From Deltaproteobacteria bacterium (GTDB taxonomy: Bacteria; Desulfobacterota; Desulfobacteria; Desulfobacterales; SURF-15), in contig JAFDFZ010000014.1 in assembly GCA_019309565.1 (NCBI GenBank), forward strand, positions 1-64,000: a stretch of 64,000 nucleotides of DNA. Reading direction: 5' to 3'. The translations under genes were made by a program, and so were the position numbers. The notes beneath the pieces are model-generated. The model did no database searches, was not told where the DNA came from, and worked only from the letters and a program-made list of their open reading frames with translations. Within the stretch, counting starts at the first letter, position 1; the number at the start of each line of letters is the position of its first letter. Below, piece by piece: positions 1 through 64,000 of the stretch.

Positions 1-171
1 GGGTCGGCCCGTGATCGGAAAAACATGAATCCCGCTTTTTTTCAACCGCTCCATGGCTTTGAATGCAACGGAGGTGATTTGTCCATCGATGGTAAGCGTA
101 TCGTCGATATCCGTCAACACATAACGAACCTGCGGTTTTAAATGATCGGGAAATTGTGCAATAGGTTTCAT
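1..171 (-). CDS. HAD-superfamily hydrolase, N-terminal fragment (cut by window edge)
   Basis: Only the first 57 residues are present; the gene runs off the left edge of the window. The start is ATG at 171. The fragment carries HAD motif I (DIDDTLT, residues 21-27), with the nucleophile and acid/base aspartates, and ends in FPITGRP, the usual start of the cap-side segment in IIB-type (Cof, sucrose- or mannosyl-phosphoglycerate phosphatase-like) HAD proteins. This suggests a cytosolic sugar-phosphate phosphatase, but the substrate cannot be read from so little. A glucosyl-3-phosphoglycerate synthase lies 42 kb away, so a link to glucosylglycerate synthesis is possible but unsupported. Confidence 0.75.
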   Translation of the reverse strand, partial: MKPIAQFPDHLKPQVRYVLTDIDDTLTIDGQITSVAFKAMERLKKSGIHVFPITGRP

Positions 172-362
172 AGTCTTAAATACCTCAGGGATCGTTAAGG
201 AAAACCCCCTGCCCCTTTCCATTAATTACCCTGGATGATTCGAATATGTCAAGAAGATTAAAGGCTTAGCAATGATTACCGGTGGGCCTGAAATGGTTGT
301 AAGATTATATCCGCAGCCCATGTTCGGTTCCGGTAGTTACTCTTGACGCATGACTTAAGCGG

Positions 363-1322
363 ATGTATTTAGAAAGCATGTGGAGACTTCTAGGCGGTGT
401 GCTCATCGGATGGGGGCTGGGCAGTAACGATTCTGCCAATATTTTTGGAACCGGGGTCGCCGCAAATGTTCTGAAATATAGAACGGCAATCGTGCTCACC
501 GCCGGTTTCGTTATTGCAGGAGCGCTGGCCGAGGGGCATAAAAGCATGCACACGGTAGGGGATATGTCAAACATATCCCCTGATACCGCATTTATTGCTA
601 CTCTCTCGGCCGGGCTTTGCGTATCGGTTTTTTCATACCTTTCGCTTCCTGTTTCCACATCCCAGGCAATCATTGGAGCGGTGTTGGGAATAGGCCTGGT
701 TTCAGGGATTCCTGATTTGACCCGTCTGTACAAAGTCCTGCTATGCTGGCTCTTCACCCCTTTTGGAGGAATGGTTTTCAGCGCACTGGTCTATCCACTT
801 CTGGGAAGAATTTTTGAAAGGTTTCTCACCAATATTCAATGGCGAAATATATTCATCAAATTAGCCCTTCTATTTGCAGGCTGCTACGGTGCATATTCCC
901 TTGGTGCCAACAATGTGGCCAATGTTACAGGAGTCTTTGTGGGGGCGGGCTACCTGACCCTGTTTCAGGCATCACTCATAGGAAGCCTTTCTATTGCTTT
1001 TGGCGTTTTGACTTACAGCAAGAAGGTGATGGATACAGTGGGAAGAAGAATTGTAGAGCTGGATGGTTTCTCAGCGTTCGTTGCATCATTTTCCGCAGCG
1101 ATTACGGTTCATTTTTTCACCCAGATCGGGGTGCCTGTATCAAGCTCCCAGGCGGTGGTTGGTGCTGTGAGCGGAGTGGGTCTGATCAAAGGGGCTAGAA
1201 CCGTTAGTAAAAAAACACTCACTGAGATTGCAGAGGGTTGGATCTCCACTCCTTTGTTCAGTGGTGTATTGTCATATTTGATGATGCGGATTTACATTGC
1301 TTTTTTCAGGGTTGCCGGGTAA
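363..1322 (+). CDS. PiT-family inorganic phosphate transporter (short form)
   Basis: Hydrophobic protein of 319 aa with the internal duplication typical of PiT (SLC20) carriers. The first signature is GSNDSANIFGT (residues 20-30), the second GANNVANVTG (181-190), each followed by a PVSTSQA or PVSSSQA loop. Family members move phosphate with H+ or Na+ across the inner membrane. It is shorter than the second PiT of the window (418 aa) because the central cytosolic loop is small. The DUF47 gene follows 43 bp downstream, the usual partner. No strong ribosome site precedes ATG 363; ATG 378 is an alternative start. Phosphate is the default substrate; related anions are not excluded. Confidence 0.9.
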   Translation: MYLESMWRLLGGVLIGWGLGSNDSANIFGTGVAANVLKYRTAIVLTAGFVIAGALAEGHKSMHTVGDMSNISPDTAFIATLSAGLCVSVFSYLSLPVSTSQAIIGAVLGIGLVSGIPDLTRLYKVLLCWLFTPFGGMVFSALVYPLLGRIFERFLTNIQWRNIFIKLALLFAGCYGAYSLGANNVANVTGVFVGAGYLTLFQASLIGSLSIAFGVLTYSKKVMDTVGRRIVELDGFSAFVASFSAAITVHFFTQIGVPVSSSQAVVGAVSGVGLIKGARTVSKKTLTEIAEGWISTPLFSGVLSYLMMRIYIAFFRVAG

Positions 1323-1365
1323 CCTACTGTGCTAGAGTTGCTTAGGAGTCGCAAAGGAGGCATTA

Positions 1366-2016
1366 ATGTTTTTTTTTAAGAAAGAGAAAGAAGTCGTCGA
1401 GCTTCTCATAAAGCATCTGGATATTGTCGAAGCATGTCTAAACACCGTTATAAGGACGGCTCAGAATTATCTTCAAGGCAATATCCAGGATGCAAAAAAC
1501 CTGGCCAAAGAGGTTGATGCGATCGAAAACCAGGCCGATCTTGTTCGGTATGAGATACGGGATAAGCTTTATGCCGGCGCCTATCTTCCCAGGCTTCGAG
1601 AAGATATCTATAGGCTGGTGGAAAGCGTGGATGAGGTTGCCAACGCAGCTGAACACTGTTGCGACTTCTTTTTAAACCAGCGTCCGCAAATCCCAGAGCA
1701 GTTAAAGGTGATGTTTCTTGCTGCTGTGCAGGAATCGCTTGGCATCATAAACCCTCTTAAGCATTCTATCCTGTGCTTTTTAAAGGGAGAGTGCCCCATA
1801 GAAGTCTCAAGGCAGCATGCAAAGGAAGTGGGTTTGAAAGAATCGGATGTGGATCATATTGAGTGGGATTTAACTAAGGATATCTTTACTTCTTCACTTG
1901 ATTTCAGTCATAAAATCCACCTAAAGCTCTGCCTGGATGCCATAGCCAAGGTCTCGGACAGGGCAGAGGATGCGGCGGATCAGCTGGATCTGGTCATACT
2001 GAAATCCATGGTATAG
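1366..2016 (+). CDS. DUF47 / PhoU-like phosphate transport accessory protein
   Basis: Soluble, helix-rich 216-aa protein of the TIGR00153/DUF47 family, distantly related to PhoU, with acidic helix motifs such as VDAIENQAD (about residues 47-55) and DRAEDAADQLD near the C-terminus, where these proteins bind metal. It starts at ATG 1366 behind a strong AAAGGAGG site. It follows the PiT gene by 43 bp and is probably co-transcribed with it. DUF47 proteins are thought to modulate the adjacent PiT carrier. A second PiT/DUF47 pair occurs at 12193-14142. The stop lies only 5 bp before the left inverted repeat of the inserted transposable element. Confidence 0.88.
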   Translation: MFFFKKEKEVVELLIKHLDIVEACLNTVIRTAQNYLQGNIQDAKNLAKEVDAIENQADLVRYEIRDKLYAGAYLPRLREDIYRLVESVDEVANAAEHCCDFFLNQRPQIPEQLKVMFLAAVQESLGIINPLKHSILCFLKGECPIEVSRQHAKEVGLKESDVDHIEWDLTKDIFTSSLDFSHKIHLKLCLDAIAKVSDRAEDAADQLDLVILKSMV

Positions 2017-2021
2017 ACTTC

Positions 2022-2049
2022 GGTGTCAAATCTCGATCATTGATTTTAG
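2022..2049 (+). repeat. Left inverted repeat of the RAYT element
   Basis: 28-bp sequence starting GGTGTCAAATCTCGATC. It matches the reverse complement of 3031-3058 with two differences, at repeat positions 17 and 28. Confidence 0.9.
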
Positions 2050-2085
2050 GTTGTGGTGATCGATCTGTTGTGGTAATGACCCCTC

Positions 2086-3054
2086 ATGGCACGGGCATGG
2101 CGCATAGAGTTTGAGGGAGCCTTATATCATGTTCTTTCCCGCGGCAATGAACGGCGGGATATTTTCTTTTGCGATCACGATAGGCGTATGTTTTTAAGCA
2201 CTTTGGGCGAGATGGCGGATCGTTTCGCGATTGAACCTTGCGCCTATGTGCTGATGAACAATCACTATCATTTATTGCTCCACACCTTGCGGGCCAACTT
2301 ATCCAAAGCGATGCAGTGGTTTGGTGTCACATACACCAACCGGTTCAATGCAAGGCATTCCCGCAGCGGGCACCTGTTTCAAGGACGGTTTAAAAGCATG
2401 GTGGTTCAAAACGATGCCTATCTGCTCCGGTTATCCTTATACATTCACCGCAATCCACTGCGTGCAGGCCTTGTCGAACGGCTAGCCGATTACAGGTGGA
2501 GCAGCTATCGGGTTTACGCCTATGGGAAGCACGGGCCTGATTGGTTGAAAACGGAACGGGTTTTCAATCAGTTTCAAAATGTTAAAGACAGGCATGCAGC
2601 CTATCGAAAGTTGATTCAGCAATATGCAGAAGAGGAACAGCGGCTTTTGGAAGATTTGCGCCATGGTTTCATTCTGGGCACAGAGCAATTTGTGGAGCTC
2701 CTTAAAAACCGATTTCTGCTGGCCACTGCACACCGTGAAGTGCCTCAACAGAAACGGGTACTCAAGGATGTGGATCTGGCCGCAATTCTGGCGAAGGCCG
2801 GTTTATTTTTGGGATGTAAGCCAGAAGACTTCAAGAAGGCCGCGCGTATTGCCCCAAGCCGGGTGCTTAACCGGGATCTGCTGCTTTATTTGATATGGCA
2901 GCTTGGGGTTTTGACAAATTCAGAGATCGGCTGTCTGTTTGGACTAACCGGCTCTGCAGTCAGCCGCAGGGTGAGGGTTCTGAAAGATAGAGCTTCAGTC
3001 GACAAAGAGATTCAAAGGAAAATCGAGGGCTTAAAATCAATAATCGAGATTTGA
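2086..3054 (+). CDS. REP-associated tyrosine transposase (RAYT, Y1_Tnp) with DnaA-like C-terminal domain
   Basis: 322-aa transposase. Residues 1-140 form the Y1 domain: the HUH metal site is H60-Y61-H62 in MNNHYHLLLH, and the probable catalytic tyrosine is Y119 in LYIHRNPLRAGLV. The C-terminal part (about 230-320) resembles the helix-turn-helix of DnaA domain IV (NSEIGCLFGLTGSAVSRRV), a fusion common in delta-proteobacterial RAYTs. Such enzymes nick and rejoin single strands at REP-like palindromes. The frame is intact, so the enzyme may be active. It is bounded by the inverted repeats described above. Start ATG 2086 lies 36 bp inside the left repeat and lacks a strong ribosome site. Confidence 0.9.
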   Translation: MARAWRIEFEGALYHVLSRGNERRDIFFCDHDRRMFLSTLGEMADRFAIEPCAYVLMNNHYHLLLHTLRANLSKAMQWFGVTYTNRFNARHSRSGHLFQGRFKSMVVQNDAYLLRLSLYIHRNPLRAGLVERLADYRWSSYRVYAYGKHGPDWLKTERVFNQFQNVKDRHAAYRKLIQQYAEEEQRLLEDLRHGFILGTEQFVELLKNRFLLATAHREVPQQKRVLKDVDLAAILAKAGLFLGCKPEDFKKAARIAPSRVLNRDLLLYLIWQLGVLTNSEIGCLFGLTGSAVSRRVRVLKDRASVDKEIQRKIEGLKSIIEI

Positions 3055-3058
3055 CACC
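3031..3058 (-). repeat. Right inverted repeat of the RAYT element
   Basis: Reverse-complement partner of 2022-2049. It contains the transposase stop codon (3052-3054) and ends just before the AAGAGGAG ribosome site of the next gene. Confidence 0.9.
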
Positions 3059-3071
3059 AAGAGGAGAAGCT

Positions 3072-4223
3072 ATGCCGACAAAAACAAACGTACCTAATAT
3101 ATTCAAAAAGCTGGGAGTAACACCAATCATACACGGATCCGGAACGACGACACGATACGGGGGCACTCTCATGCGTGCTGAGACCATCGAAGCCATGCGT
3201 GAGGCCTCCCAGGCTCCAGTGAACATCGATGAACTTAACGAGGCCGCAGGCGATGCCATAGCCCGTATGCTCGGTGCCGAGGCGGCGATTGTCACAGGAG
3301 GTGCGGCTGCAGGTCTTGTGCTCCAGGCCGCTGCCTGTATCGCCGGAGACGATCCTGCCAGGATAACACGCCTGCCCGATACTGCCGGTATGCGAAACGA
3401 GCTGATCATTCAGCGCGCTCATCGGTTCATGTACGACCAGGCATTTCGATTGGCGGGTGCTGAGCTGGTGGAGATCGGGCTTGGCCGTCGCACATTACCG
3501 TACGAACTTGAAAGCGCCATTACGGAAAAAACCGCTGCTGTGGTTTATCTGTTCGCGCCCTTCAGCAGCCTGCCCGGCCTTCTTCCGTTTGAGACCATCT
3601 GTGAGATTGCTCATAAACACGGGGTGCCGGTCATCGTTGATGCGGCATCCATGTTACCCCCGCGCGATAATCTGTTCAAGCACCTGAGACAGGGTGCTGA
3701 TCTTGTGAACTTCAGCGGCGGGAAAGGGATACGTGGCCCACAGAGTACCGGCATACTGGCAGGACGCAAAGATCTGATTCGCGCTGCCGCCCTTAATAAC
3801 AGCCCGAACCAGGCTGTCGGAAGACCGTCCAAGACATCAAAGGAAGAGATAGTCGGCCTGGTAACAGCCCTTGAACTTTTCCTGGCAGGGGATGAGGAAG
3901 CGGAGATGAATCACTACCGCGAGATCTCCACGTATATTGTCGATGCGCTCTGCGATCTGCCGGGCATACGAGCTGTGGTGGAACAAGATCCTTTCAACCG
4001 TCTGCTGCCAACCGCTGTGATATACTTCGAACCCTCGTGGGACGGGCGTCCGGGCCATGCTATCCGCGAAGCCCTGGCAGAAGGGAAGCCCCACATTTAT
4101 GTTCAGCAGGGAGCCCAGCAGGGAGGTTATTTCGATGAAATTGCCGTTGATCCGTTCAATCTGCAGCCAGGCGACGAGGAAATTATAGCCAGACGTCTTC
4201 GCGAAGAACTTACCCGGCGGTAG
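3072..4223 (+). CDS. SelA-like PLP-dependent enzyme (fold type I)
   Basis: 383-aa protein of the SelA/DgaE-like PLP group. The likely Schiff-base lysine is in NFSGGKGIRGPQSTG, aligning with SGDKLLGGPQAG of the true SelA encoded at 50582-52009; a preceding VIVDAAS supplies the PLP-ring aspartate. Characterised relatives include D-glucosaminate-6-phosphate ammonia-lyase, so a lyase on an amino-sugar acid or amino acid is plausible; the substrate is unknown. ATG 3072 is chosen because GAGGAG lies at 3061-3066; an in-frame start at 3051 would fall inside the transposon repeat. It lacks the long N-terminal tRNA-binding region of SelA, so it is not a second selenocysteine synthase. An HpcH/HpaI aldolase gene is nearby at 5937. 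Confidence 0.78.
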   Translation: MPTKTNVPNIFKKLGVTPIIHGSGTTTRYGGTLMRAETIEAMREASQAPVNIDELNEAAGDAIARMLGAEAAIVTGGAAAGLVLQAAACIAGDDPARITRLPDTAGMRNELIIQRAHRFMYDQAFRLAGAELVEIGLGRRTLPYELESAITEKTAAVVYLFAPFSSLPGLLPFETICEIAHKHGVPVIVDAASMLPPRDNLFKHLRQGADLVNFSGGKGIRGPQSTGILAGRKDLIRAAALNNSPNQAVGRPSKTSKEEIVGLVTALELFLAGDEEAEMNHYREISTYIVDALCDLPGIRAVVEQDPFNRLLPTAVIYFEPSWDGRPGHAIREALAEGKPHIYVQQGAQQGGYFDEIAVDPFNLQPGDEEIIARRLREELTRR

Positions 4224-4330
4224 CCAATACAAAACATCAAGCTTAATACACAAAAGGGAAAGACTACCAAGAAAAGGCTTTTTAAAGGATTGAGGGTGTT
4301 AAATTCGAGTTCGCTATGAAATTGTTGAGA

Positions 4331-5401
4331 TTATCTCCCTCTAATTCCGGGATGGAGATATTTTGGTGAATCTATTTCTTTTAATCTGAAGATCAATTCA
4401 TGCTCCGTTACGCTGCTCTTCCAATGGCCTGTTATCTGAGCGGTGTACACCGAGCTAAGGAAAACGATAATAATAACCGTTCCTAGCCTTACAACAGACC
4501 AGCTCCTTTTCCCCATCCCTTTTGTTTTCATCTCAAGAGTATCTTTTGCAGGGCAGCAAAGGGTGCAATCCATGCATCCATTGCATTCTGCGCTTCTAAC
4601 GTTAAGCTTTCTGTCGACAGGAAGGTGGTAAGGGCATGCCTTTGTACAGCGTTTGCAGTCTGTGCAGGACCCGGGGTTGCGTTGAATGCGTGTAGGGCTT
4701 ACAAGCGCAAGCAATCCCATAAGAGCTCCGTATGGGCAGAGATACCTGCACCAGAAATTGCGAATCGGTATGGATAGCAACACCAAAATTATGAACACAA
4801 CCAAAGTGGTAACCGATATCCGGGTAAAGAAAAAGAGCATCTTAACATCAGAAAGCTTATAATAAGGGCTCTGGAGAAACATGTGAATCTCGTCGCTTCC
4901 CATTCTTATAATAACCCATAGAAAAAATCCCAGTAAAAGGTATTTCACGCTGCGCAGTGGAATGTCCAGCCACAGAGGAACAATGAAGTTTTCGCCGAAC
5001 AATCTTCTGCCAAGCTTCCACAGCATCTCAGATAAAGATCCTGCAGGGCAGAACCATCCGCAAAAGGACTTTCTTAAAAGCACTGAAATAAGTGCGGCAT
5101 ATCCCAGGATTACCATGGCCGCTGGGTGTACCGTATCCCAGAGTCCTGTAAGGATAAAAAGCTTCCAGCCCATCAGCGCTCCTATAGGCAGGAATCCCTC
5201 CACCCCGGGAGGTCTTAAGACAGTTATCTGACCTCCCTGAGATGCCTGATAAACATAAATAAAGAACTGGATTCCAATTGCGATTGTTAAAACAAATACG
5301 CCCCACTGTACCTTTTGTCTGAATCCGAAAAGGGCGGATTTTTTCTTTTCCGGTTCTCCCTTGGAGTCTTTTTCTCTCTCTGCAAGCAGTTTGGCCTTCA
5401 T
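4331..5401 (-). CDS. NapH/YccM-like 4Fe-4S polyferredoxin membrane protein
   Basis: 356-aa inner-membrane protein with several hydrophobic segments and the twin motifs FCGWFCPAGSLSE (113-125) and WCRYLCPYGALMG (217-229) characteristic of NapH-type quinol-linked electron-transfer proteins. Two ferredoxin clusters follow: C246/C249/C252/C256 and C273/C276/C279/C283, each ending in CP. It probably passes electrons between the quinone pool and a redox partner that is not encoded nearby. ATG 5401 is chosen because AGGGG precedes it; an in-frame GTG at 5521 would add 40 non-hydrophobic residues and lies closer to the likely transcription start. The convergent gene ends 107 bp away. An FNR-family site and a TATAAT box lie upstream. 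Confidence 0.85.
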   Translation of the reverse strand: MKAKLLAEREKDSKGEPEKKKSALFGFRQKVQWGVFVLTIAIGIQFFIYVYQASQGGQITVLRPPGVEGFLPIGALMGWKLFILTGLWDTVHPAAMVILGYAALISVLLRKSFCGWFCPAGSLSEMLWKLGRRLFGENFIVPLWLDIPLRSVKYLLLGFFLWVIIRMGSDEIHMFLQSPYYKLSDVKMLFFFTRISVTTLVVFIILVLLSIPIRNFWCRYLCPYGALMGLLALVSPTRIQRNPGSCTDCKRCTKACPYHLPVDRKLNVRSAECNGCMDCTLCCPAKDTLEMKTKGMGKRSWSVVRLGTVIIIVFLSSVYTAQITGHWKSSVTEHELIFRLKEIDSPKYLHPGIRGR

Positions 5402-5566
5402 CGAGCCCCTCATGACAGGTATATTCACATTCGTTTCATTTTCTTCCGCATCTTCCGCCCATGACGAAAAACTTGTGCTTTTTAAACAAATAACGGGCTG
5501 AAAACCGAGCCATGGCTGCACCGTTCAACAACAGAATATAGAACTGGGCATTAACAGTTAGGTTCG

Positions 5567-5609
5567 ATTATAAGGTAAAACCACAGGGAAATGCATTGAC
5601 TTAGGTCAA
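5567..5609 (-). promoter_or_regulatory. FNR/CRP-family operator with TATAAT box upstream of the NapH-like gene
   Basis: TTGACTTAGGTCAA (5596-5609) is a perfect TTGAC-N4-GTCAA palindrome, close to the FNR/DNR consensus TTGAT-N4-ATCAA. On the reverse strand TATAAT occupies 5572-5567, which predicts a start near 5560. The palindrome centre is then at about -42, the class II activator position for FNR and CRP, and no good -35 box is present, as expected for an activator-dependent promoter. Confidence 0.6.
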
Positions 5610-5807
5610 CAGGACGGCAGGCAAAAATAAAGGATGCTCTCTCAAGCCCCCCTGAATAGGGAGGCATGCTATTCTTATTCCTTAAAAATACCCGTCGGCA
5701 AAAAGCAGTTTCTCTTACTTGCGCTTTTTCCTGAAAAGACTTCGTGCGATCTGGGTAAGCAGTGCTTGAGGTTTAACCCTCTGCAGAATCAAATGACCTG
5801 TTTTCGG

Positions 5808-5836
5808 TTGACACACAATCCCTTTCCTGACATATT
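5808..5836 (+). promoter_or_regulatory. Possible sigma-70 promoter for the HpcH/HpaI aldolase gene
   Basis: TTGACA (5808-5813) is followed after 17 bp by CATATT (5831-5836), four of six matches to the -10 consensus. Transcription would start near 5843, about 94 bp before the aldolase start codon. The rest of 5610-5936 shows no gene or other clear signal. Confidence 0.4.
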
Positions 5837-5936
5837 CACTCTCGTTTATCTATTTATCTGTCGCCTATTCCTTGATTTAAAGAACCTTACGAGGAAAAAT
5901 CTTCGTCCCCTCAAAATATTACTTCAGGAGTGTAAT

Positions 5937-6731
5937 ATGAGAAGAAAAAATGTACTTCGAGAGCTATTAAATGAAGACAAGCCTACGATCGGAACCCATG
6001 TGCATTCTATGTGGCCTGGAATGGTAGAGGTGATCGGCCATACCGGCGTTATTGATTACATCGAATTTTCGGGAGAATATGCGCCATACGATCTTTTCTC
6101 ACTGGAAAATTTCAGCCGTGCCATCGATCTTTTCGATCATATGTCCTCGATGATGAAGATCGAGGCGGAGCTCAGAAGCTATCTCGCGGTACGAGCCGTT
6201 GGATCGGGTATTCAGAATCTGCTCTTTGCACGAATTAAGAATGCAAAAGAAGCAAAAGAAGCGATAGCCGCAGCTTTAGCGGACACACCGAGCTGTGGGG
6301 GCACCGCCGGTGCCGGCATGCGCAGGGATGTGGGGTATGTGATGGGGCCGGGTTCGGCCGATTATGTGAAATCCCTTGAAGAGGGGGTAAAAGCGTTGAT
6401 GATAGAAAGAAAATCCTCGGTGGATGATCTTGAACAGATTCTGTCCGTTAAAGGAGTCGATATGGTACAGTTCGGCCCCGCAGATTATTCCATGAGCCTT
6501 GACTTACCAGGCCAGTGGGATCATCCAGAAGTCAAGAAAGCAGATAAATATATCATAGAAACCGCGCTTAAAATGGGAGTTCGGCCTCGTATCGAAATAT
6601 TCGACATGGAAGCCGCCAAGCCGTACATCGACATGGGGGTTCGAGATTTCTGCATCGGCTGGGATGTGTTTACTGTCTATCAATACTGCAAAAAGCATGG
6701 AGAAGGTTTAGCAAAACTGCTTGGCCGATAA
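5937..6731 (+). CDS. HpcH/HpaI-family aldolase
   Basis: 264-aa class II (metal-dependent) aldolase of the HpcH/HpaI/citrate-lyase-beta family, which cleaves 2-keto-3-deoxy acids to pyruvate or related ketoacids plus an aldehyde. The presumed metal ligands are E157 (ALMIERK) and D183 (GPADYS), 26 residues apart, the spacing of E149/D175 in E. coli HpaI. A conserved arginine is R86 in AVRAVG. ATG 5937 has CAGGAG eight to nine bases upstream; the same frame stays open to 5634 but the extension has no ribosome site and looks non-coding. The gene stands alone between repeat-rich DNA and a divergent gene. The exact substrate is unknown. Confidence 0.85.
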   Translation: MRRKNVLRELLNEDKPTIGTHVHSMWPGMVEVIGHTGVIDYIEFSGEYAPYDLFSLENFSRAIDLFDHMSSMMKIEAELRSYLAVRAVGSGIQNLLFARIKNAKEAKEAIAAALADTPSCGGTAGAGMRRDVGYVMGPGSADYVKSLEEGVKALMIERKSSVDDLEQILSVKGVDMVQFGPADYSMSLDLPGQWDHPEVKKADKYIIETALKMGVRPRIEIFDMEAAKPYIDMGVRDFCIGWDVFTVYQYCKKHGEGLAKLLGR

Positions 6732-6852
6732 AGGTTCTTAAAAAAACGCTGACCAAGACAGCCCCAGGATTCCTTTTTTGCTTGACACATGGAGCACCAT
6801 TCTATATGTATTTGACGGTGATGATTTATATTTTATTTAAATTCAGCATGTT

Positions 6853-7127
6853 ATAGGCACCTAACACCATCATATCGACAATTTGTTGTCGTTATTGAAT
6901 TACATGCTTTTGATAAGCGTTTATAGTAAACTAAAGTTTAAAGTGAGCTAAAGTGAACTAAAGTTAAGGAATTTGGTCTATTTTTAAAATGAAAGAGCGA
7001 AGCGATACCTTAACTTTAGGCACTTTAGGCACTTTAGATCACCTGCTCCCAAAGGGGCCACTTTTTCCGAGCAAACTCTCGGGAAAAGCATAGGCACCTA
7101 GCACCATCATATCAACAATTTGTTCTC
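6853..7127. repeat. Intergenic repeat cluster: 38-bp direct repeats enclosing a long hairpin (copy 1 of a dispersed repeat)
   Basis: Two direct repeats, 6853-6890 and 7090-7127, match at 35 of 38 positions. Between them is a long imperfect hairpin. Its left arm (6931-6969) holds CTAAAGT units in series and ends CTAAAGTTAAGG; the right arm (7008-7039) is CCTTAACTTTA followed by GGCACTTTA units. The hairpin core 6959-7018 recurs at 33555-33612 with one substitution and a 2-bp gap, and the 19 bp 7051-7069 recur exactly at 33668-33686. This fills most of the 549-bp gene-free stretch 6732-7280; no gene was identified there. Confidence 0.85.
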
Positions 7128-7280
7128 TTTGAGGAATATTTCCAGGGGATCACTTTTCTGTATAGTATTCAAGGAAACATAGCCCGACCGGGGGGGAAGG
7201 GGTATATTTTTACGATTTTCATTTAAGCCATTCTTTTTATTGATTTTAACCCACAGGAAAAAAGAAAGGAGGGATCAGTG

Positions 7281-8291
7281 ATGAAAAAGCTCTTAGGGAT
7301 ACTTTTTTCAATCCTGGTGATTGCAAATGCATCTGCGTTTGCCGAGCAAAAAGTACTTAGCCTTTATGGTAGCGCTGAGCCGCGGATAATTGAAAAATTG
7401 GCAGAGGGATTTGAAAAGGAAACCGGAGTCAGGGTGGACTGGATTCGTATGTCCAGCGGAGAAACCCTGGCTCGGTTGCGTGCTGAAAAATCCAACCCAA
7501 AAGCGGATGTATGGTGGGGGGGGACACTTGACCCGCATTCCATTGCGGCTCTGGAGGGACTCACCGAACCGTACAAGCCTTCAATTTTCGACGAGCTCGA
7601 TCCTCGATTCCGCGATCCCATCGGTGGAAATCGGGTGATTGGTGTTTATGTCGGTATTCTTGGCTTTTCTGTAAATGAAAAACTGTTAAAGAGCATGGGG
7701 CTTCCAACTCCTTCTGGATGGGACGATTTGCTGGACCCCCAGTATAAAGGGTTGATTGGAGTTGCAAATCCCAATACATCGGGAACCGCCCTTACCACTC
7801 TGGCAACCCAAATTTTCCTCAGAGGCGAAGATGAAGGAATAAATTACATGAAAAAGCTGCATAAGAACATCGCCAACTACACGAAATCCGGTGTGGCACC
7901 AGGAATACTCGCCGGCAGAGGAGAGATCGCCATTGCCATTATTTTTCTTCACGATTGCATCTATCACATGGAACAGGGATATCCCGTCATAGCAGTGGTG
8001 CCCAAAGAGGGAACCGGGTATGAAATCGGTGGTTTGAATTTGATAAAGGGTGCTCCCCATCCGCAAGTGGCCAAGCAGTTCATAGATTGGGTGGTCAGCG
8101 CAAGAGCCATGGAATTGATGCCCACGGTTGGAAGCTACCAACTGCCGACCAACACGAAGGCCAAGGTTCCTGCCGTTTCCATACCTATCGATTCCGTAAA
8201 GACGGTCGATTATGATTTCGCCTGGGTGGCGAAAAACGGTGTGCGGATTGCAGATCGATGGACAAGGGAGGTATTCACCCTTCCTCGCTGA
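7281..8291 (+). CDS. ABC transporter periplasmic binding protein, iron/AfuA-FbpA type
   Basis: 336-aa exported solute-binding protein. Residues 1-22 form a signal peptide ending ASAFA. The mature part has family 1 (Fe3+/thiamine/putrescine-type) features: VLSLYGSAEP at the start, KADVWWGG, and a GGLNLIKGAPHP loop near the C-terminus. It should deliver ligand to the permease and ATPase encoded just downstream. ATG 7281 is preceded by AAGGAGGG (7267-7274); the GTG at 7278 is too close. The family binds ferric iron, iron chelates, 2-aminoethylphosphonate or sugars, so the ligand is uncertain. Confidence 0.85.
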   Translation: MKKLLGILFSILVIANASAFAEQKVLSLYGSAEPRIIEKLAEGFEKETGVRVDWIRMSSGETLARLRAEKSNPKADVWWGGTLDPHSIAALEGLTEPYKPSIFDELDPRFRDPIGGNRVIGVYVGILGFSVNEKLLKSMGLPTPSGWDDLLDPQYKGLIGVANPNTSGTALTTLATQIFLRGEDEGINYMKKLHKNIANYTKSGVAPGILAGRGEIAIAIIFLHDCIYHMEQGYPVIAVVPKEGTGYEIGGLNLIKGAPHPQVAKQFIDWVVSARAMELMPTVGSYQLPTNTKAKVPAVSIPIDSVKTVDYDFAWVAKNGVRIADRWTREVFTLPR

Positions 8292-8394
8292 CATCCGACA
8301 TCCACGCACAGCAATTCTCGGTGAAAATTGTGCCGTGAGCCTAAATTGTTGCATTCTGCTGGGCATATCTTGTTTTGGGTAATTTTTGACCAAT

Positions 8395-10455
8395 ATGGTT
8401 AACGTAACGGAAGAAAAAGCAATCTGGATAGGAAGCATTGCGGTTTTTTTGCTTCTTACACTTTTCCCGTTTACCGCAACAAATCAGGGCATACTGGGGG
8501 TGATCCAGCAGCGAGACGTCTCAACCACCATCTGGATGCTCACCGATGAGTTGCCCCTGTTAAACGGCTTTATTATATTGTTGTTGCTTAACGCTGTTGT
8601 TGCGATCTTGAAGATCGAAACATTTTTCAAAGCACGTCTGCTGCTTGTCCTTAACCTTTTGGCGATTGTTCTTTTCATCGTGCAGTTTGTTTTCATCACA
8701 CCGGAAATTCCTTTGGGCAGCGGCAGCTTTGTTATCTTTTTTGCTTTTCTTTTCATTCTTGCAAAAGCGATTTCCAGATTGAGAGTCATCCCCGGCGATG
8801 CATTCATTTCCGGATCGGTTCTCGGTATATGGGTGCTTTTGATTATCTTCATCCTGTTCCCCCTTTTAATCATTCTTACAAAAAGTGTCATGGTTGAGGG
8901 CACGGTGAGACCGTCCAATTTTGCGCACACGCTCAGGGATTATCCCAGTACCTGGAGGATTTTGAAAAACAGCGTGTTTATGGCATTCTCCGTGGGTGTG
9001 CTTGCGACGGCCGTGGGGCTTATATTTGCTCTTGTGATCGAAAGATCCCGCGTGCGGTTTAAACGATATCTGCAAGGGTTTTCTTTGCTGCCTATCATCA
9101 CCCCACCGTTTGTGATCGGACTTGCCATTATCTTCATGTTCGGAAGATCCGGTTTTATCACAAACAGCGTATTGGGTATGCGGACTTCTGCCATCTTCGG
9201 GTATCCTGGTATTGTGCTTGCTCAAAGCCTGTCTTTTGCTCCGATCGCTTACCTGATTCTATCAGGAGTCGTCCGCTCGCTGGATACGGCACTTGAGGAA
9301 GCCAGCTATACGCTGGGGGCTGATCGCTGGTATACATTCAGGTCGGTTATCTGGCCTCTACTGAGGTCTGGAATCGCCAATGCTTTTCTGCTCTCTGTTA
9401 TCGAGTCTCTTGCCGATTTTGCCAACCCGATTTTACTGGGAGGAGACTTTGATGTACTGGCGACATCCATTTACCTGGCTATCATTGGGCGTTACGATGA
9501 GGGGCTGGCTGCGTGCCTTGCGGTGATTCTTCTTGGCTTTACGCTTACCACTTTTGTCATTCAACGCCATTGGGTGGGGAAACGTTCTTATGTCACCATA
9601 ACCGGAAAACCCACAAGGTATCATCCCATTGCTTTGCCGAAGGCGCTTGATTACGGGCTGGTTGTTTTTACGCTTATCTGGGCAGCCCTGACCATTGTTC
9701 TTTATGGCTCCGTGTTTATCGGAGGTTTTCTAAAACTCTGGGGGATCAACAACACGTTTACTTTGTTGCACTATAAACGGTTTTTGAGCGATGGGTTTGA
9801 ATCGTATATTACCACTTTGAAACTTGCTGCGATTTCCGCCCCCCTGACGGCTGTTTTGGGCCTGCTCATTGCTTATCTTGTGAGTCGGTTTCAATTTTTC
9901 GCCAGACGGTCCTTTGAATTTACCTCCATGCTCAGCTTTGCCATTCCCGGCACGGTGATCGGTATCGGCTATGTTATGTCTTTTAATACCCCTCCACTTG
10001 TCTTTACCGGCACTGCAACCATTTTGATCATATGTTTTATATTTCGAAACATGCCGGTTGGGATCCGCTCAGGAATGGCTGCCCTGCAACAGATCGATCC
10101 CTCTTTGGAGGAAGCTTCAACCACCCTTGGAGCCAGCAATTTGAGAACATTGCATCGTATTGTGATTCCGTTGATTCGACCGGCACTGTTTTCGGGGCTT
10201 GTTTTTTCATTTGTCCGGGCCATGACCGCCATAAGTGCCGTGATATTCCTGGTTACCGCCAGGACGAAACTGGCAACTACGGTTATTTTAGGCCGAATCG
10301 AGGCCGGTAAGCTGGGGCTGGCAACCGCGTACTGCACCATTCTTATCCTCACCATGATTGCAGCAATTGCCCTGATGCACCTGATAGTCCGGAGTATGGA
10401 AGGTGCCATGATGCAAAGGGTGCACACCGGCGAACTGGAGGCAGCCAGTTTATGA
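8395..10455 (+). CDS. ABC transporter permease, fused double-domain FbpB/AfuB type
   Basis: 686-aa inner-membrane permease with two BPD-type permease domains in one chain. EAA loops appear in each half: LEEASYTLGADRWYTFRSVIWPLL (first half, trimmed here in meaning to the ASYTLGA core) and ASTTLGASNLRTLHRIVIP in the second half. Two fused domains are normal for iron-type permeases. An N-terminal extension of several hydrophobic segments (about residues 10-125) precedes the first permease domain. ATG 8395 is taken as start; no strong ribosome site is visible. The stop overlaps the ATPase start by 4 bp (ATGA). Confidence 0.88.
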   Translation: MVNVTEEKAIWIGSIAVFLLLTLFPFTATNQGILGVIQQRDVSTTIWMLTDELPLLNGFIILLLLNAVVAILKIETFFKARLLLVLNLLAIVLFIVQFVFITPEIPLGSGSFVIFFAFLFILAKAISRLRVIPGDAFISGSVLGIWVLLIIFILFPLLIILTKSVMVEGTVRPSNFAHTLRDYPSTWRILKNSVFMAFSVGVLATAVGLIFALVIERSRVRFKRYLQGFSLLPIITPPFVIGLAIIFMFGRSGFITNSVLGMRTSAIFGYPGIVLAQSLSFAPIAYLILSGVVRSLDTALEEASYTLGADRWYTFRSVIWPLLRSGIANAFLLSVIESLADFANPILLGGDFDVLATSIYLAIIGRYDEGLAACLAVILLGFTLTTFVIQRHWVGKRSYVTITGKPTRYHPIALPKALDYGLVVFTLIWAALTIVLYGSVFIGGFLKLWGINNTFTLLHYKRFLSDGFESYITTLKLAAISAPLTAVLGLLIAYLVSRFQFFARRSFEFTSMLSFAIPGTVIGIGYVMSFNTPPLVFTGTATILIICFIFRNMPVGIRSGMAALQQIDPSLEEASTTLGASNLRTLHRIVIPLIRPALFSGLVFSFVRAMTAISAVIFLVTARTKLATTVILGRIEAGKLGLATAYCTILILTMIAAIALMHLIVRSMEGAMMQRVHTGELEAASL

Positions 10456-11525
10456 ACAGAGTTTCGGTTCAAACAGCGGATCTTAAACTTGAGAATCTTA
10501 CAAAACGCTTTGGAAGTGTCACTGCCGTAAACAACGTCTGCCTTCAGATTCCCCATGCCAGGCTTGTAACTCTTCTGGGCCCTTCAGGCTGTGGGAAAAC
10601 GACTATATTGCGAATGATCGCAGGGCTTGAGGCTCCAACTTCGGGAGCCATTTACTTAGGGGGAGAAAATATTACCAGCCTGCCGCCGAACGAGCGAAAG
10701 ATCACCATGGTGTTTCAATCTTATGCCCTGTTTCCGCATATGAACGTGTATGAAAATATTGCCTTTGGCTTGCGGGTGATGCGCTGGTCGGAAGATAGAA
10801 TCAAAGATGCCGTAAGTGAGGCATTGCAAATGGTTGGGCTTAAAGGTCTTGAACGGCGCAGCGCTCATGAACTTTCCGGGGGCCAACAACAACGCGTTGC
10901 CGTTGCCAGAGCGCTGGTTCTAAAACCAAGAGTGCTTCTTTTTGATGAGCCGTTATCAAACCTGGATGCAAAGCTTCGTAAACGGATGCGAGGGGAGATT
11001 CGAAATCTGCAGCGGGATCTTGAGATCACAACCGTTTATGTAACCCACGATCAATCCGAAGCCCTTGCCATATCAGACCAGGTGGTCGTTATGGAAAATG
11101 CCGTCGTCTCCCAGCAGGGGCCACCACAGGAGTTGTATTCACGTCCTGCTAATCCTTTCGTGGCAGACTTTATCGGAGAGGCGAATATCGTCGATGTTAA
11201 GGTGCTGGATCTAAACGGCAATAGGGCCGTCATCGAGCTGGGATCTGTTCGGTTTTCGGTCCCCTTTCTTAAACCACCCCTGCCGGGTAAAAGGGCCAAG
11301 TTTATGATTCGGCCCGAGGACATTCGCATTGGGCCTGCAACAGAAGCGGCACTGCGTGGAGTGGTGAAGTTTGCCATGTACCAGGGGGCAACCAATGACT
11401 ACAGCATCGATACCGAAGTAGGAGAATTGGGGGTTGTTGATCACAGTCCGGACCGTATTTTACATGAGCGAGGCACTGAAGTGGCCCTGTTTTTCAGGCA
11501 AGAGCGGGGGCTGTTGATCGGCTGA
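10452..11525 (+). CDS. ABC transporter ATP-binding protein, FbpC/PotA type
   Basis: 357-aa ATPase. Walker A is GPSGCGKTT, the signature LSGGQQQRVAVARA, Walker B VLLFDEPLSNLD, followed by the switch histidine in VTHDQSEA. A C-terminal TOBE-like regulatory domain spans about residues 240-355, typical of the iron/polyamine/sugar importers. It energises the permease encoded immediately upstream, with which it overlaps by 4 bp. The specificity follows that of the binding protein, which is unresolved. Confidence 0.9.
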   Translation: MNRVSVQTADLKLENLTKRFGSVTAVNNVCLQIPHARLVTLLGPSGCGKTTILRMIAGLEAPTSGAIYLGGENITSLPPNERKITMVFQSYALFPHMNVYENIAFGLRVMRWSEDRIKDAVSEALQMVGLKGLERRSAHELSGGQQQRVAVARALVLKPRVLLFDEPLSNLDAKLRKRMRGEIRNLQRDLEITTVYVTHDQSEALAISDQVVVMENAVVSQQGPPQELYSRPANPFVADFIGEANIVDVKVLDLNGNRAVIELGSVRFSVPFLKPPLPGKRAKFMIRPEDIRIGPATEAALRGVVKFAMYQGATNDYSIDTEVGELGVVDHSPDRILHERGTEVALFFRQERGLLIG

Positions 11526-11588
11526 AGAGAACAGGAAATCCTTTTAAAAAACGTTTCAAACCGGTTAACGGAAAGGAGGGCTTAAGTG

Positions 11589-12125
11589 ATGATACGATTG
11601 ATATTTTCAATACTCAGCGTGTTTCTACTGTGTTTTGCCGTGCAGGCGACAGCGGGAGATCTGCCTGAGAGTGTGCAGAAGCAGTCCCGCAAACTGGCAA
11701 TTGAAACCAAGGAATGGAAAAAATTTGATAGATCAGGAAAGGTAAAGTTTCTGCAGGTTCAGACAACCTCTGCTGCTTCTCATTCCAACAGCGGCTCCAA
11801 GCTAGACGGGTCATCTGGTGAGCGAATCATCGAGATCAAGGTAGACCCGGCATTAAAGGAAAACATTGTGAATTGGAGCTTTAAAAATAAAGGCCCCACG
11901 GCGGTGTGGGTCGTTGCTGCAGGCAGCAGTGAATCTGCTCTGCCCATCAGAATAGAGAAGGGAACGACGGAAAATTTAAAAACCACGCTTGATGAGGATC
12001 GATACACATACATCGTTGTGGATAACGAGGGGGGCAAGAAGACAACGCTTGAAATCAAGGCCAAGTGCGGTGAAACTGCTGCGAAAACCACCCGTGGCAA
12101 ATCGATGAAGATCATATGGTTTTAA
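11589..12125 (+). CDS. Secreted protein of unknown function
   Basis: 178-aa protein not recognised as a known family. Residues 1-22 form a signal peptide (hydrophobic core after MIRL, cleavage near ATAGD). The mature part is hydrophilic, rich in lysine and short beta-type segments (EIKVDPALKE, NWSFKNKG, TYIVVDNEGG), with one cysteine; it may be a small periplasmic beta-sandwich. ATG 11589 has AAGGAGGG nine bases upstream. It lies 63 bp after the ABC ATPase and 67 bp before the second PiT gene, so it is probably part of a transport operon. Function unknown. Confidence 0.75.
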   Translation: MIRLIFSILSVFLLCFAVQATAGDLPESVQKQSRKLAIETKEWKKFDRSGKVKFLQVQTTSAASHSNSGSKLDGSSGERIIEIKVDPALKENIVNWSFKNKGPTAVWVVAAGSSESALPIRIEKGTTENLKTTLDEDRYTYIVVDNEGGKKTTLEIKAKCGETAAKTTRGKSMKIIWF

Positions 12126-12192
12126 GACATGGTCGCCTTTTGAATGAAGCGGCTGTTTGAAAATCCGTAAAATCTGACCAGTGGAATCGATT

Positions 12193-13449
12193 ATGTTTCT
12201 GGATATCTTTGTTTTGGGAATGGCTACGCTGGTCGGTCTCTACATGGCAGCGAACATTGGCGCAAACGACCTTGCCAACGCCATGGGAACATCGGTAGGA
12301 TCGGGGGCCATCACCATAAAGCAGGCCGTGCTGTTATCCGTTGTTGCCAACACGCTGGGTGCGGTACTTGCCGGCGGGTATGTAACCACCACCATAAGTA
12401 AAGGGATGGTTTCGCCTTCCCTGTTTGCAGACGAACCCAACAGCTTGCTGTTGGGGATGTTTGCCGCTTTGCTTGCTGCGGGGATATGGGTCAACCTGGC
12501 CACCTATTTCGGCCTGCCTGTTTCAACCACTCATTCCATTGTAGGAGCGGTGGTGGGATTTGGTATCATCAGTGTGGGAGCAGGAGCCGTAAGCTGGGGT
12601 AAGATCTTCAAGATTGCCATAAGCTGGATCATATCCCCGATGGCCGGAGCGACAATTGCAGGAGGCTTATTTCTATTTACCGAAAAAAAGATACTTGCCA
12701 GCCAAAACCCGATTAAAGCAGCGGAGAGGATTTTTCCGTTCCTGATTTTTATGGTCTTCGTGGTTCTGATTCTTTCAATTATCTTCAAGGCACTTAAAAA
12801 TCTTCACCTTGAACTCGGGTTGGTTCAAACCTCACTTATGACCATTCCCCTTGCGGCACTGGCGGCGGTATCCGGGCGCAGCTGGGTGAAATGGCAAACA
12901 GCCAGGAGCCGGTCGGCAGATTCCGGTGAAAACTCATATTTGCCGGTGGAGAAGATTTTTGCCCAGCTACAAATTCTCACTGCATGCTATGTGGCTTTTG
13001 CCCATGGTGCCAATGACGTGGCAAATGCCGTTGGCCCTCTGGCAGCCATCTTTTCGGTATTCAAAACAAAAACCGTGGCCTTGAGAGTGGAAGTGCCGTT
13101 TTGGATGCTGTTTATCGGAGGGATTGCCGTTGGAGGCGGGCTGTTCTTGTTCGGAAAACGAGTTATGGAAACCATAGGTAAAAACATCACCGAGATTACT
13201 CCGGTTCGGGGCTTTTGTGCTGAATTTGGGGCTGCAACCACTATTCTTATCTGCTCCAGGCTGGGTTTTCCGGTATCTACCACCCATGTGCTGGTGGGCT
13301 CTGTGGTGGGAGTCGGGTTTATGCGCGGGCTGGGTGTTCTGGATTTGCGAATCCTTAAAAACATTGGTGCATCGTGGATTGTCACCCTGCCGTTTACGAT
13401 TCTACTGGCCATGCTGTTATATAAGATTCTAATTTATTTTTTTATGTAA
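12193..13449 (+). CDS. PiT-family inorganic phosphate transporter (full length)
   Basis: 418-aa carrier with both PiT signatures, GANDLANAMGTSVG starting at residue 23 and HGANDVANAVGP at 271-282, each followed by a PVSTTH loop. About ten hydrophobic segments surround a central soluble loop near residues 225-255. It imports phosphate across the inner membrane. ATG 12193 is preferred over GTG 12181 because of a nearby GGA; both are possible. The DUF47 partner follows 27 bp downstream. The pair duplicates the PiT/DUF47 pair at 363-2016, but the two carriers differ clearly in length and sequence, so this is not a recent duplication. Confidence 0.92.
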   Translation: MFLDIFVLGMATLVGLYMAANIGANDLANAMGTSVGSGAITIKQAVLLSVVANTLGAVLAGGYVTTTISKGMVSPSLFADEPNSLLLGMFAALLAAGIWVNLATYFGLPVSTTHSIVGAVVGFGIISVGAGAVSWGKIFKIAISWIISPMAGATIAGGLFLFTEKKILASQNPIKAAERIFPFLIFMVFVVLILSIIFKALKNLHLELGLVQTSLMTIPLAALAAVSGRSWVKWQTARSRSADSGENSYLPVEKIFAQLQILTACYVAFAHGANDVANAVGPLAAIFSVFKTKTVALRVEVPFWMLFIGGIAVGGGLFLFGKRVMETIGKNITEITPVRGFCAEFGAATTILICSRLGFPVSTTHVLVGSVVGVGFMRGLGVLDLRILKNIGASWIVTLPFTILLAMLLYKILIYFFM

Positions 13450-13476
13450 CTAACTCACCCAAAGGAGGGGGTGATT

Positions 13477-14142
13477 ATGCGTTTGCTCATCAGTTCTTTG
13501 TTTTACCGCTCTCCGTTTGAAAATCTACAAAAACATGCCGACAAGGTCAGAGAATGTGCCCGCCTTTTCAAAGAAGCAGCCGTCTGCCACGTGGGAGAGG
13601 AGTGTGAAATGTTTGACATGCTGGTCGATAAGGTTTCCCAGCTTGAACACGAGGCGGATGATATCAAGCGCAATATTCGAAACCACCTTCCCTATGGAAT
13701 CTTCATGCCGGTGGATAAGTTTCAGTTCCTGCATTACTTAAGAGAACAGGACAAGGTGCTTGACGAAGTGGAGGAGGCGCTTTTCTGGCTTTCGTTTCGT
13801 CCTAGAAGCATACCGAAAGAGGTGGCGGCAGATCTTAACAAACTTGTGCAAGCCGTGATTCCTCCCATAGAGGTGTTGTCGGATTTGGTGTCGCTTGCAG
13901 TCAGGTTTTTCAAAACCCGTTCAAGTACGCTAAGAGAACAGATGAAGGCTCTTATCCGGGATATCCGTAAATACGAAGGAGACGCCGATGATCTGGAGCG
14001 GGAACTGAAATTTAAGATCTTCAATGTGATTAAAGACCCACTGGCGGTATTTCACCTTGTTCATCTGGTTGAAATTATCGGAGAGATCGCAGATCACGCG
14101 CAAAACGCATCTGATCGCATGCGGGCTATGATCGCAAGATGA
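13477..14142 (+). CDS. DUF47 / PhoU-like accessory protein
   Basis: 221-aa helical protein of the DUF47 (TIGR00153) family with the acidic motifs QLEHEADDIKRNIR and YEGDADDLERELK, consistent with the metal-binding PhoU-like fold. ATG 13477 sits six bases behind AAAGGAGGGG (13461-13470). It follows the PiT gene closely and overlaps the next gene by 4 bp, so PiT, DUF47 and the DASS symporter are probably translated from one message. Its role is inferred as control of the adjacent PiT carrier. Confidence 0.88.
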   Translation: MRLLISSLFYRSPFENLQKHADKVRECARLFKEAAVCHVGEECEMFDMLVDKVSQLEHEADDIKRNIRNHLPYGIFMPVDKFQFLHYLREQDKVLDEVEEALFWLSFRPRSIPKEVAADLNKLVQAVIPPIEVLSDLVSLAVRFFKTRSSTLREQMKALIRDIRKYEGDADDLERELKFKIFNVIKDPLAVFHLVHLVEIIGEIADHAQNASDRMRAMIAR

Positions 14143-15557
14143 TGAATATACCGGATAACGCTTCTGCTTTTAGAGCTGCGGGAAAAGCTAACATCATCAT
14201 CTGCACCGCTGCTGTTGTCATTTGCCTTATTTTTGTTGTTCTATCGCCCCTTAAGGGACTGCCGCCAGCAGGACAAAAGGTTTTGGGCATCGCTCTTGTT
14301 GCGATAGCCTTTTGGAGCACGGAAATGCTGCCAATTGCTGTGACGGGCATGATGGTTGTCATCTTGCTTGCCGTTTCAGGAAGCGTATCAGGTTTGAAGG
14401 AAGCTCTTTTCGGGTTTGCTCAGCCGGTTGTCTACTTTTTGATAGGCGTATTGACCATCGGATCGGCGGTATTAAAAAGCGGTCTGGCGGAGCGAGCCGC
14501 TCGCTATTTCCTGCTGGCCTGTAAAGGAAACCCTCGCAAGCTGTACATACAGTTGCTTGTCTCATTCCCGCTGCTAACGTTAATCCTGCCTTCGGCAACC
14601 ACCCGATCCGCAATCCTGATTCATGTGTATGAACAGGTATTGGAGTTAAGCCGGGTTCCGCGCAACTCATCCCTTTCCAAGGCGATTATGATGGCGCTGA
14701 ACTCCATCAATCGACTGGCCTCAACAATGCTGCTTACCGGAGGCATCACCCCGGTGCTTTCCGCGGCCATGGTTGGCGGAGTGGCCTGGAGTCGCTGGTT
14801 TGTTCTTATGAGCGTTCCCTACGGGGTGCTGTTGGCTGCCGGCGGAATCATTCTTTACAGAAACCACAGCAGCGGGTTTTCAGAGAAGTTGTCGCAGCTG
14901 CCTGGTTCAGGGCTATCTTTCCTGACGAAGATGGAAGTTCGAACAGCCATCATTACCTTTGGCACTTCCGCCCTGTGGTTGACGGACGCGGTGCATCATC
15001 TCAACCCTGCTCTGCCAGCGCTTTTTGCATGGATACTGCTGCTAGCCCCCGGGGTTGGTGTGCTCAAATGGAAAGAGTTTGAAAGAAGCTTCGGATGGTC
15101 GAATTTTTTCGTGCTGGCAACCTCTTTGTCTTTGGCCAATGCGATCATTAAAAGCGGAACCGGGGCCTGGATTGCAGACACCATCCTGAACCATGTTCCC
15201 CTGTTAACGAAACAGCCGCTTCTGGTTGTGATTGTGTTGCTTGTGTGTGCTGCCTTTGTGCGATTGCTGATACCCAACATTACGGGCTTCCTGGCCATCA
15301 CCATTCCCGTTGCCATGGCCATTGGAAAAGCCACCGGCCTGAATCCGTTGCTCTGCGGTCTTATCGTCATGATAGCCGGGGATTCAGTGCTCTACTACCC
15401 GGCCCAAAGCGCTTCGTCTCTGGTAGTGTATGAACGCGGGTATTTGAGTGCACCGGAGATTTTCCGGTTTGGAGCTTTGATGACAGTGGTTGCTTTCCTG
15501 GTAGTGCTGCTGGTCGCTTTGCCCTATTGGACTGCGGTGGGGGAGCCTTTGTTTTGA
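14139..15557 (+). CDS. DASS (SLC13)-family anion symporter
   Basis: 472-aa membrane protein with the divalent anion:Na+ symporter pattern: repeated hydrophobic segments, ITEMLPIAVTG-like motif (WSTEMLPIAVTG, about 51-62), SATTRSAI in the first re-entrant region and NITGFLAITIPVAMAIG in the second. The family carries dicarboxylates, sulfate, phosphate or arsenate. The overlap with the DUF47 gene hints at an inorganic anion, but this is inference. ATG 14139 (or 14142) overlaps the upstream stop. The gene ends 13 bp from a convergent gene, with no obvious terminator. Confidence 0.85.
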   Translation: MMNIPDNASAFRAAGKANIIICTAAVVICLIFVVLSPLKGLPPAGQKVLGIALVAIAFWSTEMLPIAVTGMMVVILLAVSGSVSGLKEALFGFAQPVVYFLIGVLTIGSAVLKSGLAERAARYFLLACKGNPRKLYIQLLVSFPLLTLILPSATTRSAILIHVYEQVLELSRVPRNSSLSKAIMMALNSINRLASTMLLTGGITPVLSAAMVGGVAWSRWFVLMSVPYGVLLAAGGIILYRNHSSGFSEKLSQLPGSGLSFLTKMEVRTAIITFGTSALWLTDAVHHLNPALPALFAWILLLAPGVGVLKWKEFERSFGWSNFFVLATSLSLANAIIKSGTGAWIADTILNHVPLLTKQPLLVVIVLLVCAAFVRLLIPNITGFLAITIPVAMAIGKATGLNPLLCGLIVMIAGDSVLYYPAQSASSLVVYERGYLSAPEIFRFGALMTVVAFLVVLLVALPYWTAVGEPLF

Positions 15558-15570
15558 CGAAATAGAAAAA

Positions 15571-16278
15571 TCAATTCTTTTGAAAATAAAGAGCGATGCT
15601 TTTCCCCAGCACGGGATTAAGCAGTCTATCGACAAATTGCGTGATCCAGGGTCGCTTCATGATGTCCCAGACAAGCAGGCGGTGATACCCTTTAAGCAAA
15701 GAGCAGTTATCACTCGATAAACCCAGGGCACACTTAAGCCACCAGTAGGGGCTGTGCAGGCTGTGGGCATAGTGACAGCCCAGCAGCTTAAACCGATGAT
15801 ATTCCAGCAGGCTCACCAGTTTTTCCTTCTTGTAGATTCGAACATGTCCGTTGTGGGTCGAATGGTATCGATCAGAAAGGGCCCAGCAGATCCGTTCCGG
15901 CAGGTATCTGGGAACGCTTATGCCCAGCACTTTTTGCGGCTTCAAAACCCGGCTCAGTTCCTTTATCGCCCTGTTGGGGTTTTTAACGTGTTCCAGCACC
16001 TCGGAGCATATGACAATATCAAAAGATCGATCCGGAAAGGGAAGACAATGAATATCGGAGACGGCGAGCCCCCACAGGCCGCGGATGCTGCCAAGAGTTT
16101 CGTGAAGTTTCAATCTGTTTCTAGTTTTGATTACATGGTCATATTCGATGTCCGTGCCGATGACGAAAACGTTCTCAAACCGCACAGCCTCGCCGGTGTG
16201 CCGTCCCTCACCACAGCCTACATCCAGAATCCGGCTGCCTGCAACGATGGGAAGCCTATTGAAGTCGATGGTAATCAC
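15571..16278 (-). CDS. Class I SAM-dependent methyltransferase (Methyltransf_11 type)
   Basis: 235-aa protein. Motif I is ILDVGCGEGRHTGEA near the N-terminus, the acidic loop is VIGTDIEYD, and SFDIVICSEVLEHVKNP is the usual motif IV region. The GTG at 16278 is chosen because AGGAGG stands seven bases upstream and it begins the fold (VITIDFNRL) directly; the longer frame would overlap the glycosyltransferase much more. It overlaps the end of that gene by 23 bp, suggesting coupling. With a GT4 glycosyltransferase next to it, methylation of a glycan or glycolipid is plausible. Confidence 0.8.
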   Translation of the reverse strand: MITIDFNRLPIVAGSRILDVGCGEGRHTGEAVRFENVFVIGTDIEYDHVIKTRNRLKLHETLGSIRGLWGLAVSDIHCLPFPDRSFDIVICSEVLEHVKNPNRAIKELSRVLKPQKVLGISVPRYLPERICWALSDRYHSTHNGHVRIYKKEKLVSLLEYHRFKLLGCHYAHSLHSPYWWLKCALGLSSDNCSLLKGYHRLLVWDIMKRPWITQFVDRLLNPVLGKSIALYFQKN

Positions 16279-17506
16279 AAATGACCTCCTGATATGCTTC
16301 AACATATTGCCGGGCTGCCTTCTGCCAGGTAAACCGTCTGTGAATCCGGTTAAAGCCCGCCTGCCCCATACTTGCGGCTTTTTGTGGGTGATCCAGAAGA
16401 TCAACAATGGCATGTGCAAGAGCATCGGAATCAGCAGGGGGAACCAGCAAACCGGCATCACCTACCAGTTCCGGCAGGGCTCCGGCTGTTGTGCTGATCA
16501 CCGGAGTTGCACAAGCCATGGCTTCCCCGGCGGGAAAGCCAAAACCTTCGTATACCGAGGGGATCACCGCAACAGCCGCTCTTGAGTATAGATCAGCCAG
16601 CCTAGAATCGCTGACGGTTCCGGTAAAATTCACAGAGCCCTGAAGACCAAGTGCTTTGACGATTTTCAGTATGTGGGCATCTTTCGGAGGCCTTCCCACA
16701 ATCGTGAGGCGAATTTTCCTTCTTCCCGATATTTTGGCAACGGCTTTGAGCAGGTATTTCAAACCTTTAAGAGGCATATCCGCACCGCTCAATGCGATCA
16801 CCCCCTGTCTTCTTATCCCGGGGCTCGGGCAAAACCGGGCGGTATCGATGCCGTTTGGTATGACCCTGAATTTTTCCCGCGGAATGCGAAACGCCTGGCT
16901 GATATCCTCTCGCGCTCGGTTTGAAACGGTGATGATGCACGGAAGTGCTCTTGATACCCGCTTCTGCATGCCGACAAAGGAGTACCATCGAAGCTGCTTT
17001 AGCTTGTGCCAAAATGAGCTGACCGATCTTATCGCCAGATCCCGATCGATGGTGATGGGATGGTGGATCGTTGCAATGGTCGGCATTATTCTCCTGATGC
17101 ATCCGATACTGTAAGAAAGGCTCTGGTTGTCGTGTATAATATCGTATCTGTGATATGTTCCATTTAGAAATCTACGGGCTCTGATACCAAAGGTTCTTGG
17201 CTCCGGAAATCCCATTGTAGAGACTTCCAGCCATTCGATCAGATTGATTGGATTGGAAAGCTCACGCAGGGAGGGCATTCTAAAAAGGTTCTGCGGGTTG
17301 TAAAGATCAAGAGAGGGAAGCTTAAAGAGCCGAACACCGTCATCCAGCCTTGGATATGGGGGGCCTGAAACCACATCCACCTGATGACCCAGATCTTTTA
17401 AGGCTCGGCTCAAATACCTGATATAGATCCCTTGGCCACCGCAGTGAGGATTGCCCCGATAGCTTAAAATACAGATTCGAAGCCGCCCCGGCGGTACTTC
17501 AGACAT
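16256..17506 (-). CDS. GT4-family glycosyltransferase
   Basis: 416-aa GT-B enzyme. The N-terminal acceptor half begins RICILSYRGNPHCGGQGIYI, with the glycine loop typical of GT4. The C-terminal donor half has VIPNGIDTARF, TIVGRPPKDAH and the EX7E-like VIPSVYEGFGFPAGEAMACATPVI. It transfers a sugar from a nucleotide donor to an unknown acceptor. ATG 17506 overlaps the stop of the CoA-transferase by one base (TGATG) and has GGAGG upstream, so the genes are coupled. Methyltransferase, GT4 and CoA-transferase together do not match a pathway I recognise. Confidence 0.88.
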   Translation of the reverse strand: MSEVPPGRLRICILSYRGNPHCGGQGIYIRYLSRALKDLGHQVDVVSGPPYPRLDDGVRLFKLPSLDLYNPQNLFRMPSLRELSNPINLIEWLEVSTMGFPEPRTFGIRARRFLNGTYHRYDIIHDNQSLSYSIGCIRRIMPTIATIHHPITIDRDLAIRSVSSFWHKLKQLRWYSFVGMQKRVSRALPCIITVSNRAREDISQAFRIPREKFRVIPNGIDTARFCPSPGIRRQGVIALSGADMPLKGLKYLLKAVAKISGRRKIRLTIVGRPPKDAHILKIVKALGLQGSVNFTGTVSDSRLADLYSRAAVAVIPSVYEGFGFPAGEAMACATPVISTTAGALPELVGDAGLLVPPADSDALAHAIVDLLDHPQKAASMGQAGFNRIHRRFTWQKAARQYVEAYQEVICDYHRLQ

Positions 17507-18669
17507 CAGACAACCTCCTCCAACTCGAGTCGCGCAATATCCTGCTCGGAATATCCCAGCTCTTTGAGAATGGTACGGGTATGTTCACCAAATTCAGGAG
17601 CGCAAGTTCTCAACGACCCCGGTGTTTCGGAAAGTTTGATCGGAATCCCAAGCGCATTTCCGGAACCTCTTTCGTCCGAATCCATCTCTGTCACCATCTT
17701 CCTGCCTTTCGTATGTTCACTGTTAAGAGCTTCTGCTATGCTGAGCACTGCCCCGAGACATGCATCCTTGTTAAAAAAAATTTTCATCCATTCATCCCGG
17801 GTTTTTTCCAAAAATTTCGCCCTTAGAAAATTGATGATTTCTGTTCTCCTCTCCTCGCTGTATTGCAAGGGAATATATTCTGGAACTTGAAAATACTGAC
17901 AAATCGTTTCCCAGAACCGCGGCTCCAGGGCACCAACTGTAAGGTATTTTCCATCGGCCGTCTTATAAATGTTATAGCAGGCATACTTTTGATACACCAA
18001 TGCCGCAGCTCTGGGTGAAAATTGTCCACGGCCCCAGATCATCCCGACGACAACGGGGAGCATGGCAAGGCAGCTATCCGTCATTGCGATGTCGATATAT
18101 TGCCCTTTGCCGATTTTCTCCCTTGAATACAGCGCAAGGGTAATTCCGATGGCAGCGTTAAGCCCGCCGACAATATCGGCCACCTGAATGCCCGGCACAC
18201 AGGGGATACCGTCTTCCGAACAGATAATGGACAAAATGCCGCTATGGCCCAGATAATTGATATCATGACCGGCAAGCTCCTTCAGTGGACTTTGCTGACC
18301 GTAACCGGTAAGCGAGCAATATATAATTTTGGGGTTTACGTTTCGAATCTGATGATACCCTACTCCCAGTCGCTCCACGACACCGGGTCGAAAGGTTTCA
18401 AGAATGACATCCGCTTTTTCCGCCAGCGCAAAGAATATCTTTTTCCCCTTTTCGGTTTTAAGATCTAGCGTCATATGCTCCTTGTTTCTATGAATACCTC
18501 TGGCGGCAGCGGACGTATAATCTTCCTTGAACCGCTTATGCTCGATACAAATAACCCGGGCGCCGTGATCGGCAAGGATCATGGAGCAGTAAGGGCCTGG
18601 AAGCAGCCTGGACAGATCCAGCACCAGACAACCGTTCAATGTGCCATGCAGAAAATGGTTTGCGCGCAT
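17506..18669 (-). CDS. CaiB/BaiF family III CoA-transferase
   Basis: 387-aa enzyme of the family III (formyl-CoA transferase, CaiB, alpha-methylacyl-CoA racemase) group. It starts with LVLDLSRLLPGPYCSMILADHGARVI, contains ETFRPGVVERLG, and has the catalytic aspartate in GHDINYLG. The racemase-like length and lack of a large insert would fit either a CoA-transferase or an AMACR-type epimerase. ATG 18669 has GGTGA upstream; a GTG 9 bp earlier is an alternative. First gene of the reverse set with GT4 and a methyltransferase. Confidence 0.85.
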   Translation of the reverse strand: MRANHFLHGTLNGCLVLDLSRLLPGPYCSMILADHGARVICIEHKRFKEDYTSAAARGIHRNKEHMTLDLKTEKGKKIFFALAEKADVILETFRPGVVERLGVGYHQIRNVNPKIIYCSLTGYGQQSPLKELAGHDINYLGHSGILSIICSEDGIPCVPGIQVADIVGGLNAAIGITLALYSREKIGKGQYIDIAMTDSCLAMLPVVVGMIWGRGQFSPRAAALVYQKYACYNIYKTADGKYLTVGALEPRFWETICQYFQVPEYIPLQYSEERRTEIINFLRAKFLEKTRDEWMKIFFNKDACLGAVLSIAEALNSEHTKGRKMVTEMDSDERGSGNALGIPIKLSETPGSLRTCAPEFGEHTRTILKELGYSEQDIARLELEEVV

Positions 18670-18856
18670 TGGGGTCACCGGCTGTGGAATTTTTTGTTTC
18701 TGTTGATAGGATTTTCAATTACCGTCAGTGACCAGGATTCGTCAAGGGCTTTTTATGTCAAGGTTGGGTAAAAAGGAGAGATGTGTTTAAGGACCTGTCA
18801 GTTCTTTTTGTACACACCCGGGATGGCGGTTTTCACGATAACAGGCTTATCGTATA

Positions 18857-19303
18857 TCAATCTATATCGTCAGGGGTATCGGTTTTCAATTCTATGATCG
18901 TCCCCTGGTTCAGCCGTTTCTTTTTTCTTTCCTGGAGGATCTCCTTTTGTCTTTTCAACACATATTGATGAATCCTCTCTGTGGCGTCTTTTGTAATTCC
19001 TTTAAAAGTGCAATGACAGAATCCATTTGTATCAACCGCTACGATCAGAAGATCTGTTTCAATCTCAGGACCGACACCGGGCAGTTCAATAGTTGTACTA
19101 AACCGATCCCCGTATTTGAACTGGTCGTTTTTGAAAGATAATCCAGCAGCGCCGATATCATTAATCTTGACTTCTTTTCCATCCAAAACAAACGTTATCG
19201 GAGCGTCTGCTGAAGGCTGAACCCGAAAAAATTTCCGCCGTTCTCTGGTTTCAAAAGAGAATATTTCGGTGTTCCTATCTTTCTGTTTTTTTCTCCAGAA
19301 CAA
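18857..19303 (-). CDS. PilZ-domain protein (c-di-GMP receptor candidate), coupled to motB
   Basis: 148-aa protein with a PilZ domain: RRKFFRV supplies the RxxxR c-di-GMP loop (R23, R27) and NDIGAAGLSF matches D-x-S-x-x-G except that glycine replaces serine. A basic helical tail (KRQKEILQERKKKR) follows. The TTG at 19303 is chosen because AGGAGGG lies six bases upstream; the open frame extends further but overlaps motB and lacks a site. It overlaps the end of motB by 29 bp, which points to translational coupling. A YcgR-like role in braking or tuning the stator is the natural inference. Confidence 0.78.
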   Translation of the reverse strand: MFWRKKQKDRNTEIFSFETRERRKFFRVQPSADAPITFVLDGKEVKINDIGAAGLSFKNDQFKYGDRFSTTIELPGVGPEIETDLLIVAVDTNGFCHCTFKGITKDATERIHQYVLKRQKEILQERKKKRLNQGTIIELKTDTPDDID

Positions 19304-20009
19304 ATTCAACCCTCCTGTTTCTTGCTCTGTTTTCAGGTGTATCGTTGGGCACGATGGGAAACAATTCTGCATAGCCGGTCGCCGTGAGCCGAAGGGGATC
19401 CACCCCACCTGAAATCAGATGTTTTAAAACCGTGGTTGCCCTAATTGCCGACAGCTCCCAATTGGAAGGGTACTGTTTATTCGATATGGGAATGTCGTCC
19501 GTGTGACCTTTGATATTAACATTGTATTCCGGATATGTCTGGATAATATCGATAATTTCATCCAAAATAGGAATGGCCGCCTCGTTAAATTTTGCAGATC
19601 CTGAGCCGAAAAGAACCTTTCCTCGAACCTGGATGATAATTTTCCCCGCCTTGGAATACACGATAATGTTTTCACTCTGATTTTTTCCATCGATAAACTC
19701 ATTGATGGTCTTGATCATCTCCTGCTCTCTGGAGCGAAGCCCGGTTAAGTTCTCGATGACGAAGTTCATGTCCTTTGCTTCCGGCACGTTGACCAGATCC
19801 AGCAAACCGATCTTTGGATTGGTCTCCCCCAGACTGACCTGAATGGATTTGATGGCATTTTTGAATTTTTCCAGGTTTAGTGTTGAAATTGAATAAAGAA
19901 GAACGAAAAAGACCAGCAGCAACGTCATCAGATCGGCAAATGTGACAATCCAGTCCGCCTTGTGCGATTTTTCCGAATATATGTCGTTTGAATTTCCGTC
20001 CGGTTCCAT
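19275..20009 (-). CDS. motB: Flagellar motor stator protein MotB
   Basis: 244-aa inner-membrane protein. One N-terminal transmembrane helix, DWIVTFADLMTLLLVFFVLL, carries the essential proton-binding aspartate D26. An OmpA/MotB peptidoglycan-binding domain fills the C-terminal half (VNIKGHTDDIPI, NWELSAIRATTVLKHL, NRARNRRVEFVL). With MotA it forms the ion-driven stator. It starts one base after motA ends. The PilZ gene begins within its last codons. Ion type (H+ or Na+) cannot be decided from sequence alone. Confidence 0.9.
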   Translation of the reverse strand: MEPDGNSNDIYSEKSHKADWIVTFADLMTLLLVFFVLLYSISTLNLEKFKNAIKSIQVSLGETNPKIGLLDLVNVPEAKDMNFVIENLTGLRSREQEMIKTINEFIDGKNQSENIIVYSKAGKIIIQVRGKVLFGSGSAKFNEAAIPILDEIIDIIQTYPEYNVNIKGHTDDIPISNKQYPSNWELSAIRATTVLKHLISGGVDPLRLTATGYAELFPIVPNDTPENRARNRRVEFVLEKKTER

Positions 20010-20010
20010 T

Positions 20011-20781
20011 TTAAGCCGTCCTCATGGCTGCCAGTGGCTTCCTTAGCCGTGCCGGTATGTATGATGAAAGCTTTTCATAAACGATCAACGGGTTGTTGAC
20101 CTCAAGGATGGATATGGCCCCTTCAAACATGATTTCAAGATTGATGACCTCAAGAACGGTTCTTGCTCTAAGCTTACCGGCAATGGGCAGGAAAAACATT
20201 GTGGACAGAAGAGAACCGTAAAAGGTGGTAAGCAGCGCCACCGCCATGGCAGGTCCGATGGTTGAGGGATCATGCATTTTGCTCAACATCTGGATCAGCC
20301 CGATCAGAGTGCCCAGCATCCCGAAGGCCGGTGAATAAGTTCCCATTTTTCTGAAAACATCCTGCACAACGTAATGCCGCATTTTGAGAGAATCGATCTC
20401 GGTGCGCAATGCCTGGCGGATCACCTCCTCAGAAGAGCCGTCTGCAATCAGATCGCACGCTTTTTTCAGGAATCGAGATTTGGTTTTTATATCCCCAAGC
20501 TCCAAAATCCCCTGCCGGCGGCTGATATGACAGAGCCTTATCATGGTGGCGACCATCTGGTTGGGATCTTCTTTTTCCTGGGTAAACACGAAATAGGCTG
20601 CCCGAAAGGCGTTGGCCACATCTTTGAACTGAAACGTCAAAAGGGTAGTGGCTGTGGTGCCTCCCAAAACGATCATCAAACTTGGCACATTGACGAAGTT
20701 ATAGACGTCTCCACCTAAAAAAATCGCACCAACAATAAGTCCCACACCCGAAAGAATGCCGATAAAGGAAGCAAAATCCAT
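20011..20781 (-). CDS. motA: Flagellar motor stator protein MotA
   Basis: 256-aa integral membrane protein of the MotA/TolQ/ExbB family. Hydrophobic segments lie near residues 5-25 and 28-50, then a cytosolic loop with charged residues, then two further helices (TYSPAFGMLGTLIGLIQML, about 150; AVALLTTFYGSLLSTMFFLPIA, about 185). The order and length match motA of the short, Bacillus MotP/PomA-like type. It is followed directly by motB. The organism should be motile; no other flagellar genes are in the window, so the stator locus stands apart. Confidence 0.9.
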   Translation of the reverse strand: MDFASFIGILSGVGLIVGAIFLGGDVYNFVNVPSLMIVLGGTTATTLLTFQFKDVANAFRAAYFVFTQEKEDPNQMVATMIRLCHISRRQGILELGDIKTKSRFLKKACDLIADGSSEEVIRQALRTEIDSLKMRHYVVQDVFRKMGTYSPAFGMLGTLIGLIQMLSKMHDPSTIGPAMAVALLTTFYGSLLSTMFFLPIAGKLRARTVLEVINLEIMFEGAISILEVNNPLIVYEKLSSYIPARLRKPLAAMRTA

Positions 20782-21007
20782 TCAGGCTCCTTGCCCATAT
20801 GCGATCTGGGGTTTATCCGCATGTAAAAATATGCCGCCGGCGGTCTCACATTTCATGACGCTTAAGCCTATGTCACAGACGATTAGCGCCCCGGTTCAAT
20901 CTTCTCTTACGGTCATATAATCGGTAATGAGGTGAAAAGCTTGAGGCGATTATTCGGTAAATTGACTTTTAAGGATCACCCAAGTTGTACCATATTAAGC
21001 GGTGCAT

Positions 21008-21649
21008 TTAAGGGTTGGAGGGAGAAGCAGGGCATGGGTTTCTTTGAAGAACCCCCAGGGTTTTGGTTTTGGGATGGGGACGAAACAGGCCTGAATCCAA
21101 AGCCAGCTTGTAGATACGATACGGCGCCTGTCCACCTTTGGCAGGATCCTCGAAGATATCGTGTATCAGCAGGTATCCTTCCGGCATTACATGGCCTGCC
21201 CAGGCGCTGTAATCTGTATACGCGGCCTTGTAACTGTGGCCTCCGTCTATGAAGATCAGGCTCAAAGGGGTGGTCCAGCAACGCGCTGCCAATTCGGAGC
21301 TGCATACGATGGGAATAACGGTATCTTCCAGTTGGGCAAGTTCAAGGGTTTTTCTAAATGCAGGAAAGGTATCCACTCGGTTGGCTTTTGGGTCGAATAC
21401 CCTGGCATCGAAATACTCCTGCCCCGGTTGGTGTTCCTCGGAGCCCCTATGATGATCGACGGAGAAAAGGATCTGCCGGTTTTCTTTACAGGCAGCACCT
21501 ATATAGACGGTGGATTTGCCGCAGTACCCGCCGATTTCAAGGCACGGCCCCTTAATGCTGGCTGTAAGGGCGATTTCGTATAAGCGTCGGCCTTCCTCTT
21601 CATCAAGAAAACCTTTTATTCTTTTTATCAAGGAGCTGTCAATCGACAT
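21008..21649 (-). CDS. Class I SAM-dependent methyltransferase (Methyltransf_24-like)
   Basis: 213-aa protein. CLEIGGYCGKSTVYIG is a Rossmann motif I of the CmcI/macrocin O-methyltransferase-like type, followed by ILFSVDHHRGSEEHQPGQEY and SLIFIDGGHSYKAAYTDYSAW, the family's substrate-side motif. ATG 21649 starts 22 bp after the ftsK stop; a longer frame would overlap ftsK. Function unknown beyond likely methyl transfer or a related SAM-fold activity. A gene-free stretch of 226 bp separates it from motA. Confidence 0.72.
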   Translation of the reverse strand: MSIDSSLIKRIKGFLDEEEGRRLYEIALTASIKGPCLEIGGYCGKSTVYIGAACKENRQILFSVDHHRGSEEHQPGQEYFDARVFDPKANRVDTFPAFRKTLELAQLEDTVIPIVCSSELAARCWTTPLSLIFIDGGHSYKAAYTDYSAWAGHVMPEGYLLIHDIFEDPAKGGQAPYRIYKLALDSGLFRPHPKTKTLGVLQRNPCPASPSNP

Positions 21650-21671
21650 GGTGGCTGAGAAGAAAAAAAGA

Positions 21672-23807
21672 TCATGGCATCTTATCGTATCCTGTAACCA
21701 GTACCTCTCTTGGCTTGACCCCATCCGAGGGCCCCACAATACCCTGCTTTTCCATTACTTCTATGATTCTCGCGGCTCTGTTGTACCCGATCCGAAGGTG
21801 TCGTTGAATCATGGATATGGACGCCTGACCTGTTCTGGTTACCAGCGCGACCGCTTCATCATACCTCTCGTCAAACCCATCGGTATCCGCCGCTTTTTCA
21901 TCTTCGACAGGGTGTTTTGTTACCGATGGGTCATATTCGGGTTTTTTCTGGGTTTTTAAAAAATTCGTGATTCTTGTGAGCTCCGCTTCGGAGATGTACG
22001 CCCCGTGGATCCTTTGAATTTTTGCAGTGCCTGGAGGTAAAAAGAGCATGTCGCCGTTTCCAAGAAGATTCTCTGCACCATTGGTGTCAAGAATGGTGCG
22101 GGAGTCTGTCTTGGATGACACCTGAAAAGACAGGCGAGTCGGAAAATTGGCTTTGATAACCCCGGTAAGCACGTCTACCGAAGGCCTCTGAGTGGCAAGG
22201 ATAAGATGAATACCGGCTGCTCTTGCCATCTGGGCAAGCCTGGTGAGCGCAATCTCCACATCTCTTGAGGCCAGCATCATCAGATCGGCTAGTTCATCGA
22301 TGACTATGACGATATAAGGCAAGCGCTTACCGTCGTCTGAAGATTCTTTTGCCACTTTGGTATTATACTGGTAAATGTTACGGGCCTGTCTTTCCGAGAG
22401 AAGCTCGTATCGCTGTTCCATTTCTTTGACAGCCCAAAAAAGCGCATGAGTGGCTTTCTTGGCATCCGTTACAACAGGTGTGATTAGATGGGGGATCCCG
22501 TCATAGATGGAAAGTTCAATGCGTTTTGGATCGATGATGATCAAACGCACATCATCCGGTATGGATTTATACAAAAGGCTGCAGATCATCGCATTAAGCG
22601 CCACACTCTTGCCGGAACCTGTGGCGCCTGCGATAAGCAGGTGAGGCATTTTATCCAGATCCGTAACCACAGGGTTTCCGACGATATCCTTTCCCAGACA
22701 GATAGTCAGCTTTGATTTGGATTTCTCGAAAGCCCCTGAAGAAACAATTTCCTTAAACCTTACGGTCTCTCGGACAAGGTTAGGAATTTCGATTCCGATA
22801 ACCGCTTTACCCGGAATAGGCGCCACCACACGTATGCTTGCCGCCCTTAAGGTCAATGCCAGATCGTCGGTTAAGTTGATGATCTTATTGATTTTAACCC
22901 CGGCAGCCGGTTCGTATTCGAACGTGGTCACCACGGGTCCGGGCGTTACCGCCACCACCTCACCGCTGACACCGAAATCGGACAGCTTCTTCTCCAGCAG
23001 CCTGGACTGCATTCGCAGGTTCTGCTCATCGGCGGCCGCGGGTTTTCTTTCCGGAGCATCCAGCAAATTGAAGGACGGCATCTTAAAACCGCTATCCACA
23101 TTCATGAATTCAAACACGTCCTGTTTAGGAACCGGAGCTGTTTTAACGGAGCCGGGAGGAGGCTTTTTTATTTTAATTTTTCTTTTTTTCTTCAACGCCT
23201 GTTCCTGGCGAAAACGGGCCAGTTTTCGGGTTTTTTTCCGGCGCTCGTTCCATTTGAAAAAAAGGGTGACGATGCGCTCTTTAAGATAATTACCCATCTT
23301 CCATGAACGATTGAAGAGGTTTATAAGGGAAAATCCGGTAACGAGAATAAACCCGATCATCCATAACAGAATCAGAATAACGGAGGATCCGATGATGTTC
23401 GTGTATTGGATCAAAATCGATTTTGCGGGAAGGCCGATAAGGCCGCCTGCGGGGAATCTGGTGCCCAAAAGAACATAGGAAGGCTTGTGCAGGGCCATCA
23501 GGCTGCCGGTTGCAAGAACAAGCAGAATCCCACCAGCGATAGTTGAAACCAACTTCTTTGCCGGCTGGTTGCAGAAGAAGTGAATGCTTAAAAAAAGAAG
23601 CAGGATGGGAATCCAGAACGCTCCCAGACCAAAAAGCCCAATAAGTGTTCCAGCCGAATAGGATCCCAACAGCCCGAACAGATTCTGAATCTTCTGCATA
23701 GCTTTGGGGTTGAAAAAGGAAGGATCGGCCGCGCTGTAAGATAAAAGACTCATCAATGAGAAAATCACCATAAAAAAAAGGCAAATGCCGGCAATCTCTT
23801 TACGCAT
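21672..23807 (-). CDS. ftsK: DNA translocase FtsK/SpoIIIE
   Basis: 711-aa protein. Four hydrophobic helices occupy about residues 1-165, a short basic/proline linker follows, and the motor begins near 250. Walker A is GATGSGKSVALNAM; DPKRIELSIYDGIPHL and VIVIDELADLMM follow; the winged-helix gamma domain that reads KOPS-type sequences ends the protein (RTGQASISMIQRHLRIGYNRAARI). It pumps chromosome ends through the closing septum. The short linker makes it a compact FtsK. The gene lies 24 bp after RNase J. Confidence 0.95.
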   Translation of the reverse strand: MRKEIAGICLFFMVIFSLMSLLSYSAADPSFFNPKAMQKIQNLFGLLGSYSAGTLIGLFGLGAFWIPILLLFLSIHFFCNQPAKKLVSTIAGGILLVLATGSLMALHKPSYVLLGTRFPAGGLIGLPAKSILIQYTNIIGSSVILILLWMIGFILVTGFSLINLFNRSWKMGNYLKERIVTLFFKWNERRKKTRKLARFRQEQALKKKRKIKIKKPPPGSVKTAPVPKQDVFEFMNVDSGFKMPSFNLLDAPERKPAAADEQNLRMQSRLLEKKLSDFGVSGEVVAVTPGPVVTTFEYEPAAGVKINKIINLTDDLALTLRAASIRVVAPIPGKAVIGIEIPNLVRETVRFKEIVSSGAFEKSKSKLTICLGKDIVGNPVVTDLDKMPHLLIAGATGSGKSVALNAMICSLLYKSIPDDVRLIIIDPKRIELSIYDGIPHLITPVVTDAKKATHALFWAVKEMEQRYELLSERQARNIYQYNTKVAKESSDDGKRLPYIVIVIDELADLMMLASRDVEIALTRLAQMARAAGIHLILATQRPSVDVLTGVIKANFPTRLSFQVSSKTDSRTILDTNGAENLLGNGDMLFLPPGTAKIQRIHGAYISEAELTRITNFLKTQKKPEYDPSVTKHPVEDEKAADTDGFDERYDEAVALVTRTGQASISMIQRHLRIGYNRAARIIEVMEKQGIVGPSDGVKPREVLVTGYDKMP

Positions 23808-23831
23808 GAGAAACCCTCGATAATAAAGCGC

Positions 23832-25484
23832 TCATACCTCTATGATGAACGGTAATATAACCGGCCGTCGGCCTATGGTAAAGTAAAAATACTGCCTCAA
23901 CGCTTTCTGAACCTTGTCTTTGATGATCTGAACCCGCTTGATCTCTTCGGTGCCCACCTCTTCAACGACTTCCAGGATCACGCATATGGCGTCATCAAGC
24001 AGATGTCCGGTTTCTGTTTCAAATACAAATCCTCGCGAGTCGATCTCAGGTCCATAGATCACTACACCGGTTTCCTCGTCAAATGCCATTTTCACCACTA
24101 CAAGTCCATCTTCAGATAGAATTCTCCTTTCCTTGAGCACACTTCTGCCCACATCACCGATTCCTTTCCCGTCGATCAACACTCTGCCGGTTACGATCTC
24201 ACCGTTTAGTCTTGCACCCGATTCGTCGAATTCGATCACCTTACCGTTTTCGGCCAGAAGAATCCTGTGCTTTGCGATCCCCATCTCTTCGGCCAGTCGG
24301 GCATGGAGAATCAGGTGTCGGTATTCGCCATGGATGGGTATGAAGAATCGTGGCTTGGTGAGCCGAATCATCGTCTTCAGTTCATCTCGAAACGCATGGC
24401 CCGAAACATGAATGGCCGATATCTTTTCATATATGACGTCCGCACCCAGTTTATAGAGCTTATTGATGATGTTTGCGATGGCCTTTTCGTTACCGGGAAT
24501 AAATTTTGAAGAGAGAACCACCGTATCTCCCTTCCTAACTTTGATCTGCCGATGATTTCCATCGGCCATACGTGCAAGCGCGGACATGGGTTCTCCCTGG
24601 CTGCCGGTGGTGATGATGACGATTTCATCATCCGGATAGTCGTCGATTTCGCTTATGTCAATTTCCAGGCTGTTAGGAATATGAATATATCCAAGGCTGC
24701 GGGCGATATCGATGCTTATTTCAATGCTTCTCCCATTAAACACCACCTTACGACGGCGCGCGTTTGCGATGTTAACTATCTGTTGAATGCGGGCGATGTT
24801 TGAAGAAAAAAGAGATATAATGATCCGCCCTTTACTGGCTTCCGTGATCTTGGCAATGGTATTTCCAATTTCTATTGCAGAAATCGTGTGGCCCTCTTTC
24901 TCCACATTGGTGGAGTCCGACAGCAGGGCCAAAACCCCCTGTTCGCCGTATTTCGCAAACGCTCTGGAATCGGTTGTCATCCCTTTTATGGGTGTGGTAC
25001 TGATTTTGAAATCTCCGGTATGGATAATTCTTCCATAAGGAGTTTGAACGGCAAGACCAATACCATCCACAACACTGTGGCTGACCCGAATAAATTCGAG
25101 TTCAAATTCCCCGATTTTGAGTTTTTCTCCAGGTCGTATTTCATGCAGGCCGCCCGTAGCCTGAACTTCGAATTCTCCAAGCTTGTGTTTTACGATCCCC
25201 AGCGTGAAAGGGGTTCCGAAAACGGGCGTATCAATTTCTTTCAGCAGGTAGGGAAGCGCTCCTATGTGGTCTTCGTGGGAATGGGTAAGAACGATACCGG
25301 AAATCTTTGCGCTCTTCTCTTTGATATAACTCATGTCGGGGATAACGTAATCTACCCCCAGCATATAATCCTCTGGGAACATCAGCCCGGCATCGACAAC
25401 AAACATCGTGTTGCCGTATTCAAACACCATCATGTTCAGGCCGATTTCCCCAAGGCCTCCTAGAGGGATAATTTTTAATCTCAT
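23832..25484 (-). CDS. rnj: Ribonuclease J
   Basis: 550-aa metallo-beta-lactamase/beta-CASP ribonuclease. The zinc motif is LTHSHEDH (H68, H70, D72, H73), followed by HTGDFKI and SDSTNVEKEGHT, with HVSGHA and FIPIHGEYRHL in the beta-CASP part. It combines endonuclease and 5-prime exonuclease activity in mRNA turnover and RNA maturation. It overlaps plsC by 4 bp (ATGA) and precedes ftsK. The length matches standard RNase J1/J2. Confidence 0.95.
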   Translation of the reverse strand: MRLKIIPLGGLGEIGLNMMVFEYGNTMFVVDAGLMFPEDYMLGVDYVIPDMSYIKEKSAKISGIVLTHSHEDHIGALPYLLKEIDTPVFGTPFTLGIVKHKLGEFEVQATGGLHEIRPGEKLKIGEFELEFIRVSHSVVDGIGLAVQTPYGRIIHTGDFKISTTPIKGMTTDSRAFAKYGEQGVLALLSDSTNVEKEGHTISAIEIGNTIAKITEASKGRIIISLFSSNIARIQQIVNIANARRRKVVFNGRSIEISIDIARSLGYIHIPNSLEIDISEIDDYPDDEIVIITTGSQGEPMSALARMADGNHRQIKVRKGDTVVLSSKFIPGNEKAIANIINKLYKLGADVIYEKISAIHVSGHAFRDELKTMIRLTKPRFFIPIHGEYRHLILHARLAEEMGIAKHRILLAENGKVIEFDESGARLNGEIVTGRVLIDGKGIGDVGRSVLKERRILSEDGLVVVKMAFDEETGVVIYGPEIDSRGFVFETETGHLLDDAICVILEVVEEVGTEEIKRVQIIKDKVQKALRQYFYFTIGRRPVILPFIIEV

Positions 25485-26200
25485 GGCGGGATGTTTTTAC
25501 CTTTTTCAAATCTATCGCAAATCCTGCCCCTGACTTTCTCCATAAGAGCGTCTTTTGTTTTTCGGGTAAAATTTAAGGTATCGATGGGTTCGGTAATCTC
25601 GAGCATTACGTTTCCGGATTCGATTCGAAGCTTGTCCCTGGGCATGATAGACCATGTACCATGCAGGACAACCGGAACAATAGGCACTCCTGAATCGATG
25701 GCCAACACAAAACCGCCTTTTTTAAATGGTCTAATGCTGCCGTCCCTGCTGCGCGTGCCTTCAGGAAATATGAGGACCGAAACACCGTTCTTAACGGTTT
25801 CGGCTGCTTTTTTAAGGCTGGCAAAAGCGGATCTGCGGTCCGACCGGTCGATACTGATGTATCCTGCGCGCTTCATGGCAATGCCGAACAGAGGTATCCT
25901 GAAAAGCTCCGCTTTCGCAAGCCAGCGGAACTGGACTTTCAAATATGCAAGCAGAACCGGAATATCGAAATTACTCTGATGATTCGACATGAATATATAA
26001 GACCTGCCGGGGTCAATATTGGAAAGCCCTCTGACAGTCACCTTGATCCGCGAGGCGAACAGGATGGACCGTGCCCAGCTTCTGGCAACCAAATGGGGAA
26101 ATTTGCCGGTGCGGTCGAAAAATGACCCCATAATGGCAATACTGCCGAAAAGAATGGTCACAAACACTGTCCATATCACCACAAATAGGGTACGTATCAT
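25481..26200 (-). CDS. plsC: 1-acyl-sn-glycerol-3-phosphate acyltransferase
   Basis: 239-aa membrane-associated acyltransferase with an N-terminal hydrophobic helix (IRTLFVVIWTVFVTILFG). The catalytic HX4D motif is NHQSNFD, substrate motif IFPEGTRSRDG, and VPIVPVVLHG follows, as in PlsC. It makes phosphatidic acid from lysophosphatidic acid. ATG 26200 is preferred; an in-frame TTG at 26233 has no ribosome site. It is the first gene of the plsC-RNase J-ftsK run and overlaps RNase J by 4 bp. Confidence 0.92.
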   Translation of the reverse strand: MIRTLFVVIWTVFVTILFGSIAIMGSFFDRTGKFPHLVARSWARSILFASRIKVTVRGLSNIDPGRSYIFMSNHQSNFDIPVLLAYLKVQFRWLAKAELFRIPLFGIAMKRAGYISIDRSDRRSAFASLKKAAETVKNGVSVLIFPEGTRSRDGSIRPFKKGGFVLAIDSGVPIVPVVLHGTWSIMPRDKLRIESGNVMLEITEPIDTLNFTRKTKDALMEKVRGRICDRFEKGKNIPP

Positions 26201-26311
26201 TGTAACGCCCGCAAATCGTGACTTTACCCTCAAGGAGCTTAAAGCCGGAAGCAGAGTCTGGTGTTAGTCAGCCGTCCTGCTAATCAGCAATTTGATTCAG
26301 TGAAAACCGCC

Positions 26312-26644
26312 TCAGGCCGTTATGTTCAGTTTGTTCAGGATGCAGTCAATATATCGAATCAGCCAGTTGCGCTGGCTGTCTGTTGCATAATCGATACAAC
26401 TGCATCTTACCCTGTATTGGGTTCTTACCAGTAACTCACAACACAGACGGTCTGGTTTGAGATCCACCATAAAATAAAGCGGCTGGCATTGAGTATGCAC
26501 AGCCTGCTTTTGGGTAAGCAAATCCGGCTCAATGGGAATCCAATAGATCCCATCAATACCACCGGCTCCAAGATTATCATTAAAGTATCTCTTTATTTTT
26601 TCGTAATCTTCGGTCCTAAGTTCATCGATCACATATTGTTTCAT
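26312..26644 (-). CDS. Small conserved-looking protein of unknown function
   Basis: 110-aa soluble protein beginning KQYVIDELRTEDYEKI, with five cysteines, including CCELL and RCSCID, and the segment GIDGIYWIPIE. I do not recognise the family. The composition and the long open frame on a single strand support a real gene, but no strong ribosome site precedes ATG 26644. It lies 112 bp upstream of plsC on the same strand. Confidence 0.6.
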   Translation of the reverse strand: MKQYVIDELRTEDYEKIKRYFNDNLGAGGIDGIYWIPIEPDLLTQKQAVHTQCQPLYFMVDLKPDRLCCELLVRTQYRVRCSCIDYATDSQRNWLIRYIDCILNKLNITA

Positions 26645-26982
26645 GTTGTATAAAAATACCACAAGTTATAAAGGTTATCAAGATTGCATACAACTCATCA
26701 ACGATTCTAGGTGACCTGGGTTGGTGTCTTCCCCCATTGCCTCCGCGCCTTACCATTGCCCCTCTATATTGGGTGTTTTTTATACAGTTTTGATGGTTTC
26801 AATGGTTTAACCGGGTATTTTGTAAACAATTTCATATTGGTTTGGGGTTTTGCTGTAGATCAAAAAAATAATCTATATTCAAAGGCTTATGAACATATAC
26901 CAAAAATTTCTGCTTCCGTGGCATACTCATTGCTTGTGCAAAAGCGTTGTTGCATATTTAAAATAAAGAAGGAAATACCAAT
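26645..26982. other. Intergenic region with no clear gene
   Basis: A 338-bp stretch between divergent genes. An open frame on the plus strand (26711-26986) has a non-protein-like composition and overlaps the next start, so it is not called. The region should hold promoters for both neighbours, but no convincing -35/-10 pair was found. Confidence 0.5.
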
Positions 26983-27861
26983 ATGAACATAAGGCGAATC
27001 ACTTCATTAACGGCTCTGTTGTCTTTTACCATCATCCTGATAAGCAGCTTCATTCTCTATATAGTCCCACAAGGGCGAATCGCCTACTGGGCGGATTGGC
27101 GGCTTTGGGGGTTGAGCAAGGAACAATGGACCAACATTCACATGATAAACGGGCTGCTTTTCCTTATCTCGATCTTTCTTCATATTTATTACAACTGGAA
27201 CCCGATTATGACATATTTAAAAAACAGGGCAAAGCAACTGAAAATCTTTACCCGAGAATTCAATGTGGCACTTCTACTTACGGCTCTATTTACCATAGGA
27301 ACTTACTTCGCAATGCCGCCCTTTCAGTGGGTGATAGATTTAAGCGACACCATTAAAGAGGCTGCTGCCAAGAAATACGGCGAGCCTCCGTACGGGCATG
27401 CAGAACTGTCCTCTTTGCGAACTCTTGCCAAAAGGCAGGGATTCGATCTCATCGATGCCAAGGAGCGGCTTAAGAAAGCCGGGATACGATTCGAAAATGA
27501 AAATCAGAAGATAAAGGATGTGGCCCGCTTAAACGGGATATCCCCCCAGCAGGTATATCTTGCGATGAAGCCTGAGAGGAAGGTGAAATTAATCGCCGCA
27601 TCTCCGGCCTCTTACACTCCATTTCTATCATCGACAGGTAAAAATTCCTCTGCTGCAGACTCGGCCTTAGAGGGTCAAAAACCCATTGGGCTCGGCAAGA
27701 TGACGATCACCGAAGTTTGTGCTAAATATAATCTAAATTTACAAACGGCATTGAAGAACCTGGCAGATGCCGGCATACAAGCAACCCCCGAAGATAAGAT
27801 GAAAAAAACAGCGGAGAGACACGATACCACCCCCTTTGATCTTTTAGAGGCAATGAGGTAA
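26983..27861 (+). CDS. DUF4405 membrane protein with soluble C-terminal part
   Basis: 292-aa protein. Three hydrophobic segments in the first 125 residues carry histidines in NIHMINGLLFLISIFLHIYYNW, which resembles the b-type cytochrome-like pattern of DUF4405 proteins. Residues 125-292 are soluble and contain two related blocks (AKRQGFDLIDAKERLKKAGI and CAKYNLNLQTALKNLADAGI), an internal repeat. The AGGA site before ATG 26983 supports the start. Possibly an electron-transfer or sensor membrane protein; haem binding is inference. Confidence 0.75.
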   Translation: MNIRRITSLTALLSFTIILISSFILYIVPQGRIAYWADWRLWGLSKEQWTNIHMINGLLFLISIFLHIYYNWNPIMTYLKNRAKQLKIFTREFNVALLLTALFTIGTYFAMPPFQWVIDLSDTIKEAAAKKYGEPPYGHAELSSLRTLAKRQGFDLIDAKERLKKAGIRFENENQKIKDVARLNGISPQQVYLAMKPERKVKLIAASPASYTPFLSSTGKNSSAADSALEGQKPIGLGKMTITEVCAKYNLNLQTALKNLADAGIQATPEDKMKKTAERHDTTPFDLLEAMR

Positions 27862-27950
27862 ATGTGATTGAAACTGCGCATCAAGTCATGTCATACTTGC
27901 TTTGTCATAACATTTTGGCCTTTTGAAAAACCACGGCTATGGATTGTATG

Positions 27951-28021
27951 GTCCTGCTACCGGTGAGATTTTTGTTTGGAACCGGGAAATAAGGGAATCT
28001 CACCGGTGCGGGACATTTTTT
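27951..28021 (+). terminator. Long hairpin with T-run (probable intrinsic terminator)
   Basis: ACCGGTGAGATT (27959-27970) pairs perfectly with AATCTCACCGGT (27996-28007). GTCC (27951-27954) and GGAC (28011-28014) extend the stem, and a T-run follows at 28016-28021. It lies 90 bp after the DUF4405 gene and ends 27 bp before the ribosome site of the next gene. Confidence 0.7.
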
Positions 28022-28065
28022 CAAAAAGCTAATTGGTGCGTTTTCTCAAAGGAGGTCCAACACCG

Positions 28066-29226
28066 ATGGATTTCAGGGCATTGGTTCGAAAGCATAAAGA
28101 TCTAATTGTCCAAACACGCCGGGAGCTGCATCGTATCCCGGAACCGGCCTATACTGAAAAAAAGACATCTGTATATATCGTCGATTTCCTGAAAAAAGAA
28201 GGCCTGGCCGTTAAATGTGGTATCGCCAAATACGGTGTTGTCGGTCTTCTTGATACAAAAAAGTCGGGTAAAACGGTGATGCTGCGGGCCGATATGGATG
28301 CCCTTGCTGTTGATGAGGAAACCAATCTGCCATTTGCTTCCACTCATAAGGGGGCTATGCATGCCTGCGGGCACGATGCCCACATGGCCATGGTTCTTGG
28401 CTCCGCAAGGATTCTCAACGAAATTAAGAAACACCTCAAAGGCACCATAAAGTTCGTTTTTCAACCTGCAGAGGAAGGGCCCGGTGGGGCGAAACCAATG
28501 ATCGAAGAAGGGATCATGGACAACCCGAAAGTGGATTACTGCTTTGGCTGCCATGTTTGGCCGGGTATTCCAGAAGGTTACATCGGCGTGAGAGACGGGC
28601 CGGTGATGGCTGCGATGGATCGTTTTGATCTAAGAATAATCGGAAAGGGAGGCCATGGAGCCATGCCTCACCTGTGTGTGGATGCCCTGGAGGTGGGAAC
28701 GCAGGTAGTAAATGCTCTTCAGAGGATAACCAGCCGGCATATGAATCCCTTGCAGCCGACGGTGGTCTCTGTCTGTAGCTTTCACGCAGGTACAACCTTC
28801 AATGTTATTCCGGCAGAAGCGAAGTTGTCCGGCACCACACGAACTTTCGACAGAAATGTTTGGCTCTCCTGGCCCCAGAGGCTGGAAAGAATCATAAACG
28901 GTATCTGCAAGGCTATGGATGCCACCTATGAGCTTGATTTTAAGCAAGGGTACCCTCCCACGGTAAATCACGCTGGGATGGCTCAAGTGGTGCGGGATTG
29001 TGCATCACTGGTTGTCGGCAAAGACCGCGTCATTGAACCGGAGCCTACCATGGGAGGGGAGGATATGTCCTTTTTCCTGGAGAAGACAGAGGGATGTTTC
29101 TTTTTTCTTGGCGTCGGCAAACAGGGAGCGGCTCCCATTCACAATCCGAAATTTGACTTTAATGAAGATATACTTCTAAAAGGAGTGGAAACCTATTGCC
29201 GAATAATTTGGGAACTGTTAGGGTAG
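28066..29226 (+). CDS. M20-family amidohydrolase (N-acyl amino acid / IAA-amino acid hydrolase type)
   Basis: 386-aa cytosolic metallohydrolase. The two-metal centre is represented by HACGHDAHMAM, FQPAEEGPGGAKPMIEEG and the later H in GCHVWPG; GKGGHGAMPH starts the dimerisation domain and GGEDMSFFLEKTEG supplies the C-terminal metal region. It hydrolyses amide bonds of N-acylated amino acids or related compounds. ATG 28066 stands behind AAAGGAGGT. Neighbours downstream are the transglutaminase-like and radical SAM genes on the same strand. Confidence 0.9.
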   Translation: MDFRALVRKHKDLIVQTRRELHRIPEPAYTEKKTSVYIVDFLKKEGLAVKCGIAKYGVVGLLDTKKSGKTVMLRADMDALAVDEETNLPFASTHKGAMHACGHDAHMAMVLGSARILNEIKKHLKGTIKFVFQPAEEGPGGAKPMIEEGIMDNPKVDYCFGCHVWPGIPEGYIGVRDGPVMAAMDRFDLRIIGKGGHGAMPHLCVDALEVGTQVVNALQRITSRHMNPLQPTVVSVCSFHAGTTFNVIPAEAKLSGTTRTFDRNVWLSWPQRLERIINGICKAMDATYELDFKQGYPPTVNHAGMAQVVRDCASLVVGKDRVIEPEPTMGGEDMSFFLEKTEGCFFFLGVGKQGAAPIHNPKFDFNEDILLKGVETYCRIIWELLG

Positions 29227-29383
29227 ATCAACCAATCATTTCTTTCTTTTTTTCTGATATGCATTATATTTTCGCTGCTAGCGATTAAAATAGCAGGGAT
29301 AAATGAACGGTAGTTCATAGTAAAATGACAAGTTTCCATTATTGTTTTATGCTACTGTTGCATTTAACTTCCAGGCGGTAGAG

Positions 29384-30085
29384 ATGAACCCACGCCTTGA
29401 GATGTACCTCTTGCCTACTGCTATCATCGACAGTGATCATGAGTCGATCATCCAATTTGCAAGGAAAACCGTTGGTACCATAAAAGATTCGCCGGTTGAA
29501 TCGGCGGTAAAACTCTATTATGCAGTACGGGATGGAATATGGTACGATCCGTATTCACCATTCCATTTGCCGGAACACTACCGTGCCAGTGAGATTTTGA
29601 AAAAGGGCCGGGGTTACTGTGTTGCCAAGGCCACATTGCTGTGTGCTCTTGGAAGAGCATTGGACATTCCTTCCCGGGTAGGCTTTGCTACGGTTAGAAA
29701 CCATCTGGCAACCCGTCAGCTCATTGAGTATATCGGATCGGACCGATTCGTATATCACGGTTACACTGAATTTTACCTGGATGGTAAATGGGTGAAGGCA
29801 ACCCCTGCCTTTAACATAGAACTATGCAGGCGCCATCAGGTGCCGCCGCTTGATTTTAATGGTCGGGAAGATTCCATTTTTCAGCCCTATAATTTAGAGA
29901 AAAAACGATTTATGGAGTACATTGAAGATCATGGAAGTTATGCGGATATTCCGGTGAACATAATCGTTGCGGCATGGAAAAAGGAGTACGGGAAAAATAG
30001 AGTTGAGAGATGGATTGCAGCCTTTGAAGCATCTGGTGGCGAGTTGAAGCGGGACTTCGGCAGGGAGGAGGTTTTAAAAGAATAG
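29384..30085 (+). CDS. Transglutaminase-like (cysteine protease fold) protein
   Basis: 233-aa soluble protein with a transglutaminase core: cysteine C79 in GRGYCVAKATLLCALGRALG-like context (GYCVAKA seen directly) and histidine H125 in YHGYTEFYLDGKW. The usual third residue, aspartate in DPT, is replaced by TPAFN after KAT, so catalysis may be non-canonical. ATG 29384 is chosen because it begins the conserved part. Members act as peptidases, amidases or cross-linkers; no substrate is evident. It sits between the amidohydrolase and radical SAM genes. Confidence 0.8.
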   Translation: MNPRLEMYLLPTAIIDSDHESIIQFARKTVGTIKDSPVESAVKLYYAVRDGIWYDPYSPFHLPEHYRASEILKKGRGYCVAKATLLCALGRALDIPSRVGFATVRNHLATRQLIEYIGSDRFVYHGYTEFYLDGKWVKATPAFNIELCRRHQVPPLDFNGREDSIFQPYNLEKKRFMEYIEDHGSYADIPVNIIVAAWKKEYGKNRVERWIAAFEASGGELKRDFGREEVLKE

Positions 30086-30119
30086 CAACCATTCTTTTAG
30101 CCGTAAGGAGATTTTTCAT

Positions 30120-31166
30120 ATGAAAATCTCAAGGCGCCAGTTCATCAAACAATCCCTGTTGTTGGGAAGCTCGCTGTTTGTCGCCCCCGGTTGTCTCAGC
30201 GCCTCTTTTAAAGAAAAACAAAAGTGGGTGCCTGCTTATGCCATATTGGAACAACAGGGGCGACTTAAAGAGCGTATCGAGGAGGCCTATGCCATCTTCG
30301 AGGAGTGCCGGCTCTGTCCCCGTGAATGCGGTGTAAACCGGCTCAGGGGTGAGCGCGGTTTTTGCCGGGCACCGTCTGAGGTCATGGTTTACGTGGCACA
30401 ACCACACTTCGGAGAGGAGATATCGCTGGTGGGTCACGGCGGATCAGGTACGATCTTTTTTTCAAACTGCAACCTTCGCTGTGTGTTCTGTCAAAATTGG
30501 CCCATCGCCCACCGGGGCGAGGGAAAACAGATAACAGACGATGCGCTTTCAGATATGATGCTGTTTCTACAAAGAATCGGCTGCCATAATATTAATCTGG
30601 TCACCCCAACCCATGTGATGCCCAACATCCTAAATGCAACACGAATTGCATATCAAAAGGGGCTGAAGATTCCTCTTGTCTACAATACTAGCGGCTATGA
30701 ACGTGTTGAAATTGTTAAGATTTTGGACCAGATCGTTGATATTTATCTTCCGGACATGAAATACACGGATCCTGAGAAAGCGGCTTTGTACTCGGCCGAG
30801 GCATCGGATTATCCGGAAGTGACCCAAAAGGCGATCCTTGAAATGCATCGACAGGTTGGCCTGCATACCGTTGATGATGACGGTATTGCATTGAAGGGGT
30901 TGATGATACGGCATTTGGTCATGCCAAATGGCGTTGCCGGTACCGAAAAATTCGTCAAGTGGGTGGCTGAAGCTCTTCCCAAATCAACATATGTCAACAT
31001 CATGGCTCAGTATCATGTGGATTACCGGGCTTTCGAATTCCCTGAAATTGCCAGAGGAATAACAGCGGAAGAATTTTTGCAGGCCATGAAATGGGCGGAA
31101 GAATACGGGCTTACAAACCTCGATCCCCGGTCAAAAAGAATCCAGGACTTTTACTTGCGCTCTTAG
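30120..31166 (+). CDS. PflA/PflX-like radical SAM protein with twin-arginine signal
   Basis: 348-aa radical SAM protein. The cluster motif is C117-x3-C121-x2-C124 in SNCNLRCVFCQNW. A second cysteine set, C63, C66, C70 and C82 (ECRLCPREC and FCRAP), precedes it, as in PflX-like (COG1313) proteins. Unusually, the N-terminus is a Tat-type signal: S-R-R-Q-F-I-K followed by LLLGSSLFVAPGC, with a cysteine at 25 that could be lipidated. Radical SAM chemistry needs SAM and reducing power, which are cytosolic. ATG 30120 has AAGGAG 9 bases upstream. The stop abuts convergent tyrA. Confidence 0.85.
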   Translation: MKISRRQFIKQSLLLGSSLFVAPGCLSASFKEKQKWVPAYAILEQQGRLKERIEEAYAIFEECRLCPRECGVNRLRGERGFCRAPSEVMVYVAQPHFGEEISLVGHGGSGTIFFSNCNLRCVFCQNWPIAHRGEGKQITDDALSDMMLFLQRIGCHNINLVTPTHVMPNILNATRIAYQKGLKIPLVYNTSGYERVEIVKILDQIVDIYLPDMKYTDPEKAALYSAEASDYPEVTQKAILEMHRQVGLHTVDDDGIALKGLMIRHLVMPNGVAGTEKFVKWVAEALPKSTYVNIMAQYHVDYRAFEFPEIARGITAEEFLQAMKWAEEYGLTNLDPRSKRIQDFYLRS

Positions 31167-32351
31167 TTAAAACCGCTCGATCAATTTATCGATCAAGTAC
31201 GTGCTTTCCCGCATGGCTTGCTCGCTGAACGGGCCGAACCATTCAGCGATCTTCCTGAATGCCTCGCAAAAAGCATCCTTGTCCCCATTTTCTATCATTT
31301 CAAGGTTTTCATTGATGGATGCAAGATAGTCTTTCAGCAGGTTCAACCGCTTAGGGGAGGCGAAAATGATTTCCGCATAAAGCGAAGGGTCCTGGTTGAA
31401 AAGCCTGCCAACCATTCCCAGCTCCAACCGATAGATCGGGCTTGAGAATTCCAGTGTACGCTGTAAATCGACTCGTTTTCGGCAAAGAAACTGACCAAAG
31501 GCGAACGTGGCGAAATGCCGCAGGCTTTGTACGATATCCATGATCTCATCATGCTCCCGGGCGCTTGATTTCACAACTATGCTACCCCAGGACGTAAACT
31601 GGTCGATCAACCACTGGCATGCAGAGGGGTTTCTGCCTAAGGTAGCTACAATGATCTGCTTGTCCATGGTTGAGGTTGTCGGGCCGAACAGTGGATGTAA
31701 ACCGATCACCGGTCCCTGATGGGCCTTAAGCATGGCCTCCATCGGGGGGCCCTTTATGCTTGTTATATCGGCTAAGACACAGTCAGAAGAAAGATATGGT
31801 CCAAGTTTTGAAATGACATCCACGGTAGTTTCAATGGGCACACAGATCAGAGCCAGGTTAGCACCGCTGCACAGCTCTTTTGCCCGCTGCCAATCTTTAC
31901 GATCCAGTACCCGGACGCGATAGGCCGCATCCTGAAACCAACGACGAAAATATCGCCCCATGCTTCCGTTGCCTCCGACAATCAGCACGGTCGATCCAGC
32001 TCGAATACCCTTTCCTGCCATGTAGGCAGCTTGCTCGGTTCTTGATTTACGAAGGATCAATCTGAAAAGCTCTTCCAGATAATCCGGATCGAGCCCGGCC
32101 TTTCGGGCTTGATCCCGTCTTTGCGTTATGAGATTTTCCTCTCTGGCCGGATGGTAGACCGGCAATTGATGAGCTTTTTTCAGAGCCACTACCTGTTCAA
32201 TCTTTTTCTGCCGCTCGATCAGCAGAGAGACGATCTTCTGATCAATGGCATCGACGTCATAGCGCAGGCGCTTAAGTTTTTTTTCAGCACTTTCTTCGGC
32301 CATGTGCACGGGGGATTTGGAATGTTTTTGTTTTGTTTCCATTGTTATCAT
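31167..32351 (-). CDS. tyrA: Chorismate mutase-prephenate dehydrogenase (TyrA)
   Basis: 394-aa bifunctional enzyme of tyrosine biosynthesis. About residues 25-115 form an AroQ-type chorismate mutase (LRYDVDAIDQKIVSLLIERQ, with catalytic-side lysine in VVALKKAH). From about 120 a prephenate dehydrogenase follows, with VLIVGGNGSMGRYF as the NAD site and GLHPLFGPTTSTMDKQII. This domain order matches the E. coli T-protein. Start ATG 32351 or 32342; neither has a strong ribosome site. It ends against the convergent radical SAM gene with no intergenic gap. Confidence 0.9.
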   Translation of the reverse strand: MITMETKQKHSKSPVHMAEESAEKKLKRLRYDVDAIDQKIVSLLIERQKKIEQVVALKKAHQLPVYHPAREENLITQRRDQARKAGLDPDYLEELFRLILRKSRTEQAAYMAGKGIRAGSTVLIVGGNGSMGRYFRRWFQDAAYRVRVLDRKDWQRAKELCSGANLALICVPIETTVDVISKLGPYLSSDCVLADITSIKGPPMEAMLKAHQGPVIGLHPLFGPTTSTMDKQIIVATLGRNPSACQWLIDQFTSWGSIVVKSSAREHDEIMDIVQSLRHFATFAFGQFLCRKRVDLQRTLEFSSPIYRLELGMVGRLFNQDPSLYAEIIFASPKRLNLLKDYLASINENLEMIENGDKDAFCEAFRKIAEWFGPFSEQAMRESTYLIDKLIERF

Positions 32352-32827
32352 AAATATAGTATTTTCGATTCGAAAACAAGTTCCAGAAACAGCCGCAAAT
32401 AATTCTCTGTAAAATTCAGACCATGAGCTGTAATTATTGCATTTTGAAGTGTAGCTTGTTTTCAGCGAATCAGTGCGCCTTACATCCAGCAGGCTGAAGG
32501 ATGTAGCTTAATTGGGAAAAAAACAGAACTCAAGTTTCGCACCCTATTTTATTGTAAAACCGCCAATGGTTTTTTAAGGCGAATGAAATTTTAGGCAAAC
32601 CTCTTGAATTTTTTCTCTGGTACCGATAAAAAATGTATTACTTCTTTAGGTAAATCGGCTGCTTTACAAAACGCACGCCAAATGAGAGTTGCCTGACAAA
32701 GTAGCTATTGTTTTTTTGTTTAAGAAACAGAATGTGCGGGTTCCGCAGAAGGGATTTCGGTTTTTTTCTGTAAGAAGGCTGCGGGGGATGTTTCCACGGT
32801 GCTGAATATAAGAGGGTTTTTTTCATT
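32352..32827. other. Divergent intergenic region, 476 bp
   Basis: Lies between divergent tyrA and the kinase gene and should contain both promoters. The only structure seen is TACATCC (32481-32487) pairing with GGATGTA (32499-32505). No gene is supported; the open frame on the minus strand at 32638-32904 is antisense to the kinase start and not credible. Confidence 0.5.
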
Positions 32828-33484
32828 ATGCGCCTTTCATTGATTGGCATGTCCGGTTCCGGTAAATCGCACTGGAGTAAAAAACTGGTCGAAGATGGTT
32901 TCAAAGCATTTTATTGTGACGACATGATCGAGCAGAGGCTCGCATGTGAACTGAACGGACCCGATGGCCGGCGACTGGAAGTCGGGCAATGGATGGGATT
33001 CCCATATGAGGACGGTTACAGGAGGCGGGAATCGAAATATTTATCCTATGAAAAATCCGTTCTTGCCGACATCTTATCTATGATAGACAATTTCGGTGGA
33101 ACATCATGGAGCAACCTGGTTATCGATACCACGGGCAGCGTCATTTACGTTGGAGACGAAATATTAACGAACCTTCGAAGGCTCACCACAGTGGTGCATC
33201 TTGAAACACCTCCTGAGGTTCAGGATCAAATGCTTGCAGCATATTTAGAAAACAGGCGACCGGTATTGTGGAGAAATTTTTTCAACAAAGACCCCGATGA
33301 AACCAACGATGCGGCACTTGCCCGATGCTACAGCTTGCTGCTATCCCGCCGAGAACGGTTATACCGCCAATGGGCGGATATAACCATTGATTATGCCACC
33401 CACAGTAAAAAAGAACTGTCCTCGGGCGAATTCATAGAAATGATAATCGATCGGTATGGAAAGCTAATGCGGTATAAGAAATAG
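32828..33484 (+). CDS. Shikimate kinase-like P-loop nucleotide-binding protein
   Basis: 218-aa protein with Walker A GMSGSGKSHW (residues 7-16) at the N-terminus and an YCDDMIEQRL segment where shikimate kinases bind substrate. The middle (VIDTTGSVIY, TTVVHLETPPE) fits a P-loop kinase core, and GRRLEVGQWMGFPYEDGYRRRE is an insertion not typical of AroK. The lid arginines are not obvious. It may be a kinase on a small molecule; shikimate itself is doubtful although tyrA is divergently adjacent. Confidence 0.7.
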   Translation: MRLSLIGMSGSGKSHWSKKLVEDGFKAFYCDDMIEQRLACELNGPDGRRLEVGQWMGFPYEDGYRRRESKYLSYEKSVLADILSMIDNFGGTSWSNLVIDTTGSVIYVGDEILTNLRRLTTVVHLETPPEVQDQMLAAYLENRRPVLWRNFFNKDPDETNDAALARCYSLLLSRRERLYRQWADITIDYATHSKKELSSGEFIEMIIDRYGKLMRYKK

Positions 33485-33554
33485 GCGCAAATTTCTGTTG
33501 TTGATAAATGATGCGTACAAGACATTTTATTATGTGATATATGTAACTAGGAGG

Positions 33555-33722
33555 TAAAGTTAAGGAATTTGGTCTATTTAAAATGAAAGAGCGAAGCGAC
33601 ACCTTAACTTTAGGCACTTTAGATCACTTTACCCACTTACAACTGAGTTCTTACCTCAGCTGCCTTTAAAGGGGCCACTTTTTCCGGATAAACTTCTGGG
33701 AAAAGCGTAGTCACTTACAACT
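33555..33722. repeat. Copy 2 of the dispersed intergenic hairpin repeat
   Basis: TAAAGTTAAGG (33555-33565) pairs with CCTTAACTTTA (33602-33612); the 58-bp core matches 6959-7018 apart from a 2-bp gap and one substitution. A 19-bp block (33668-33686) is identical to 7051-7069. CACTTACAACT occurs directly repeated at 33634-33644 and 33712-33722. The repeat ends just before the AAAGGAGA ribosome site of the HAD gene, so it may provide or affect that gene's leader. Confidence 0.85.
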
Positions 33723-33736
33723 AAAGGAGAATCCTC

Positions 33737-34207
33737 TTGATAGAGATAAAGATTCCAGGTTACTGCGATTTGCATCTCGAACACCTGGTGCTGGATTATA
33801 ACGGCACCCTGGCCTGTGACGGAGAGTTGTTTGATGGTGTCAGAGAATGTCTGACGGCACTGTCTGAGTTACTTGAAATTCATGTGTTGACGGCCGATAC
33901 CTTCGGCAAAGTCAGATCCCGGATAAAAGGGATCCCTTGCAGGCTGTCTATCCTTTCAAAGGAAAATCAGGATCTGGGCAAACTTGAATATGTGAAAAAC
34001 CTGGGTCTTTCTCGCAGCGTTTGCATTGGAAACGGGCGCAACGATCGATTGATGCTTAAGGAATCGGCTCTGGGAATAGCAGTTGTCTTAAAAGAAGGTG
34101 CGGCTGCAGAAACACTGGCGGCCGCTGACGTGGTGTGTCCGAGTATCGTTTCAGCCCTTGAATTGCTGCAGCATCCTATGCGGCTTGTCGCAACGCTGCG
34201 ATCCTGA
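33737..34207 (+). CDS. HAD-superfamily protein (soluble P-type ATPase-like, COG4087)
   Basis: 156-aa protein. Motif I is DYNGTLA, where the second catalytic aspartate is replaced by asparagine as in some soluble P-type ATPase-like HAD proteins; CIGNGRNDRLMLKESALGIAV holds motifs III/IV (GNGRND). The start is TTG 33737, six bases after AAAGGAGA. A phosphatase or phosphoryl-transfer role is likely, substrate unknown. It lies 18 bp before the GIY-YIG gene. Confidence 0.78.
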   Translation: MIEIKIPGYCDLHLEHLVLDYNGTLACDGELFDGVRECLTALSELLEIHVLTADTFGKVRSRIKGIPCRLSILSKENQDLGKLEYVKNLGLSRSVCIGNGRNDRLMLKESALGIAVVLKEGAAAETLAAADVVCPSIVSALELLQHPMRLVATLRS

Positions 34208-34225
34208 TTTGATAGCGGAGGTTCA

Positions 34226-34687
34226 TTGCAGGGCAAACTCGACGACAACCATGGGGTTTATGCGCTCATCCTGCACATTGCCTGCGATCGTATGATACGG
34301 ATCGGAAAGCTGGGTGATCAGCGATTTAAACGCGGCTATTATGTATATGTTGGAAGTGCATCAGCCCCCGGTGGGTTGGCCGCCAGGGTGGGATATCATG
34401 TCAAAAAGGCGGATCGGCCGCATTGGCATATCGATTATCTTAAAGAAGTGGCGGAAATAAGGGAAGTGTGGTTTTCCCGTTCAAAGCCTGTAATGGAACA
34501 CGTATGGGCAGGTGCTGCACAGAGAATTTCGGGCATGCATACACCGGTGAAAGGTTTTGGATCCAGCGATTGCCGCTGCTTATCCCATCTTGCTTATTTT
34601 TCAAGAAAACCAAACTGTCGTCTTTTTGAAACGTATCTTAAACGAAGCGGATATACACAACAGGTGAAAGCGGTTTTCTGCTTTTAA
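34226..34687 (+). CDS. GIY-YIG / DUF123-type nuclease-fold protein
   Basis: 153-aa protein of the DUF123 family, found alone or fused to endonuclease III. The core includes GVYALIL near the N-terminus, RGYYVYVGSAS (the YIG-like part), RVGYHVKKADRPHWHIDYL and SDCRCLSHLAYF. Arginine and histidine residues of the GIY-YIG active region are present, but nuclease activity of DUF123 has not been established by me. TTG 34226 follows GCGGAGG. Possibly co-transcribed with the HAD gene upstream. Confidence 0.75.
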   Translation: MQGKLDDNHGVYALILHIACDRMIRIGKLGDQRFKRGYYVYVGSASAPGGLAARVGYHVKKADRPHWHIDYLKEVAEIREVWFSRSKPVMEHVWAGAAQRISGMHTPVKGFGSSDCRCLSHLAYFSRKPNCRLFETYLKRSGYTQQVKAVFCF

Positions 34688-34753
34688 ACCTTATGGTATT
34701 GACAAAGGTATTTATCTTTTGTAACTAAAAATAAACAACGATTTTAAGGAAAA

Positions 34754-34931
34754 CAGATGATGATTCATCTATGCTTCTGGTGGTGGCACAGCAGATGAAG
34801 CGTGCTCGCCGCCATTTATAAACGTTAAGCAAATTATAGGTCGTGAGCCGCTTCACAACGGGCTGGTGAAGAGGCTCGCGGCTCATCGAAAAAAAAGCCG
34901 GGGTCTCTTCGGAGGCTCTGGCTTTTTTCTT
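34754..34931 (+). promoter_or_regulatory. Structured leader with intrinsic terminator upstream of paaK
   Basis: Three structures in order. AGATGA (34755-34760) can pair with TCATCT (34765-34770), which can also pair with a second AGATGA (34793-34798), so the two pairings exclude each other. GAGCCGC/GCGGCTC (34845-34851/34878-34884) with inner TTCAC/GTGAA (34852-34856/34866-34870) forms a second hairpin. A GC-rich stem with a TTCG loop and flanking AAAGCC/GGCTTT (about 34894-34926), followed by T-rich DNA, is a convincing intrinsic terminator. It may be an attenuator, a small RNA, or just the end of the upstream transcript. It occupies much of the 347-bp gene-free stretch 34688-35034. Confidence 0.6.
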
Positions 34932-35034
34932 TTAAATAACCTTTGGGTTTTAACTGGCGCAGTCGGCATGGCGCAGAGCATTTTTGGAAGAAGACAGGTT
35001 TTTGCCATGCCCTAAACACATAAAGGGGTCTGTT

Positions 35035-36318
35035 ATGAGATTCATTCCAGATAGCCTTTCCAGGGATCAACTGGAAGATATTCAACTAAATGGACTTAAA
35101 TGGACACTTGACCATGCTTATCGCAATTCGCCTTTTTACCGGAAAAAACTGAAATCAGCCGGTGTCGAGGCCGAGGATATTCGCTCGCTGGAGGATCTTA
35201 AACATCTTCCGTTCACGGACAAAGAAGACCTCCAACAGGATTACCCTTTTGCCTTACGGGCTTCTTCTTTCGAGGATATTGTACGCATTCATGCATCTTC
35301 GGGGACCACGGGAAAGCGCAAGATATTGTGTTACACTCAAAAGGATATAGACCTATGGGCCGATATGTTCGCCCGGTGTTATGAGCTTGCGGGTCTTGGC
35401 AGGCAAGATCGAGTGCAGATTGCAGTGGGTTATGGGCTTTGGACAGCGGGAGCGGGCTTTCAGGCCGGTTCCGAGCGTTTCGGCGCCATAACCGTGCCCC
35501 TTGGGCCTGCCAATGCGGATATGCATTGTGAAATGATGGTTGATCTTAAGACCACCGTGTTCTGTGCTACCGCTTCCATGGCCCTTTTAATGGCAGAGGA
35601 GATTCACAGGCGAAAGTTATTGGAAAAGATAAACGTAAGAAAGATCATACTGGGCGCAGAGCGGCACAGCGATGCCATGAGAAAACGGATTCAGGAGTTG
35701 ATGAATGTCGATCACATTTTTGACATCTATGGGTTGACAGAACTCTATGGGCCCGGAACCGGTCTTGACTGTGAGTTGCACCAGGGTATTCATTATTGGG
35801 CGGATTTTTTTATTTTTGAAATCATTGATCCGCAAAGCCTGACCCCGCTGCCACCGGGTACTAAGGGCGAGCTTGTGGTGACAAGCACATGTAAGGAAGC
35901 CAGCCCGCTTATCCGGTATCGTACCCATGATATTACATGCTTGTTTGATCAACCGTGCCCTTGCGGTTTGCCGTTTCCCCGGCACGATCGGATTCTCGGT
36001 CGCACCGATGACATGTTCACCTATCGCGCCGTAAACATCTACCCGAGCCAAATCGATCATGTGTTAAGCCAAATCGACGGCATCGGAAGTGAATATCAGG
36101 TTCATCTCACCCACAGGGAAGATGGCAGGGATATGATGACACTTAAGGTGGAGCGGAGCATGAATGCTTCGGAGAACGATGACATCCATCTGGCACAGAA
36201 AGTGACTGATGACATACGACACAAAATCCTGGTGCGTTGCCAGGTGGAAATCGTTCCCCATGGATCTTTGCCACGTACCGAACGAAAGAGCAGACGGGTG
36301 TTCGATCATCGCTCATAA
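35035..36318 (+). CDS. paaK: Phenylacetate-CoA ligase-type adenylate-forming enzyme
   Basis: 427-aa acyl-adenylate enzyme of the PaaK family. The AMP motif is ASSGTTGKRK, then GYGLWTAGAGFQAGSERFGA, YGLTELYGPG and LIRYRTHDIT, and a C-terminal domain beginning DRILGRTDDMFTYRAVNIYPSQID. It forms a CoA thioester of an aromatic or other carboxylic acid. ATG 35035 follows AAAGGGG; a longer frame from 34984 lacks a site. It is followed by livGFKHM, suggesting uptake and activation of the same substrate. Phenylacetate is only the family's best known substrate. Confidence 0.85.
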   Translation: MRFIPDSLSRDQLEDIQLNGLKWTLDHAYRNSPFYRKKLKSAGVEAEDIRSLEDLKHLPFTDKEDLQQDYPFALRASSFEDIVRIHASSGTTGKRKILCYTQKDIDLWADMFARCYELAGLGRQDRVQIAVGYGLWTAGAGFQAGSERFGAITVPLGPANADMHCEMMVDLKTTVFCATASMALLMAEEIHRRKLLEKINVRKIILGAERHSDAMRKRIQELMNVDHIFDIYGLTELYGPGTGLDCELHQGIHYWADFFIFEIIDPQSLTPLPPGTKGELVVTSTCKEASPLIRYRTHDITCLFDQPCPCGLPFPRHDRILGRTDDMFTYRAVNIYPSQIDHVLSQIDGIGSEYQVHLTHREDGRDMMTLKVERSMNASENDDIHLAQKVTDDIRHKILVRCQVEIVPHGSLPRTERKSRRVFDHRS

Positions 36319-36385
36319 GCTTGATCGGAGCTGCGGATTCTGCTCAACAAGATGTGATTCATTGATCCGTATTTAAAGGGAAATG

Positions 36386-37177
36386 ATGGCCGTGGATAAA
36401 AAGAACGGTTTTCTTGAGCTTAAAAATGTATCGAAATCCTTTGGTGGTTTGCAGGCTGTTCGTGGATTGTCTTTTCACGTAGAGGAAGGCGAGATTTTTT
36501 CGCTCATCGGACCTAACGGAGCTGGTAAAACCACGGCTCTGAATCTGATTACCGGTGTTTATCAGCCAACCTCGGGAGAAATACACCTTCTGAACAGGCG
36601 GTTGACCAGAAGAAAGCCACATCAAATAGCTCAAATGGGAATCGCCAGAACCTTTCAAAACATTCAGCTGTTCAAGAACATGACGGTTCGGGAAAATGTC
36701 ATGGTGGGCCAACATATCCGCACCCGTTCGGGGTTTTTACGATGCCTGTTCAAAACACCATTGACCCGAAAAGAAGAAAACCTTGTTCGTGAAAAAACAG
36801 AAGAGGTCCTTGAGTTTCTGGGCCTGCTTTCTGTTGCCGATGTCCCTGCAGAATCGCTACCATACGGCATTCAAAAGCAGATTGAAATCGCCAGGGCTCT
36901 GAGCGCTGAACCCAGAGTTCTGCTGCTGGACGAACCGGTAGCAGGGCTTAATATGAAAGAAACCGAGGAGATGTCCCGAATGATTCTTAAAATCAGACAA
37001 AGGGACATAACCATCATACTGGTTGAACATGATATGAACCTTGTGATGGAAATTTCCGATACTATCACCGTTTTAAATTACGGTAAGAAGATCGCCATGG
37101 GCTGTCCCAGAGAGATACAATGCGATCCGAATGTCATCGAAGCCTATTTGGGATGGGAGGCAGAAAAGATTTGCTGA
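36386..37177 (+). CDS. livG: Branched-chain/aromatic substrate ABC transporter ATPase LivG
   Basis: 263-aa ATPase: Walker A GPNGAGKTTALN, signature-like SLPYGIQKQIEIARA, Walker B VLLLDEPVAGLN and switch VEHDMNLVM. The long insert between Walker A and the signature is typical of LivG. It pairs with LivF on LivHM. ATG 36386 gives better spacing to AAAGGG than 36383. First transport gene after the CoA ligase. Confidence 0.9.
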   Translation: MAVDKKNGFLELKNVSKSFGGLQAVRGLSFHVEEGEIFSLIGPNGAGKTTALNLITGVYQPTSGEIHLLNRRLTRRKPHQIAQMGIARTFQNIQLFKNMTVRENVMVGQHIRTRSGFLRCLFKTPLTRKEENLVREKTEEVLEFLGLLSVADVPAESLPYGIQKQIEIARALSAEPRVLLLDEPVAGLNMKETEEMSRMILKIRQRDITIILVEHDMNLVMEISDTITVLNYGKKIAMGCPREIQCDPNVIEAYLGWEAEKIC

Positions 37178-37908
37178 TTGTAAGGAAAATAAGCGCAAAC
37201 TACGGTGGGGTTCGGGCTCTTTATTCAGTGACTCTCGAGCAAAACAAGGGTGAGATCGTAACCCTGATCGGCAGCAATGGTGCGGGTAAGACATCGTTGC
37301 TCAATATTATTTCAGGGATCCTTAGACCCACCGCCGGCAAGGTGTACTTCAACGGGCAGGATATCACCGCGATGCCACCGGAAAAGATCGTTGAACTGGG
37401 AATCAGTCAGGTTCCAGAGGGCCGGCATCTGTTCGATACCATGACGGTGAAAGAAAACCTCGAGCTGGGTGCCTATAAACGCAGAGGTGTTGGCAGGCGT
37501 AAAATTATGGAAGACATGGATAAAGTCTTTCGGCTATTCCCGATTCTAAAAGAAAGGTTAAACCAAAGAGCCGAAACATTAAGCGGAGGTGAGCAGCAGA
37601 TGGTGGCTATCGGGCGTGGTTTGATGAGCAAGCCGCTATTGCTGCTGTTAGATGAACCCACACTTGGACTTGCGCCGATGGTGGTTGAAGAAATTCTGGC
37701 GACCATCCAAAGACTAAGAGACATGGGAACCACGATTCTGATGGTGGAACAGAATGCTCGTGCGGCTCTTAGAATTTCCGACAGGGGCTATGTACTCCAG
37801 GCAGGCACCATCGGGTTTAAGGGAAGTGCTTCGGAGCTTTTAAATAACGAAAATGTGAAACAAGCCTATCTTGGTAAGGAGCCATACACACGGCGAGCCC
37901 GGGTGTAA
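37153..37908 (+). CDS. livF: ABC transporter ATPase LivF
   Basis: 251-aa ATPase with Walker A GSNGAGKTSLLN, QVPEGRHLF (the LivF Q-loop), signature LSGGEQQMVAIGRG and Walker B LLLLDEPTLGL. ATG 37153 overlaps the end of livG by 25 bp; its ribosome site is weak and an upstream in-frame start at 37120 is possible. Its last codons form the 5-prime arm of the terminator hairpin that follows. Confidence 0.9.
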   Translation: MGGRKDLLIVRKISANYGGVRALYSVTLEQNKGEIVTLIGSNGAGKTSLLNIISGILRPTAGKVYFNGQDITAMPPEKIVELGISQVPEGRHLFDTMTVKENLELGAYKRRGVGRRKIMEDMDKVFRLFPILKERLNQRAETLSGGEQQMVAIGRGLMSKPLLLLLDEPTLGLAPMVVEEILATIQRLRDMGTTILMVEQNARAALRISDRGYVLQAGTIGFKGSASELLNNENVKQAYLGKEPYTRRARV

Positions 37909-37921
37909 TACCGGGCTTTTT
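37896..37921 (+). terminator. Intrinsic terminator between livF and livK
   Basis: AGCCCGG (37896-37902) pairs with CCGGGCT (37911-37917), followed by T5. The stem begins inside livF. It probably ends or attenuates the paaK-livGF transcript; livK has its own AAAAGGAGG site. Confidence 0.75.
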
Positions 37922-37967
37922 CACACGCACAGGAATATATTAATCAAACGCGAAAAGGAGGTTTACA

Positions 37968-39143
37968 ATGAAAAAGAGATTAGTGATCATTGCATTTATC
38001 CTGTTGGTAATCGGTTTGATGATGTCCCCAATTTCCTCCCATGCCGCTGAGCCCATAAAAATTGCGGGAATATTTGCTCTCACGGGACGTGCCGCCCATA
38101 TTGGAACCGCCCAGCGGGATGCGGTTATCATCGCTATTGACGAAGCCAATGAAGCAGGTGGTGTCAACGGCCGCAGGCTTGAGTTGGTGATGGCCGACAC
38201 GGAGAGCAGTCCGACCAAAGCGGTCATGGCATTGAAAAAAGTACTGGAATCCGAAGATGTGGTTGCCATAATAGGGCCCACTACAACGGGTACGGCCATG
38301 GCAATGAGAGGATTTATCGAAAAGGCGAAAATTCCTGCGTTTATGCATTCCGGAGGAGATGTCATCCTTCAAGCACCTCTTAACAGGAAGGATCCAAAAT
38401 CCTTGCCGCGCTGGACGTTTAAATCACCCTATCGAGCCGCCCATGCGATGGGGAAGATCTGCCAGTACGCGGCCAAAAAGGGTATCAAAAAGATAGGCTT
38501 TCTTTACTCCAATGAAGGCTTCGGCAAGGACGGATTAAAGAATGTTAAAGTCCAGGCTCCAAGGTACGGTATAAAAATCATCTCTCAGGAAGCATTCGAA
38601 CCCAAAGATGTGGATATGACAGCGCAGTTGACCCGCATCAATGCAAAAGGGGTGGATGCCATCATTGCCTGGACCGTGGGGCCCCCAATGGGTATCATTC
38701 CCAAAAACGCAAAACAATTGGGAATCCAGGTGCCGCTGTTTGAATGTCACGGTGCCGGTGATCCGATTTTTTGGAAGGTGGCCGGAGAAGCCGGGGAGGG
38801 CGTTATGATGCCTTCGACAAAGATTGTGGTCGCTGATCAACTGCCTGATTCGGACATTCAAAAAAAGAAGCTGCTGTCGTACATCGAGGCTTACAGAAAG
38901 CGGTTTAACCGTGAACCCGGAACAATGGTGGCATACGGGGCGGATGCAGCCTATATTGTGGTGGAGGCCATAAAAAAGGTTGGACCGGATCGCGCCAAAA
39001 TTAGAGATGCCATTGAAAATACCCGTGGTTATGTCGGCTTAAGTGGTATATATAATCTGTCTGCAGACGATCATAATGGACTGTCCATGAAGGATATCGT
39101 GATGATAAAGGCTACAGGAGGAGGATGGAGACTGCTGGAATAG
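37968..39143 (+). CDS. livK: Periplasmic binding protein of Liv-type ABC transporter
   Basis: 391-aa exported receptor. The signal peptide (about residues 1-26, ending SSHAAE) is followed by IKIAGIFALTGRAAHIG, the type I periplasmic-binding fold start, GGVNGRRLELVMADTESSPTKA and the later EAFEPKDVDMTAQLTRI. Strong AAAAGGAGGT precedes ATG 37968. It binds a carboxylate or amino acid-like ligand for LivHM; the neighbouring CoA ligase hints at an aromatic acid. Confidence 0.88.
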   Translation: MKKRLVIIAFILLVIGLMMSPISSHAAEPIKIAGIFALTGRAAHIGTAQRDAVIIAIDEANEAGGVNGRRLELVMADTESSPTKAVMALKKVLESEDVVAIIGPTTTGTAMAMRGFIEKAKIPAFMHSGGDVILQAPLNRKDPKSLPRWTFKSPYRAAHAMGKICQYAAKKGIKKIGFLYSNEGFGKDGLKNVKVQAPRYGIKIISQEAFEPKDVDMTAQLTRINAKGVDAIIAWTVGPPMGIIPKNAKQLGIQVPLFECHGAGDPIFWKVAGEAGEGVMMPSTKIVVADQLPDSDIQKKKLLSYIEAYRKRFNREPGTMVAYGADAAYIVVEAIKKVGPDRAKIRDAIENTRGYVGLSGIYNLSADDHNGLSMKDIVMIKATGGGWRLLE

Positions 39144-39166
39144 AGCATACTGAAGCAGGTTGAAGA

Positions 39167-40054
39167 ATGGACGTCGGCCAACAAATTGCTCAATACATCA
39201 TTACAGGGCTTACCATCGGCGCCATTTACGCCATCGTGGCCATGGGCTTCAATATTATCCACAACGCCACGGGGATCGTGAATTTCACCCAATGTGAATT
39301 CATATCCCTCGGAGGCATGTTCATGTATACGATGGTGGTAATATTCAGGGTGCCGATGGTGATATCCTTCTTTGTTTCGATGGGCGGCGTTACCCTTATC
39401 GGAGCTCTTATTGAAAGGGGGCCTATCAGATATGCCCGCTCCAAAGACAGGATTGTTCTTATTTTTCTTACCATCGGACTTTCGGGAGCGATCCGGGGAG
39501 CGGCCCAACAAATCTGGGGTACCGATAATGTGGGGGTACCGTCCTTTTCAGGAGAAGATGCCATCTATTTGCCGTTGGGTGCGACCATTGTTCCACAGCA
39601 CCTCTGGATCTTCGCAATCAGCCTGGTGGTAATGATTGGGTTGCATTATTTTTTCAGAAAAACCCTGACCGGCAAGGCCATGCGGGCAACTGCAGTAAAT
39701 CGAAGAGCAGCAGCCCTGATGGGCATTCCGGTCAACCGAATGGTGCTTTATTCTTTTTGTTTGAGCGGTGCTCTGGGGGCTGTGGCAGGAATGATCATCG
39801 CTCCGGTAACGACGACTTCCTACGATACAGGCATCATGCTTGGTTTGAAAGGCTTTGCAGCGGCCATACTTGGAGGGTACGGGAATTTTGCGGGTGCGAT
39901 TTTAGGAGGCGTGATCCTGGGCCTGCTTGAGTCGCTTGGAGCCGGTCTGGGTGCATCCCGATACAAAGATGCCATTGCATTTATGGTGCTTCTTTTAGTG
40001 CTTTTTATCAGGCCCACCGGAATCATGGGATATGGAGAATCAAAAAATGCCTGA
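39167..40054 (+). CDS. livH: Liv-type ABC permease LivH
   Basis: 295-aa permease with about eight hydrophobic segments. ITGLTIGAIYAIVAMGFNIIHNATGIVNFTQ marks the LivH N-terminus in pattern, and the later GLKGFAAAILGGYGNFAGAILGG is the usual coupling and end segment. It forms the membrane channel with LivM. It lies 23 bp after livK and overlaps livM. Confidence 0.9.
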   Translation: MDVGQQIAQYIITGLTIGAIYAIVAMGFNIIHNATGIVNFTQCEFISLGGMFMYTMVVIFRVPMVISFFVSMGGVTLIGALIERGPIRYARSKDRIVLIFLTIGLSGAIRGAAQQIWGTDNVGVPSFSGEDAIYLPLGATIVPQHLWIFAISLVVMIGLHYFFRKTLTGKAMRATAVNRRAAALMGIPVNRMVLYSFCLSGALGAVAGMIIAPVTTTSYDTGIMLGLKGFAAAILGGYGNFAGAILGGVILGLLESLGAGLGASRYKDAIAFMVLLLVLFIRPTGIMGYGESKNA

Positions 40055-41033
40055 TGCAGGGGCCATACCACAAGAAAAAACAGATCGTCTCTATTTCCTG
40101 CTGCTAGGCTCTGCCATCGTGATGGCTGGGGTTTTCATGGAAAGCAGATATTACTATATCGTTTTGAATGTCATCGGTCTCAATACCATCGTTGTTGTGG
40201 GACTTAACCTGCTTATCGGATTTGCAGGCCAGATCTCTTTGGGCCATGCGGCGTTTTACGGCCTTGGATCCTATTTTTCCGGTATCCTTACGGTAAACTA
40301 CGGTCTTTCGCCCTGGCTTGCCATGGGGATAGGGATGATTGTGACCGCAGCCATTGCCTGTATGATTGGCTACCCGTCTCTTAAGTTAAAGGGACATTAT
40401 TTGGTGATGGCCACCTTGGGATTCAGTATTATTGTGAACATCCTAATGGGAGAGATGGATCAGTTTACCGGAGGCCATGACGGTTTGATCGGGATTCCAC
40501 CAATATCGATCGGCCCCATCGTTTTTGACGACGATGCTAGAAACTTCTACCTGATTTGGACCTTTGTCTTCGTTTGCATGCTGCTGGCTAGAAATCTGCT
40601 GAATTCCAGGGTGGGCAGAGCCCTTCGGGCGATTCGCGGAAGCGAGGCAGCGGCAAGCTCACTGGGAGTCAATGTATCGCAGTACAAGGTCAAGGTTTTC
40701 GTTTTAAGCGCTGTTTATGCATCTGTCGCAGGCAGCCTGTATGCTCACTACATAACATTTATCAGTCCGGGCACTTATGATTTCTATTACTCCATTCAGG
40801 TGGTGACGATGGTTATTGTGGGGGGGCAGGGCAGCCTCTGGGGGTCCCTTTTCGGCACCGCGCTGCTGACGACCATCTCAGAGGCGCTTCATGTGGCAAG
40901 GCAGTATCATGTCATCGCATATGGTATCTTCTTGACCCTTGTTCTTATTTTTCTTCCTGAGGGGATTCTTGTCGGTTTCGGAAAATTATATCGGAGCTGC
41001 CGGGTCAACAAACCGTCAATATCCGTTCAATAG
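40032..41033 (+). CDS. livM: Liv-type ABC permease LivM
   Basis: 333-aa permease: GLNLLIGFAGQISLGHAAFYGLGSY opens the core, KLKGHYLVMATLGFSIIVNI and GRALRAIRGSEAAASSLGVN follow, typical LivM. It overlaps livH by 23 bp if it starts at ATG 40032; ATG 40047, with GGAG nine bases upstream, is an alternative. Last gene of the paaK-liv run, 151 bp before a bidirectional terminator. Confidence 0.9.
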   Translation: MENQKMPDAGAIPQEKTDRLYFLLLGSAIVMAGVFMESRYYYIVLNVIGLNTIVVVGLNLLIGFAGQISLGHAAFYGLGSYFSGILTVNYGLSPWLAMGIGMIVTAAIACMIGYPSLKLKGHYLVMATLGFSIIVNILMGEMDQFTGGHDGLIGIPPISIGPIVFDDDARNFYLIWTFVFVCMLLARNLLNSRVGRALRAIRGSEAAASSLGVNVSQYKVKVFVLSAVYASVAGSLYAHYITFISPGTYDFYYSIQVVTMVIVGGQGSLWGSLFGTALLTTISEALHVARQYHVIAYGIFLTLVLIFLPEGILVGFGKLYRSCRVNKPSISVQ

Positions 41034-41184
41034 AGAATTTTTTAAAAAAAGTTAAAAAAATGCTTGATTCCATGAAATGAACCTGATAGATGCATGCGCG
41101 TATTACCTGAATCACGGGGTCCTGAAGTTGTTCTGAAGTTGTTGTGTTCATGCTGCCCTGTCCTGTGATTCATTTTCCTAAAAA

Positions 41185-41253
41185 GCCCAGACCGCCGTCT
41201 CCGAATTGTGCGAGTAAAGGTAGCCTCACACTGTGGCGGTCTGGGCATTTTTT
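41185..41253. terminator. Bidirectional intrinsic terminator between livM and moaA
   Basis: GCCCAGACCGCC (41185-41196) pairs perfectly with GGCGGTCTGGGC (41235-41246). The loop can extend the stem through GTGCGAG/CTCACAC. T-runs flank both sides: T7 after the plus-strand stem, and five T on the minus strand. It serves convergent livM and moaA. Confidence 0.85.
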
Positions 41254-41285
41254 TACCCTTTATCCCTTCGCGCTGCTGCCTTCCT

Positions 41286-42278
41286 TCAGCCTCCAATGCT
41301 GGACATGTGGCTTGAAACAGGAGCAGACTCCGAGCAGAAAAGATGGTGGCCGGATGGTTTGCGACAGACCGTCTTTAGAATCATATTTGCCAGCTCAGTG
41401 TCTGTACATCCTTTTCGAAGTGGGCCTTTGAGATCGAATTGATCGTCTGAAAGCAGACAGGTTCTAAGCTGACCGCTTGCTGTAATCCTCAGCCGATTGC
41501 AGGTGTGGCAGAAATGACGGCTCAATGCACTGATAAATCCGATTTCACCCTGTGCTCCTTTAAATTTGTATCGTTCTGCAGGACCGTCGTTGATAGCATT
41601 TTTAACAGGCACCAGTTCTCCCAAACTGCAGATCTGAGCCTTAATCTCAGGTGTCAGCAACGAGTGCTCGGCAGAGGCTCCGGGGGTTCCTACGGGCATG
41701 TGTTCGATGAACCGGATATGAAAGGGATTTTCAAAGGATAGCTTGGCCATATCGATCAATTCATCGTCATTAACCGCTCTGAGCGCCACGACATTTAATT
41801 TGATGGGCTTAAAGCCTATTTCTTTAACGGCCTGAATACCTCCCCAGACCCGATGAAATTTGTCCTGTCCGGTGATCTTCAAATATTTAAGCGGATTTAG
41901 GGTATCCAGGCTTATATTGATTCGCCGAATACCGGCATCGTAAATTCTATGAACATGATCTTTTAGATAGACACCGTTTGTGGTAATAGAGATGTCTGAA
42001 ATCCCTTCAATAGTGGACAGTTCTTTTAGAAAGTCGAAAACCCCCTTTCTTACAAGCGGCTCTCCACCGGTTACGCGGACTTTTGAAATTCCAAGGCTCA
42101 CGTTGATTCTAACCAACCGCAGGATTTCCTCATAGGTTAGAATCTCTTCATGGGGCAACTTTGGAATCAGACCTTTGGGCATGCAGTAGATACATCGAAG
42201 GTTGCATCGATCCGTAATCGACAGGCGCAGATAATTCAAGCGCCGGTTATATCGGTCGATCAAACTGTAAGCTTGCAA
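41286..42278 (-). CDS. moaA: GTP 3',8-cyclase MoaA
   Basis: 330-aa radical SAM enzyme of molybdopterin synthesis. N-terminal cluster CNLRCIYCMP, C-terminal cluster cysteines in FCHTCNRLRITASGQLRTCL, and the essential C-terminal double glycine (SSIGG). These are diagnostic of MoaA. The start is TTG 42278, overlapping gpgS by 32 bp, with AAAGGA 11 bases upstream. Other moa genes are not in the window. The organism should use molybdenum or tungsten enzymes. Confidence 0.95.
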   Translation of the reverse strand: MQAYSLIDRYNRRLNYLRLSITDRCNLRCIYCMPKGLIPKLPHEEILTYEEILRLVRINVSLGISKVRVTGGEPLVRKGVFDFLKELSTIEGISDISITTNGVYLKDHVHRIYDAGIRRINISLDTLNPLKYLKITGQDKFHRVWGGIQAVKEIGFKPIKLNVVALRAVNDDELIDMAKLSFENPFHIRFIEHMPVGTPGASAEHSLLTPEIKAQICSLGELVPVKNAINDGPAERYKFKGAQGEIGFISALSRHFCHTCNRLRITASGQLRTCLLSDDQFDLKGPLRKGCTDTELANMILKTVCRKPSGHHLFCSESAPVSSHMSSIGG

Positions 42279-43284
42279 CTTGATCGTGTCCTTTCAATGA
42301 TTTCTGAGTGTTTACAATATTAAATTTTTCGCAATATTCCGGCAATTCAATCATCGGTGGTCTTTCAACCCCTGTGACACTGTAAATATCCGGTTCGTAT
42401 TCATCCCGAATAAGATTGTACTGTATCATCTCATGAAACAGTTTTTTATTCAATTCGATGAGACCAAGCTTTTCGATTCGGCGGAAAAAGGTGTGCAAAA
42501 TCGCAAATGACATTTTTCCCAACGATTTAGTATCTTGATTTCTGTGGATTCGGCGTTCCAGATCAACCTGGGCGATCACATTCAATCCCCATTTTTCGTA
42601 AATATCAAGAATCATGCTGGTTTCAATACCATATCCAATCGGAAATGGAATTTTCTCGAACAATTCACGATAACCGGCATACTCACCTGAAAGCGGCTGT
42701 ATGATCTGGGTGAGTTCGGGAAAGAAAAGGGAAAAGAGCGGCCGGGTGACCAGCTCGGTCACTCTCCCCCCCCCGGTGGGGCGGACTTTGTTTTTTCCAG
42801 TGGCGATCGGGCGATCGTAAAAGGCCTTGGCATACTTGATGTGGTCTGTAAGAATAAGCGGTCCAATAAGAGCGTAGGCAAAGCGGTGGTGGATGTTTTT
42901 GATATCCGCATCAAGATACACAATAATATCTCCCTCTGTGATATAGAGTGCCTTCCAGAGGTTTTCTCCTTTTCCACGGTGTTTTTCAAGATGCGGCAAG
43001 ATGTCATCCGCCTGATATACATCTGCTCCGTAAGTTTCTGCGATCTCCACAGTATTATCGGTTGAACCGGAGTCGATAACAACGATTTCATCCAATAGCG
43101 GATAACGAGTCATCAACTCAGATTTCATGATGAGGATCTCCTTGGCGATTGTCTTCTCTTCATTGAGCGTGGGCAAACACAGCGATATTTTGACATTCTT
43201 TTTCTTCTTCTCGCTTACCAGGCGATTCAGGTCCTTAAATTCCGAATAATGAAAGGTATTCGATAGAAACCATTTTTTATTCAT
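42247..43284 (-). CDS. gpgS: Glucosyl-3-phosphoglycerate synthase (GT81)
   Basis: 345-aa GT-A glycosyltransferase resembling GpgS. Seen are ISLCLPTLNEEKTIAKEI at the donor side, IDSGSTDNT, the metal motif DAD in YLDADIKN, GRVTELVTRPL and GYGIETSMILD. It would join glucose from an NDP donor to 3-phosphoglycerate, the first step to the osmolyte glucosylglycerate. ATG 43284 overlaps the upstream peptidase gene by 8 bp and follows AAAGGTG. The dedicated phosphatase is not adjacent. Confidence 0.82.
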   Translation of the reverse strand: MNKKWFLSNTFHYSEFKDLNRLVSEKKKKNVKISLCLPTLNEEKTIAKEILIMKSELMTRYPLLDEIVVIDSGSTDNTVEIAETYGADVYQADDILPHLEKHRGKGENLWKALYITEGDIIVYLDADIKNIHHRFAYALIGPLILTDHIKYAKAFYDRPIATGKNKVRPTGGGRVTELVTRPLFSLFFPELTQIIQPLSGEYAGYRELFEKIPFPIGYGIETSMILDIYEKWGLNVIAQVDLERRIHRNQDTKSLGKMSFAILHTFFRRIEKLGLIELNKKLFHEMIQYNLIRDEYEPDIYSVTGVERPPMIELPEYCEKFNIVNTQKSLKGHDQVASLQFDRPI

Positions 43285-44437
43285 CACAAACACCTTTATC
43301 TATTGCCATCAGAACGCCAATTAACTGAGCGACTCCTTTAAACATGGGATGGATTTTCATGGAGGCGTCCTCAGGAATAAGGTTTCTGCCGCGAGTGATC
43401 CCCAGGGTGACTGCCGGTATTTTTCGGGACAGAAAGATGGAAAGCTCCGATTCGCTCGGCTCGCTTACAGGTTTAAGACCCAATGCCTTCATGACCGCAC
43501 TGGCACTCTTTACAAGCGGATGATTGAAATCCAGCCTTGCGGCATGAAGGTTGCTGATGGTATTTATTTGAAGCTCAACATCGTATTCGTGATTAATACC
43601 ATCTACAATATCTTTTACTTCGTTATAGACCTCCTTGACCATTTTATCGGAATCGCTGCGAATCTCAAAACCAAGGCTAGCATTGGGCGGTACTTTGCCG
43701 TAATCCACACCACCGCCTATTTTTCCAAAGAGAATTCGGGTTCGCGGCCGCTGTGGCAGACGCAGCCTCAACACCTGGTTGATCACCTCGTTTAAAATCA
43801 ATATGGGATTATTCGCCCTGAAATGATCTCCCACACCATTTGTCAGGGAGATATTGCACTGAACTTCACATCTGATCATCCCCTCTGTATAATAGTTGAG
43901 CCGGCCCAGCTCGACTCCCTCGATGCATATGGCACCTCGAATGGAGGAGGGCCATGTTTTGACAAGATGTCGAATACCTCTTAAATTGCCTTTTCCGATG
44001 GACTGGATCACCCCGGCGAGAACAATATCGGATTCAAAACGCAACTCCAACTTGCGGAATATTTCCGGCAAAGAAATCAACACCCCCACCCCGAGGGAGT
44101 TGTCCAGGATGCCGGGACCCTTTATCGAATTTACCCCCACCCGGAAGTTATGTACCATTTCTGCTGAAACCGGTGTATCCAGATGGGCGACGACGAAAAT
44201 GGGAGGCTTGTTTTCGGATCGACCACGGATGATTCCAATAGGGTTTCGATATCCATCGGTGGTGCACTCATCAACTTGAGATTCAGCCAGCCGCTCCATG
44301 AACACCGTAGCTCGACGTCGCTCCTTGAAGGTCGGTGCGGGAATCTGGCCGATCAAAACTATGTTTGTGATGATGGTTTCCTTCAAAGATTTAATGGCGT
44401 CAAGATAATCAGGAAGCTTTTCAAGATAGGTTTCCAT
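43277..44437 (-). CDS. M20/M42-like metallopeptidase
   Basis: 386-aa protein of the zinc peptidase M20/M28/M42 group: VVAHLDTPVSAEM with the first metal histidine and bridging aspartate, PGILDNSLGVGVL with the second aspartate, and ICIEGVELG and a C-terminal PSESELSIF in later metal positions. The glutamate usually found after the bridging aspartate is less clear, so activity is uncertain. It heads the peptidase-gpgS-moaA run. Confidence 0.78.
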   Translation of the reverse strand: METYLEKLPDYLDAIKSLKETIITNIVLIGQIPAPTFKERRRATVFMERLAESQVDECTTDGYRNPIGIIRGRSENKPPIFVVAHLDTPVSAEMVHNFRVGVNSIKGPGILDNSLGVGVLISLPEIFRKLELRFESDIVLAGVIQSIGKGNLRGIRHLVKTWPSSIRGAICIEGVELGRLNYYTEGMIRCEVQCNISLTNGVGDHFRANNPILILNEVINQVLRLRLPQRPRTRILFGKIGGGVDYGKVPPNASLGFEIRSDSDKMVKEVYNEVKDIVDGINHEYDVELQINTISNLHAARLDFNHPLVKSASAVMKALGLKPVSEPSESELSIFLSRKIPAVTLGITRGRNLIPEDASMKIHPMFKGVAQLIGVLMAIDKGVCDE

Positions 44438-44783
44438 GCTGTTTTCCCTGATGCATATTTTCCACTCGAATCTATTCGTTAGAAAAAAGAGGTGTGCACC
44501 TTAAATGTCCGGTTTATCAAACAAGCAGGTAAATCCTGCCTTAAGCTGCCAATCGCTGGCGATGCAATAAATTGTGATCCGCTTCGTTTGGAAATTGATA
44601 CATGTACAATACACTAAAGGAGGCCATCAGGTCAATATTTCTCTGAAAGTTAATAGCGGGTCGATGGGTACAAAATTATAACACCATGAAATTACTCAAA
44701 TAAAATAAACTTGCGCTTTTTCCGCCCCCGGTTGCAACTCATTTCAAACCGCTTTTCGCAGAAAAGAGGCGGGGGCTCTAGTG
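44438..44783. other. Intergenic region, 346 bp
   Basis: Lies upstream of the peptidase-gpgS-moaA run and downstream of cobA-hemD, both on the minus strand. GCCCCC and GGGGGC arms (about 44724-44774) can pair across a loop but no T-run follows on either strand, so it is not called a terminator. No gene or promoter was identified. Confidence 0.45.
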
Positions 44784-46307
44784 CTATGAATCTGACTGGT
44801 AGTGATGAAGGATTGCCTCACACAGCCCGGCGATAGTATAAGATTTAGCAGTGATGTGCACTTCCAATTCAAGGCAGCGGGCCGTTTCGGAAGTAACGGG
44901 GCCAATGCTGGCGATGGTGACGGATTTTAACAAATCTTTGAAACCATCTTTCGGCAACAACGCCCTGAAGTTTTTTACCGTGGACGAACTGGTAAAGGTA
45001 ATAAGATCGATTGTGCCCGATTTTAATCGATCCAGCAGCAACTCGGCTCCATCCCGTACCATTTCTGTTTGATAAGCCGCCACTTCGTCGACTAGTGCAC
45101 CCATTTTAGTCAATTCTACGGGTAAAACAGGCCTGGCTTCTTTTGCCCGCGGAAGAAGTATTCTTTTCCCGTTTATCTCTTCGTGTCGAAACGCTTCTAT
45201 GATCGACTCGGCACGATAGGTCTCGGGCAAGACATCGGTCTTTAAGCCGAAATCTAAAAGCCGTCCTGCTGTGGACGGTCCGATACAGGCTGTTCGAACA
45301 TGCCCGAATACTCGCATATCCTTGCCTTTTTCAAATAGCCGTCGGAAAAAATAGCTGACTCCGTTAACGCTGGTAAAAACAAGCCAGTCATATTCTGAAA
45401 GCATCTCTATGGAAGAGTCAAGCGGGGTCCAATCATCCGGAGGGACAACCTTGATCGTGGGGAACTCGATACATTCCGCACCCAGCTCAAACAACGCCGA
45501 CACCAGCTCGCTTGCCTGTTCCCTGGCACGGGTTACCACTATTCTCTTTCCCAGAAGCGGCCGGTTTTCAAACCATTTTAACTCTTCACGCAGGCTGACC
45601 ACCTGTCCCACGACGATGATTGCAGGCGGTCTCATGCCGGCGTCATTTACCTGTTTCAAAATGGTACCAAGGGTTCCGGTAATGGTAAACTGGGCCGGTG
45701 TGGTGCCCCATTGGATGATGGCAACCGGGGTTTGCGGTGACATGCCCTGATCAATGAGCCGAGCCACGATGTGGGAGAGGTTTTTGATCCCCATTAAAAA
45801 CACAATGGTTCCAATACCCTTTGCCAGAGCGTTCCAATCGATGCTGGAGCTGGCTTTTCCCGGGGCTTCATGTCCTGTAACAAAAGCAACCGTAGATGTG
45901 AACCGCCGGTGAGTCAGTGGAATGCCTGCATAGGCCGAAGCGGCAATGGCGGAAGTCACCCCCGGCACCACTTCATAAGCAATTCCAGCTTTGATAAGCT
46001 CCTGTGCCTCCTCACCGCCCCGGCCGAAGATAAACGGATCTCCACCTTTAAGCCGTGCTACACACAGCCCTTTCTTGGCCTTTTCCAAAAGCAAGGCATT
46101 GATGCGTTTCTGAGATATGGTGTGCATGCCGCCTTTTTTCCCGACATAGATACATTCAGCCTCCGCACGGGCATGTTTCAAAATAGCTGACGGGATAAGA
46201 TAGTCGTAGATAATCACATCGGCCTTCTTGATACAGTCCAGTGCTTTGACAGTGATCAACCCGGGATCTCCGGGGCCTGCTCCAATGAGATACACTTTAC
46301 CGTTCAT
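44784..46307 (-). CDS. cobA-hemD: Uroporphyrinogen-III C-methyltransferase / uroporphyrinogen-III synthase fusion (CobA-HemD)
   Basis: 507-aa fusion. Residues 1-245 are SUMT: VYLIGAGPGDPGLITVKAL, YVGKKGGMH, LKGGDPFIFGRGGEE and EVVPGVTSAIAA. Residues 255-507 are the less conserved HemD (GKRIVVTRAREQASELVS, VFTSVNGVSYFF). The pair makes and methylates uroporphyrinogen III for sirohaem, cobalamin and the alternative haem route, usual in sulfate reducers. Overlaps hemC by 4 bp (ATGA). Confidence 0.95.
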   Translation of the reverse strand: MNGKVYLIGAGPGDPGLITVKALDCIKKADVIIYDYLIPSAILKHARAEAECIYVGKKGGMHTISQKRINALLLEKAKKGLCVARLKGGDPFIFGRGGEEAQELIKAGIAYEVVPGVTSAIAASAYAGIPLTHRRFTSTVAFVTGHEAPGKASSSIDWNALAKGIGTIVFLMGIKNLSHIVARLIDQGMSPQTPVAIIQWGTTPAQFTITGTLGTILKQVNDAGMRPPAIIVVGQVVSLREELKWFENRPLLGKRIVVTRAREQASELVSALFELGAECIEFPTIKVVPPDDWTPLDSSIEMLSEYDWLVFTSVNGVSYFFRRLFEKGKDMRVFGHVRTACIGPSTAGRLLDFGLKTDVLPETYRAESIIEAFRHEEINGKRILLPRAKEARPVLPVELTKMGALVDEVAAYQTEMVRDGAELLLDRLKSGTIDLITFTSSSTVKNFRALLPKDGFKDLLKSVTIASIGPVTSETARCLELEVHITAKSYTIAGLCEAILHHYQSDS

Positions 46308-47236
46308 TGAGTTCCTGCAGTCAGTTTTTTCAGAATATCCCCTGCTCCCATGGCAAGTAAACGTTCTGCCAGAGCAATGCCGATTTGCTCGTTATGTTCG
46401 ATTTTACCTGACAGTGTATCTTTCACAACTTCGGTTCCGGCAAGGTTCGACACCAGCCCCTGGAGCGTAAAGATACTTTGTTTAAGCGTTCCATGACATG
46501 CGATGGGCACCTGGCAGCTTCCTGCCAGCCGGCTTGAAAATGCGCGTTCTCCCAGCACGGCGGCTTTGGTTTCCTGATGCTCGAGTGCCCTTACCAACTT
46601 TTGGGTTTCGGTATCATCCGATCTGATTTCAATGCAAAGCGCGCCCTGCCCGACAGCAGGAAGCATAACGCTTTCTTTTAAGTATTCGGTGATCCTGTCT
46701 TCAATTCCAAGCCGTTTCATTCCGGCGGCTGCAACAACGATGGCATCCAGGTTTTCTGTTTCCAGTTTGCGCAGACGGGTGTCCAGGTTTCCCCGCAACG
46801 GTACAATTTCCACATCCGGCCTTGAGAAGCGAAGCTGGGCCGCCCGGCGCAAACTGCTGGTTCCTATCCGTGCGCCGGGTTTGAGCTCAAAGAAACGACG
46901 GCCGGTTTTGGAAATCATCGCATCCAAGGGCGTTTCCCGCTCGGGAATCGAACCGATACAAAGCCCGGTGGGCACAAAAGAAGGCATATCCTTCATGCTG
47001 TGAACTGCCAGATCGATGCGGCCCTTAAGCAGAGCCTGTTCGATTTCTTTTACAAACAGCCCCTTGCCGCCGAGCCTGGCCAGGGGGGCGCCTAGGATCT
47101 TATCACCGGTGGTTTTAAAGGTGATAAGTTCCACCGATAGGAAGGGATGTTTCGCTTGCAGGGATGATCCGACCCACCGCGCCTGGCAGAGGGCAAGTTT
47201 GCTTCCCCGGGTTCCAATTTTAATGTGTTTTCGCAT
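46304..47236 (-). CDS. hemC: Hydroxymethylbilane synthase (porphobilinogen deaminase)
   Basis: 310-aa enzyme. Diagnostic segments are GTRGSKLALCQA, GKGLFVKEIEQALL, DLAVHSMKDMP, GTSSLRRAAQL, LRGNLDTRLRKLE and GSCQVPIACH, whose cysteine holds the dipyrromethane cofactor. It links four porphobilinogens into hydroxymethylbilane for HemD. ATG 47236 shares one base with the stop of the FmdB gene (TGATG) and gives the standard family length, so it is preferred over upstream starts. Confidence 0.96.
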   Translation of the reverse strand: MRKHIKIGTRGSKLALCQARWVGSSLQAKHPFLSVELITFKTTGDKILGAPLARLGGKGLFVKEIEQALLKGRIDLAVHSMKDMPSFVPTGLCIGSIPERETPLDAMISKTGRRFFELKPGARIGTSSLRRAAQLRFSRPDVEIVPLRGNLDTRLRKLETENLDAIVVAAAGMKRLGIEDRITEYLKESVMLPAVGQGALCIEIRSDDTETQKLVRALEHQETKAAVLGERAFSSRLAGSCQVPIACHGTLKQSIFTLQGLVSNLAGTEVVKDTLSGKIEHNEQIGIALAERLLAMGAGDILKKLTAGTQ

Positions 47237-47463
47237 CAGTGCCCGCAGCCGGCGCAACTGGTGGCGGAACATCCGCTACAGGATGAACCGGCGGATCTGG
47301 ATACGGTCTCCCCGCTGCTTCCTTTACTAACAAAGCCACAGACAGACATCAACCTGCACACCTTTTTACTGTTGCAGCTAGGGCATATGACATCGTCATT
47401 TCCTATTACGAGGAATTCGAAATCCTGATTGCATTTTTCACAGTGATATTCATAAATCGGCAT
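47236..47463 (-). CDS. FmdB-family zinc ribbon protein
   Basis: 75-aa protein beginning PIYEYHCEKCNQDFEF, the FmdB signature, with CPSCNSKKVCRLMS completing the zinc ribbon. A Gly/Ser/Cys-rich tail (SSCSGCSATSCAGCGH) ends it. Such proteins are proposed regulators or RNA/DNA-binding factors; function is not settled. AGGAG lies 8 bases before ATG 47463. It is coupled to hemC by overlapping stop and start. Confidence 0.88.
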   Translation of the reverse strand: MPIYEYHCEKCNQDFEFLVIGNDDVICPSCNSKKVCRLMSVCGFVSKGSSGETVSRSAGSSCSGCSATSCAGCGH

Positions 47464-47652
47464 GCCATCGCTCCTTGCGGAATCGCTTTTGAGCCCGCAG
47501 CCGGCCCCTTCAGCCTGAAACCAAACAGGGGTGCGCTAACGCTTTTGGGTTCGGCTTCAGCAGGTCGGGCTCTGATGAGAATCTGCGTTGCTCATAGTTT
47601 TTCACCCATCGGTTTTTCAAATTAATCATCTCGGCGGCAAAATCAAGCCGCA

Positions 47653-48603
47653 TTAACCAGCCAAGGCTTCAATGATCCCCGCTGCGATTAAAGGCAGCAG
47701 GATTTCATGATGCCCGATCAGGTTGTATCCCCTTCCCCCGCTGCTGGTGGGCCTGCGGAGCACATTGGTGATAGGCCGATAATTTTGGCTGAAATCAAGG
47801 TTTACCGTTGTGATGTTTTTTAACGGACAACCCAGGTTGCGCGCAACAGTCAGCGCCTTTAAAAAGACCTCCGGCAGAATGACCGCAGATCCCACGTTCA
47901 AGAAAACTCCTCCTTCTAAATTAGAGATTACGGAAGCAAATATTCGAAAATCCATGTGGGTGGCTGCTCCGGTCAGCTTCGGATCAAATTCAGGATGCAT
48001 ATGAACAATATCGGTACCAAAAGCCACGTGTACCGTGACCGGTATGTTCAGTTTCGCTCCGGCGGCCAAAATGCTGAGTTGCGATTGGGGCAGCTTCTTT
48101 TCTAAAATCATGTTTCCCACCGCTTCTCCCAGTCCAACTTCCCGCTCGTCGGCTATCCTGGCGGCATCGGCCAGATAGAGGGATGTTTCTTTCACCATAC
48201 CGAAACTGCCGTTTTCGATGGATGCAGCCACATCTTCGGATGTTTTTCCACAAAGAGCCACTTCAAGATCATGGATGATGCCGGCACCGTTCATCGCTAC
48301 GGCAGATACGATGCCGCGCTGCATCAAATCGATTACTACAGGAGACAGCCCCACCTTGATCACGTGAGCGCCCATTGCCAAAAGAACTGTATTTCCCTGC
48401 TCATGAGCACAGGCGATGGCGGTAATAACAGAGCGAATATCCTTTCCGGCCAGAATTCCGGGAATGCTGTCAAGAAACTCTTCAAAAGAGCCTCCTTTGA
48501 GATGTGTTTTTGCAAAATCTTCGGCAGATACCAGACTCTTTCGCTCCAGTAGCCTGTAGGTCTTGACCTTCCGCAGGTCCACGGGCTTAAAAGGTTTTTC
48601 CAT
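47653..48603 (-). CDS. Deoxyhypusine synthase-like protein of unknown function
   Basis: 316-aa protein resembling the deoxyhypusine synthase fold: GILAGKDIRSVI, LLAMGAHVIKVGLSP and VSAVAMNGAGIIHDLEVAL match the NAD-binding part in pattern, and AAGAKLNIPVTVHVAFGTDIVHMHP follows. Bacterial members with this architecture have no assigned reaction; the catalytic lysine region of true DHS is not evident. AAGG precedes ATG 48603. It lies 190 bp upstream of the FmdB-hemC run and 50 bp downstream of gmhA. Confidence 0.65.
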   Translation of the reverse strand: MEKPFKPVDLRKVKTYRLLERKSLVSAEDFAKTHLKGGSFEEFLDSIPGILAGKDIRSVITAIACAHEQGNTVLLAMGAHVIKVGLSPVVIDLMQRGIVSAVAMNGAGIIHDLEVALCGKTSEDVAASIENGSFGMVKETSLYLADAARIADEREVGLGEAVGNMILEKKLPQSQLSILAAGAKLNIPVTVHVAFGTDIVHMHPEFDPKLTGAATHMDFRIFASVISNLEGGVFLNVGSAVILPEVFLKALTVARNLGCPLKNITTVNLDFSQNYRPITNVLRRPTSSGGRGYNLIGHHEILLPLIAAGIIEALAG

Positions 48604-48653
48604 GTTATACCTTACTAAGATGACATTTGGGTTTCCTGTTGTGGGTTTAAGCG

Positions 48654-49232
48654 TCAGTCGAATTTTTCAGGAAAAAGGATACGCTCTATCAGGTCGCACA
48701 GGATGTGTGCCAGGGTGATATGTGTTTCCTGAATTCGCGCCGTAACATCGGAATCGACCCTTAACACGAGATCGGCAGATTTTGCAAGCCGTCCCCCACG
48801 GCCTGTCATGCCGATGGTAAGAAGGCCGATTTCTCTTGCCACCTTAACGGCTTCGATGACATTCTTTGAGTTTCCGCTGGTGCTGATAGCCCATGCAACA
48901 TCGTCTTTTTTGCCCAGAGCCTGAATCTGTTTGGAAAAAACATAAGAAAAATCATAATCGTTTCCAATACTGGTCAGCACAGAGCTGTCCGTTGTAAGCG
49001 CGATTGCCGCCAGAGGAGATCTTTCGGTCTGAAAACGGTTAACGAATTCGGCTGCAATATGCTGGGCGTCCGCTGCGCTGCCCCCGTTTCCGAAGATCAA
49101 GATTTTGTGCCCCGAGGATAGGCTTGCTGCTATTCGTTCCGACGTTTCTATGATATGATTCACATTTGGTTCGATGGAACGTCTCTTGACATCAATGCTT
49201 TCTTTCAGAGTTTCAAATATGATGGATCGCAT
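48654..49232 (-). CDS. gmhA: Sedoheptulose-7-phosphate isomerase (GmhA/SIS domain)
   Basis: 192-aa SIS-domain isomerase: ILIFGNGGSAADAQHIAAEFVNRF, ALTTDSSVLTSIGNDYDF and ISTSGNSKNVIEAVKVA with the histidine-bearing IQETHITLAHILCDLIE. These match GmhA, which converts sedoheptulose 7-phosphate to D-glycero-D-manno-heptose 7-phosphate for LPS core. It starts 15 bp after the TPR gene ends, suggesting one transcript. Confidence 0.92.
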   Translation of the reverse strand: MRSIIFETLKESIDVKRRSIEPNVNHIIETSERIAASLSSGHKILIFGNGGSAADAQHIAAEFVNRFQTERSPLAAIALTTDSSVLTSIGNDYDFSYVFSKQIQALGKKDDVAWAISTSGNSKNVIEAVKVAREIGLLTIGMTGRGGRLAKSADLVLRVDSDVTARIQETHITLAHILCDLIERILFPEKFD

Positions 49233-49247
49233 GCGCCTGTCCTTTTT

Positions 49248-50585
49248 CTATAAGGCTTTTGCAGCAAGGCGATTTTGAATATGCTCGATATCCTCAATGC
49301 AATCACAGCCCAGTTCCTTTGCAGCTTCAAATTCTCTCAAGGCTTCCGCATACCGATTCTGCTTTAAATACAAGCTGGCCAGTCGATGACGGTAAAGCCC
49401 GTTGTCCGGACAGATCTCAACGCTCTGAAGACAAAATGTGGTGCAAATCTCCGGGTTTTCGCCCTGAAGGTCATATAAGTAGCCCATCGCCGAAAGGGAG
49501 GCGGCATCGTTCGGGTTGATTTTGACAGCGGATTTGTAAGCAGAAAGAGCCTCATTGATATTACCCAGCGCCGCGTAGCACTCTCCCATGTAACGAAAAG
49601 CCGATGCGGATGTGGGTCGAAGCCTTATGGCCTTTTTAAGATATGGCTCTGCGGCCCGGGGTTTTCCGATTTCAACATAAACCCGTCCTGTTTGAAACAG
49701 AACCTCGAAAACATCTTCGGAAAGCCTGCTTGCGTCCACGAAAAACTCAAGTGCTCCAGGTTTGTTTCCTTTTAAAAAGTGCACCATTCCGATGTTGTAT
49801 ATTGCCATAAATTCTTCAGGTTCAAGCCAAATGGTGGTTTCAAACTCATCCAGGGCTTTATCAAGCTCTCCCTGCACGCCGTAACACACACCCAGACTGT
49901 TGTGGACATTTGCGTTTGTCGGATCAAGCAGCAGTGCCCTTTTGAATTCCTCGATGGCGCCGTCTATGTCCCCTGCGGCGTATCGATTATCACCACTGAT
50001 GTTCAAACTGACGGAATCAAAGGAAACGACACTGTTCGAACCGAAAAACAGGGCATGCTCAAGTGCTTTGCGGGCGTTGTCCAGGACCTGGTGCTTTTGG
50101 TAATTGATGGTGGGATAGGCTGCGATACCAATGGAAACCGTCTCTTTTCGGTGTGTTGAAATCTTGCTTTGAATTCTCTTGGCTGTATTCAAACAGGCTG
50201 TTGCGCTTTTATCCGGAAAAAAACACGCAAACAATTTCGTTTCGATCTGCCCCCAAAATCCATTTTCTTCCCTGCAGCACGCATCAATGGCCCAGCCGAC
50301 ATCCATCCATATCTCTGCGCAGAGATTGCTGTCGATCTGTTTGGAGAAATCATCGATCTTTATCACCATGGCGGCAAACTGGAAAACCGGCGAAATCCGT
50401 TGCATCGCAGTTTCAATAAACTCGGTTCCTGAAAGAAGATCGGGAAACGCTTCGGCAAGTCTCTGCCTTGCGGCCATCGCCTTTTCGGAAGGTATTTCCG
50501 GCTTTGGTTTCGTTTCAATTTTGGAAAGTAGAAACTGCTGAGTCGAGGTGCTGCTTTGAAACGCAAGATTCAGGTTTCTTGTCAT
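49248..50585 (-). CDS. Degenerate GGDEF-TPR protein coupled to selA
   Basis: 445-aa protein. The first 205 residues resemble a GGDEF domain (TVSIGIAAYP, ARKALEHALFFGSNSVVSFD), but the GGDEF signature is replaced by a sequence around WGQIETKLFACFF, so cyclase activity is not expected. From about 207 onwards five or more TPR repeats run to the end (AIEEFKRALLLDPTN, AEPYLKKAIRLRPTS, ALSAYKSAVKINPND). It probably binds proteins. It overlaps the selA stop by 4 bp. Confidence 0.75.
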   Translation of the reverse strand: MTRNLNLAFQSSTSTQQFLLSKIETKPKPEIPSEKAMAARQRLAEAFPDLLSGTEFIETAMQRISPVFQFAAMVIKIDDFSKQIDSNLCAEIWMDVGWAIDACCREENGFWGQIETKLFACFFPDKSATACLNTAKRIQSKISTHRKETVSIGIAAYPTINYQKHQVLDNARKALEHALFFGSNSVVSFDSVSLNISGDNRYAAGDIDGAIEEFKRALLLDPTNANVHNSLGVCYGVQGELDKALDEFETTIWLEPEEFMAIYNIGMVHFLKGNKPGALEFFVDASRLSEDVFEVLFQTGRVYVEIGKPRAAEPYLKKAIRLRPTSASAFRYMGECYAALGNINEALSAYKSAVKINPNDAASLSAMGYLYDLQGENPEICTTFCLQSVEICPDNGLYRHRLASLYLKQNRYAEALREFEAAKELGCDCIEDIEHIQNRLAAKAL

Positions 50586-52009
50586 GTTCCGATCCCCTTT
50601 AGCATGTTTTCAAATGCCGATTGAATAATGGTGATTTCGTCTTCCTGAACGGTTCGAAGGTCCATTACAAATCGATCGTTTTCAATTCTGCCGATGATTG
50701 GAGGCTGGTTTTCCCGCATGGCAGATTCGATCTCATTCGCGGACATTCCATTCACGGTAACACCAATGCATTTGCTGGGCAAGTCAAGCAAAGGCAGGGC
50801 ACCACCGCCTGATCGCGATGCACAATCCATGCGGATAAGGTGCAATCGCGGATCATCGATCGCTTCCAGCCGGTTCTGAAGGTCCTTTGCTCGCAGCTCG
50901 ATGGATTCTGATGAAAGGGTGAGCAGCCGAAGGGTGGGGATGGCGCTGATAGCTTTTCGTTCATCCCGGTAAAGACGAAGGGTAATTTCAAGGGCCGCCA
51001 GTGTCAGCTTATCGATACGCAGCGCTCTTGTAAGAGGGTTTTTGTTGATTTTCTCTATGATCTCTTTTTTGCCGGCGATAATACCTGCCTGTGGTCCCCC
51101 TAGCAGTTTATCCCCGCTGAAGGTAACGACATCTGCTCCGGTTCCGACCGACTCCTGCACGGTGGGTTCCTGTAGAAGACCATATTTAGAAAAATCGATC
51201 AAAGTTCCGCTGCCTAAGTCCTCCATCACCGGAATATGGTATTTTTCCCCCAATCTGACCAGTTCCTTCAAGGACACTTCCGAAGTGAATCCCACAACAC
51301 TGTAATTGCTGCGATGCACCTTTAAAATAAGTGCCGTGTCATTGCCGATGGCATCTTCATAATCTTTTAGGTGGGTTCTGTTGGTGGTGCCCACCTCCCG
51401 CAGGATCCCACCGCTTTTTTCCATGACATCCGGGATACGAAATGAACCTCCAATTTCCACAAGCTCACCCCTGGATATGATCACCTCCTTGCCTTTAGCG
51501 ATGGTCTCCAGGCACAGCAAAACCGCTGCGGCATTGTTGTTGACCACCATGGCAGCCTGAGATCCACATAATTCACAAAGAATATCTTCAACCGCCGAGT
51601 ATCTGGATCCGCGCCCGCCAGCTGCCAGATCGTATTCCAGATTGCTGTATCGACCACCGATCTTTGCGAGGTGATCCAGGGCTTCAGATGCCAGCAAAGA
51701 GCGCCCGAGATTTGTGTGAACCACAATGCCGGTGGCATTGATCAGGGACCTTAGGTTAGGGGTTAGCAGCTGTTTTACGTGTTCTTTGACGCTGTTGAGA
51801 ACATGTTCATCGGACAGGGTTTCCTGTGAGATGGACTGGCTTTGCTTAAGGATAATCTCTCTTAGATCCTCTATGATGCTCCTTATGGATCGTACCAGCA
51901 CGGTTCTGGGTATATGGGCAAAGAATGGATCTTTTTTTGCAATTTCAAGGATATGGTCGACACCGGGAAGTTTACGCAAGAGGCAATGGGATGTTCTACC
52001 TGGTTCCAT
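50582..52009 (-). CDS. selA: L-seryl-tRNA(Sec) selenium transferase
   Basis: 475-aa PLP enzyme that converts seryl-tRNA(Sec) to selenocysteinyl-tRNA. RKLPGVDHIL and the N-terminal helical region bind tRNA; INATGIVVHTNLGRSLL, GSRYSAVEDILCELCG and the lysine in TFSGDKLLGGPQAG are diagnostic. AAAGG precedes ATG 52009. Presence implies selenoproteins; no selB, selC or selD was found here. The TPR gene follows by an ATGA overlap. Confidence 0.96.
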   Translation of the reverse strand: MEPGRTSHCLLRKLPGVDHILEIAKKDPFFAHIPRTVLVRSIRSIIEDLREIILKQSQSISQETLSDEHVLNSVKEHVKQLLTPNLRSLINATGIVVHTNLGRSLLASEALDHLAKIGGRYSNLEYDLAAGGRGSRYSAVEDILCELCGSQAAMVVNNNAAAVLLCLETIAKGKEVIISRGELVEIGGSFRIPDVMEKSGGILREVGTTNRTHLKDYEDAIGNDTALILKVHRSNYSVVGFTSEVSLKELVRLGEKYHIPVMEDLGSGTLIDFSKYGLLQEPTVQESVGTGADVVTFSGDKLLGGPQAGIIAGKKEIIEKINKNPLTRALRIDKLTLAALEITLRLYRDERKAISAIPTLRLLTLSSESIELRAKDLQNRLEAIDDPRLHLIRMDCASRSGGGALPLLDLPSKCIGVTVNGMSANEIESAMRENQPPIIGRIENDRFVMDLRTVQEDEITIIQSAFENMLKGIGT

Positions 52010-52320
52010 TCTGTGGCCTTTGCAACCTATCCAATGTTATACTCAAATATTCCTCGGCCATAAATCCGTCAAGTTGTGCATGCTGACAAGTTTTGACATT
52101 GTAAAAAAATTACAACTAAGCGCCTGAATGGTATTCGATTCGAATGATCTCTGCACGCTGTTTTCTTAATCGTGGCTTTTTATCACTTTATTATGAGTTA
52201 TTTCAATAGATTTCTTACAAAGGCTGCTGGAACGGCTGAAAAAAGGCTTTATGTAACACCGGTTTTAGTGTATGAAGAAACTCGTCTTGCTGCGTAACGC
52301 AAAGGTATCTGAGGGCGGAA
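52010..52320. other. Divergent intergenic region, 311 bp
   Basis: Lies between divergent selA and rfbB and should carry both promoters. No convincing promoter pair, selenocysteine-related element, hairpin or gene was found. GAGGGCGGA precedes rfbB. Confidence 0.5.
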
Positions 52321-53376
52321 ATGAAAAATATTCTGGTTACAGGCGGCTGCGGGTTTATCGGCACCAATTTTATTCGTTATCTGCTTTCGTTACCTGAATT
52401 TAAAGGTATCGTTGTCAATGTTGACAAACTCACCTATGCGGGTTGTGCCGAAAACCTGGATGATATCCAATCCAAATACCCGGATCGATATTTCTTCGTG
52501 AAGGCGGATATATGCGATATCGATCGATTAAAGGAGCTGGTCGAAAGACATGCCATAGATACAATTTGTCATTTTGCTGCCGAATCTCATGTGGATCGAT
52601 CCATTGTTGAACCGGATGCTTTTATCAAAACCAATATTGTTGGAACCTATCGTTTGCTGGAACTGGCAAGACGCTATAGAAGCCAGGTGCAACTATTTCA
52701 TCATGTAAGTACCGATGAGGTGTTCGGCGATCTTGGCAGCGGTGGGTATTTTACAGAAACGACACCTTACAACCCCAGCAACCCGTATTCTGCCTCCAAA
52801 GCAGCCTCTGATCATCTGGTGCGGTCATATTCTAGAACGTATGACATTCCCGTTACGATCTCCAACTGCTCCAATAATTATGGGCCGTACCAGTTTCCGG
52901 AAAAGCTCATTCCTTTGATGATCCTGAATGCAAAAGCAGGAAAACCGCTTCCGGTATATGGTTCCGGTAAGAACGTAAGAGACTGGCTGTATGTCGAGGA
53001 CCATTGCAGCGCTCTTTGGGAGATCATGAAGCGAGGAAAACGGGGGGAAACATACAACATCGGTGGGCGATGCGAGAAGCCCAATATTGAAGTTGTGAGC
53101 ACCATTTGTGATATGATTGACAGCCTGTCTCCTCTGCCGGATGGCCGGTCGCGACGGGAGTTGATTACGTTTGTAAAGGACAGGCCGGGGCACGATCTTC
53201 GGTATGCCATCGATTCTAGCAGGCTTGAAAATGAACTGGGCTGGAGACCAAGACAATCTTTTAAAACGGGACTTAAGAAAACCATTAAATGGTATCTCAA
53301 TAATGAAAGCTGGGTTCGCAGGATTCAAACCGGAGAATATCGAAACTGGATAAAACGGCAATACGACGACAGGTAA
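52321..53376 (+). CDS. rfbB: dTDP-glucose 4,6-dehydratase
   Basis: 351-aa extended SDR. NAD site [15 protein letters not shown] at the start, [12 protein letters not shown], the active site [10 protein letters not shown] and [15 protein letters not shown] (Y and K of YxxxK), then [16 protein letters not shown]. It makes dTDP-4-keto-6-deoxyglucose for rhamnose and other deoxysugars. The rmlA, rmlC and rmlD partners are not in the window, so it is a solitary copy. Confidence 0.94.
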
Positions 53377-53402
53377 AAGCGCCCCCCCTTGCTTGAGTAA
53401 AT

Positions 53403-54764
53403 CTATTTCACCTTTACTACCACAAGCGTCATGTCGTCTTCAGGCTTCACCGTATTCGCAAAATGGTTGAGGCTATCGATGATGGCGTTTAAGATCGTCC
53501 TTGCGCTGGAGGAGGCATTTTGGCGAATAAGAGCATATATTCGTTCCCTGCCGAACATTTCCCCCTCCGGGTTGTTGGCTTCCATGATACCGTCTGTAAC
53601 CGACACGATTATTTGTCTGGATGCAAGTTTTCGCTTTGCCTCCTTGAACCGGGCATCCTTAAAAACCCCAAGGGGCAGCCCGGTGCTGTCTGACAGTTCT
53701 TCAAAGCAATCGGCGATGGGGTCATAAACAACTGCAGGTTCGTGGCCTGCGCTTATCCAGCAGATGCTTTTATCCTTCGAGTCGATGGTGGTGTAAAACA
53801 GTGTCATGAATCGGGCTGAATCTTCAACATCCCGGTAAAGCTGGCGGTTTACATCTGAAACGATTTCCGTAAGGCTACCCGGCAAAGAAGTCCGCTGGCG
53901 GATCAGGGCCCTGGCCGTTGCCATGAGCAGGGCCGATGGAATGCCATGATCCGAAACATCGCCGACAACCACGGCAATCTTTCCTTTCCCATGGTCGCTG
54001 GGTGTTATAAAATCATAATAATCGCCTCCGGTTTCATCACAATAAATGCTAGTTCCGGCAATATCCAGCCCATCGACTTTCGGGTCTGCTCCGGGCAACA
54101 GATTCTGCTGCACTTCCATGGCAAGAGAAAGCGAATGACGCACCCGCCGGTGAGCGTCATCAAGAGCCGCAATGGCTCTCTCACGTTCGGTTACGAAGTA
54201 TTTGAGCAGAAAAAACACGATAGCCGACACACCGCCAAGATTCATAATAAAGGAGATGATCACATACACTGGAGGCAGGCCACTTATGGGATTGAGCCTA
54301 CCCTCCACTATACCGGAAGCGGCCATCAACAAAAGGAAACTTCCAAACCAGGGAAGCGCACGGTTTGGGGCTGCAAACATCAGGGCTCCAATGGGAGAGA
54401 GTATCGACCATATCATAACCGCTCCTGAAGCCTCGAACCCACCAAAACGCCATTGAAGAAAAAAAGGCAGCACAAGAATCAATCCAAGCTGTCCGAAGCG
54501 AAATCGCCTGTAATTTTTCGTGCGAAGAAAACAAAAAAAATTGACCGCCGACAATACCACAAAGCCAAAGGGAATGCTCGCACAATCAGAAAGGTTAAGC
54601 GCCAGGTAACCGATTCCCCAAAGTAAGCCCATGATGCAATAGATAGTGGTTAGAAATATTAGAAGCGCTTTTTGCAGCCGCTGCTTTTCCGAATCTGTCG
54701 GTCGGCTGCCGGCCGTTGCCAGACGGGAGATGAGGTTTTTCAACAGGTTTTTTCCGTTTTTCAT
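53403..54764 (-). CDS. SpoIIE/RsbU-type PP2C phosphatase with membrane N-terminus
   Basis: 453-aa protein. Five or so hydrophobic helices occupy residues 30-200, followed by a short coiled segment and a SpoIIE domain (about 215-450) with GGDYYDFI, VVGDVSDHGIPSALLMA and IVSVTDGIMEANNPEGEMFG holding the metal aspartates. It would dephosphorylate an anti-sigma antagonist in response to a membrane signal; no partner genes are adjacent. The start has no strong ribosome site. Confidence 0.88.
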   Translation of the reverse strand: MKNGKNLLKNLISRLATAGSRPTDSEKQRLQKALLIFLTTIYCIMGLLWGIGYLALNLSDCASIPFGFVVLSAVNFFCFLRTKNYRRFRFGQLGLILVLPFFLQWRFGGFEASGAVMIWSILSPIGALMFAAPNRALPWFGSFLLLMAASGIVEGRLNPISGLPPVYVIISFIMNLGGVSAIVFFLLKYFVTERERAIAALDDAHRRVRHSLSLAMEVQQNLLPGADPKVDGLDIAGTSIYCDETGGDYYDFITPSDHGKGKIAVVVGDVSDHGIPSALLMATARALIRQRTSLPGSLTEIVSDVNRQLYRDVEDSARFMTLFYTTIDSKDKSICWISAGHEPAVVYDPIADCFEELSDSTGLPLGVFKDARFKEAKRKLASRQIIVSVTDGIMEANNPEGEMFGRERIYALIRQNASSSARTILNAIIDSLNHFANTVKPEDDMTLVVVKVK

Positions 54765-54922
54765 TTCGATATAGCCAGATTATATCAAAATTGAAGACCC
54801 TGTACAGCCCCGATGGACGGGATCTCCGTTTAACTTCGACAGGCTGAAGAAGGATGCGCTCGTCTTGTTGAACCCCCAAAGGTGGGCGTAAAGCACAATT
54901 CAACAGGGCTTGCTGTTTCTAT

Positions 54923-55453
54923 TCAATCTGCAGGAAGTGCATTCCAGGTAAACCATACGAATACGGTGATGGCAATGGCCTGCATAATCTTCCGCGGTTC
55001 AGTGGATGTGCAATTGCTTTTCACCTTCCTTCGATATATCCATGTACTCAAAGGAAATTTTAGATTCAGATCGTCTATGGAGGGTTTGAACAGTTTTGGG
55101 AAAGGGTGACTTTTCCCATCGAAAATGAGTTCCTTTTTGAAATAAGATTTGTTTAAAATGCCGATTTCCTTCCTTTCCCAGAGTATTCTGTAACTCTGAT
55201 GGCCCATAAATGTCTTTTTGCCTGACAGTTTTATCTGTTGGCTTTCAAGAATAAGTTTATCCTTCGAATACATTTGAAAATTCCATTCACCAGCCCTGTA
55301 AGAACATTTATATTCCTTGGTTCTTTTTTCAGCGACTGTTCTTACAAAGAATTTATTCTGAGTAAGCGGACCCAAGAAGGTTTGATAGACGTGAATTTCC
55401 ATGCCATTTAGAAAGCGGCGATGGACCGGACTTTCAATAGAGTTGAAATTCAA
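54923..55453 (-). CDS. Unknown protein with C-terminal hydrophobic helix
   Basis: 176-aa protein I do not recognise. It is basic, with SCYRAGEWNFQMYSKDK-like beta patterns and KKTFMGHQSYRILWERKEIGI, and ends in AIAITVFVWFTWNALPAD, a candidate membrane anchor. The start is TTG 55453, seven bases after GGGAG. It lies between the phosphatase gene and the repeat cluster; it may be a lineage-specific gene. Confidence 0.55.
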   Translation of the reverse strand: MNFNSIESPVHRRFLNGMEIHVYQTFLGPLTQNKFFVRTVAEKRTKEYKCSYRAGEWNFQMYSKDKLILESQQIKLSGKKTFMGHQSYRILWERKEIGILNKSYFKKELIFDGKSHPFPKLFKPSIDDLNLKFPLSTWIYRRKVKSNCTSTEPRKIMQAIAITVFVWFTWNALPAD

Positions 55454-55533
55454 TGATTTGCTCCCAATATATAAAAAATTTTAACCTTTTTAGAATAAAT
55501 TTGCAAGTTGACGTTATTTGCTAAACGAAAATA

Positions 55534-55661
55534 GGTGTCACATATTGATTAGGCTTTTTCTGCAACATTTAAATTAAGCCCCTCAATGAATAATCACTAA
55601 TCAAGATGCGACACCTTTTACACAATGAATAATCACTAATCAAGATGCGACACCTTTTACA
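55534..55661. repeat. Mini-element with RAYT-like inverted ends and a 39-bp tandem duplication
   Basis: A left unit starting GGTGTCACATATTGATTAGG at 55534 faces two right units ending GCGACACC. The right units lie in a perfect tandem duplication, 55584-55622 and 55623-55661, 39 bp each. The GGTGTC core and the following A/T-rich pattern resemble the ends of the RAYT element at 2022-3058. No open frame is inside, so it looks non-autonomous. The 469-bp stretch 55454-55922 otherwise holds no gene. Confidence 0.75.
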
Positions 55662-55922
55662 GTGTGATGAAGTAATCCATCAAGAAAGGATATTGCTTAA
55701 ACAAATCATCTATTTTGGTATTGGCGTTAAGTTCCATGGATAACCTCCCTGGCTGATTCAGATAGTGTTTACCCGGGTTAAGCGGTTCATCGTTCCGCGT
55801 TCAGGGTTAAAACCCACAAATAACTTCGTACTCTGAACCTGGAGCCAATCAATTCAAGGTTTCATATCTGTCAGTATTCAAATGACAATAATAAAGATAT
55901 GAGGGGCGTTTTCATATTTCTT

Positions 55923-56255
55923 TCAGTATTGGATACCAGATAATTGATGCGGTGTACAATTTATTTTCTTTTTGGCCTCCTCCACAAGGCGCAAGCCGGA
56001 TTCGTAATCGAGCCGGTATTCCGCGGTAAACGTATGAAGCTTTTCCTTTTTAAGCCAGCGGTACCTGGGCTGATAGTTTATATAGGGGTATGGATTGAAC
56101 GCCTGTTTTATGGAAGCGGCGGCCCAGCCGCATTTTTCGGCAAGCTCCATCTGGTCTATTCGTTTGACCGTGGGGCCAGATGCAACGATAAAGGGATTTT
56201 TAAGCTCAACATTGCCGATTCTAACGGGCAAATAAAAAAGATCTTCCTTGTTCAT
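55923..56255 (-). pseudogene. Truncated PreA-like dihydroorotate/dihydropyrimidine dehydrogenase fragment
   Basis: The 110-residue frame matches the first 100 or so residues of the PreA-like protein encoded at 59064-60290: both start with a V-G/ SGYKF segment, then ASGPTVKRIDQMELAEKCGW against GSGPAVKTLDMIKQIEQWGW, PRYRWLKK and YRLDYESGLRLVEEAKKK. The FMN barrel and Fe-S clusters are missing; the frame ends NCTPHQLSGIQY. GGGAGG precedes the start, so a short peptide might still be made. It lies next to the repeat cluster. Confidence 0.75.
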
Positions 56256-56327
56256 GTCATCCTCCCGGCCTTTTTGGATAAGAAAAAAGCCAATTGTATA
56301 TATTTTATGATTTTCAACCTACAGGAG

Positions 56328-57518
56328 CTACTCCAGCGAAATCTTTCTTCCTTCCTCGCATGAAACATATCCGGCATAGAGGACCTCGACAAGCTGCATG
56401 GCAAGCTCAAGCCCTGTTAAAGGAGCGCGGTTGTAAGCTATTGCTTCCATGAAGTCCTGAATTTCATGAGGATAGCCCAGTGTCCATTCCTCGTCCGGAT
56501 TGGGAAAAGAAAGGCCGGCCCTGGTCTCCTGTTTTTCATTGAAATAGACATCTTCAACAGGTGCCGGATCAACGATATAGAATTGACAGTCACGTACCAG
56601 ACACAGCCTGAATTTTAGCCGGCAGTTGGTCATTCGAATTTCTATCTCCGATTCCATACCGCCCAGCAGGTCATCTGCACCGAAAAAGATTCCCCTGGTT
56701 CCGTCCGTAAAGGTTATCGTAAGCTGGGACCATGTTTCCACATCCTTCCACCCGGTGCCAAGGGGGCTGTTTTTTGCATGCTTGAAAGCTTCGGTCCTGG
56801 TAAGATCCACGGTATCTGCCCAGACTTCTTTTGCGGTTACGGGTTTTCCGTATTTTTTTTCTCCTTCATACTGCTTTAAAAAAAGCCCTGCTGCAATCGG
56901 ATGAGCTGCCAGCCTGGCCATGGCTCCACCTCCCGCATGTTTCCAGTATTTTGCATATTCCGCATGGGAGCCGCTGTGGGACTCATCTCCCCGTATTTCA
57001 AGAATGCTTCCTGATACAAAGCATTTTTCCATCAGCTCCAGGGCCTTTTTGAATGCCGGAGCATAAATCCAGTTATCTGCATAGCAGAACTTTACAGGAT
57101 TTTCAGCCATAACCTTGCGCACGAGCTTAAGATCTTCCCGCACCTTGACAAGCATCTCTCTTTTCGGAGTTGTCCCCACTTCATCATCCGGTTCTTTGCG
57201 GCCGAAATAACCGGTTAGAGGTTTTTCGCATATGATATGCTTTCCTGCCCGCGCTGCTTCAAGCACCATCGGAAGATGAAGAGCATTTGGAACAACAAGA
57301 TCAACCACGTCAATTGATTTGTCGTCAATAATATAGCGATAGTCGTCGTAGTAATTCGGAACGTTATATGTTTTTGCAAGCTTTTCGGCCCGGATTTTTG
57401 TTTTACCTGCAATGGCAACCACTTCAACCGGCACTCCATAGACCTGACGGTATGAGCGAAGGTGAAAAGCCCCGGCAAATCCCGCGCCGATAATTCCGAC
57501 TTTTACTGGTCGGTTCAT
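56328..57518 (-). CDS. Gfo/Idh/MocA-family oxidoreductase
   Basis: 396-aa NAD(P)-dependent dehydrogenase. N-terminal Rossmann part VGIIGAGFAGAFHLRSYRQ, VVDLVVPNALHLPMVL and the EKP motif IICEKPLTG with the catalytic-side lysine; the C-terminal domain has AHPIAAGLFL in the usual histidine/lysine area. Substrate is likely a sugar, inositol or related polyol, or a hydroxy-acid. AAAGGAAG precedes ATG 57518. Next to an aminotransferase and the PreA-like gene on the same strand. Confidence 0.85.
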   Translation of the reverse strand: MNRPVKVGIIGAGFAGAFHLRSYRQVYGVPVEVVAIAGKTKIRAEKLAKTYNVPNYYDDYRYIIDDKSIDVVDLVVPNALHLPMVLEAARAGKHIICEKPLTGYFGRKEPDDEVGTTPKREMLVKVREDLKLVRKVMAENPVKFCYADNWIYAPAFKKALELMEKCFVSGSILEIRGDESHSGSHAEYAKYWKHAGGGAMARLAAHPIAAGLFLKQYEGEKKYGKPVTAKEVWADTVDLTRTEAFKHAKNSPLGTGWKDVETWSQLTITFTDGTRGIFFGADDLLGGMESEIEIRMTNCRLKFRLCLVRDCQFYIVDPAPVEDVYFNEKQETRAGLSFPNPDEEWTLGYPHEIQDFMEAIAYNRAPLTGLELAMQLVEVLYAGYVSCEEGRKISLE

Positions 57519-57602
57519 GATTCAACTTCCTTTCTTTTAGAATTGTTTTTTAGGAACAGAGGGTTCCGGGATCACTTAAGCTCTTTTGGAGATATCCCTT
57601 TT

Positions 57603-58967
57603 TTAAAGAACCTCTTCCATGGCCTCTTCAAGTACGGATATTCCTTCACAAAGAGCTTCTTCAGGAATCGTTAAAGGCGGTGCGATCTTAATGCACTCAC
57701 CGCCGATTCCAACCGGGGCGAACATGAGAAGCCCCCTGTGGAAGCAGGCAGTGTTTATACGAAGTGCTGTATCGCCGTCCGGCTCCTTTGTTCCCGGCTT
57801 AACGATCCGCAACCCGGCCACAAGACCTTTTCCCGTTACGGATCCGATTACTCTGGAATATTTCTTTCCGATCCGAAGAAGCTCCGGCATAAGTATGTTA
57901 CCAAGATCGGCCGCCCTCTGTGCAAGGCTCTCTTCCTTCAACACTTTAAGATTGGCGATTGCTGCAACCACACACAGAGGGGAGGCAGAATGGGTTGAGG
58001 TCATGGAACCTGGAGGATAGATCTCCATTATTTCCTTTCTGCCGATAACAGCGGACAGTGGCAGCGATGAGCTTATGCCCTTGCCACAGGCGATAAGATC
58101 CGGTGTTACACCGTAGTGCTCGAAGCAGAACATTTTTCCGGTTCGACCGAACCCGGCCTGGACCTCGTCGAAAATCATGACGATATCATGTTCCCTGCAA
58201 AACGATTCCATGTCCTTCGCATATTGAACCGGCAGAAAGTCCGGCCCGACTCCCTGGTATGATTCGGTAAGCAGCCCGGCGATCTCTTTTCCGGATATTC
58301 CCTTTTCTGAAATCGTTTTGAGAAAAAGATCAAAACACGTATCTTCCGTCCAGAATCCGTTTGGAAAGGGTACCGGCACAAAGTCGGGGGTACATTCTCC
58401 GATCCAGGCTTTAAGTTTCGGGATTCCCCCTGCAAGCTGGGCTCCCATTGTTCTTCCGTGAAACGCGTTTTCAAACGATACGATGTATTTTTTACCCGGG
58501 CCGTGTCGCTCCATGGCATAGGTTTTGGCAAGCTTGATGCAGTTTTCAATGGCTTCGCTGCCTGTGCTTAACAGAAAAACTTCATAATCGGACGGATCCG
58601 GAGAAACCTCCTGCAGCGCTCCGGTCAGCTCGGCCCGCTTTTCGTAAGCAAATATGTAGGAGGCGATCATTGATCTGTCTATCTGCTCCTTTAGTGCGGC
58701 TTTGATGGACGGATGTCCGTGACCGGTATTGGCCACAAGAACACAGGAAGACCAGTCTATCCATCGGTTTCCCCATGGATCACTGACGATGAAATCCTCG
58801 GCTCTTTCCCATATCACCGGCGGCATTCCCATCATTGAACGTGGTTCGGATTCTTCAAGAGCTTTGAAGATGACAAGAGATTCCGGCACCGGTAATTTTG
58901 TCTTTATGGTACGGTAGCTGGTAGTGATTTTTTCAACTTCAATCGGTTCCAGTGAATATTCAGCCAT
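57603..58967 (-). CDS. Class III (omega/GABA-type) aminotransferase
   Basis: 454-aa PLP enzyme. VANTGHGHPSIKAAL, STGSEAIENCIKLAKTY, FENAFHGRTMGAQLAGG, IFDEVQAGFGRTGKMF and the PLP lysine in ACGKGISSSLPLSAVIG are all diagnostic of class III aminotransferases acting on omega-amino groups such as 4-aminobutyrate, beta-alanine or ornithine. AGGAAAA precedes ATG 58967. Its neighbour suggests a role in amine or pyrimidine-derived amino acid use, but the substrate is not fixed by sequence. Confidence 0.88.
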   Translation of the reverse strand: MAEYSLEPIEVEKITTSYRTIKTKLPVPESLVIFKALEESEPRSMMGMPPVIWERAEDFIVSDPWGNRWIDWSSCVLVANTGHGHPSIKAALKEQIDRSMIASYIFAYEKRAELTGALQEVSPDPSDYEVFLLSTGSEAIENCIKLAKTYAMERHGPGKKYIVSFENAFHGRTMGAQLAGGIPKLKAWIGECTPDFVPVPFPNGFWTEDTCFDLFLKTISEKGISGKEIAGLLTESYQGVGPDFLPVQYAKDMESFCREHDIVMIFDEVQAGFGRTGKMFCFEHYGVTPDLIACGKGISSSLPLSAVIGRKEIMEIYPPGSMTSTHSASPLCVVAAIANLKVLKEESLAQRAADLGNILMPELLRIGKKYSRVIGSVTGKGLVAGLRIVKPGTKEPDGDTALRINTACFHRGLLMFAPVGIGGECIKIAPPLTIPEEALCEGISVLEEAMEEVL

Positions 58968-59063
58968 GATAAATTTTCCTTTTTTAAATGGCAGGCGCCG
59001 TGTTTGTGCCTTATTGCCGTTGAATCTATATTGGAGCCGGGTGACCTGATTATAAGAAAATAA

Positions 59064-60290
59064 TTATATCATTTTTTCAAACTGCTCCATCGAAACTGCC
59101 CCCGCAGGACATATGTCGATACAGGTGCTGCAGCCGGTACAGTCTTGCGGGTTAACCACGGCTTTATCGTCTTTAAGACTTATAGCATAGCAATGACCTA
59201 TATTCACACACAACCCGCAGCCTGTGCATTTTTCATCGTCGATTACCGCATTTCCACGGTACAGCGTAAGGGAATCCGTGGGCGAGATGTGTGATACCAC
59301 AGCATCCCTGAAATCCCGATAGTTCCTGTATCCCTTTTCATCCATAAACCGCTTTACCTGATTTACAATTTTAGGCAGAACACCGAAACCTTTAAGCATA
59401 ACCGCGGTGCATATCTGGATAAAATCCGCACCGCACATCATCATCTGAACGGCGTCTTTTCCGGTTTCAATCCCTCCGCTTCCCATGACCACATGCTGGG
59501 GGAGGCTGTTTTTTCTCATCTCATAGACATCCCGAAGGGCAAGCGGTTTTAACCACGGTCCTGAAAAACAGGCAAGAGTAGGTTCATCCTGCAGGCGGCA
59601 TATTCCCCTTTCAGGGTTGTAAATATCAAAATCCGGAATTGCCAGCCTGTTTCCCGTACCCCCTACACTGTCGATTCCTGCGTCAAAACAGGCTCGGGCC
59701 ACCTGGCCGATCTTCCCACCTTCGGGAGTCAGTTTTACAAAAACCGGTATGCCGACAGCCTTCTTTACTGCAGATGCGCACCTTGAAACTATTTGGGCAT
59801 TTGATCCCACGCTGGCTCCGGAAACGATCGCCGTTTTACCACCCGAACTCTGAACGTTAAAAGACATGTTGGGACAGCACATATTAAGCTCTATTACATG
59901 AGCTCCGGCAGCTTCATATTTTTTCGCCATCCGAACCCATCCCTCATCACCCTCATCTCCGGCATAAGCCATGTTGGCGTACAGTATAAGCTCGCTTACA
60001 TTCTTTCTTGCCTCTTCCATAAGTTTAAGACCCTGGTCGAGCGAAAGACGTGTCTCGGCGGTAAAAGCATGATAGCGGTGTTTTTTCAGCCACCGATATC
60101 TCGGTGGTTTGCTGATATAGGTCGGATCGATGCTAAGTTTAAGACTTGCGCCGCCCCATCCCCACTGCTCGATCTGTTTGATCATATCCAGGGTTTTAAC
60201 GGCTGGGCCGGATCCTACGACAAAGTTGTTTCTAAATTTATACCCGCTAACCTCAAGGGGCATCAGATAGTCTTTTTCTTTAACCTTCAT
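59064..60290 (-). CDS. PreA-like dihydropyrimidine dehydrogenase / dihydroorotate dehydrogenase homologue with 4Fe-4S domain
   Basis: 408-aa FMN barrel protein. GSGPAVKTLDMI begins it, ELNMCCPNMSFNVQ carries the active-site cysteine region, FVKLTPEGG and GSGGIETGKDA bind FMN. A C-terminal ferredoxin domain has CTGCGLCVNIGHC, whose spacing before the last cysteine is longer than usual, and canonical CTGCSTCIDICPAGA. It fits the PreA subunit of NAD-dependent dihydropyrimidine dehydrogenase; preT is not present in the window, so the electron donor is unknown. Confidence 0.85.
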   Translation of the reverse strand: MKVKEKDYLMPLEVSGYKFRNNFVVGSGPAVKTLDMIKQIEQWGWGGASLKLSIDPTYISKPPRYRWLKKHRYHAFTAETRLSLDQGLKLMEEARKNVSELILYANMAYAGDEGDEGWVRMAKKYEAAGAHVIELNMCCPNMSFNVQSSGGKTAIVSGASVGSNAQIVSRCASAVKKAVGIPVFVKLTPEGGKIGQVARACFDAGIDSVGGTGNRLAIPDFDIYNPERGICRLQDEPTLACFSGPWLKPLALRDVYEMRKNSLPQHVVMGSGGIETGKDAVQMMMCGADFIQICTAVMLKGFGVLPKIVNQVKRFMDEKGYRNYRDFRDAVVSHISPTDSLTLYRGNAVIDDEKCTGCGLCVNIGHCYAISLKDDKAVVNPQDCTGCSTCIDICPAGAVSMEQFEKMI

Positions 60291-60361
60291 TATATTTCCT
60301 TACCGGCCGTTGAAGCAGTTCGGGCTTTAGCAAAACAGGATAATCTTATGTTTTTCCATCT

Positions 60362-60565
60362 CTATAGATCGATTCCAAGAAGCTCAAACGAATTTCTTCC
60401 CAATTCGGCTCCAGGCCTTTTTTTATAGATCGGTACGATAAATTTTTCAAGCTCAAGAATGGCTAGGACAATCAAGCTCTGGTACTCATTTTCGCTTATC
60501 TGCCTCTTCAGTATGCTGTTTTCAGGGGTGAACACGGCCATCATAAAAAATGTCTTTTTGTTCAT
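60362..60565 (-). CDS. Small open frame, doubtful
   Basis: 67-aa frame starting KKTFFMMAVFTPENSIL, with LAILELEKFIVPIYKKR. No ribosome site precedes ATG 60565 and I recognise no family. It lies upstream of the PreA-like gene on the same strand, so it could be a real short gene or the relic of one. The plus-strand frame opposite 60587-60835 looks like noise. Confidence 0.3.
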   Translation of the reverse strand: MNKKTFFMMAVFTPENSILKRQISENEYQSLIVLAILELEKFIVPIYKKRPGAELGRNSFELLGIDL

Positions 60566-60861
60566 TTACACGGAACGGGATGACACATGATACAGTCCGC
60601 CTTCGTATTCTATTCGCCATGCTCTGCTCATGAATACACAAGATATGACACCTTTTTCCTGGCTCTAAACGACGCCAATACACTCATTGTGGCCATCCCA
60701 TCTCAGGTAGTTGGAAGCTTCCCAAAGCCTGAGCCAAAAGGAAGCCTTAAAAAAAACGATTCAACCATTTCCGTTTTATTTAAAAATACCGGACAACCCG
60801 GCAGTCGGACGTGCTTTATTGTGTCTCATAGGTGAGATGCTGGTGAAAAAATAAATATTGT

Positions 60862-60891
60862 TTGACAACCACCATATCTTATGGTTTTAAA
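60862..60891 (+). promoter_or_regulatory. Possible sigma-70 promoter for the second liv operon
   Basis: TTGACA (60862-60867) and TTTAAA (60886-60891) are spaced 18 bp apart. The predicted transcript would have a leader of about 220 bases. The wider stretch 60291-61117 (827 bp) has no gene I can support besides the doubtful frame above; a degenerate GACACC repeat piece occurs near 60646. Confidence 0.35.
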
Positions 60892-61040
60892 AATTAACAC
60901 ACTGTCAATTCTTTACCTGATGTAAGGATAACAAAAATCAGTATATTTTAATTCTTTCCTTTTCTTTCTGAAAAACATTTGGGAATATAATCGAAAAACG
61001 ATCAATTGTTTGAGGTAAATCGAGCAATTATCACAATGTG

Positions 61041-61074
61041 TTACGGAAAAAACATAGCATCTGTTTTTCCGTAA
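61041..61074 (+). promoter_or_regulatory. Perfect 11-bp inverted repeat in the leader of the second liv binding-protein gene
   Basis: TTACGGAAAAA (61041-61051) faces TTTTTCCGTAA (61064-61074) across a 12-base loop, 28 bases before the ribosome site. No T-run follows, so it is not a terminator. It could be an operator or a leader RNA hairpin. Confidence 0.5.
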
Positions 61075-61117
61075 ACAAAAGAGACATTAACCAAAATACA
61101 TGAAGGAGGGGAAGGCC

Positions 61118-62341
61118 ATGATTTTTAGAATTCTACTGTCAATTCTTGTTGTGTTCGCCATTACCAACTTAAACAGTACTGTACTGGCTAAGGAGGTGAT
61201 CAAAATCGGGGTTGTCACCCCACTGTCGGCCCCCGGTGGAGTAGAAACAGGACAGGCCCTGCTGGACGGAGCAAAGATAGCAGCCAATGAAATCAATGAA
61301 AAAGGGGGGCTTCTCGGTAAAAAAGTTAAACTTGTGGTTGGAGACACTAGCGGGTTACCCGAGAAGGGAACATCGGTTATGGAGAGATTGATCACACACG
61401 ATAAGGTGGTAGCTGTCGGTGGTGAGGCTCACAGCTCCGTTGCCATGGCGGAAATCGAAGTTGTTCATCGTTATGGCATACCATTTGTGGTCTCAGAGGC
61501 CTGGGCCGATGCTATTACCGCCAGAGGATACCCCGAGGTGTTTCGGCTTACCGTCAGTAATTCCCTGATTTATTCCAAGGCTGCAAAATGGATAAAAGAT
61601 TCAGGATTTAAGCATGTTGCAGTAATCGGCGAAAATTCTGACTGGGGCCTTGGCGTCATCCGTGTGTTTAAAGACAATTTGGTGAAGGCAGGCATTAAAG
61701 TTACCTCCTTTTCAGCTGAACGCACTATCACCGACTTTACCCCTCAGCTTCTTCAACTAAAGAAGATGACCCCGCCAGTAGATTTTCTGGTTGATGGGTT
61801 TACAGGGGCTGGCGAGTTGCTTATGATAAAACAGGCTTATGAGCTAGGTTTCGCGCCGTCTAAAAATTGTGCACTGCTTGGAGCCGGCATGGATACGCTA
61901 TACCCTGGATTTTGGGATACGGTTGGGGAGGCAGGTATCTATGTGCTGAGTAATCCGGCCGGGTTACCCGGTCTGCCTAAAACTAACACTTCAGAAAAAT
62001 TCAAAAAAATCTTTAAGGCCAAACACGGCCGAGAACCAGATGCTGTAGCAATGGAGGGGTACGACACCATTATGGTGATTGCCGAAGCCATAAAAGCAGC
62101 TCAGAGCACCGATGGAAAAAAATTGATCAGTGCTCTTGAAAACAAAGTGAATTGGGAGGGGACTCGAGGTGTCATAAATTTTACTACACAAAAGGAACCT
62201 GATTGGGCATATCATATGTGGATGGATGTGCCAGTGTTTATTATTCAATACACCGAATTAAACCAGGATCCATCCAAGGCCGCAATTCTGTGGCCTGAAA
62301 AATATGCTACGGTTAAGGGATATTTGAAACCGGCGCGTTAG
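61118..62341 (+). CDS. Liv-type ABC periplasmic binding protein (second system)
   Basis: 407-aa exported receptor. A signal peptide occupies residues 1-24 (hydrophobic core ILLSILVVFAITNL, cleavage near VLAK). IKIGVVTPLSAPGGVETGQAL, GGLLGKKVKLVVGDTSG and FVVSEAWADAITARGYPEVFRLTVSNSLIYS are type I PBP features. ATG 61118 is preferred since AAGGAGGGG (61103-61111) lies seven bases upstream; ATG 61100 would sit before the site. It differs clearly from the first livK. Ligand unknown. Confidence 0.88.
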   Translation: MIFRILLSILVVFAITNLNSTVLAKEVIKIGVVTPLSAPGGVETGQALLDGAKIAANEINEKGGLLGKKVKLVVGDTSGLPEKGTSVMERLITHDKVVAVGGEAHSSVAMAEIEVVHRYGIPFVVSEAWADAITARGYPEVFRLTVSNSLIYSKAAKWIKDSGFKHVAVIGENSDWGLGVIRVFKDNLVKAGIKVTSFSAERTITDFTPQLLQLKKMTPPVDFLVDGFTGAGELLMIKQAYELGFAPSKNCALLGAGMDTLYPGFWDTVGEAGIYVLSNPAGLPGLPKTNTSEKFKKIFKAKHGREPDAVAMEGYDTIMVIAEAIKAAQSTDGKKLISALENKVNWEGTRGVINFTTQKEPDWAYHMWMDVPVFIIQYTELNQDPSKAAILWPEKYATVKGYLKPAR

Positions 62342-62364
62342 CCTGAACAAAGACTCCTACGTGC

Positions 62365-62400
62365 AATTATCCCTCCCCGGTTGACCTGGGAGGGATAATT
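62365..62400 (+). promoter_or_regulatory. Intercistronic stem-loop between the binding protein and livH genes
   Basis: AATTATCCCTCCC (62365-62377) pairs perfectly with GGGAGGGATAATT (62388-62400), a 13-bp stem with a 10-base loop and no T-run. Such hairpins after binding-protein genes usually stabilise the upstream message and lower permease expression relative to receptor. Confidence 0.6.
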
Positions 62401-62412
62401 ATTGGGTGATCC

Positions 62413-63321
62413 ATGCTGTTTTTATCACAGTTAACCAATGCTCTTGTTATAGGCACGCTTTATGGCCTGATGTCTTTAGGTTTATCATTGATCTTTGGTG
62501 TATTGAAATTGGTGAACTTTGCCCACGGGGAATCTTTGATGGTAGGAGGATATGTTTACTATTTCATTACAAGCTCTTTGTTGGTCAAATCCTTTGGGCT
62601 GCCGCTTCCTTTTGCTCTGATAGCGTGCCTACCTGTACTTTACTTTTTCGGCTTTTTTGTTGAAAAAACCTTTCTCCGATCTGCTTACCAAAAAAAGATT
62701 GCACGTTACGATGAGTATGTGATCCTGGTTACATTTACCCTTGGTATATTCTTGCAAAACCTTGCACTTCCGGTGTTCGGACCTTATAACAGGCAGGCTC
62801 CAGCCATATTCAAAGGGCGAATCCGAATAGGAGAACTGATCATTGCAGGGGACCGGATCACTGCCGCCCTCATTGCCCTGATCGTCATTGGTCTTTTAAT
62901 TTTCTTCCTGTATCGAACGTATCTTGGTAAGGGACTGCGTGCGGTTGCTCAGAACCCGAATGCGGCTTCCATTGTTGGTATCAATGTCACTCGAATACGA
63001 AGCATGGCTTTTGGAATCGGGATCACCCTTTCAGGAGTTGCCGGAGCGTTGCTTGGTCCGATCTTTTTGGTCAACCCTGGGATGGGCATCCCGTTTGCCA
63101 TTAAAGCGTTTGTAATTGTGGTTTTGGGGGGAATGGGTTCCATCAAAGGAACCATTATAGGTGCGTATATTCTAGCAATTGTGGAAAGCTTTGGATCCAT
63201 TCTTCTGCCAGATCCTACCCGTGCCCTTGCCTATAAAGATGCCTATGGTTTGTTAATATTGGTGTTGATCTTGCTTTTTCGTCCCCATGGGCTTTTCGGC
63301 GAAAAAGAAAGACGAGCATGA
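62413..63321 (+). CDS. livH: Liv-type ABC permease LivH (second system)
   Basis: 302-aa permease. NALVIGTLYGLMSLGLSLIFGVLKLVNFAHG starts the LivH pattern; GIPFAIKAFVIVVLGGMGSIKGTIIGAYILA is the C-terminal segment. It begins 12 bp after the stem-loop and overlaps the next gene by 4 bp. It lacks a strong ribosome site. Confidence 0.9.
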   Translation: MLFLSQLTNALVIGTLYGLMSLGLSLIFGVLKLVNFAHGESLMVGGYVYYFITSSLLVKSFGLPLPFALIACLPVLYFFGFFVEKTFLRSAYQKKIARYDEYVILVTFTLGIFLQNLALPVFGPYNRQAPAIFKGRIRIGELIIAGDRITAALIALIVIGLLIFFLYRTYLGKGLRAVAQNPNAASIVGINVTRIRSMAFGIGITLSGVAGALLGPIFLVNPGMGIPFAIKAFVIVVLGGMGSIKGTIIGAYILAIVESFGSILLPDPTRALAYKDAYGLLILVLILLFRPHGLFGEKERRA

Positions 63322-64000
63322 AAACCTTCTCTATCATAATGTTGCTTCTTTTTGCAGCTGCAATTCCCTACATGTTTAAAGATTACTGGCTATATGTAAT
63401 CATAATAGGTGTATACTATGCAATTCTTTCTACATCCTGGTCCATGCTCGCCGGGCAGGTAGGAATCATATCTTTCGCCCATGCAGCCTTTGCCGCTGTT
63501 GGAGCTTACACCTCGTCTCTTATGGTGACAAAGCTGGGAGTACCCATTCCTGTTGGAATGTTGGCTGGCGCAGGCATTGCCGGGATTTTCGGATTATTTA
63601 TTGGGTCCTTAACCTTGAGGATGAGAGGACCATATCTTGCACTTACAACGCTTGGTTTCTCAGAAATCTTCCGGATATTTTTGACCGCTGAATATGAACT
63701 GACCCGAGGTTCTTACGGTTTGCGGGTTCCTCTTATCTTTGGGGGAAACAAAGTAGCTTCTTACTATATCGGACTTGGCCTTTTGGTAATTACTGTGTTT
63801 AGCCTGTCCATTATGCTTCGATCAAAACTTGGTCTTTTTTTATTGGCAATGCGAGAAGATGAAGATGGAGCGGCAACCAGAGGAGTGAATACAGTTTTTT
63901 ATCGTCTGTATGCATTTGTAGTAACAAGTGCATTTGCCGGTATAGCCGGGGGGTTCTACGCACACGTGGTGGGCCTTGTGAGCCCTCGTATGGCAATGAT
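63318..64000 (+). CDS. livM: Liv-type ABC permease LivM (second system), cut by window edge
   Basis: The first 227 residues, starting at ATG 63318 and overlapping livH (ATGA). The translated segment includes STSWSMLAGQVGIISFAHAAFAAVGAYTSS in pattern, MRGPYLALTTLGFSEIFRI and LRSKLGLFLLAMREDEDGAATRGVN, typical LivM. The gene continues past the window. Confidence 0.9.
   Translation, partial: MKTFSIIMLLLFAAAIPYMFKDYWLYVIIIGVYYAILSTSWSMLAGQVGIISFAHAAFAAVGAYTSSLMVTKLGVPIPVGMLAGAGIAGIFGLFIGSLTLRMRGPYLALTTLGFSEIFRIFLTAEYELTRGSYGLRVPLIFGGNKVASYYIGLGLLVITVFSLSIMLRSKLGLFLLAMREDEDGAATRGVNTVFYRLYAFVVTSAFAGIAGGFYAHVVGLVSPRMAM

Follow-up and report, generated by a model that had tools for sequence, protein, structure and literature searches.

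The stretch analysed in this work, referred to below as the window, comprises 64,000 nt (positions 1–64,000) of contig JAFDFZ010000014.1 from a Deltaproteobacteria bacterium (assembly GCA_019309565.1). It contains a unit of 1,037 bp (2022–3058), the sole gene of which encodes a Y1 (HUH) transposase. The features of this locus, together with an array found farther along the window, are as follows.

363–1322, + strand: PHO4-type phosphate permease gene (Pfam), upstream of the DUF47 gene (context)
1366–2016, + strand: DUF47/PhoU_div gene, left neighbour of the unit (context; Pfam PhoU_div, 106 bits)
2022–2048, + strand: left terminal inverted repeat, 27 nt, GGTGTCAAATCTCGATCATTGATTTTA
2086–3054, + strand: TIRYT gene, encoding a 322-aa Y1/HUH transposase with H60-Y61-H62, Y119-IHRNP and a C-terminal DnaA-domain-IV-like helix-turn-helix (approximately residues 231–322)
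3032–3058, − strand: right terminal inverted repeat, identical to the left one at 26 of 27 positions and holding the TIRYT stop codon
3072–4223, + strand: gene for a SelA/DgaE-like PLP enzyme, right neighbour of the unit (context; Pfam SelA, 49 bits)
55584–55661, − strand: two identical 39-bp tandem units (78 bp), each consisting of TGTAAAA and a 32-nt end-like sequence, GGTGTCGCATCTTGATTAGTGATTATTCATTG

The arms of the unit pair at 26 of 27 positions and have an inverted-repeat score of 24; shuffling the 3′ piece 200 times gave a score of 10 at best. The 26 matches in 28 positions given in the initial annotation correspond to this 27-nt arm plus one unpaired outer base, so that its near-perfect inverted ends were borne out. 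The same is true for the remaining anatomy that it described: the TGA codon of the transposase gene (3052–3054) lies within the right arm, 5 bp separate the DUF47 stop codon (ending at 2016) from the start of the unit, and 13 bp separate the end of the unit (3058) from the ATG of the SelA-like gene (3072), which is preceded by the ribosome site AGAGGAG. For the SelA-like gene the nearest NCBIfam family is DgaE, with a score under the cut-off.

The transposase is recognized by the Pfam model Y1_Tnp (PF01797; 43.2 bits), while the NCBIfam model REP_Tyr_transpos (NF047646), which has a cut-off of 80 bits, gives 73.4. Residues H60, H62, Y119, N123 and P124 are invariant throughout an alignment of 16 homologues (16/16), of which 15 are 32–56% identical to the window protein. 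When the family profile built from this alignment was compared with the PDB, positions 231–322 matched DnaA domain IV (1j1v, E 4.4e-8; 8btg, E 1e-10) and positions 11–142 matched TnpA-REP (4er8, E 6.5e-5). Taken by itself, the window protein has no more than weak helix-turn-helix matches in Pfam, to MarR/AsnC models (MarR, E 0.0019); of six relatives scanned, two score above the cut-off for Bac_DnaA_C. An AlphaFold single-sequence model was set aside (mean pLDDT 41).

A homologue is present in 41 of 58 genomes searched, i.e., the own genome and 57 others of the same order, none of which belongs to the same genus or family. Scans of wider collections yielded one relative among genome contigs (35% identity), one among viral contigs (34%), one weak match among phages and 26 plasmid records, all below 60% identity. 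A 24-kb Pseudomonas aeruginosa plasmid record (NZ_CP116719.1, locus L093) carries three distant Y1 'transposase' genes among polymorphic-toxin cassettes.

The element can be placed with the help of published descriptions. The terms TIRYT genes and TIRtrons were coined for RAYT-like genes located between long terminal inverted repeats (TIRs), which lie at similar distances from the gene and in some cases overlap it (Di Nocera et al., 2013; PMC3733652). According to the same text, the motif GGGGWSAS is common to some TIRs only and is no requirement, and several types begin with GGGG. In a later survey most TIRYTs were assigned to TnpA-Y1 subclass 2.1, whose members have a C-terminal HTH or DnaA-like domain, are found without REPs and occur in about 1.9 copies per genome with 49% identity (Quentin et al., 2018; PMC6006769). 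This survey also calls for more analysis of TIRYTs, which are grouped there with proteins lacking typical IS features (Quentin et al., 2018).

The unit 2022–3058 is a TIRtron encoding a TIRYT, probably of TnpA-Y1 subclass 2.1, and not a REP-associated RAYT. With TIRtrons it shares the Y1 HUH transposase, terminal inverted repeats in place of REPs, a similar distance between repeat and gene and the overlap with the 3′ end of the gene. The window end begins with GGTGTCAA, which agrees with GGGGWSAS in six of eight letters and is off in two, and the ends of relatives from the window clade begin with GGGGTCAA or GGGGTCAC, the latter, found at L013, agreeing in all eight (L, G and C numbers are our labels for loci, genomes and contigs). 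With subclass 2.1 it shares the NHYH motif, a YIHxNP motif, a long C-terminal tail with a Bac_DnaA_C-like HTH and the lack of any REP found; the subclass has YIHLNP where the window protein has YIHRNP, and its DnaA-type tail is matched here by the family profile, whereas the window protein alone meets only weak HTH models. Group 1 of the RAYT survey by Bertels and Rainey (2017) is reportedly the counterpart of this subclass.

REPtrons and RAYTs resemble the unit in their related Y1 core, in the pair of inverted ends around the gene and in the occurrence of ends as dimers or solos elsewhere, but the window unit has no high-copy REP family and scores below the cut-off of the NCBIfam RAYT model. 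The window end occurs at three places, at up to three mismatches, in its own 5.47-Mb assembly, hence there is no REP family behind the unit; judged by this count, no multi-copy REP palindromes accompany the gene. The initial annotation had called the gene a RAYT, tied to REP palindromes, and this label has to be replaced, as the branch belongs with the TIRYTs. Elements of the IS200/IS605 group (IS608-type) share the HUH/Y1 chemistry and the lack of a regular target duplication; in contrast to the 322-aa protein and 27-bp TIR of the window, they combine a TnpA of about 150 aa with subterminal hairpins on a single strand and lack a TIR.

The anatomy of the unit is conserved in its clade. End repeats were scored at 31 loci with a homologous gene (23 of 30 examined, the other seven having been left out for truncated or doubtful frames, and eight fetched later). 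At 21 of the 31 an inverted repeat, placed at similar distances from start and stop, exceeded all 200 shuffles, and among these is the whole of the window's own clade (five members, the window and L013–L016); two more loci had a repeat reached by one shuffle in 200, and convincing inverted ends were absent by this scoring from eight. When a relaxed form of the window end (at most two mismatches) was searched for, it was found in 59 of 291 genomes of the same order, while the control, the reversed end pattern, matched nothing in any listed genome of this set. Thus the prospect raised in the initial annotation, that no other copies of the ends would turn up, did not materialize. All seven fetched cases of inverted end pairs about 1.03 kb apart hold a Y1 ORF of the window clade. 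Altogether 12 units of this clade, 1,033–1,045 bp long (1,036 bp for L015, with tighter boundaries), are located at mostly unrelated loci, and the other 11 are 62–67% identical to the window unit. At L015 (2366–2583) the G001 unit has its right end repeated 109 bp farther on together with the 3′ end of the gene, and this repeat adjoins an apparent IS3-type remnant.

In related genomes such units have moved as blocks. Two units in G261 are 94% identical and have unrelated flanks. G049 holds at least 11 copies of at least 1,050 bp, at approximately 97–99% identity, which lie at 0.95, 1.03 and 2.18 Mb as well as clustered within 45 kb near 3.85–3.90 Mb; its TIRYT belongs to a more distant sister clade with GGGACG ends and about 35–40% protein identity. 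The clearest case is the 1,041-bp unit of G124 (L202, 120–1160), which directly follows a terminator-like hairpin located downstream of an NrfD-like gene. In G087, a genome of the same genus, both flanks are contiguous (82% identity over 252 nt of joined flanks) and what is missing is the unit plus at most 9 nt, i.e., G087 has an empty orthologous site.

Of nine window-clade or short units tested, no other yielded a two-sided empty site, and none of six joined sites of G049 copies was contiguous in relatives. Two G049 copies were considered and rejected as two-sided cases: copy i has its left junction within a hairpin repeat of which five uninterrupted copies exist, and copy j has its left junction within an IS3-like element (judged by translation) of which an uninterrupted copy exists, the right flank of copy j being continuous in G097. 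At L141 (G049:C1:972900-973400) the same hairpin repeat is broken by unrelated DNA, at the very base at which copy i entered another copy of the repeat. For L014 and L016 the flanking gene is present in genomes of their own genera with a different other flank, therefore these sites were not usable as empty sites.

Together these data support, mostly by way of relatives, the claim of a true transposon with defined ends: there are like-sized units, ends in many genomes of the order, duplicates and one empty site. The other refuting outcome named in the initial annotation, that no empty site would exist anywhere, did not occur, but the one found is for the G124 unit in G087 and not at the window's own locus. 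As for its description of a single copy, one intact copy is indeed present in the assembly, but there are two decayed relatives as well: contig C259 carries a second copy, of which one end is clear, and contig C42 carries a relative of 560 bp that has both ends.

One may ask whether the gene is instead a domesticated, vertically inherited host gene in an immobile unit, with the repeats serving as autoregulation sites or mRNA structure. The single intact copy would fit this, as would the mostly low-copy and possibly domesticated state of class 2 Y1 proteins noted in the 2018 survey (Quentin et al., 2018; PMC6006769), and the 88%-identical units that follow the same NrfD-like gene in G028 (L014/L107) and G124 (L202) can reflect vertical inheritance. 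Units of near-constant length at mostly unrelated loci, the duplicate pair in G261, the empty site in G087 and the decayed relatives in the own genome speak against it, and we regard domestication as improbable. Still less credible is transfer of a larger segment, or homologous recombination, with the TIRYT already attached to one neighbour: synteny breaks beside several units (L014, L016) and rearranged genes flanking G049 copies would agree with it, but aligned units have their boundaries at the ends, and G124 differs from G087 in having gained the unit with no more than 9 nt besides.

The unit 2022–3058 is very probably an autonomous TIRtron, consisting of a gene for a TIRYT, a Y1 HUH single-strand DNA transposase with a DnaA-domain-IV-like tail, between 27-bp inverted ends starting with GG[G/T]GTCA. 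The DnaA-like tail would bind the inverted ends; at either end the HUH/Tyr119 site would introduce a nick 5′ of the GG[G/T]GTC foot, and the unit, cut or copied out, would then be joined to a new, mostly intergenic site with no regular target duplication. Among the 12 units no regular target duplication was seen: immediate repeats of at least 3 nt were found at none and one of 2 nt was found. In G124 the heptamer CTTTGAG occurs near both junctions, the right one offset by 2 nt, and mispaired flanks reach seven in 0.8% of cases; its reading as a target duplication is ambiguous. At L014, L183 and L015 the 4–6 nt preceding the foot are identical at both ends.

The window copy most likely came to lie between the DUF47 and SelA-like genes through TIRtron movement. 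The adjacency of these two genes was found in no other genome examined, and comparison of the DUF47–SelA junction in relatives, proposed in the initial annotation, did not recover it anywhere. The 11 nearest DUF47 loci retrieved (L095–L105) all lack a SelA-like neighbour; in two of them the contig stops within about 250 bp. Close relatives of the SelA-like gene were found among the 291 genomes only in G211 and G166, in both behind ABC transporter genes. On C270 the own assembly has a DUF47 paralogue (81% aa identity), which is followed by an EamA-type gene (judged by translation) and has neither a TIRYT nor a SelA-like gene alongside. The G028 unit has as its other neighbour a phosphate permease–DUF47 pair as in the window, with the DUF47 protein from a different branch. 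Since the adjacency of the DUF47 and SelA-like genes occurs nowhere else among the genomes examined, the claim that the SelA-like gene now depends on read-through from the unit is unsupported and is a guess; between 1900 and 3074 no sigma-70-like site was seen, in a promoter and terminator scan that yielded fewer sites than chance.

Ends of this type also occur in tandem with short pieces of flank. Within 50 nt outside the ends of the 12 units, the terminal hexamer occurs 8 times in 1,200 nt, in direct orientation only, as compared with twice in 21,786 nt farther out (Fisher p 2e-9, for cases that are not independent, as just 5 of the 24 ends, belonging to 4 units, account for all eight hexamers). 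The 5–9 bases ahead of the extra foot are those ahead of the element's own foot in 11 of 12 cases, which include two shorter units picked from nine for having such feet. Tandem arrays of solo ends behave likewise: seven stretches scanned held five of them, that at 55584–55661 included, and 6–11 preceding bases agree in five of five, while two random feet agree over at least five preceding bases in 0.35% of draws. The shared bases imply that the repeated unit is 5–11 nt of flank followed by 6–44 nt of end. The array at 55584–55661 represents solo ends of a related TIRtron type, and its unit has no further copy in the assembly at up to three mismatches. The window unit itself has no junction repeats; tandem units of flank and foot are seen at junctions in the flanks of L186, L187, L183, L184, L195 and L198.

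A plain tandem duplication of the junction yields the same picture, and the feature calling for a cause is the left limit, which lies constantly within 11 nt of the foot. It is possible, if rather doubtful, that the ends are handled singly, like REPs, and not in a paired synapse of the DDE type; the foot with 5–11 nt of flank may then be a strand-specific nick site, at which repeated or abortive reactions could leave junction tandems and solo arrays such as 55584–55661. Tandem units of flank and end at junctions and solo ends were not found described in the open-access literature.

Inverted dimers of ends, 86–91 bp long, were seen at L189 (631–721), L190 (661–751) and L191 (280–368) in G136 and at L194 (534–619) in G270. 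Their 26-nt ends are identical and their 34–39-nt interiors are unrelated, so that they are not copies of one MITE, and an ordinary MITE was ruled out on this ground. A search with the TIRs stripped did not identify the interiors as host DNA or otherwise.

TIRtrons are a known kind of element, little studied since 2013: the term TIRYT was not found in the open-access literature beyond PMC3733652 and PMC6006769, nor was biochemistry of any TIRYT found in the literature as far as its text was available. The evidence of mobility presented here is better than that found in print in the open-access literature; the present analysis adds empty sites, recent copies and tandem units at junctions, which do not appear in the available text of Di Nocera et al. 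(2013; PMC3733652). With an empty site, recent copies and a junction signature, both the mobility of TIRtrons and single-end cutting become directly testable. TIRtrons offer a mobile comparison group for work on REPs and RAYTs and, if the single-end handling is true, they would represent a relative of the REP/RAYT system that has kept its mobility.

What the first reader, a model, noticed from the sequence alone, without database searches (positions are those of the whole stretch)
30120..31166. Radical SAM protein that carries a twin-arginine export signal
The N-terminus has SRRQFIK and a hydrophobic stretch ending in a possible lipidation cysteine, followed by an intact CxxxCxxC cluster motif and a second cysteine set. 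Tat exports folded Fe-S proteins, but radical SAM chemistry needs SAM and low-potential electrons, which are not expected outside the cytoplasm. Either the signal tethers rather than exports, or the protein has a different role.
Basis: partly seen in the sequence, partly recalled or inferred. Interest (0 to 1): 0.6.

Follow-up and report, generated by a model that had tools for sequence, protein, structure and literature searches.

The report
Exported radical SAM enzyme and partners
A type of enzyme normally confined to the cell interior (radical SAM) carries a real, widely conserved export signal here, and across many bacterial phyla it sits with a matching exported set of partner proteins, which suggests that radical SAM chemistry may run outside the cytoplasm, something for which I know of no precedent.

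Summary
The gene (30120-31166) encodes a PflX/COG1313-type radical SAM protein with intact CxxxCxxC and a genuine Tat signal: S4-R-R-Q-F-I-K, h-region, and a Shine-Dalgarno before the ATG.

The signal is not a one-off. About 100 homologues share it and form one 100%-supported branch. Signal-less cytosolic paralogues, one of them in this genome, form the other branch.

Outside the window the case grows. Tat-PflX is usually encoded tail-to-tail with a second Tat-signalled radical SAM enzyme, the AmmeMemoRadiSam rSAM (TIGR04337). That enzyme travels with a Sec-signalled Memo or Memo-AMMECR1 protein and with a 14-TM membrane protein whose spermidine-synthase-like domain is predicted to be extracytoplasmic. 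Exported rSAM and this membrane protein co-occur at p ~ 1e-47. This genome carries the exported set and a cytosolic set (one AMMECR1 only, no signal).

Export is supported further by lipobox signals in monoderm lineages, by a c-haem motif fused to some of the second enzymes, and by retention of all cluster cysteines.

Most likely this is an extracytoplasmic radical SAM system. The substrate, SAM supply and electron source are unproven; I propose the membrane protein as SAM supplier.

The parts
30120..31166 (+). Tat-signalled PflX/COG1313-type radical SAM protein, 348 aa (called rSAM1 here)
   Evidence: ORF; Pfam Radical_SAM 46.8 bits; AF2 model pLDDT 90.9 whose best PDB match is pyruvate formate-lyase activating enzyme
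30104..30110 (+). Shine-Dalgarno TAAGGAG, 9 nt before the ATG
   Evidence: read from sequence
30120..30203 (+). Tat signal peptide, residues 1-28 (SRRQFIK 30129-30149; h-region 30150-30191; predicted SPase I site LSA28|S29)
   Evidence: conserved R5 R6 F8 in A1; 98 auto-scored plus 7 hand-read homologues with signal against 28 cytosolic-clade homologues without
30192..30194 (+).
30306..30365 (+). N-terminal four-Cys set C63-x2-C66-x3-C70-x11-C82 (likely auxiliary cluster)
   Evidence: invariant in exported and cytosolic clades
30468..30491 (+). radical SAM motif C117xxxC121xxC124
   Evidence: invariant in both clades
31020..31022 (+). D301: position of a Cys (PCG) invariant in cytosolic PflX and lost in the exported clade
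29342..30085 (+). transglutaminase-like protein 34 bp upstream, same strand; not a conserved neighbour in other loci, probably not part of the system
   Evidence: Pfam Transglut_core 70 bits; neighbour clustering

Best explanation
The gene encodes the PflX-type component of an extracytoplasmic radical SAM system. The apoprotein acquires its [4Fe-4S] clusters and folds in the cytoplasm, is exported by Tat, and works on the outer side of the inner membrane (soluble periplasmic or membrane-held in Desulfobacterota; lipidated in many other lineages). There it acts with a second Tat-exported radical SAM enzyme of the AmmeMemoRadiSam type, a Sec-exported Memo or Memo-AMMECR1 protein, and a 14-TM membrane protein whose spermidine-synthase-like domain faces outward. 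Shown by sequence: conserved signals, processing-site types, gene linkage, intact cluster ligands, one exported branch for each of the two enzymes, coexisting cytosolic paralogues. Predicted by model: topology of the membrane protein, PFL-activase-like fold. Inferred only: that the enzymes run SAM chemistry outside, that the 14-TM protein presents or exports SAM or another adenosyl nucleotide, that electrons come from periplasmic c-type cytochromes (some of the partner rSAMs have a fused CxxCH), and that the substrate is a peptide, cofactor or envelope component.
For: (1) Tat signal confined to one branch: 105 exported (98 auto-scored) against 28 cytosolic rSAM1; the label changes once on a tree of 95 of them, shuffles need 24 changes, branch support 100. 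(2) Phylum spread among named genomes: Thermodesulfobacteriota, Spirochaetota, Planctomycetota, Kiritimatiellae/Verrucomicrobiota, Chloroflexota, Bacillota, Gemmatimonadota, Acidobacteriota. (3) Processing sites switch between A-x-A and lipobox; rSAM2 lipobox-type Cys in 6/6 monoderm against 2/46 diderm loci. (4) Linkage: Tat-rSAM2 adjacent in 57 of 80 named rSAM1 loci, 56 of them on the opposite strand. (5) Membrane partner: 101 of 137 hits lie beside an exported rSAM; co-occurrence 119/19/10/143 over 291 genomes, p = 7e-48; rSAM1 alone 27/1/102/161, p = 9e-10. (6) Memo-AMMECR1 fusions (Pfam both) with N-terminal Sec-like signals in operon with them. (7) Predicted topology N-in/C-in, outward SpeE domain: inside loops 0.16-0.28 K+R per residue, outside loops 0-0.085, same alternation in 15 further homologues. 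(8) CxxCH between signal and catalytic domain in five distinct rSAM2 proteins of a 30-protein sample. (9) Cytosolic paralogues of rSAM1, rSAM2 and Memo in this genome, plus TatC. (10) All cluster Cys kept in the exported clade.
Against: No experiment; no SignalP/TatP run was possible. The Tat model alone is below its cut-off for this sequence. SAM and a strong reductant have no known route to the periplasm. A membrane partner and an exported rSAM2 exist in this genome but not next to rSAM1 (different contigs). AMMECR1 in this genome is a single copy without a signal, and one operon (L226) has a separate AMMECR1 without an obvious signal. The CxxCH motif is a minority feature and short enough that single cases could be chance. 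'Exported-type' rSAM2 in the class survey was assigned by score; N-termini were read for 30 of them. The window genome is a metagenome bin with 7.9% estimated contamination.
Confidence: 0.72

Rival explanations
1. The proteins are exported but have given up radical chemistry: the [4Fe-4S] clusters serve as electron carriers or redox/metal sensors in the periplasm.
For: SAM and low-potential electrons are not known there; exported PflX has lost one Cys that is invariant in the cytosolic clade and swapped several other positions.
Against: CxxxCxxC, the upstream four-Cys set and the VTPxH loop stay invariant over 105 sequences; two separate radical SAM families were exported together, with the accessory proteins of the cytosolic pathway and a partner of adenosyl-nucleotide fold.
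Confidence: 0.15
2. The signal only tethers: the protein stays on the cytoplasmic face with an uncleaved N-terminal helix and works as an ordinary radical SAM enzyme.
For: Solves the SAM and electron problem; the two Bacillota rSAM1 sequences have RK and no lipobox or clear cleavage site, and this protein's own cleavage site is not strong.
Against: Lipobox-type and A-x-A-like ends at the right distance, with the lipobox tracking monoderm lineages in rSAM2; Sec signal on Memo-AMMECR1; outward-facing membrane partner; c-haem motif in some rSAM2, which needs the outside for haem attachment.
Confidence: 0.1
3. The enzyme acts in the cytoplasm first, modifying or loading a partner or cofactor, and is exported afterwards with a bound product.
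For: Tat can carry folded proteins with cofactor already inserted; no periplasmic SAM route is known.
Against: Does not explain a Sec-exported Memo-AMMECR1, which crosses unfolded, or the outward SpeE-like domain.
Confidence: 0.08

Closest known systems
PflX / COG1313 radical SAM proteins (cytosolic, function unknown)
   Same: Whole domain, four-Cys set plus CxxxCxxC; about 45-54% identity to cytosolic members; a cytosolic copy in the same genome (48%). The COG name is from my own knowledge; no NCBIfam equivalog fits
   Different: Tat signal; loss of the cytosolic PCG Cys; separate 100%-supported branch
AmmeMemoRadiSam system (TIGR04336 Memo, TIGR04337 rSAM, AMMECR1; function unknown)
   Same: Partner rSAM2 scores 328-370 bits against a cut-off of 220, Memo 289 against 26; AMMECR1 by Pfam
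   Different: Here rSAM carries a Tat signal and Memo(-AMMECR1) a Sec signal, with a membrane SpeE-like protein; the window protein itself is not a TIGR04337 member (26 bits)
Pyruvate formate-lyase activating enzyme (PflA)
   Same: Best fold match of the model (3c8f/8fo0, TM-score 0.71-0.72 by target)
   Different: 14% identity, extra N-terminal four-Cys domain, exported
Spermidine synthase / fused MFS-SpdSyn proteins (partner)
   Same: SpeE fold (1uir, E = 5e-11); over the MFS_SpdSyn cut-off
   Different: Acid of the GGG(D/E)G motif, which from my own knowledge binds decarboxylated SAM, missing in 31 of 35 parsed sequences; 7+7 TM; domain predicted outside

Membership tests
Radical SAM superfamily | CxxxCxxC cluster motif in the Radical_SAM fold | tested here: met
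   Pfam PF04055 46.8 bits (cut-off 29.5), motif invariant, PflA-like fold
Radical SAM superfamily | Binds and reductively cleaves SAM | not testable with these tools
   needs biochemistry
PflX/COG1313 | Four-Cys N-terminal set plus rSAM domain homologous to cytosolic members | tested here: met
   76 positions invariant in both clades; COG membership itself was not searched, no COG library was on hand
Tat substrates | N-terminal twin-arginine motif, h-region, processing site, conserved in homologues | tested here: met
   TatC in genome
Tat substrates | RR-dependent export | not testable with these tools
   needs a reporter experiment
Tat lipoproteins | Lipobox [LVI]-x-[AG]-C | tested here: not met
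   APGC with Pro at -2; Cys absent in most close relatives, present in other lineages
AmmeMemoRadiSam rSAM (TIGR04337) | score at or above 220 bits | tested here: not met
   window protein 26 bits; the partner in this genome scores 370.5
Glycyl-radical enzyme activases (TIGR02493/02494) | score above the curated cut-offs | tested here: not met
   18.9 and 19.2 bits against 231.75 and 174.35
Spermidine synthase, for the membrane partner | acid of GGG(D/E)G and DP catalytic motif | tested here: not met
   acid absent in 31 of 35 parsed, DP motif degenerate in several

The most novel reading that the evidence does not exclude
Radical SAM chemistry runs in the periplasm (or on the outer cell surface of monoderms) of many anaerobes, with a dedicated 14-TM SpeE-like protein that exports or presents SAM (or another adenosyl nucleotide) to two Tat-exported radical SAM enzymes, and with c-type haem as the electron entry: an extracytoplasmic copy of the AmmeMemoRadiSam/PflX pathway.
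Probability: 0.35. Interest if true: 0.93.

Novelty: new variant of a known kind. Interest (0 to 1): 0.77.

Why it matters
As far as I know every characterised radical SAM enzyme works inside the cell, because SAM and low-potential electrons are there; full-text searches for periplasmic, exported or secreted radical SAM enzymes returned nothing. An exported pair of radical SAM enzymes with exported accessory proteins would mean an unknown route for SAM and electrons across the membrane and an unknown chemistry on envelope molecules. It also gives a handle on the AmmeMemoRadiSam proteins (related to human MEMO1 and AMMECR1, from my own knowledge), whose function I do not know to be established: the membrane partner and the two parallel sets in one cell make the question testable.

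Tried and rejected
Start downstream of the signal: rejected (Shine-Dalgarno at 30104-30110; next ATG is codon 89; GTG at codon 37 has no Shine-Dalgarno and is not conserved). Lipoprotein reading for this protein: weak, not adopted. Upstream transglutaminase gene as partner: no recurrence in other loci. Apparent antisense members of the PflX cluster looked at first like shadow ORFs but turned out to be a real second gene, Tat-rSAM2. Glycyl-radical activase membership: scores far below cut-offs. 'MFS 6+6 transporter with a cytosolic SpeE domain' for the partner: first guess, rejected by 7+7 helices and the charge pattern. Lipobox against monoderm for rSAM1: non-significant with a strict motif (p = 1), p = 0.03 with a relaxed one, so I rely on rSAM2 (strict 6e-5, relaxed 1.4e-6). 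Papers on COG1313, AmmeMemoRadiSam or exported radical SAM: none informative.

Full report
WHAT WAS CHECKED. The ORF at 30120-31166 (+) is real, 348 aa, with a Shine-Dalgarno (TAAGGAG, 30104-30110) 9 nt before the ATG. The N-terminus MKISRRQFIKQSLLLGSSLFVAPGCLSASFKEK has a twin-arginine motif and an uncharged h-region. Pfam finds Radical_SAM (46.8 bits). No NCBIfam equivalog reaches its cut-off; from my own knowledge the sequence is of the PflX/COG1313 kind. Its lipidation cysteine, C25, has Pro at -2 and is absent from most close relatives, which end in A-x-A-like sites; LSA28|S29 fits this protein.

IS THE SIGNAL REAL. The TAT_signal_seq model alone is sub-threshold (12.3 against 16.7 bits), so I looked at homologues. 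A genome survey and a scan of named genomes gave 137 rSAM1 sequences. With an explicit rule (twin basic pair, hydrophobic residue two on, uncharged stretch, start codon in range) 98 carry a signal; the rule missed RR signals in L015, L046/L129 (the same protein), L054, L055, L059, L061 and L062, which were read by eye; one (L131) is cut by a contig end; 28 have none and start just before the four-Cys set. R5, R6 and F8 are >=90% conserved in a 40-sequence alignment. On a tree of 95 of these the signal-bearing and signal-less sequences are the two sides of one branch (SH-aLRT 100; one change against 24 in shuffles; quick tree, the careful search did not finish). Named hosts include Thermodesulfobacteriota, Spirochaetota, Planctomycetota, Kiritimatiellae, Chloroflexota, Bacillota and Gemmatimonadota; most are metagenome bins, so single host labels may be wrong.

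A CYTOSOLIC TWIN. This genome has a signal-less PflX 48% identical to the window protein (L010). So the exported copy is a second, specialised paralogue. In the exported clade all eight cluster or conserved cysteines are kept (C63, C66, C70, C82, C117, C121, C124, C155), but a Cys invariant in the cytosolic clade (PCG) is replaced (D301 here), and a few other positions distinguish the clades. That looks like a retained cluster scaffold with a changed substrate site (inference).

THE PARTNERS. In 57 of 80 named loci a second radical SAM gene lies beside the first; 56 of these are on the opposite strand, most within 200 bp, usually tail-to-tail. It belongs to TIGR04337, the AmmeMemoRadiSam radical SAM enzyme (328-344 bits in sampled loci, cut-off 220) and also carries a (K/R)R-x-F signal. 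Of 30 rSAM2 loci from the class survey, nearly all show a twin-arginine signal in the stretch read; L201 shows SRRQF on full reading, and in L211 the signal is not clear. In many other genomes this gene stands in an operon with a Memo homologue fused to AMMECR1 (Pfam both) that begins with a Sec-type signal, and with a ~700-820 aa membrane protein with a spermidine-synthase-like domain (PF01564). In the window's own genome the exported rSAM2 (L177 9382-10554, 370.5 bits) lies directly downstream of a Memo homologue with a Sec signal (L177 10571-11512), and the membrane protein is L178 8497-10815; signal-less rSAM2 (apparently split over contigs L179 and L180) and Memo (L181) are present as well. 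Only one AMMECR1 was found, without a signal.

STATISTICS OF LINKAGE. Over 291 genomes of the class, exported rSAM (either kind) and the membrane protein co-occur in 119, with 19 and 10 discordant and 143 without either (Fisher p = 7e-48). For exported PflX alone: 27/1/102/161, p = 9e-10. 101 of 137 membrane-protein hits lie within 1.5 kb of an exported rSAM gene, 90 of the 91 rSAM2 neighbours on the same strand; of 15 weaker, mostly cytosolic-type rSAM2 hits one is within 6 kb. These counts treat related genomes as independent, and exported-type rSAM2 was assigned by score (E <= 1e-98), so the p-values are optimistic; adjacency across distant lineages is the sturdier point.

WHICH SIDE OF THE MEMBRANE. 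(i) Signal ends are of SPase I type in Desulfobacterota and of lipobox type in many other lineages; for rSAM2 a lipobox-type Cys is found in 6 of 6 Chloroflexota/Bacillota loci and 2 of 46 others (p = 1.4e-6; strict motif 4/6 against 0/45, p = 6e-5). Lipobox and SPase I sites are used on the outer face. For rSAM1 the same test is weak (p = 0.03 relaxed, 1 strict). (ii) Five distinct rSAM2 proteins of the 30-locus sample have CxxCH between the signal region and the catalytic domain (L188, L191, L201, L207, L211), and haem is attached to such motifs only outside the cytoplasm. (iii) The AF2 model of the membrane partner (pLDDT 89, pTM 0.89) has 7 helices, the SpeE-like domain, then 7 helices. 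K+R per residue is 0.16-0.28 in loops predicted inside and 0-0.085 in loops predicted outside, alternating without exception over 24 sequences and again over 15 others (0.12-0.26 against 0.005-0.085), which puts the SpeE-like domain outside. (iv) TatC is present in this genome.

MECHANISM. Best reading: an extracytoplasmic radical SAM system. Cluster assembly and folding inside, Tat export, activity outside together with rSAM2, Memo/AMMECR1 and the membrane protein. The SpeE-like domain keeps the ribose-binding acid region (DYxELD) and adenine-side DG motif but has lost, in 31 of 35 parsed sequences, the acid that in spermidine synthases binds the decarboxylated SAM amine (the role of these residues is from my own knowledge). 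A protein that may bind an adenosyl nucleotide on the outside and has 14 TM helices is a natural candidate to deliver SAM, but neither binding nor transport is shown. The fold of the window protein is closest to PFL activase, solved with SAM and peptide (TM-score 0.72), which points to a peptide or protein substrate, again an inference.

LITERATURE. Searches of the held papers for exported, periplasmic, secreted or lipoprotein radical SAM enzymes, for COG1313 and for AmmeMemoRadiSam gave nothing on the subject. Subscription journals are not held, so absence is weak evidence.

VERDICT. Observation confirmed with two corrections. Export is well supported by comparative evidence; activity outside is plausible and unproven. 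New variant of known families (PflX and AmmeMemoRadiSam), of high interest because most of the set appears to have been moved out of the cytoplasm.

Noticed in passing
L188, L191/L228 (7505-8737), L201, L207, L211: TIGR04337-type radical SAM proteins with a CxxCH c-haem motif between the signal region and the first Cys set; a fused haem on a radical SAM enzyme is itself unusual.
   Followed up: partly
L222 7043-11856, L221 434-5245, L235 5893-10650, L228 7505-12482: Operons of Sec-signalled Memo-AMMECR1 fusion, 14-TM SpeE-like membrane protein and Tat radical SAM enzyme, i.e. an exported AmmeMemoRadiSam system, widespread in the class.
   Followed up: yes
L178 8497-10815 and 38 homologues: Membrane spermidine-synthase-like protein, 7 TM + SpeE-like domain + 7 TM, domain predicted extracytoplasmic; GGG(D/E)G acid mostly lost, so probably not a spermidine synthase.
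   Followed up: partly
26983-27861: DUF4405 membrane protein with a soluble C-terminal part of repeated short helical units (weak HTH_23/HTH_28 hits).
   Followed up: no
29342-30085: Transglutaminase-like protein ending 34 bp before the radical SAM gene, same strand; no signal seen and not conserved as neighbour.
   Followed up: partly
31167-32351: Bifunctional chorismate mutase/prephenate dehydrogenase, convergent, its stop codon abutting that of the radical SAM gene with no intergenic base.
   Followed up: no
44784-46307: Protein that looks like a fused uroporphyrinogen methyltransferase (CobA) and uroporphyrinogen-III synthase (HemD), read from sequence only.
   Followed up: no
L232 7348-12017: Tat radical SAM gene, SpeE-like membrane gene and a following lipoprotein-like gene with one CxxCH motif on one strand; possible electron-donor partner.
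   Followed up: no
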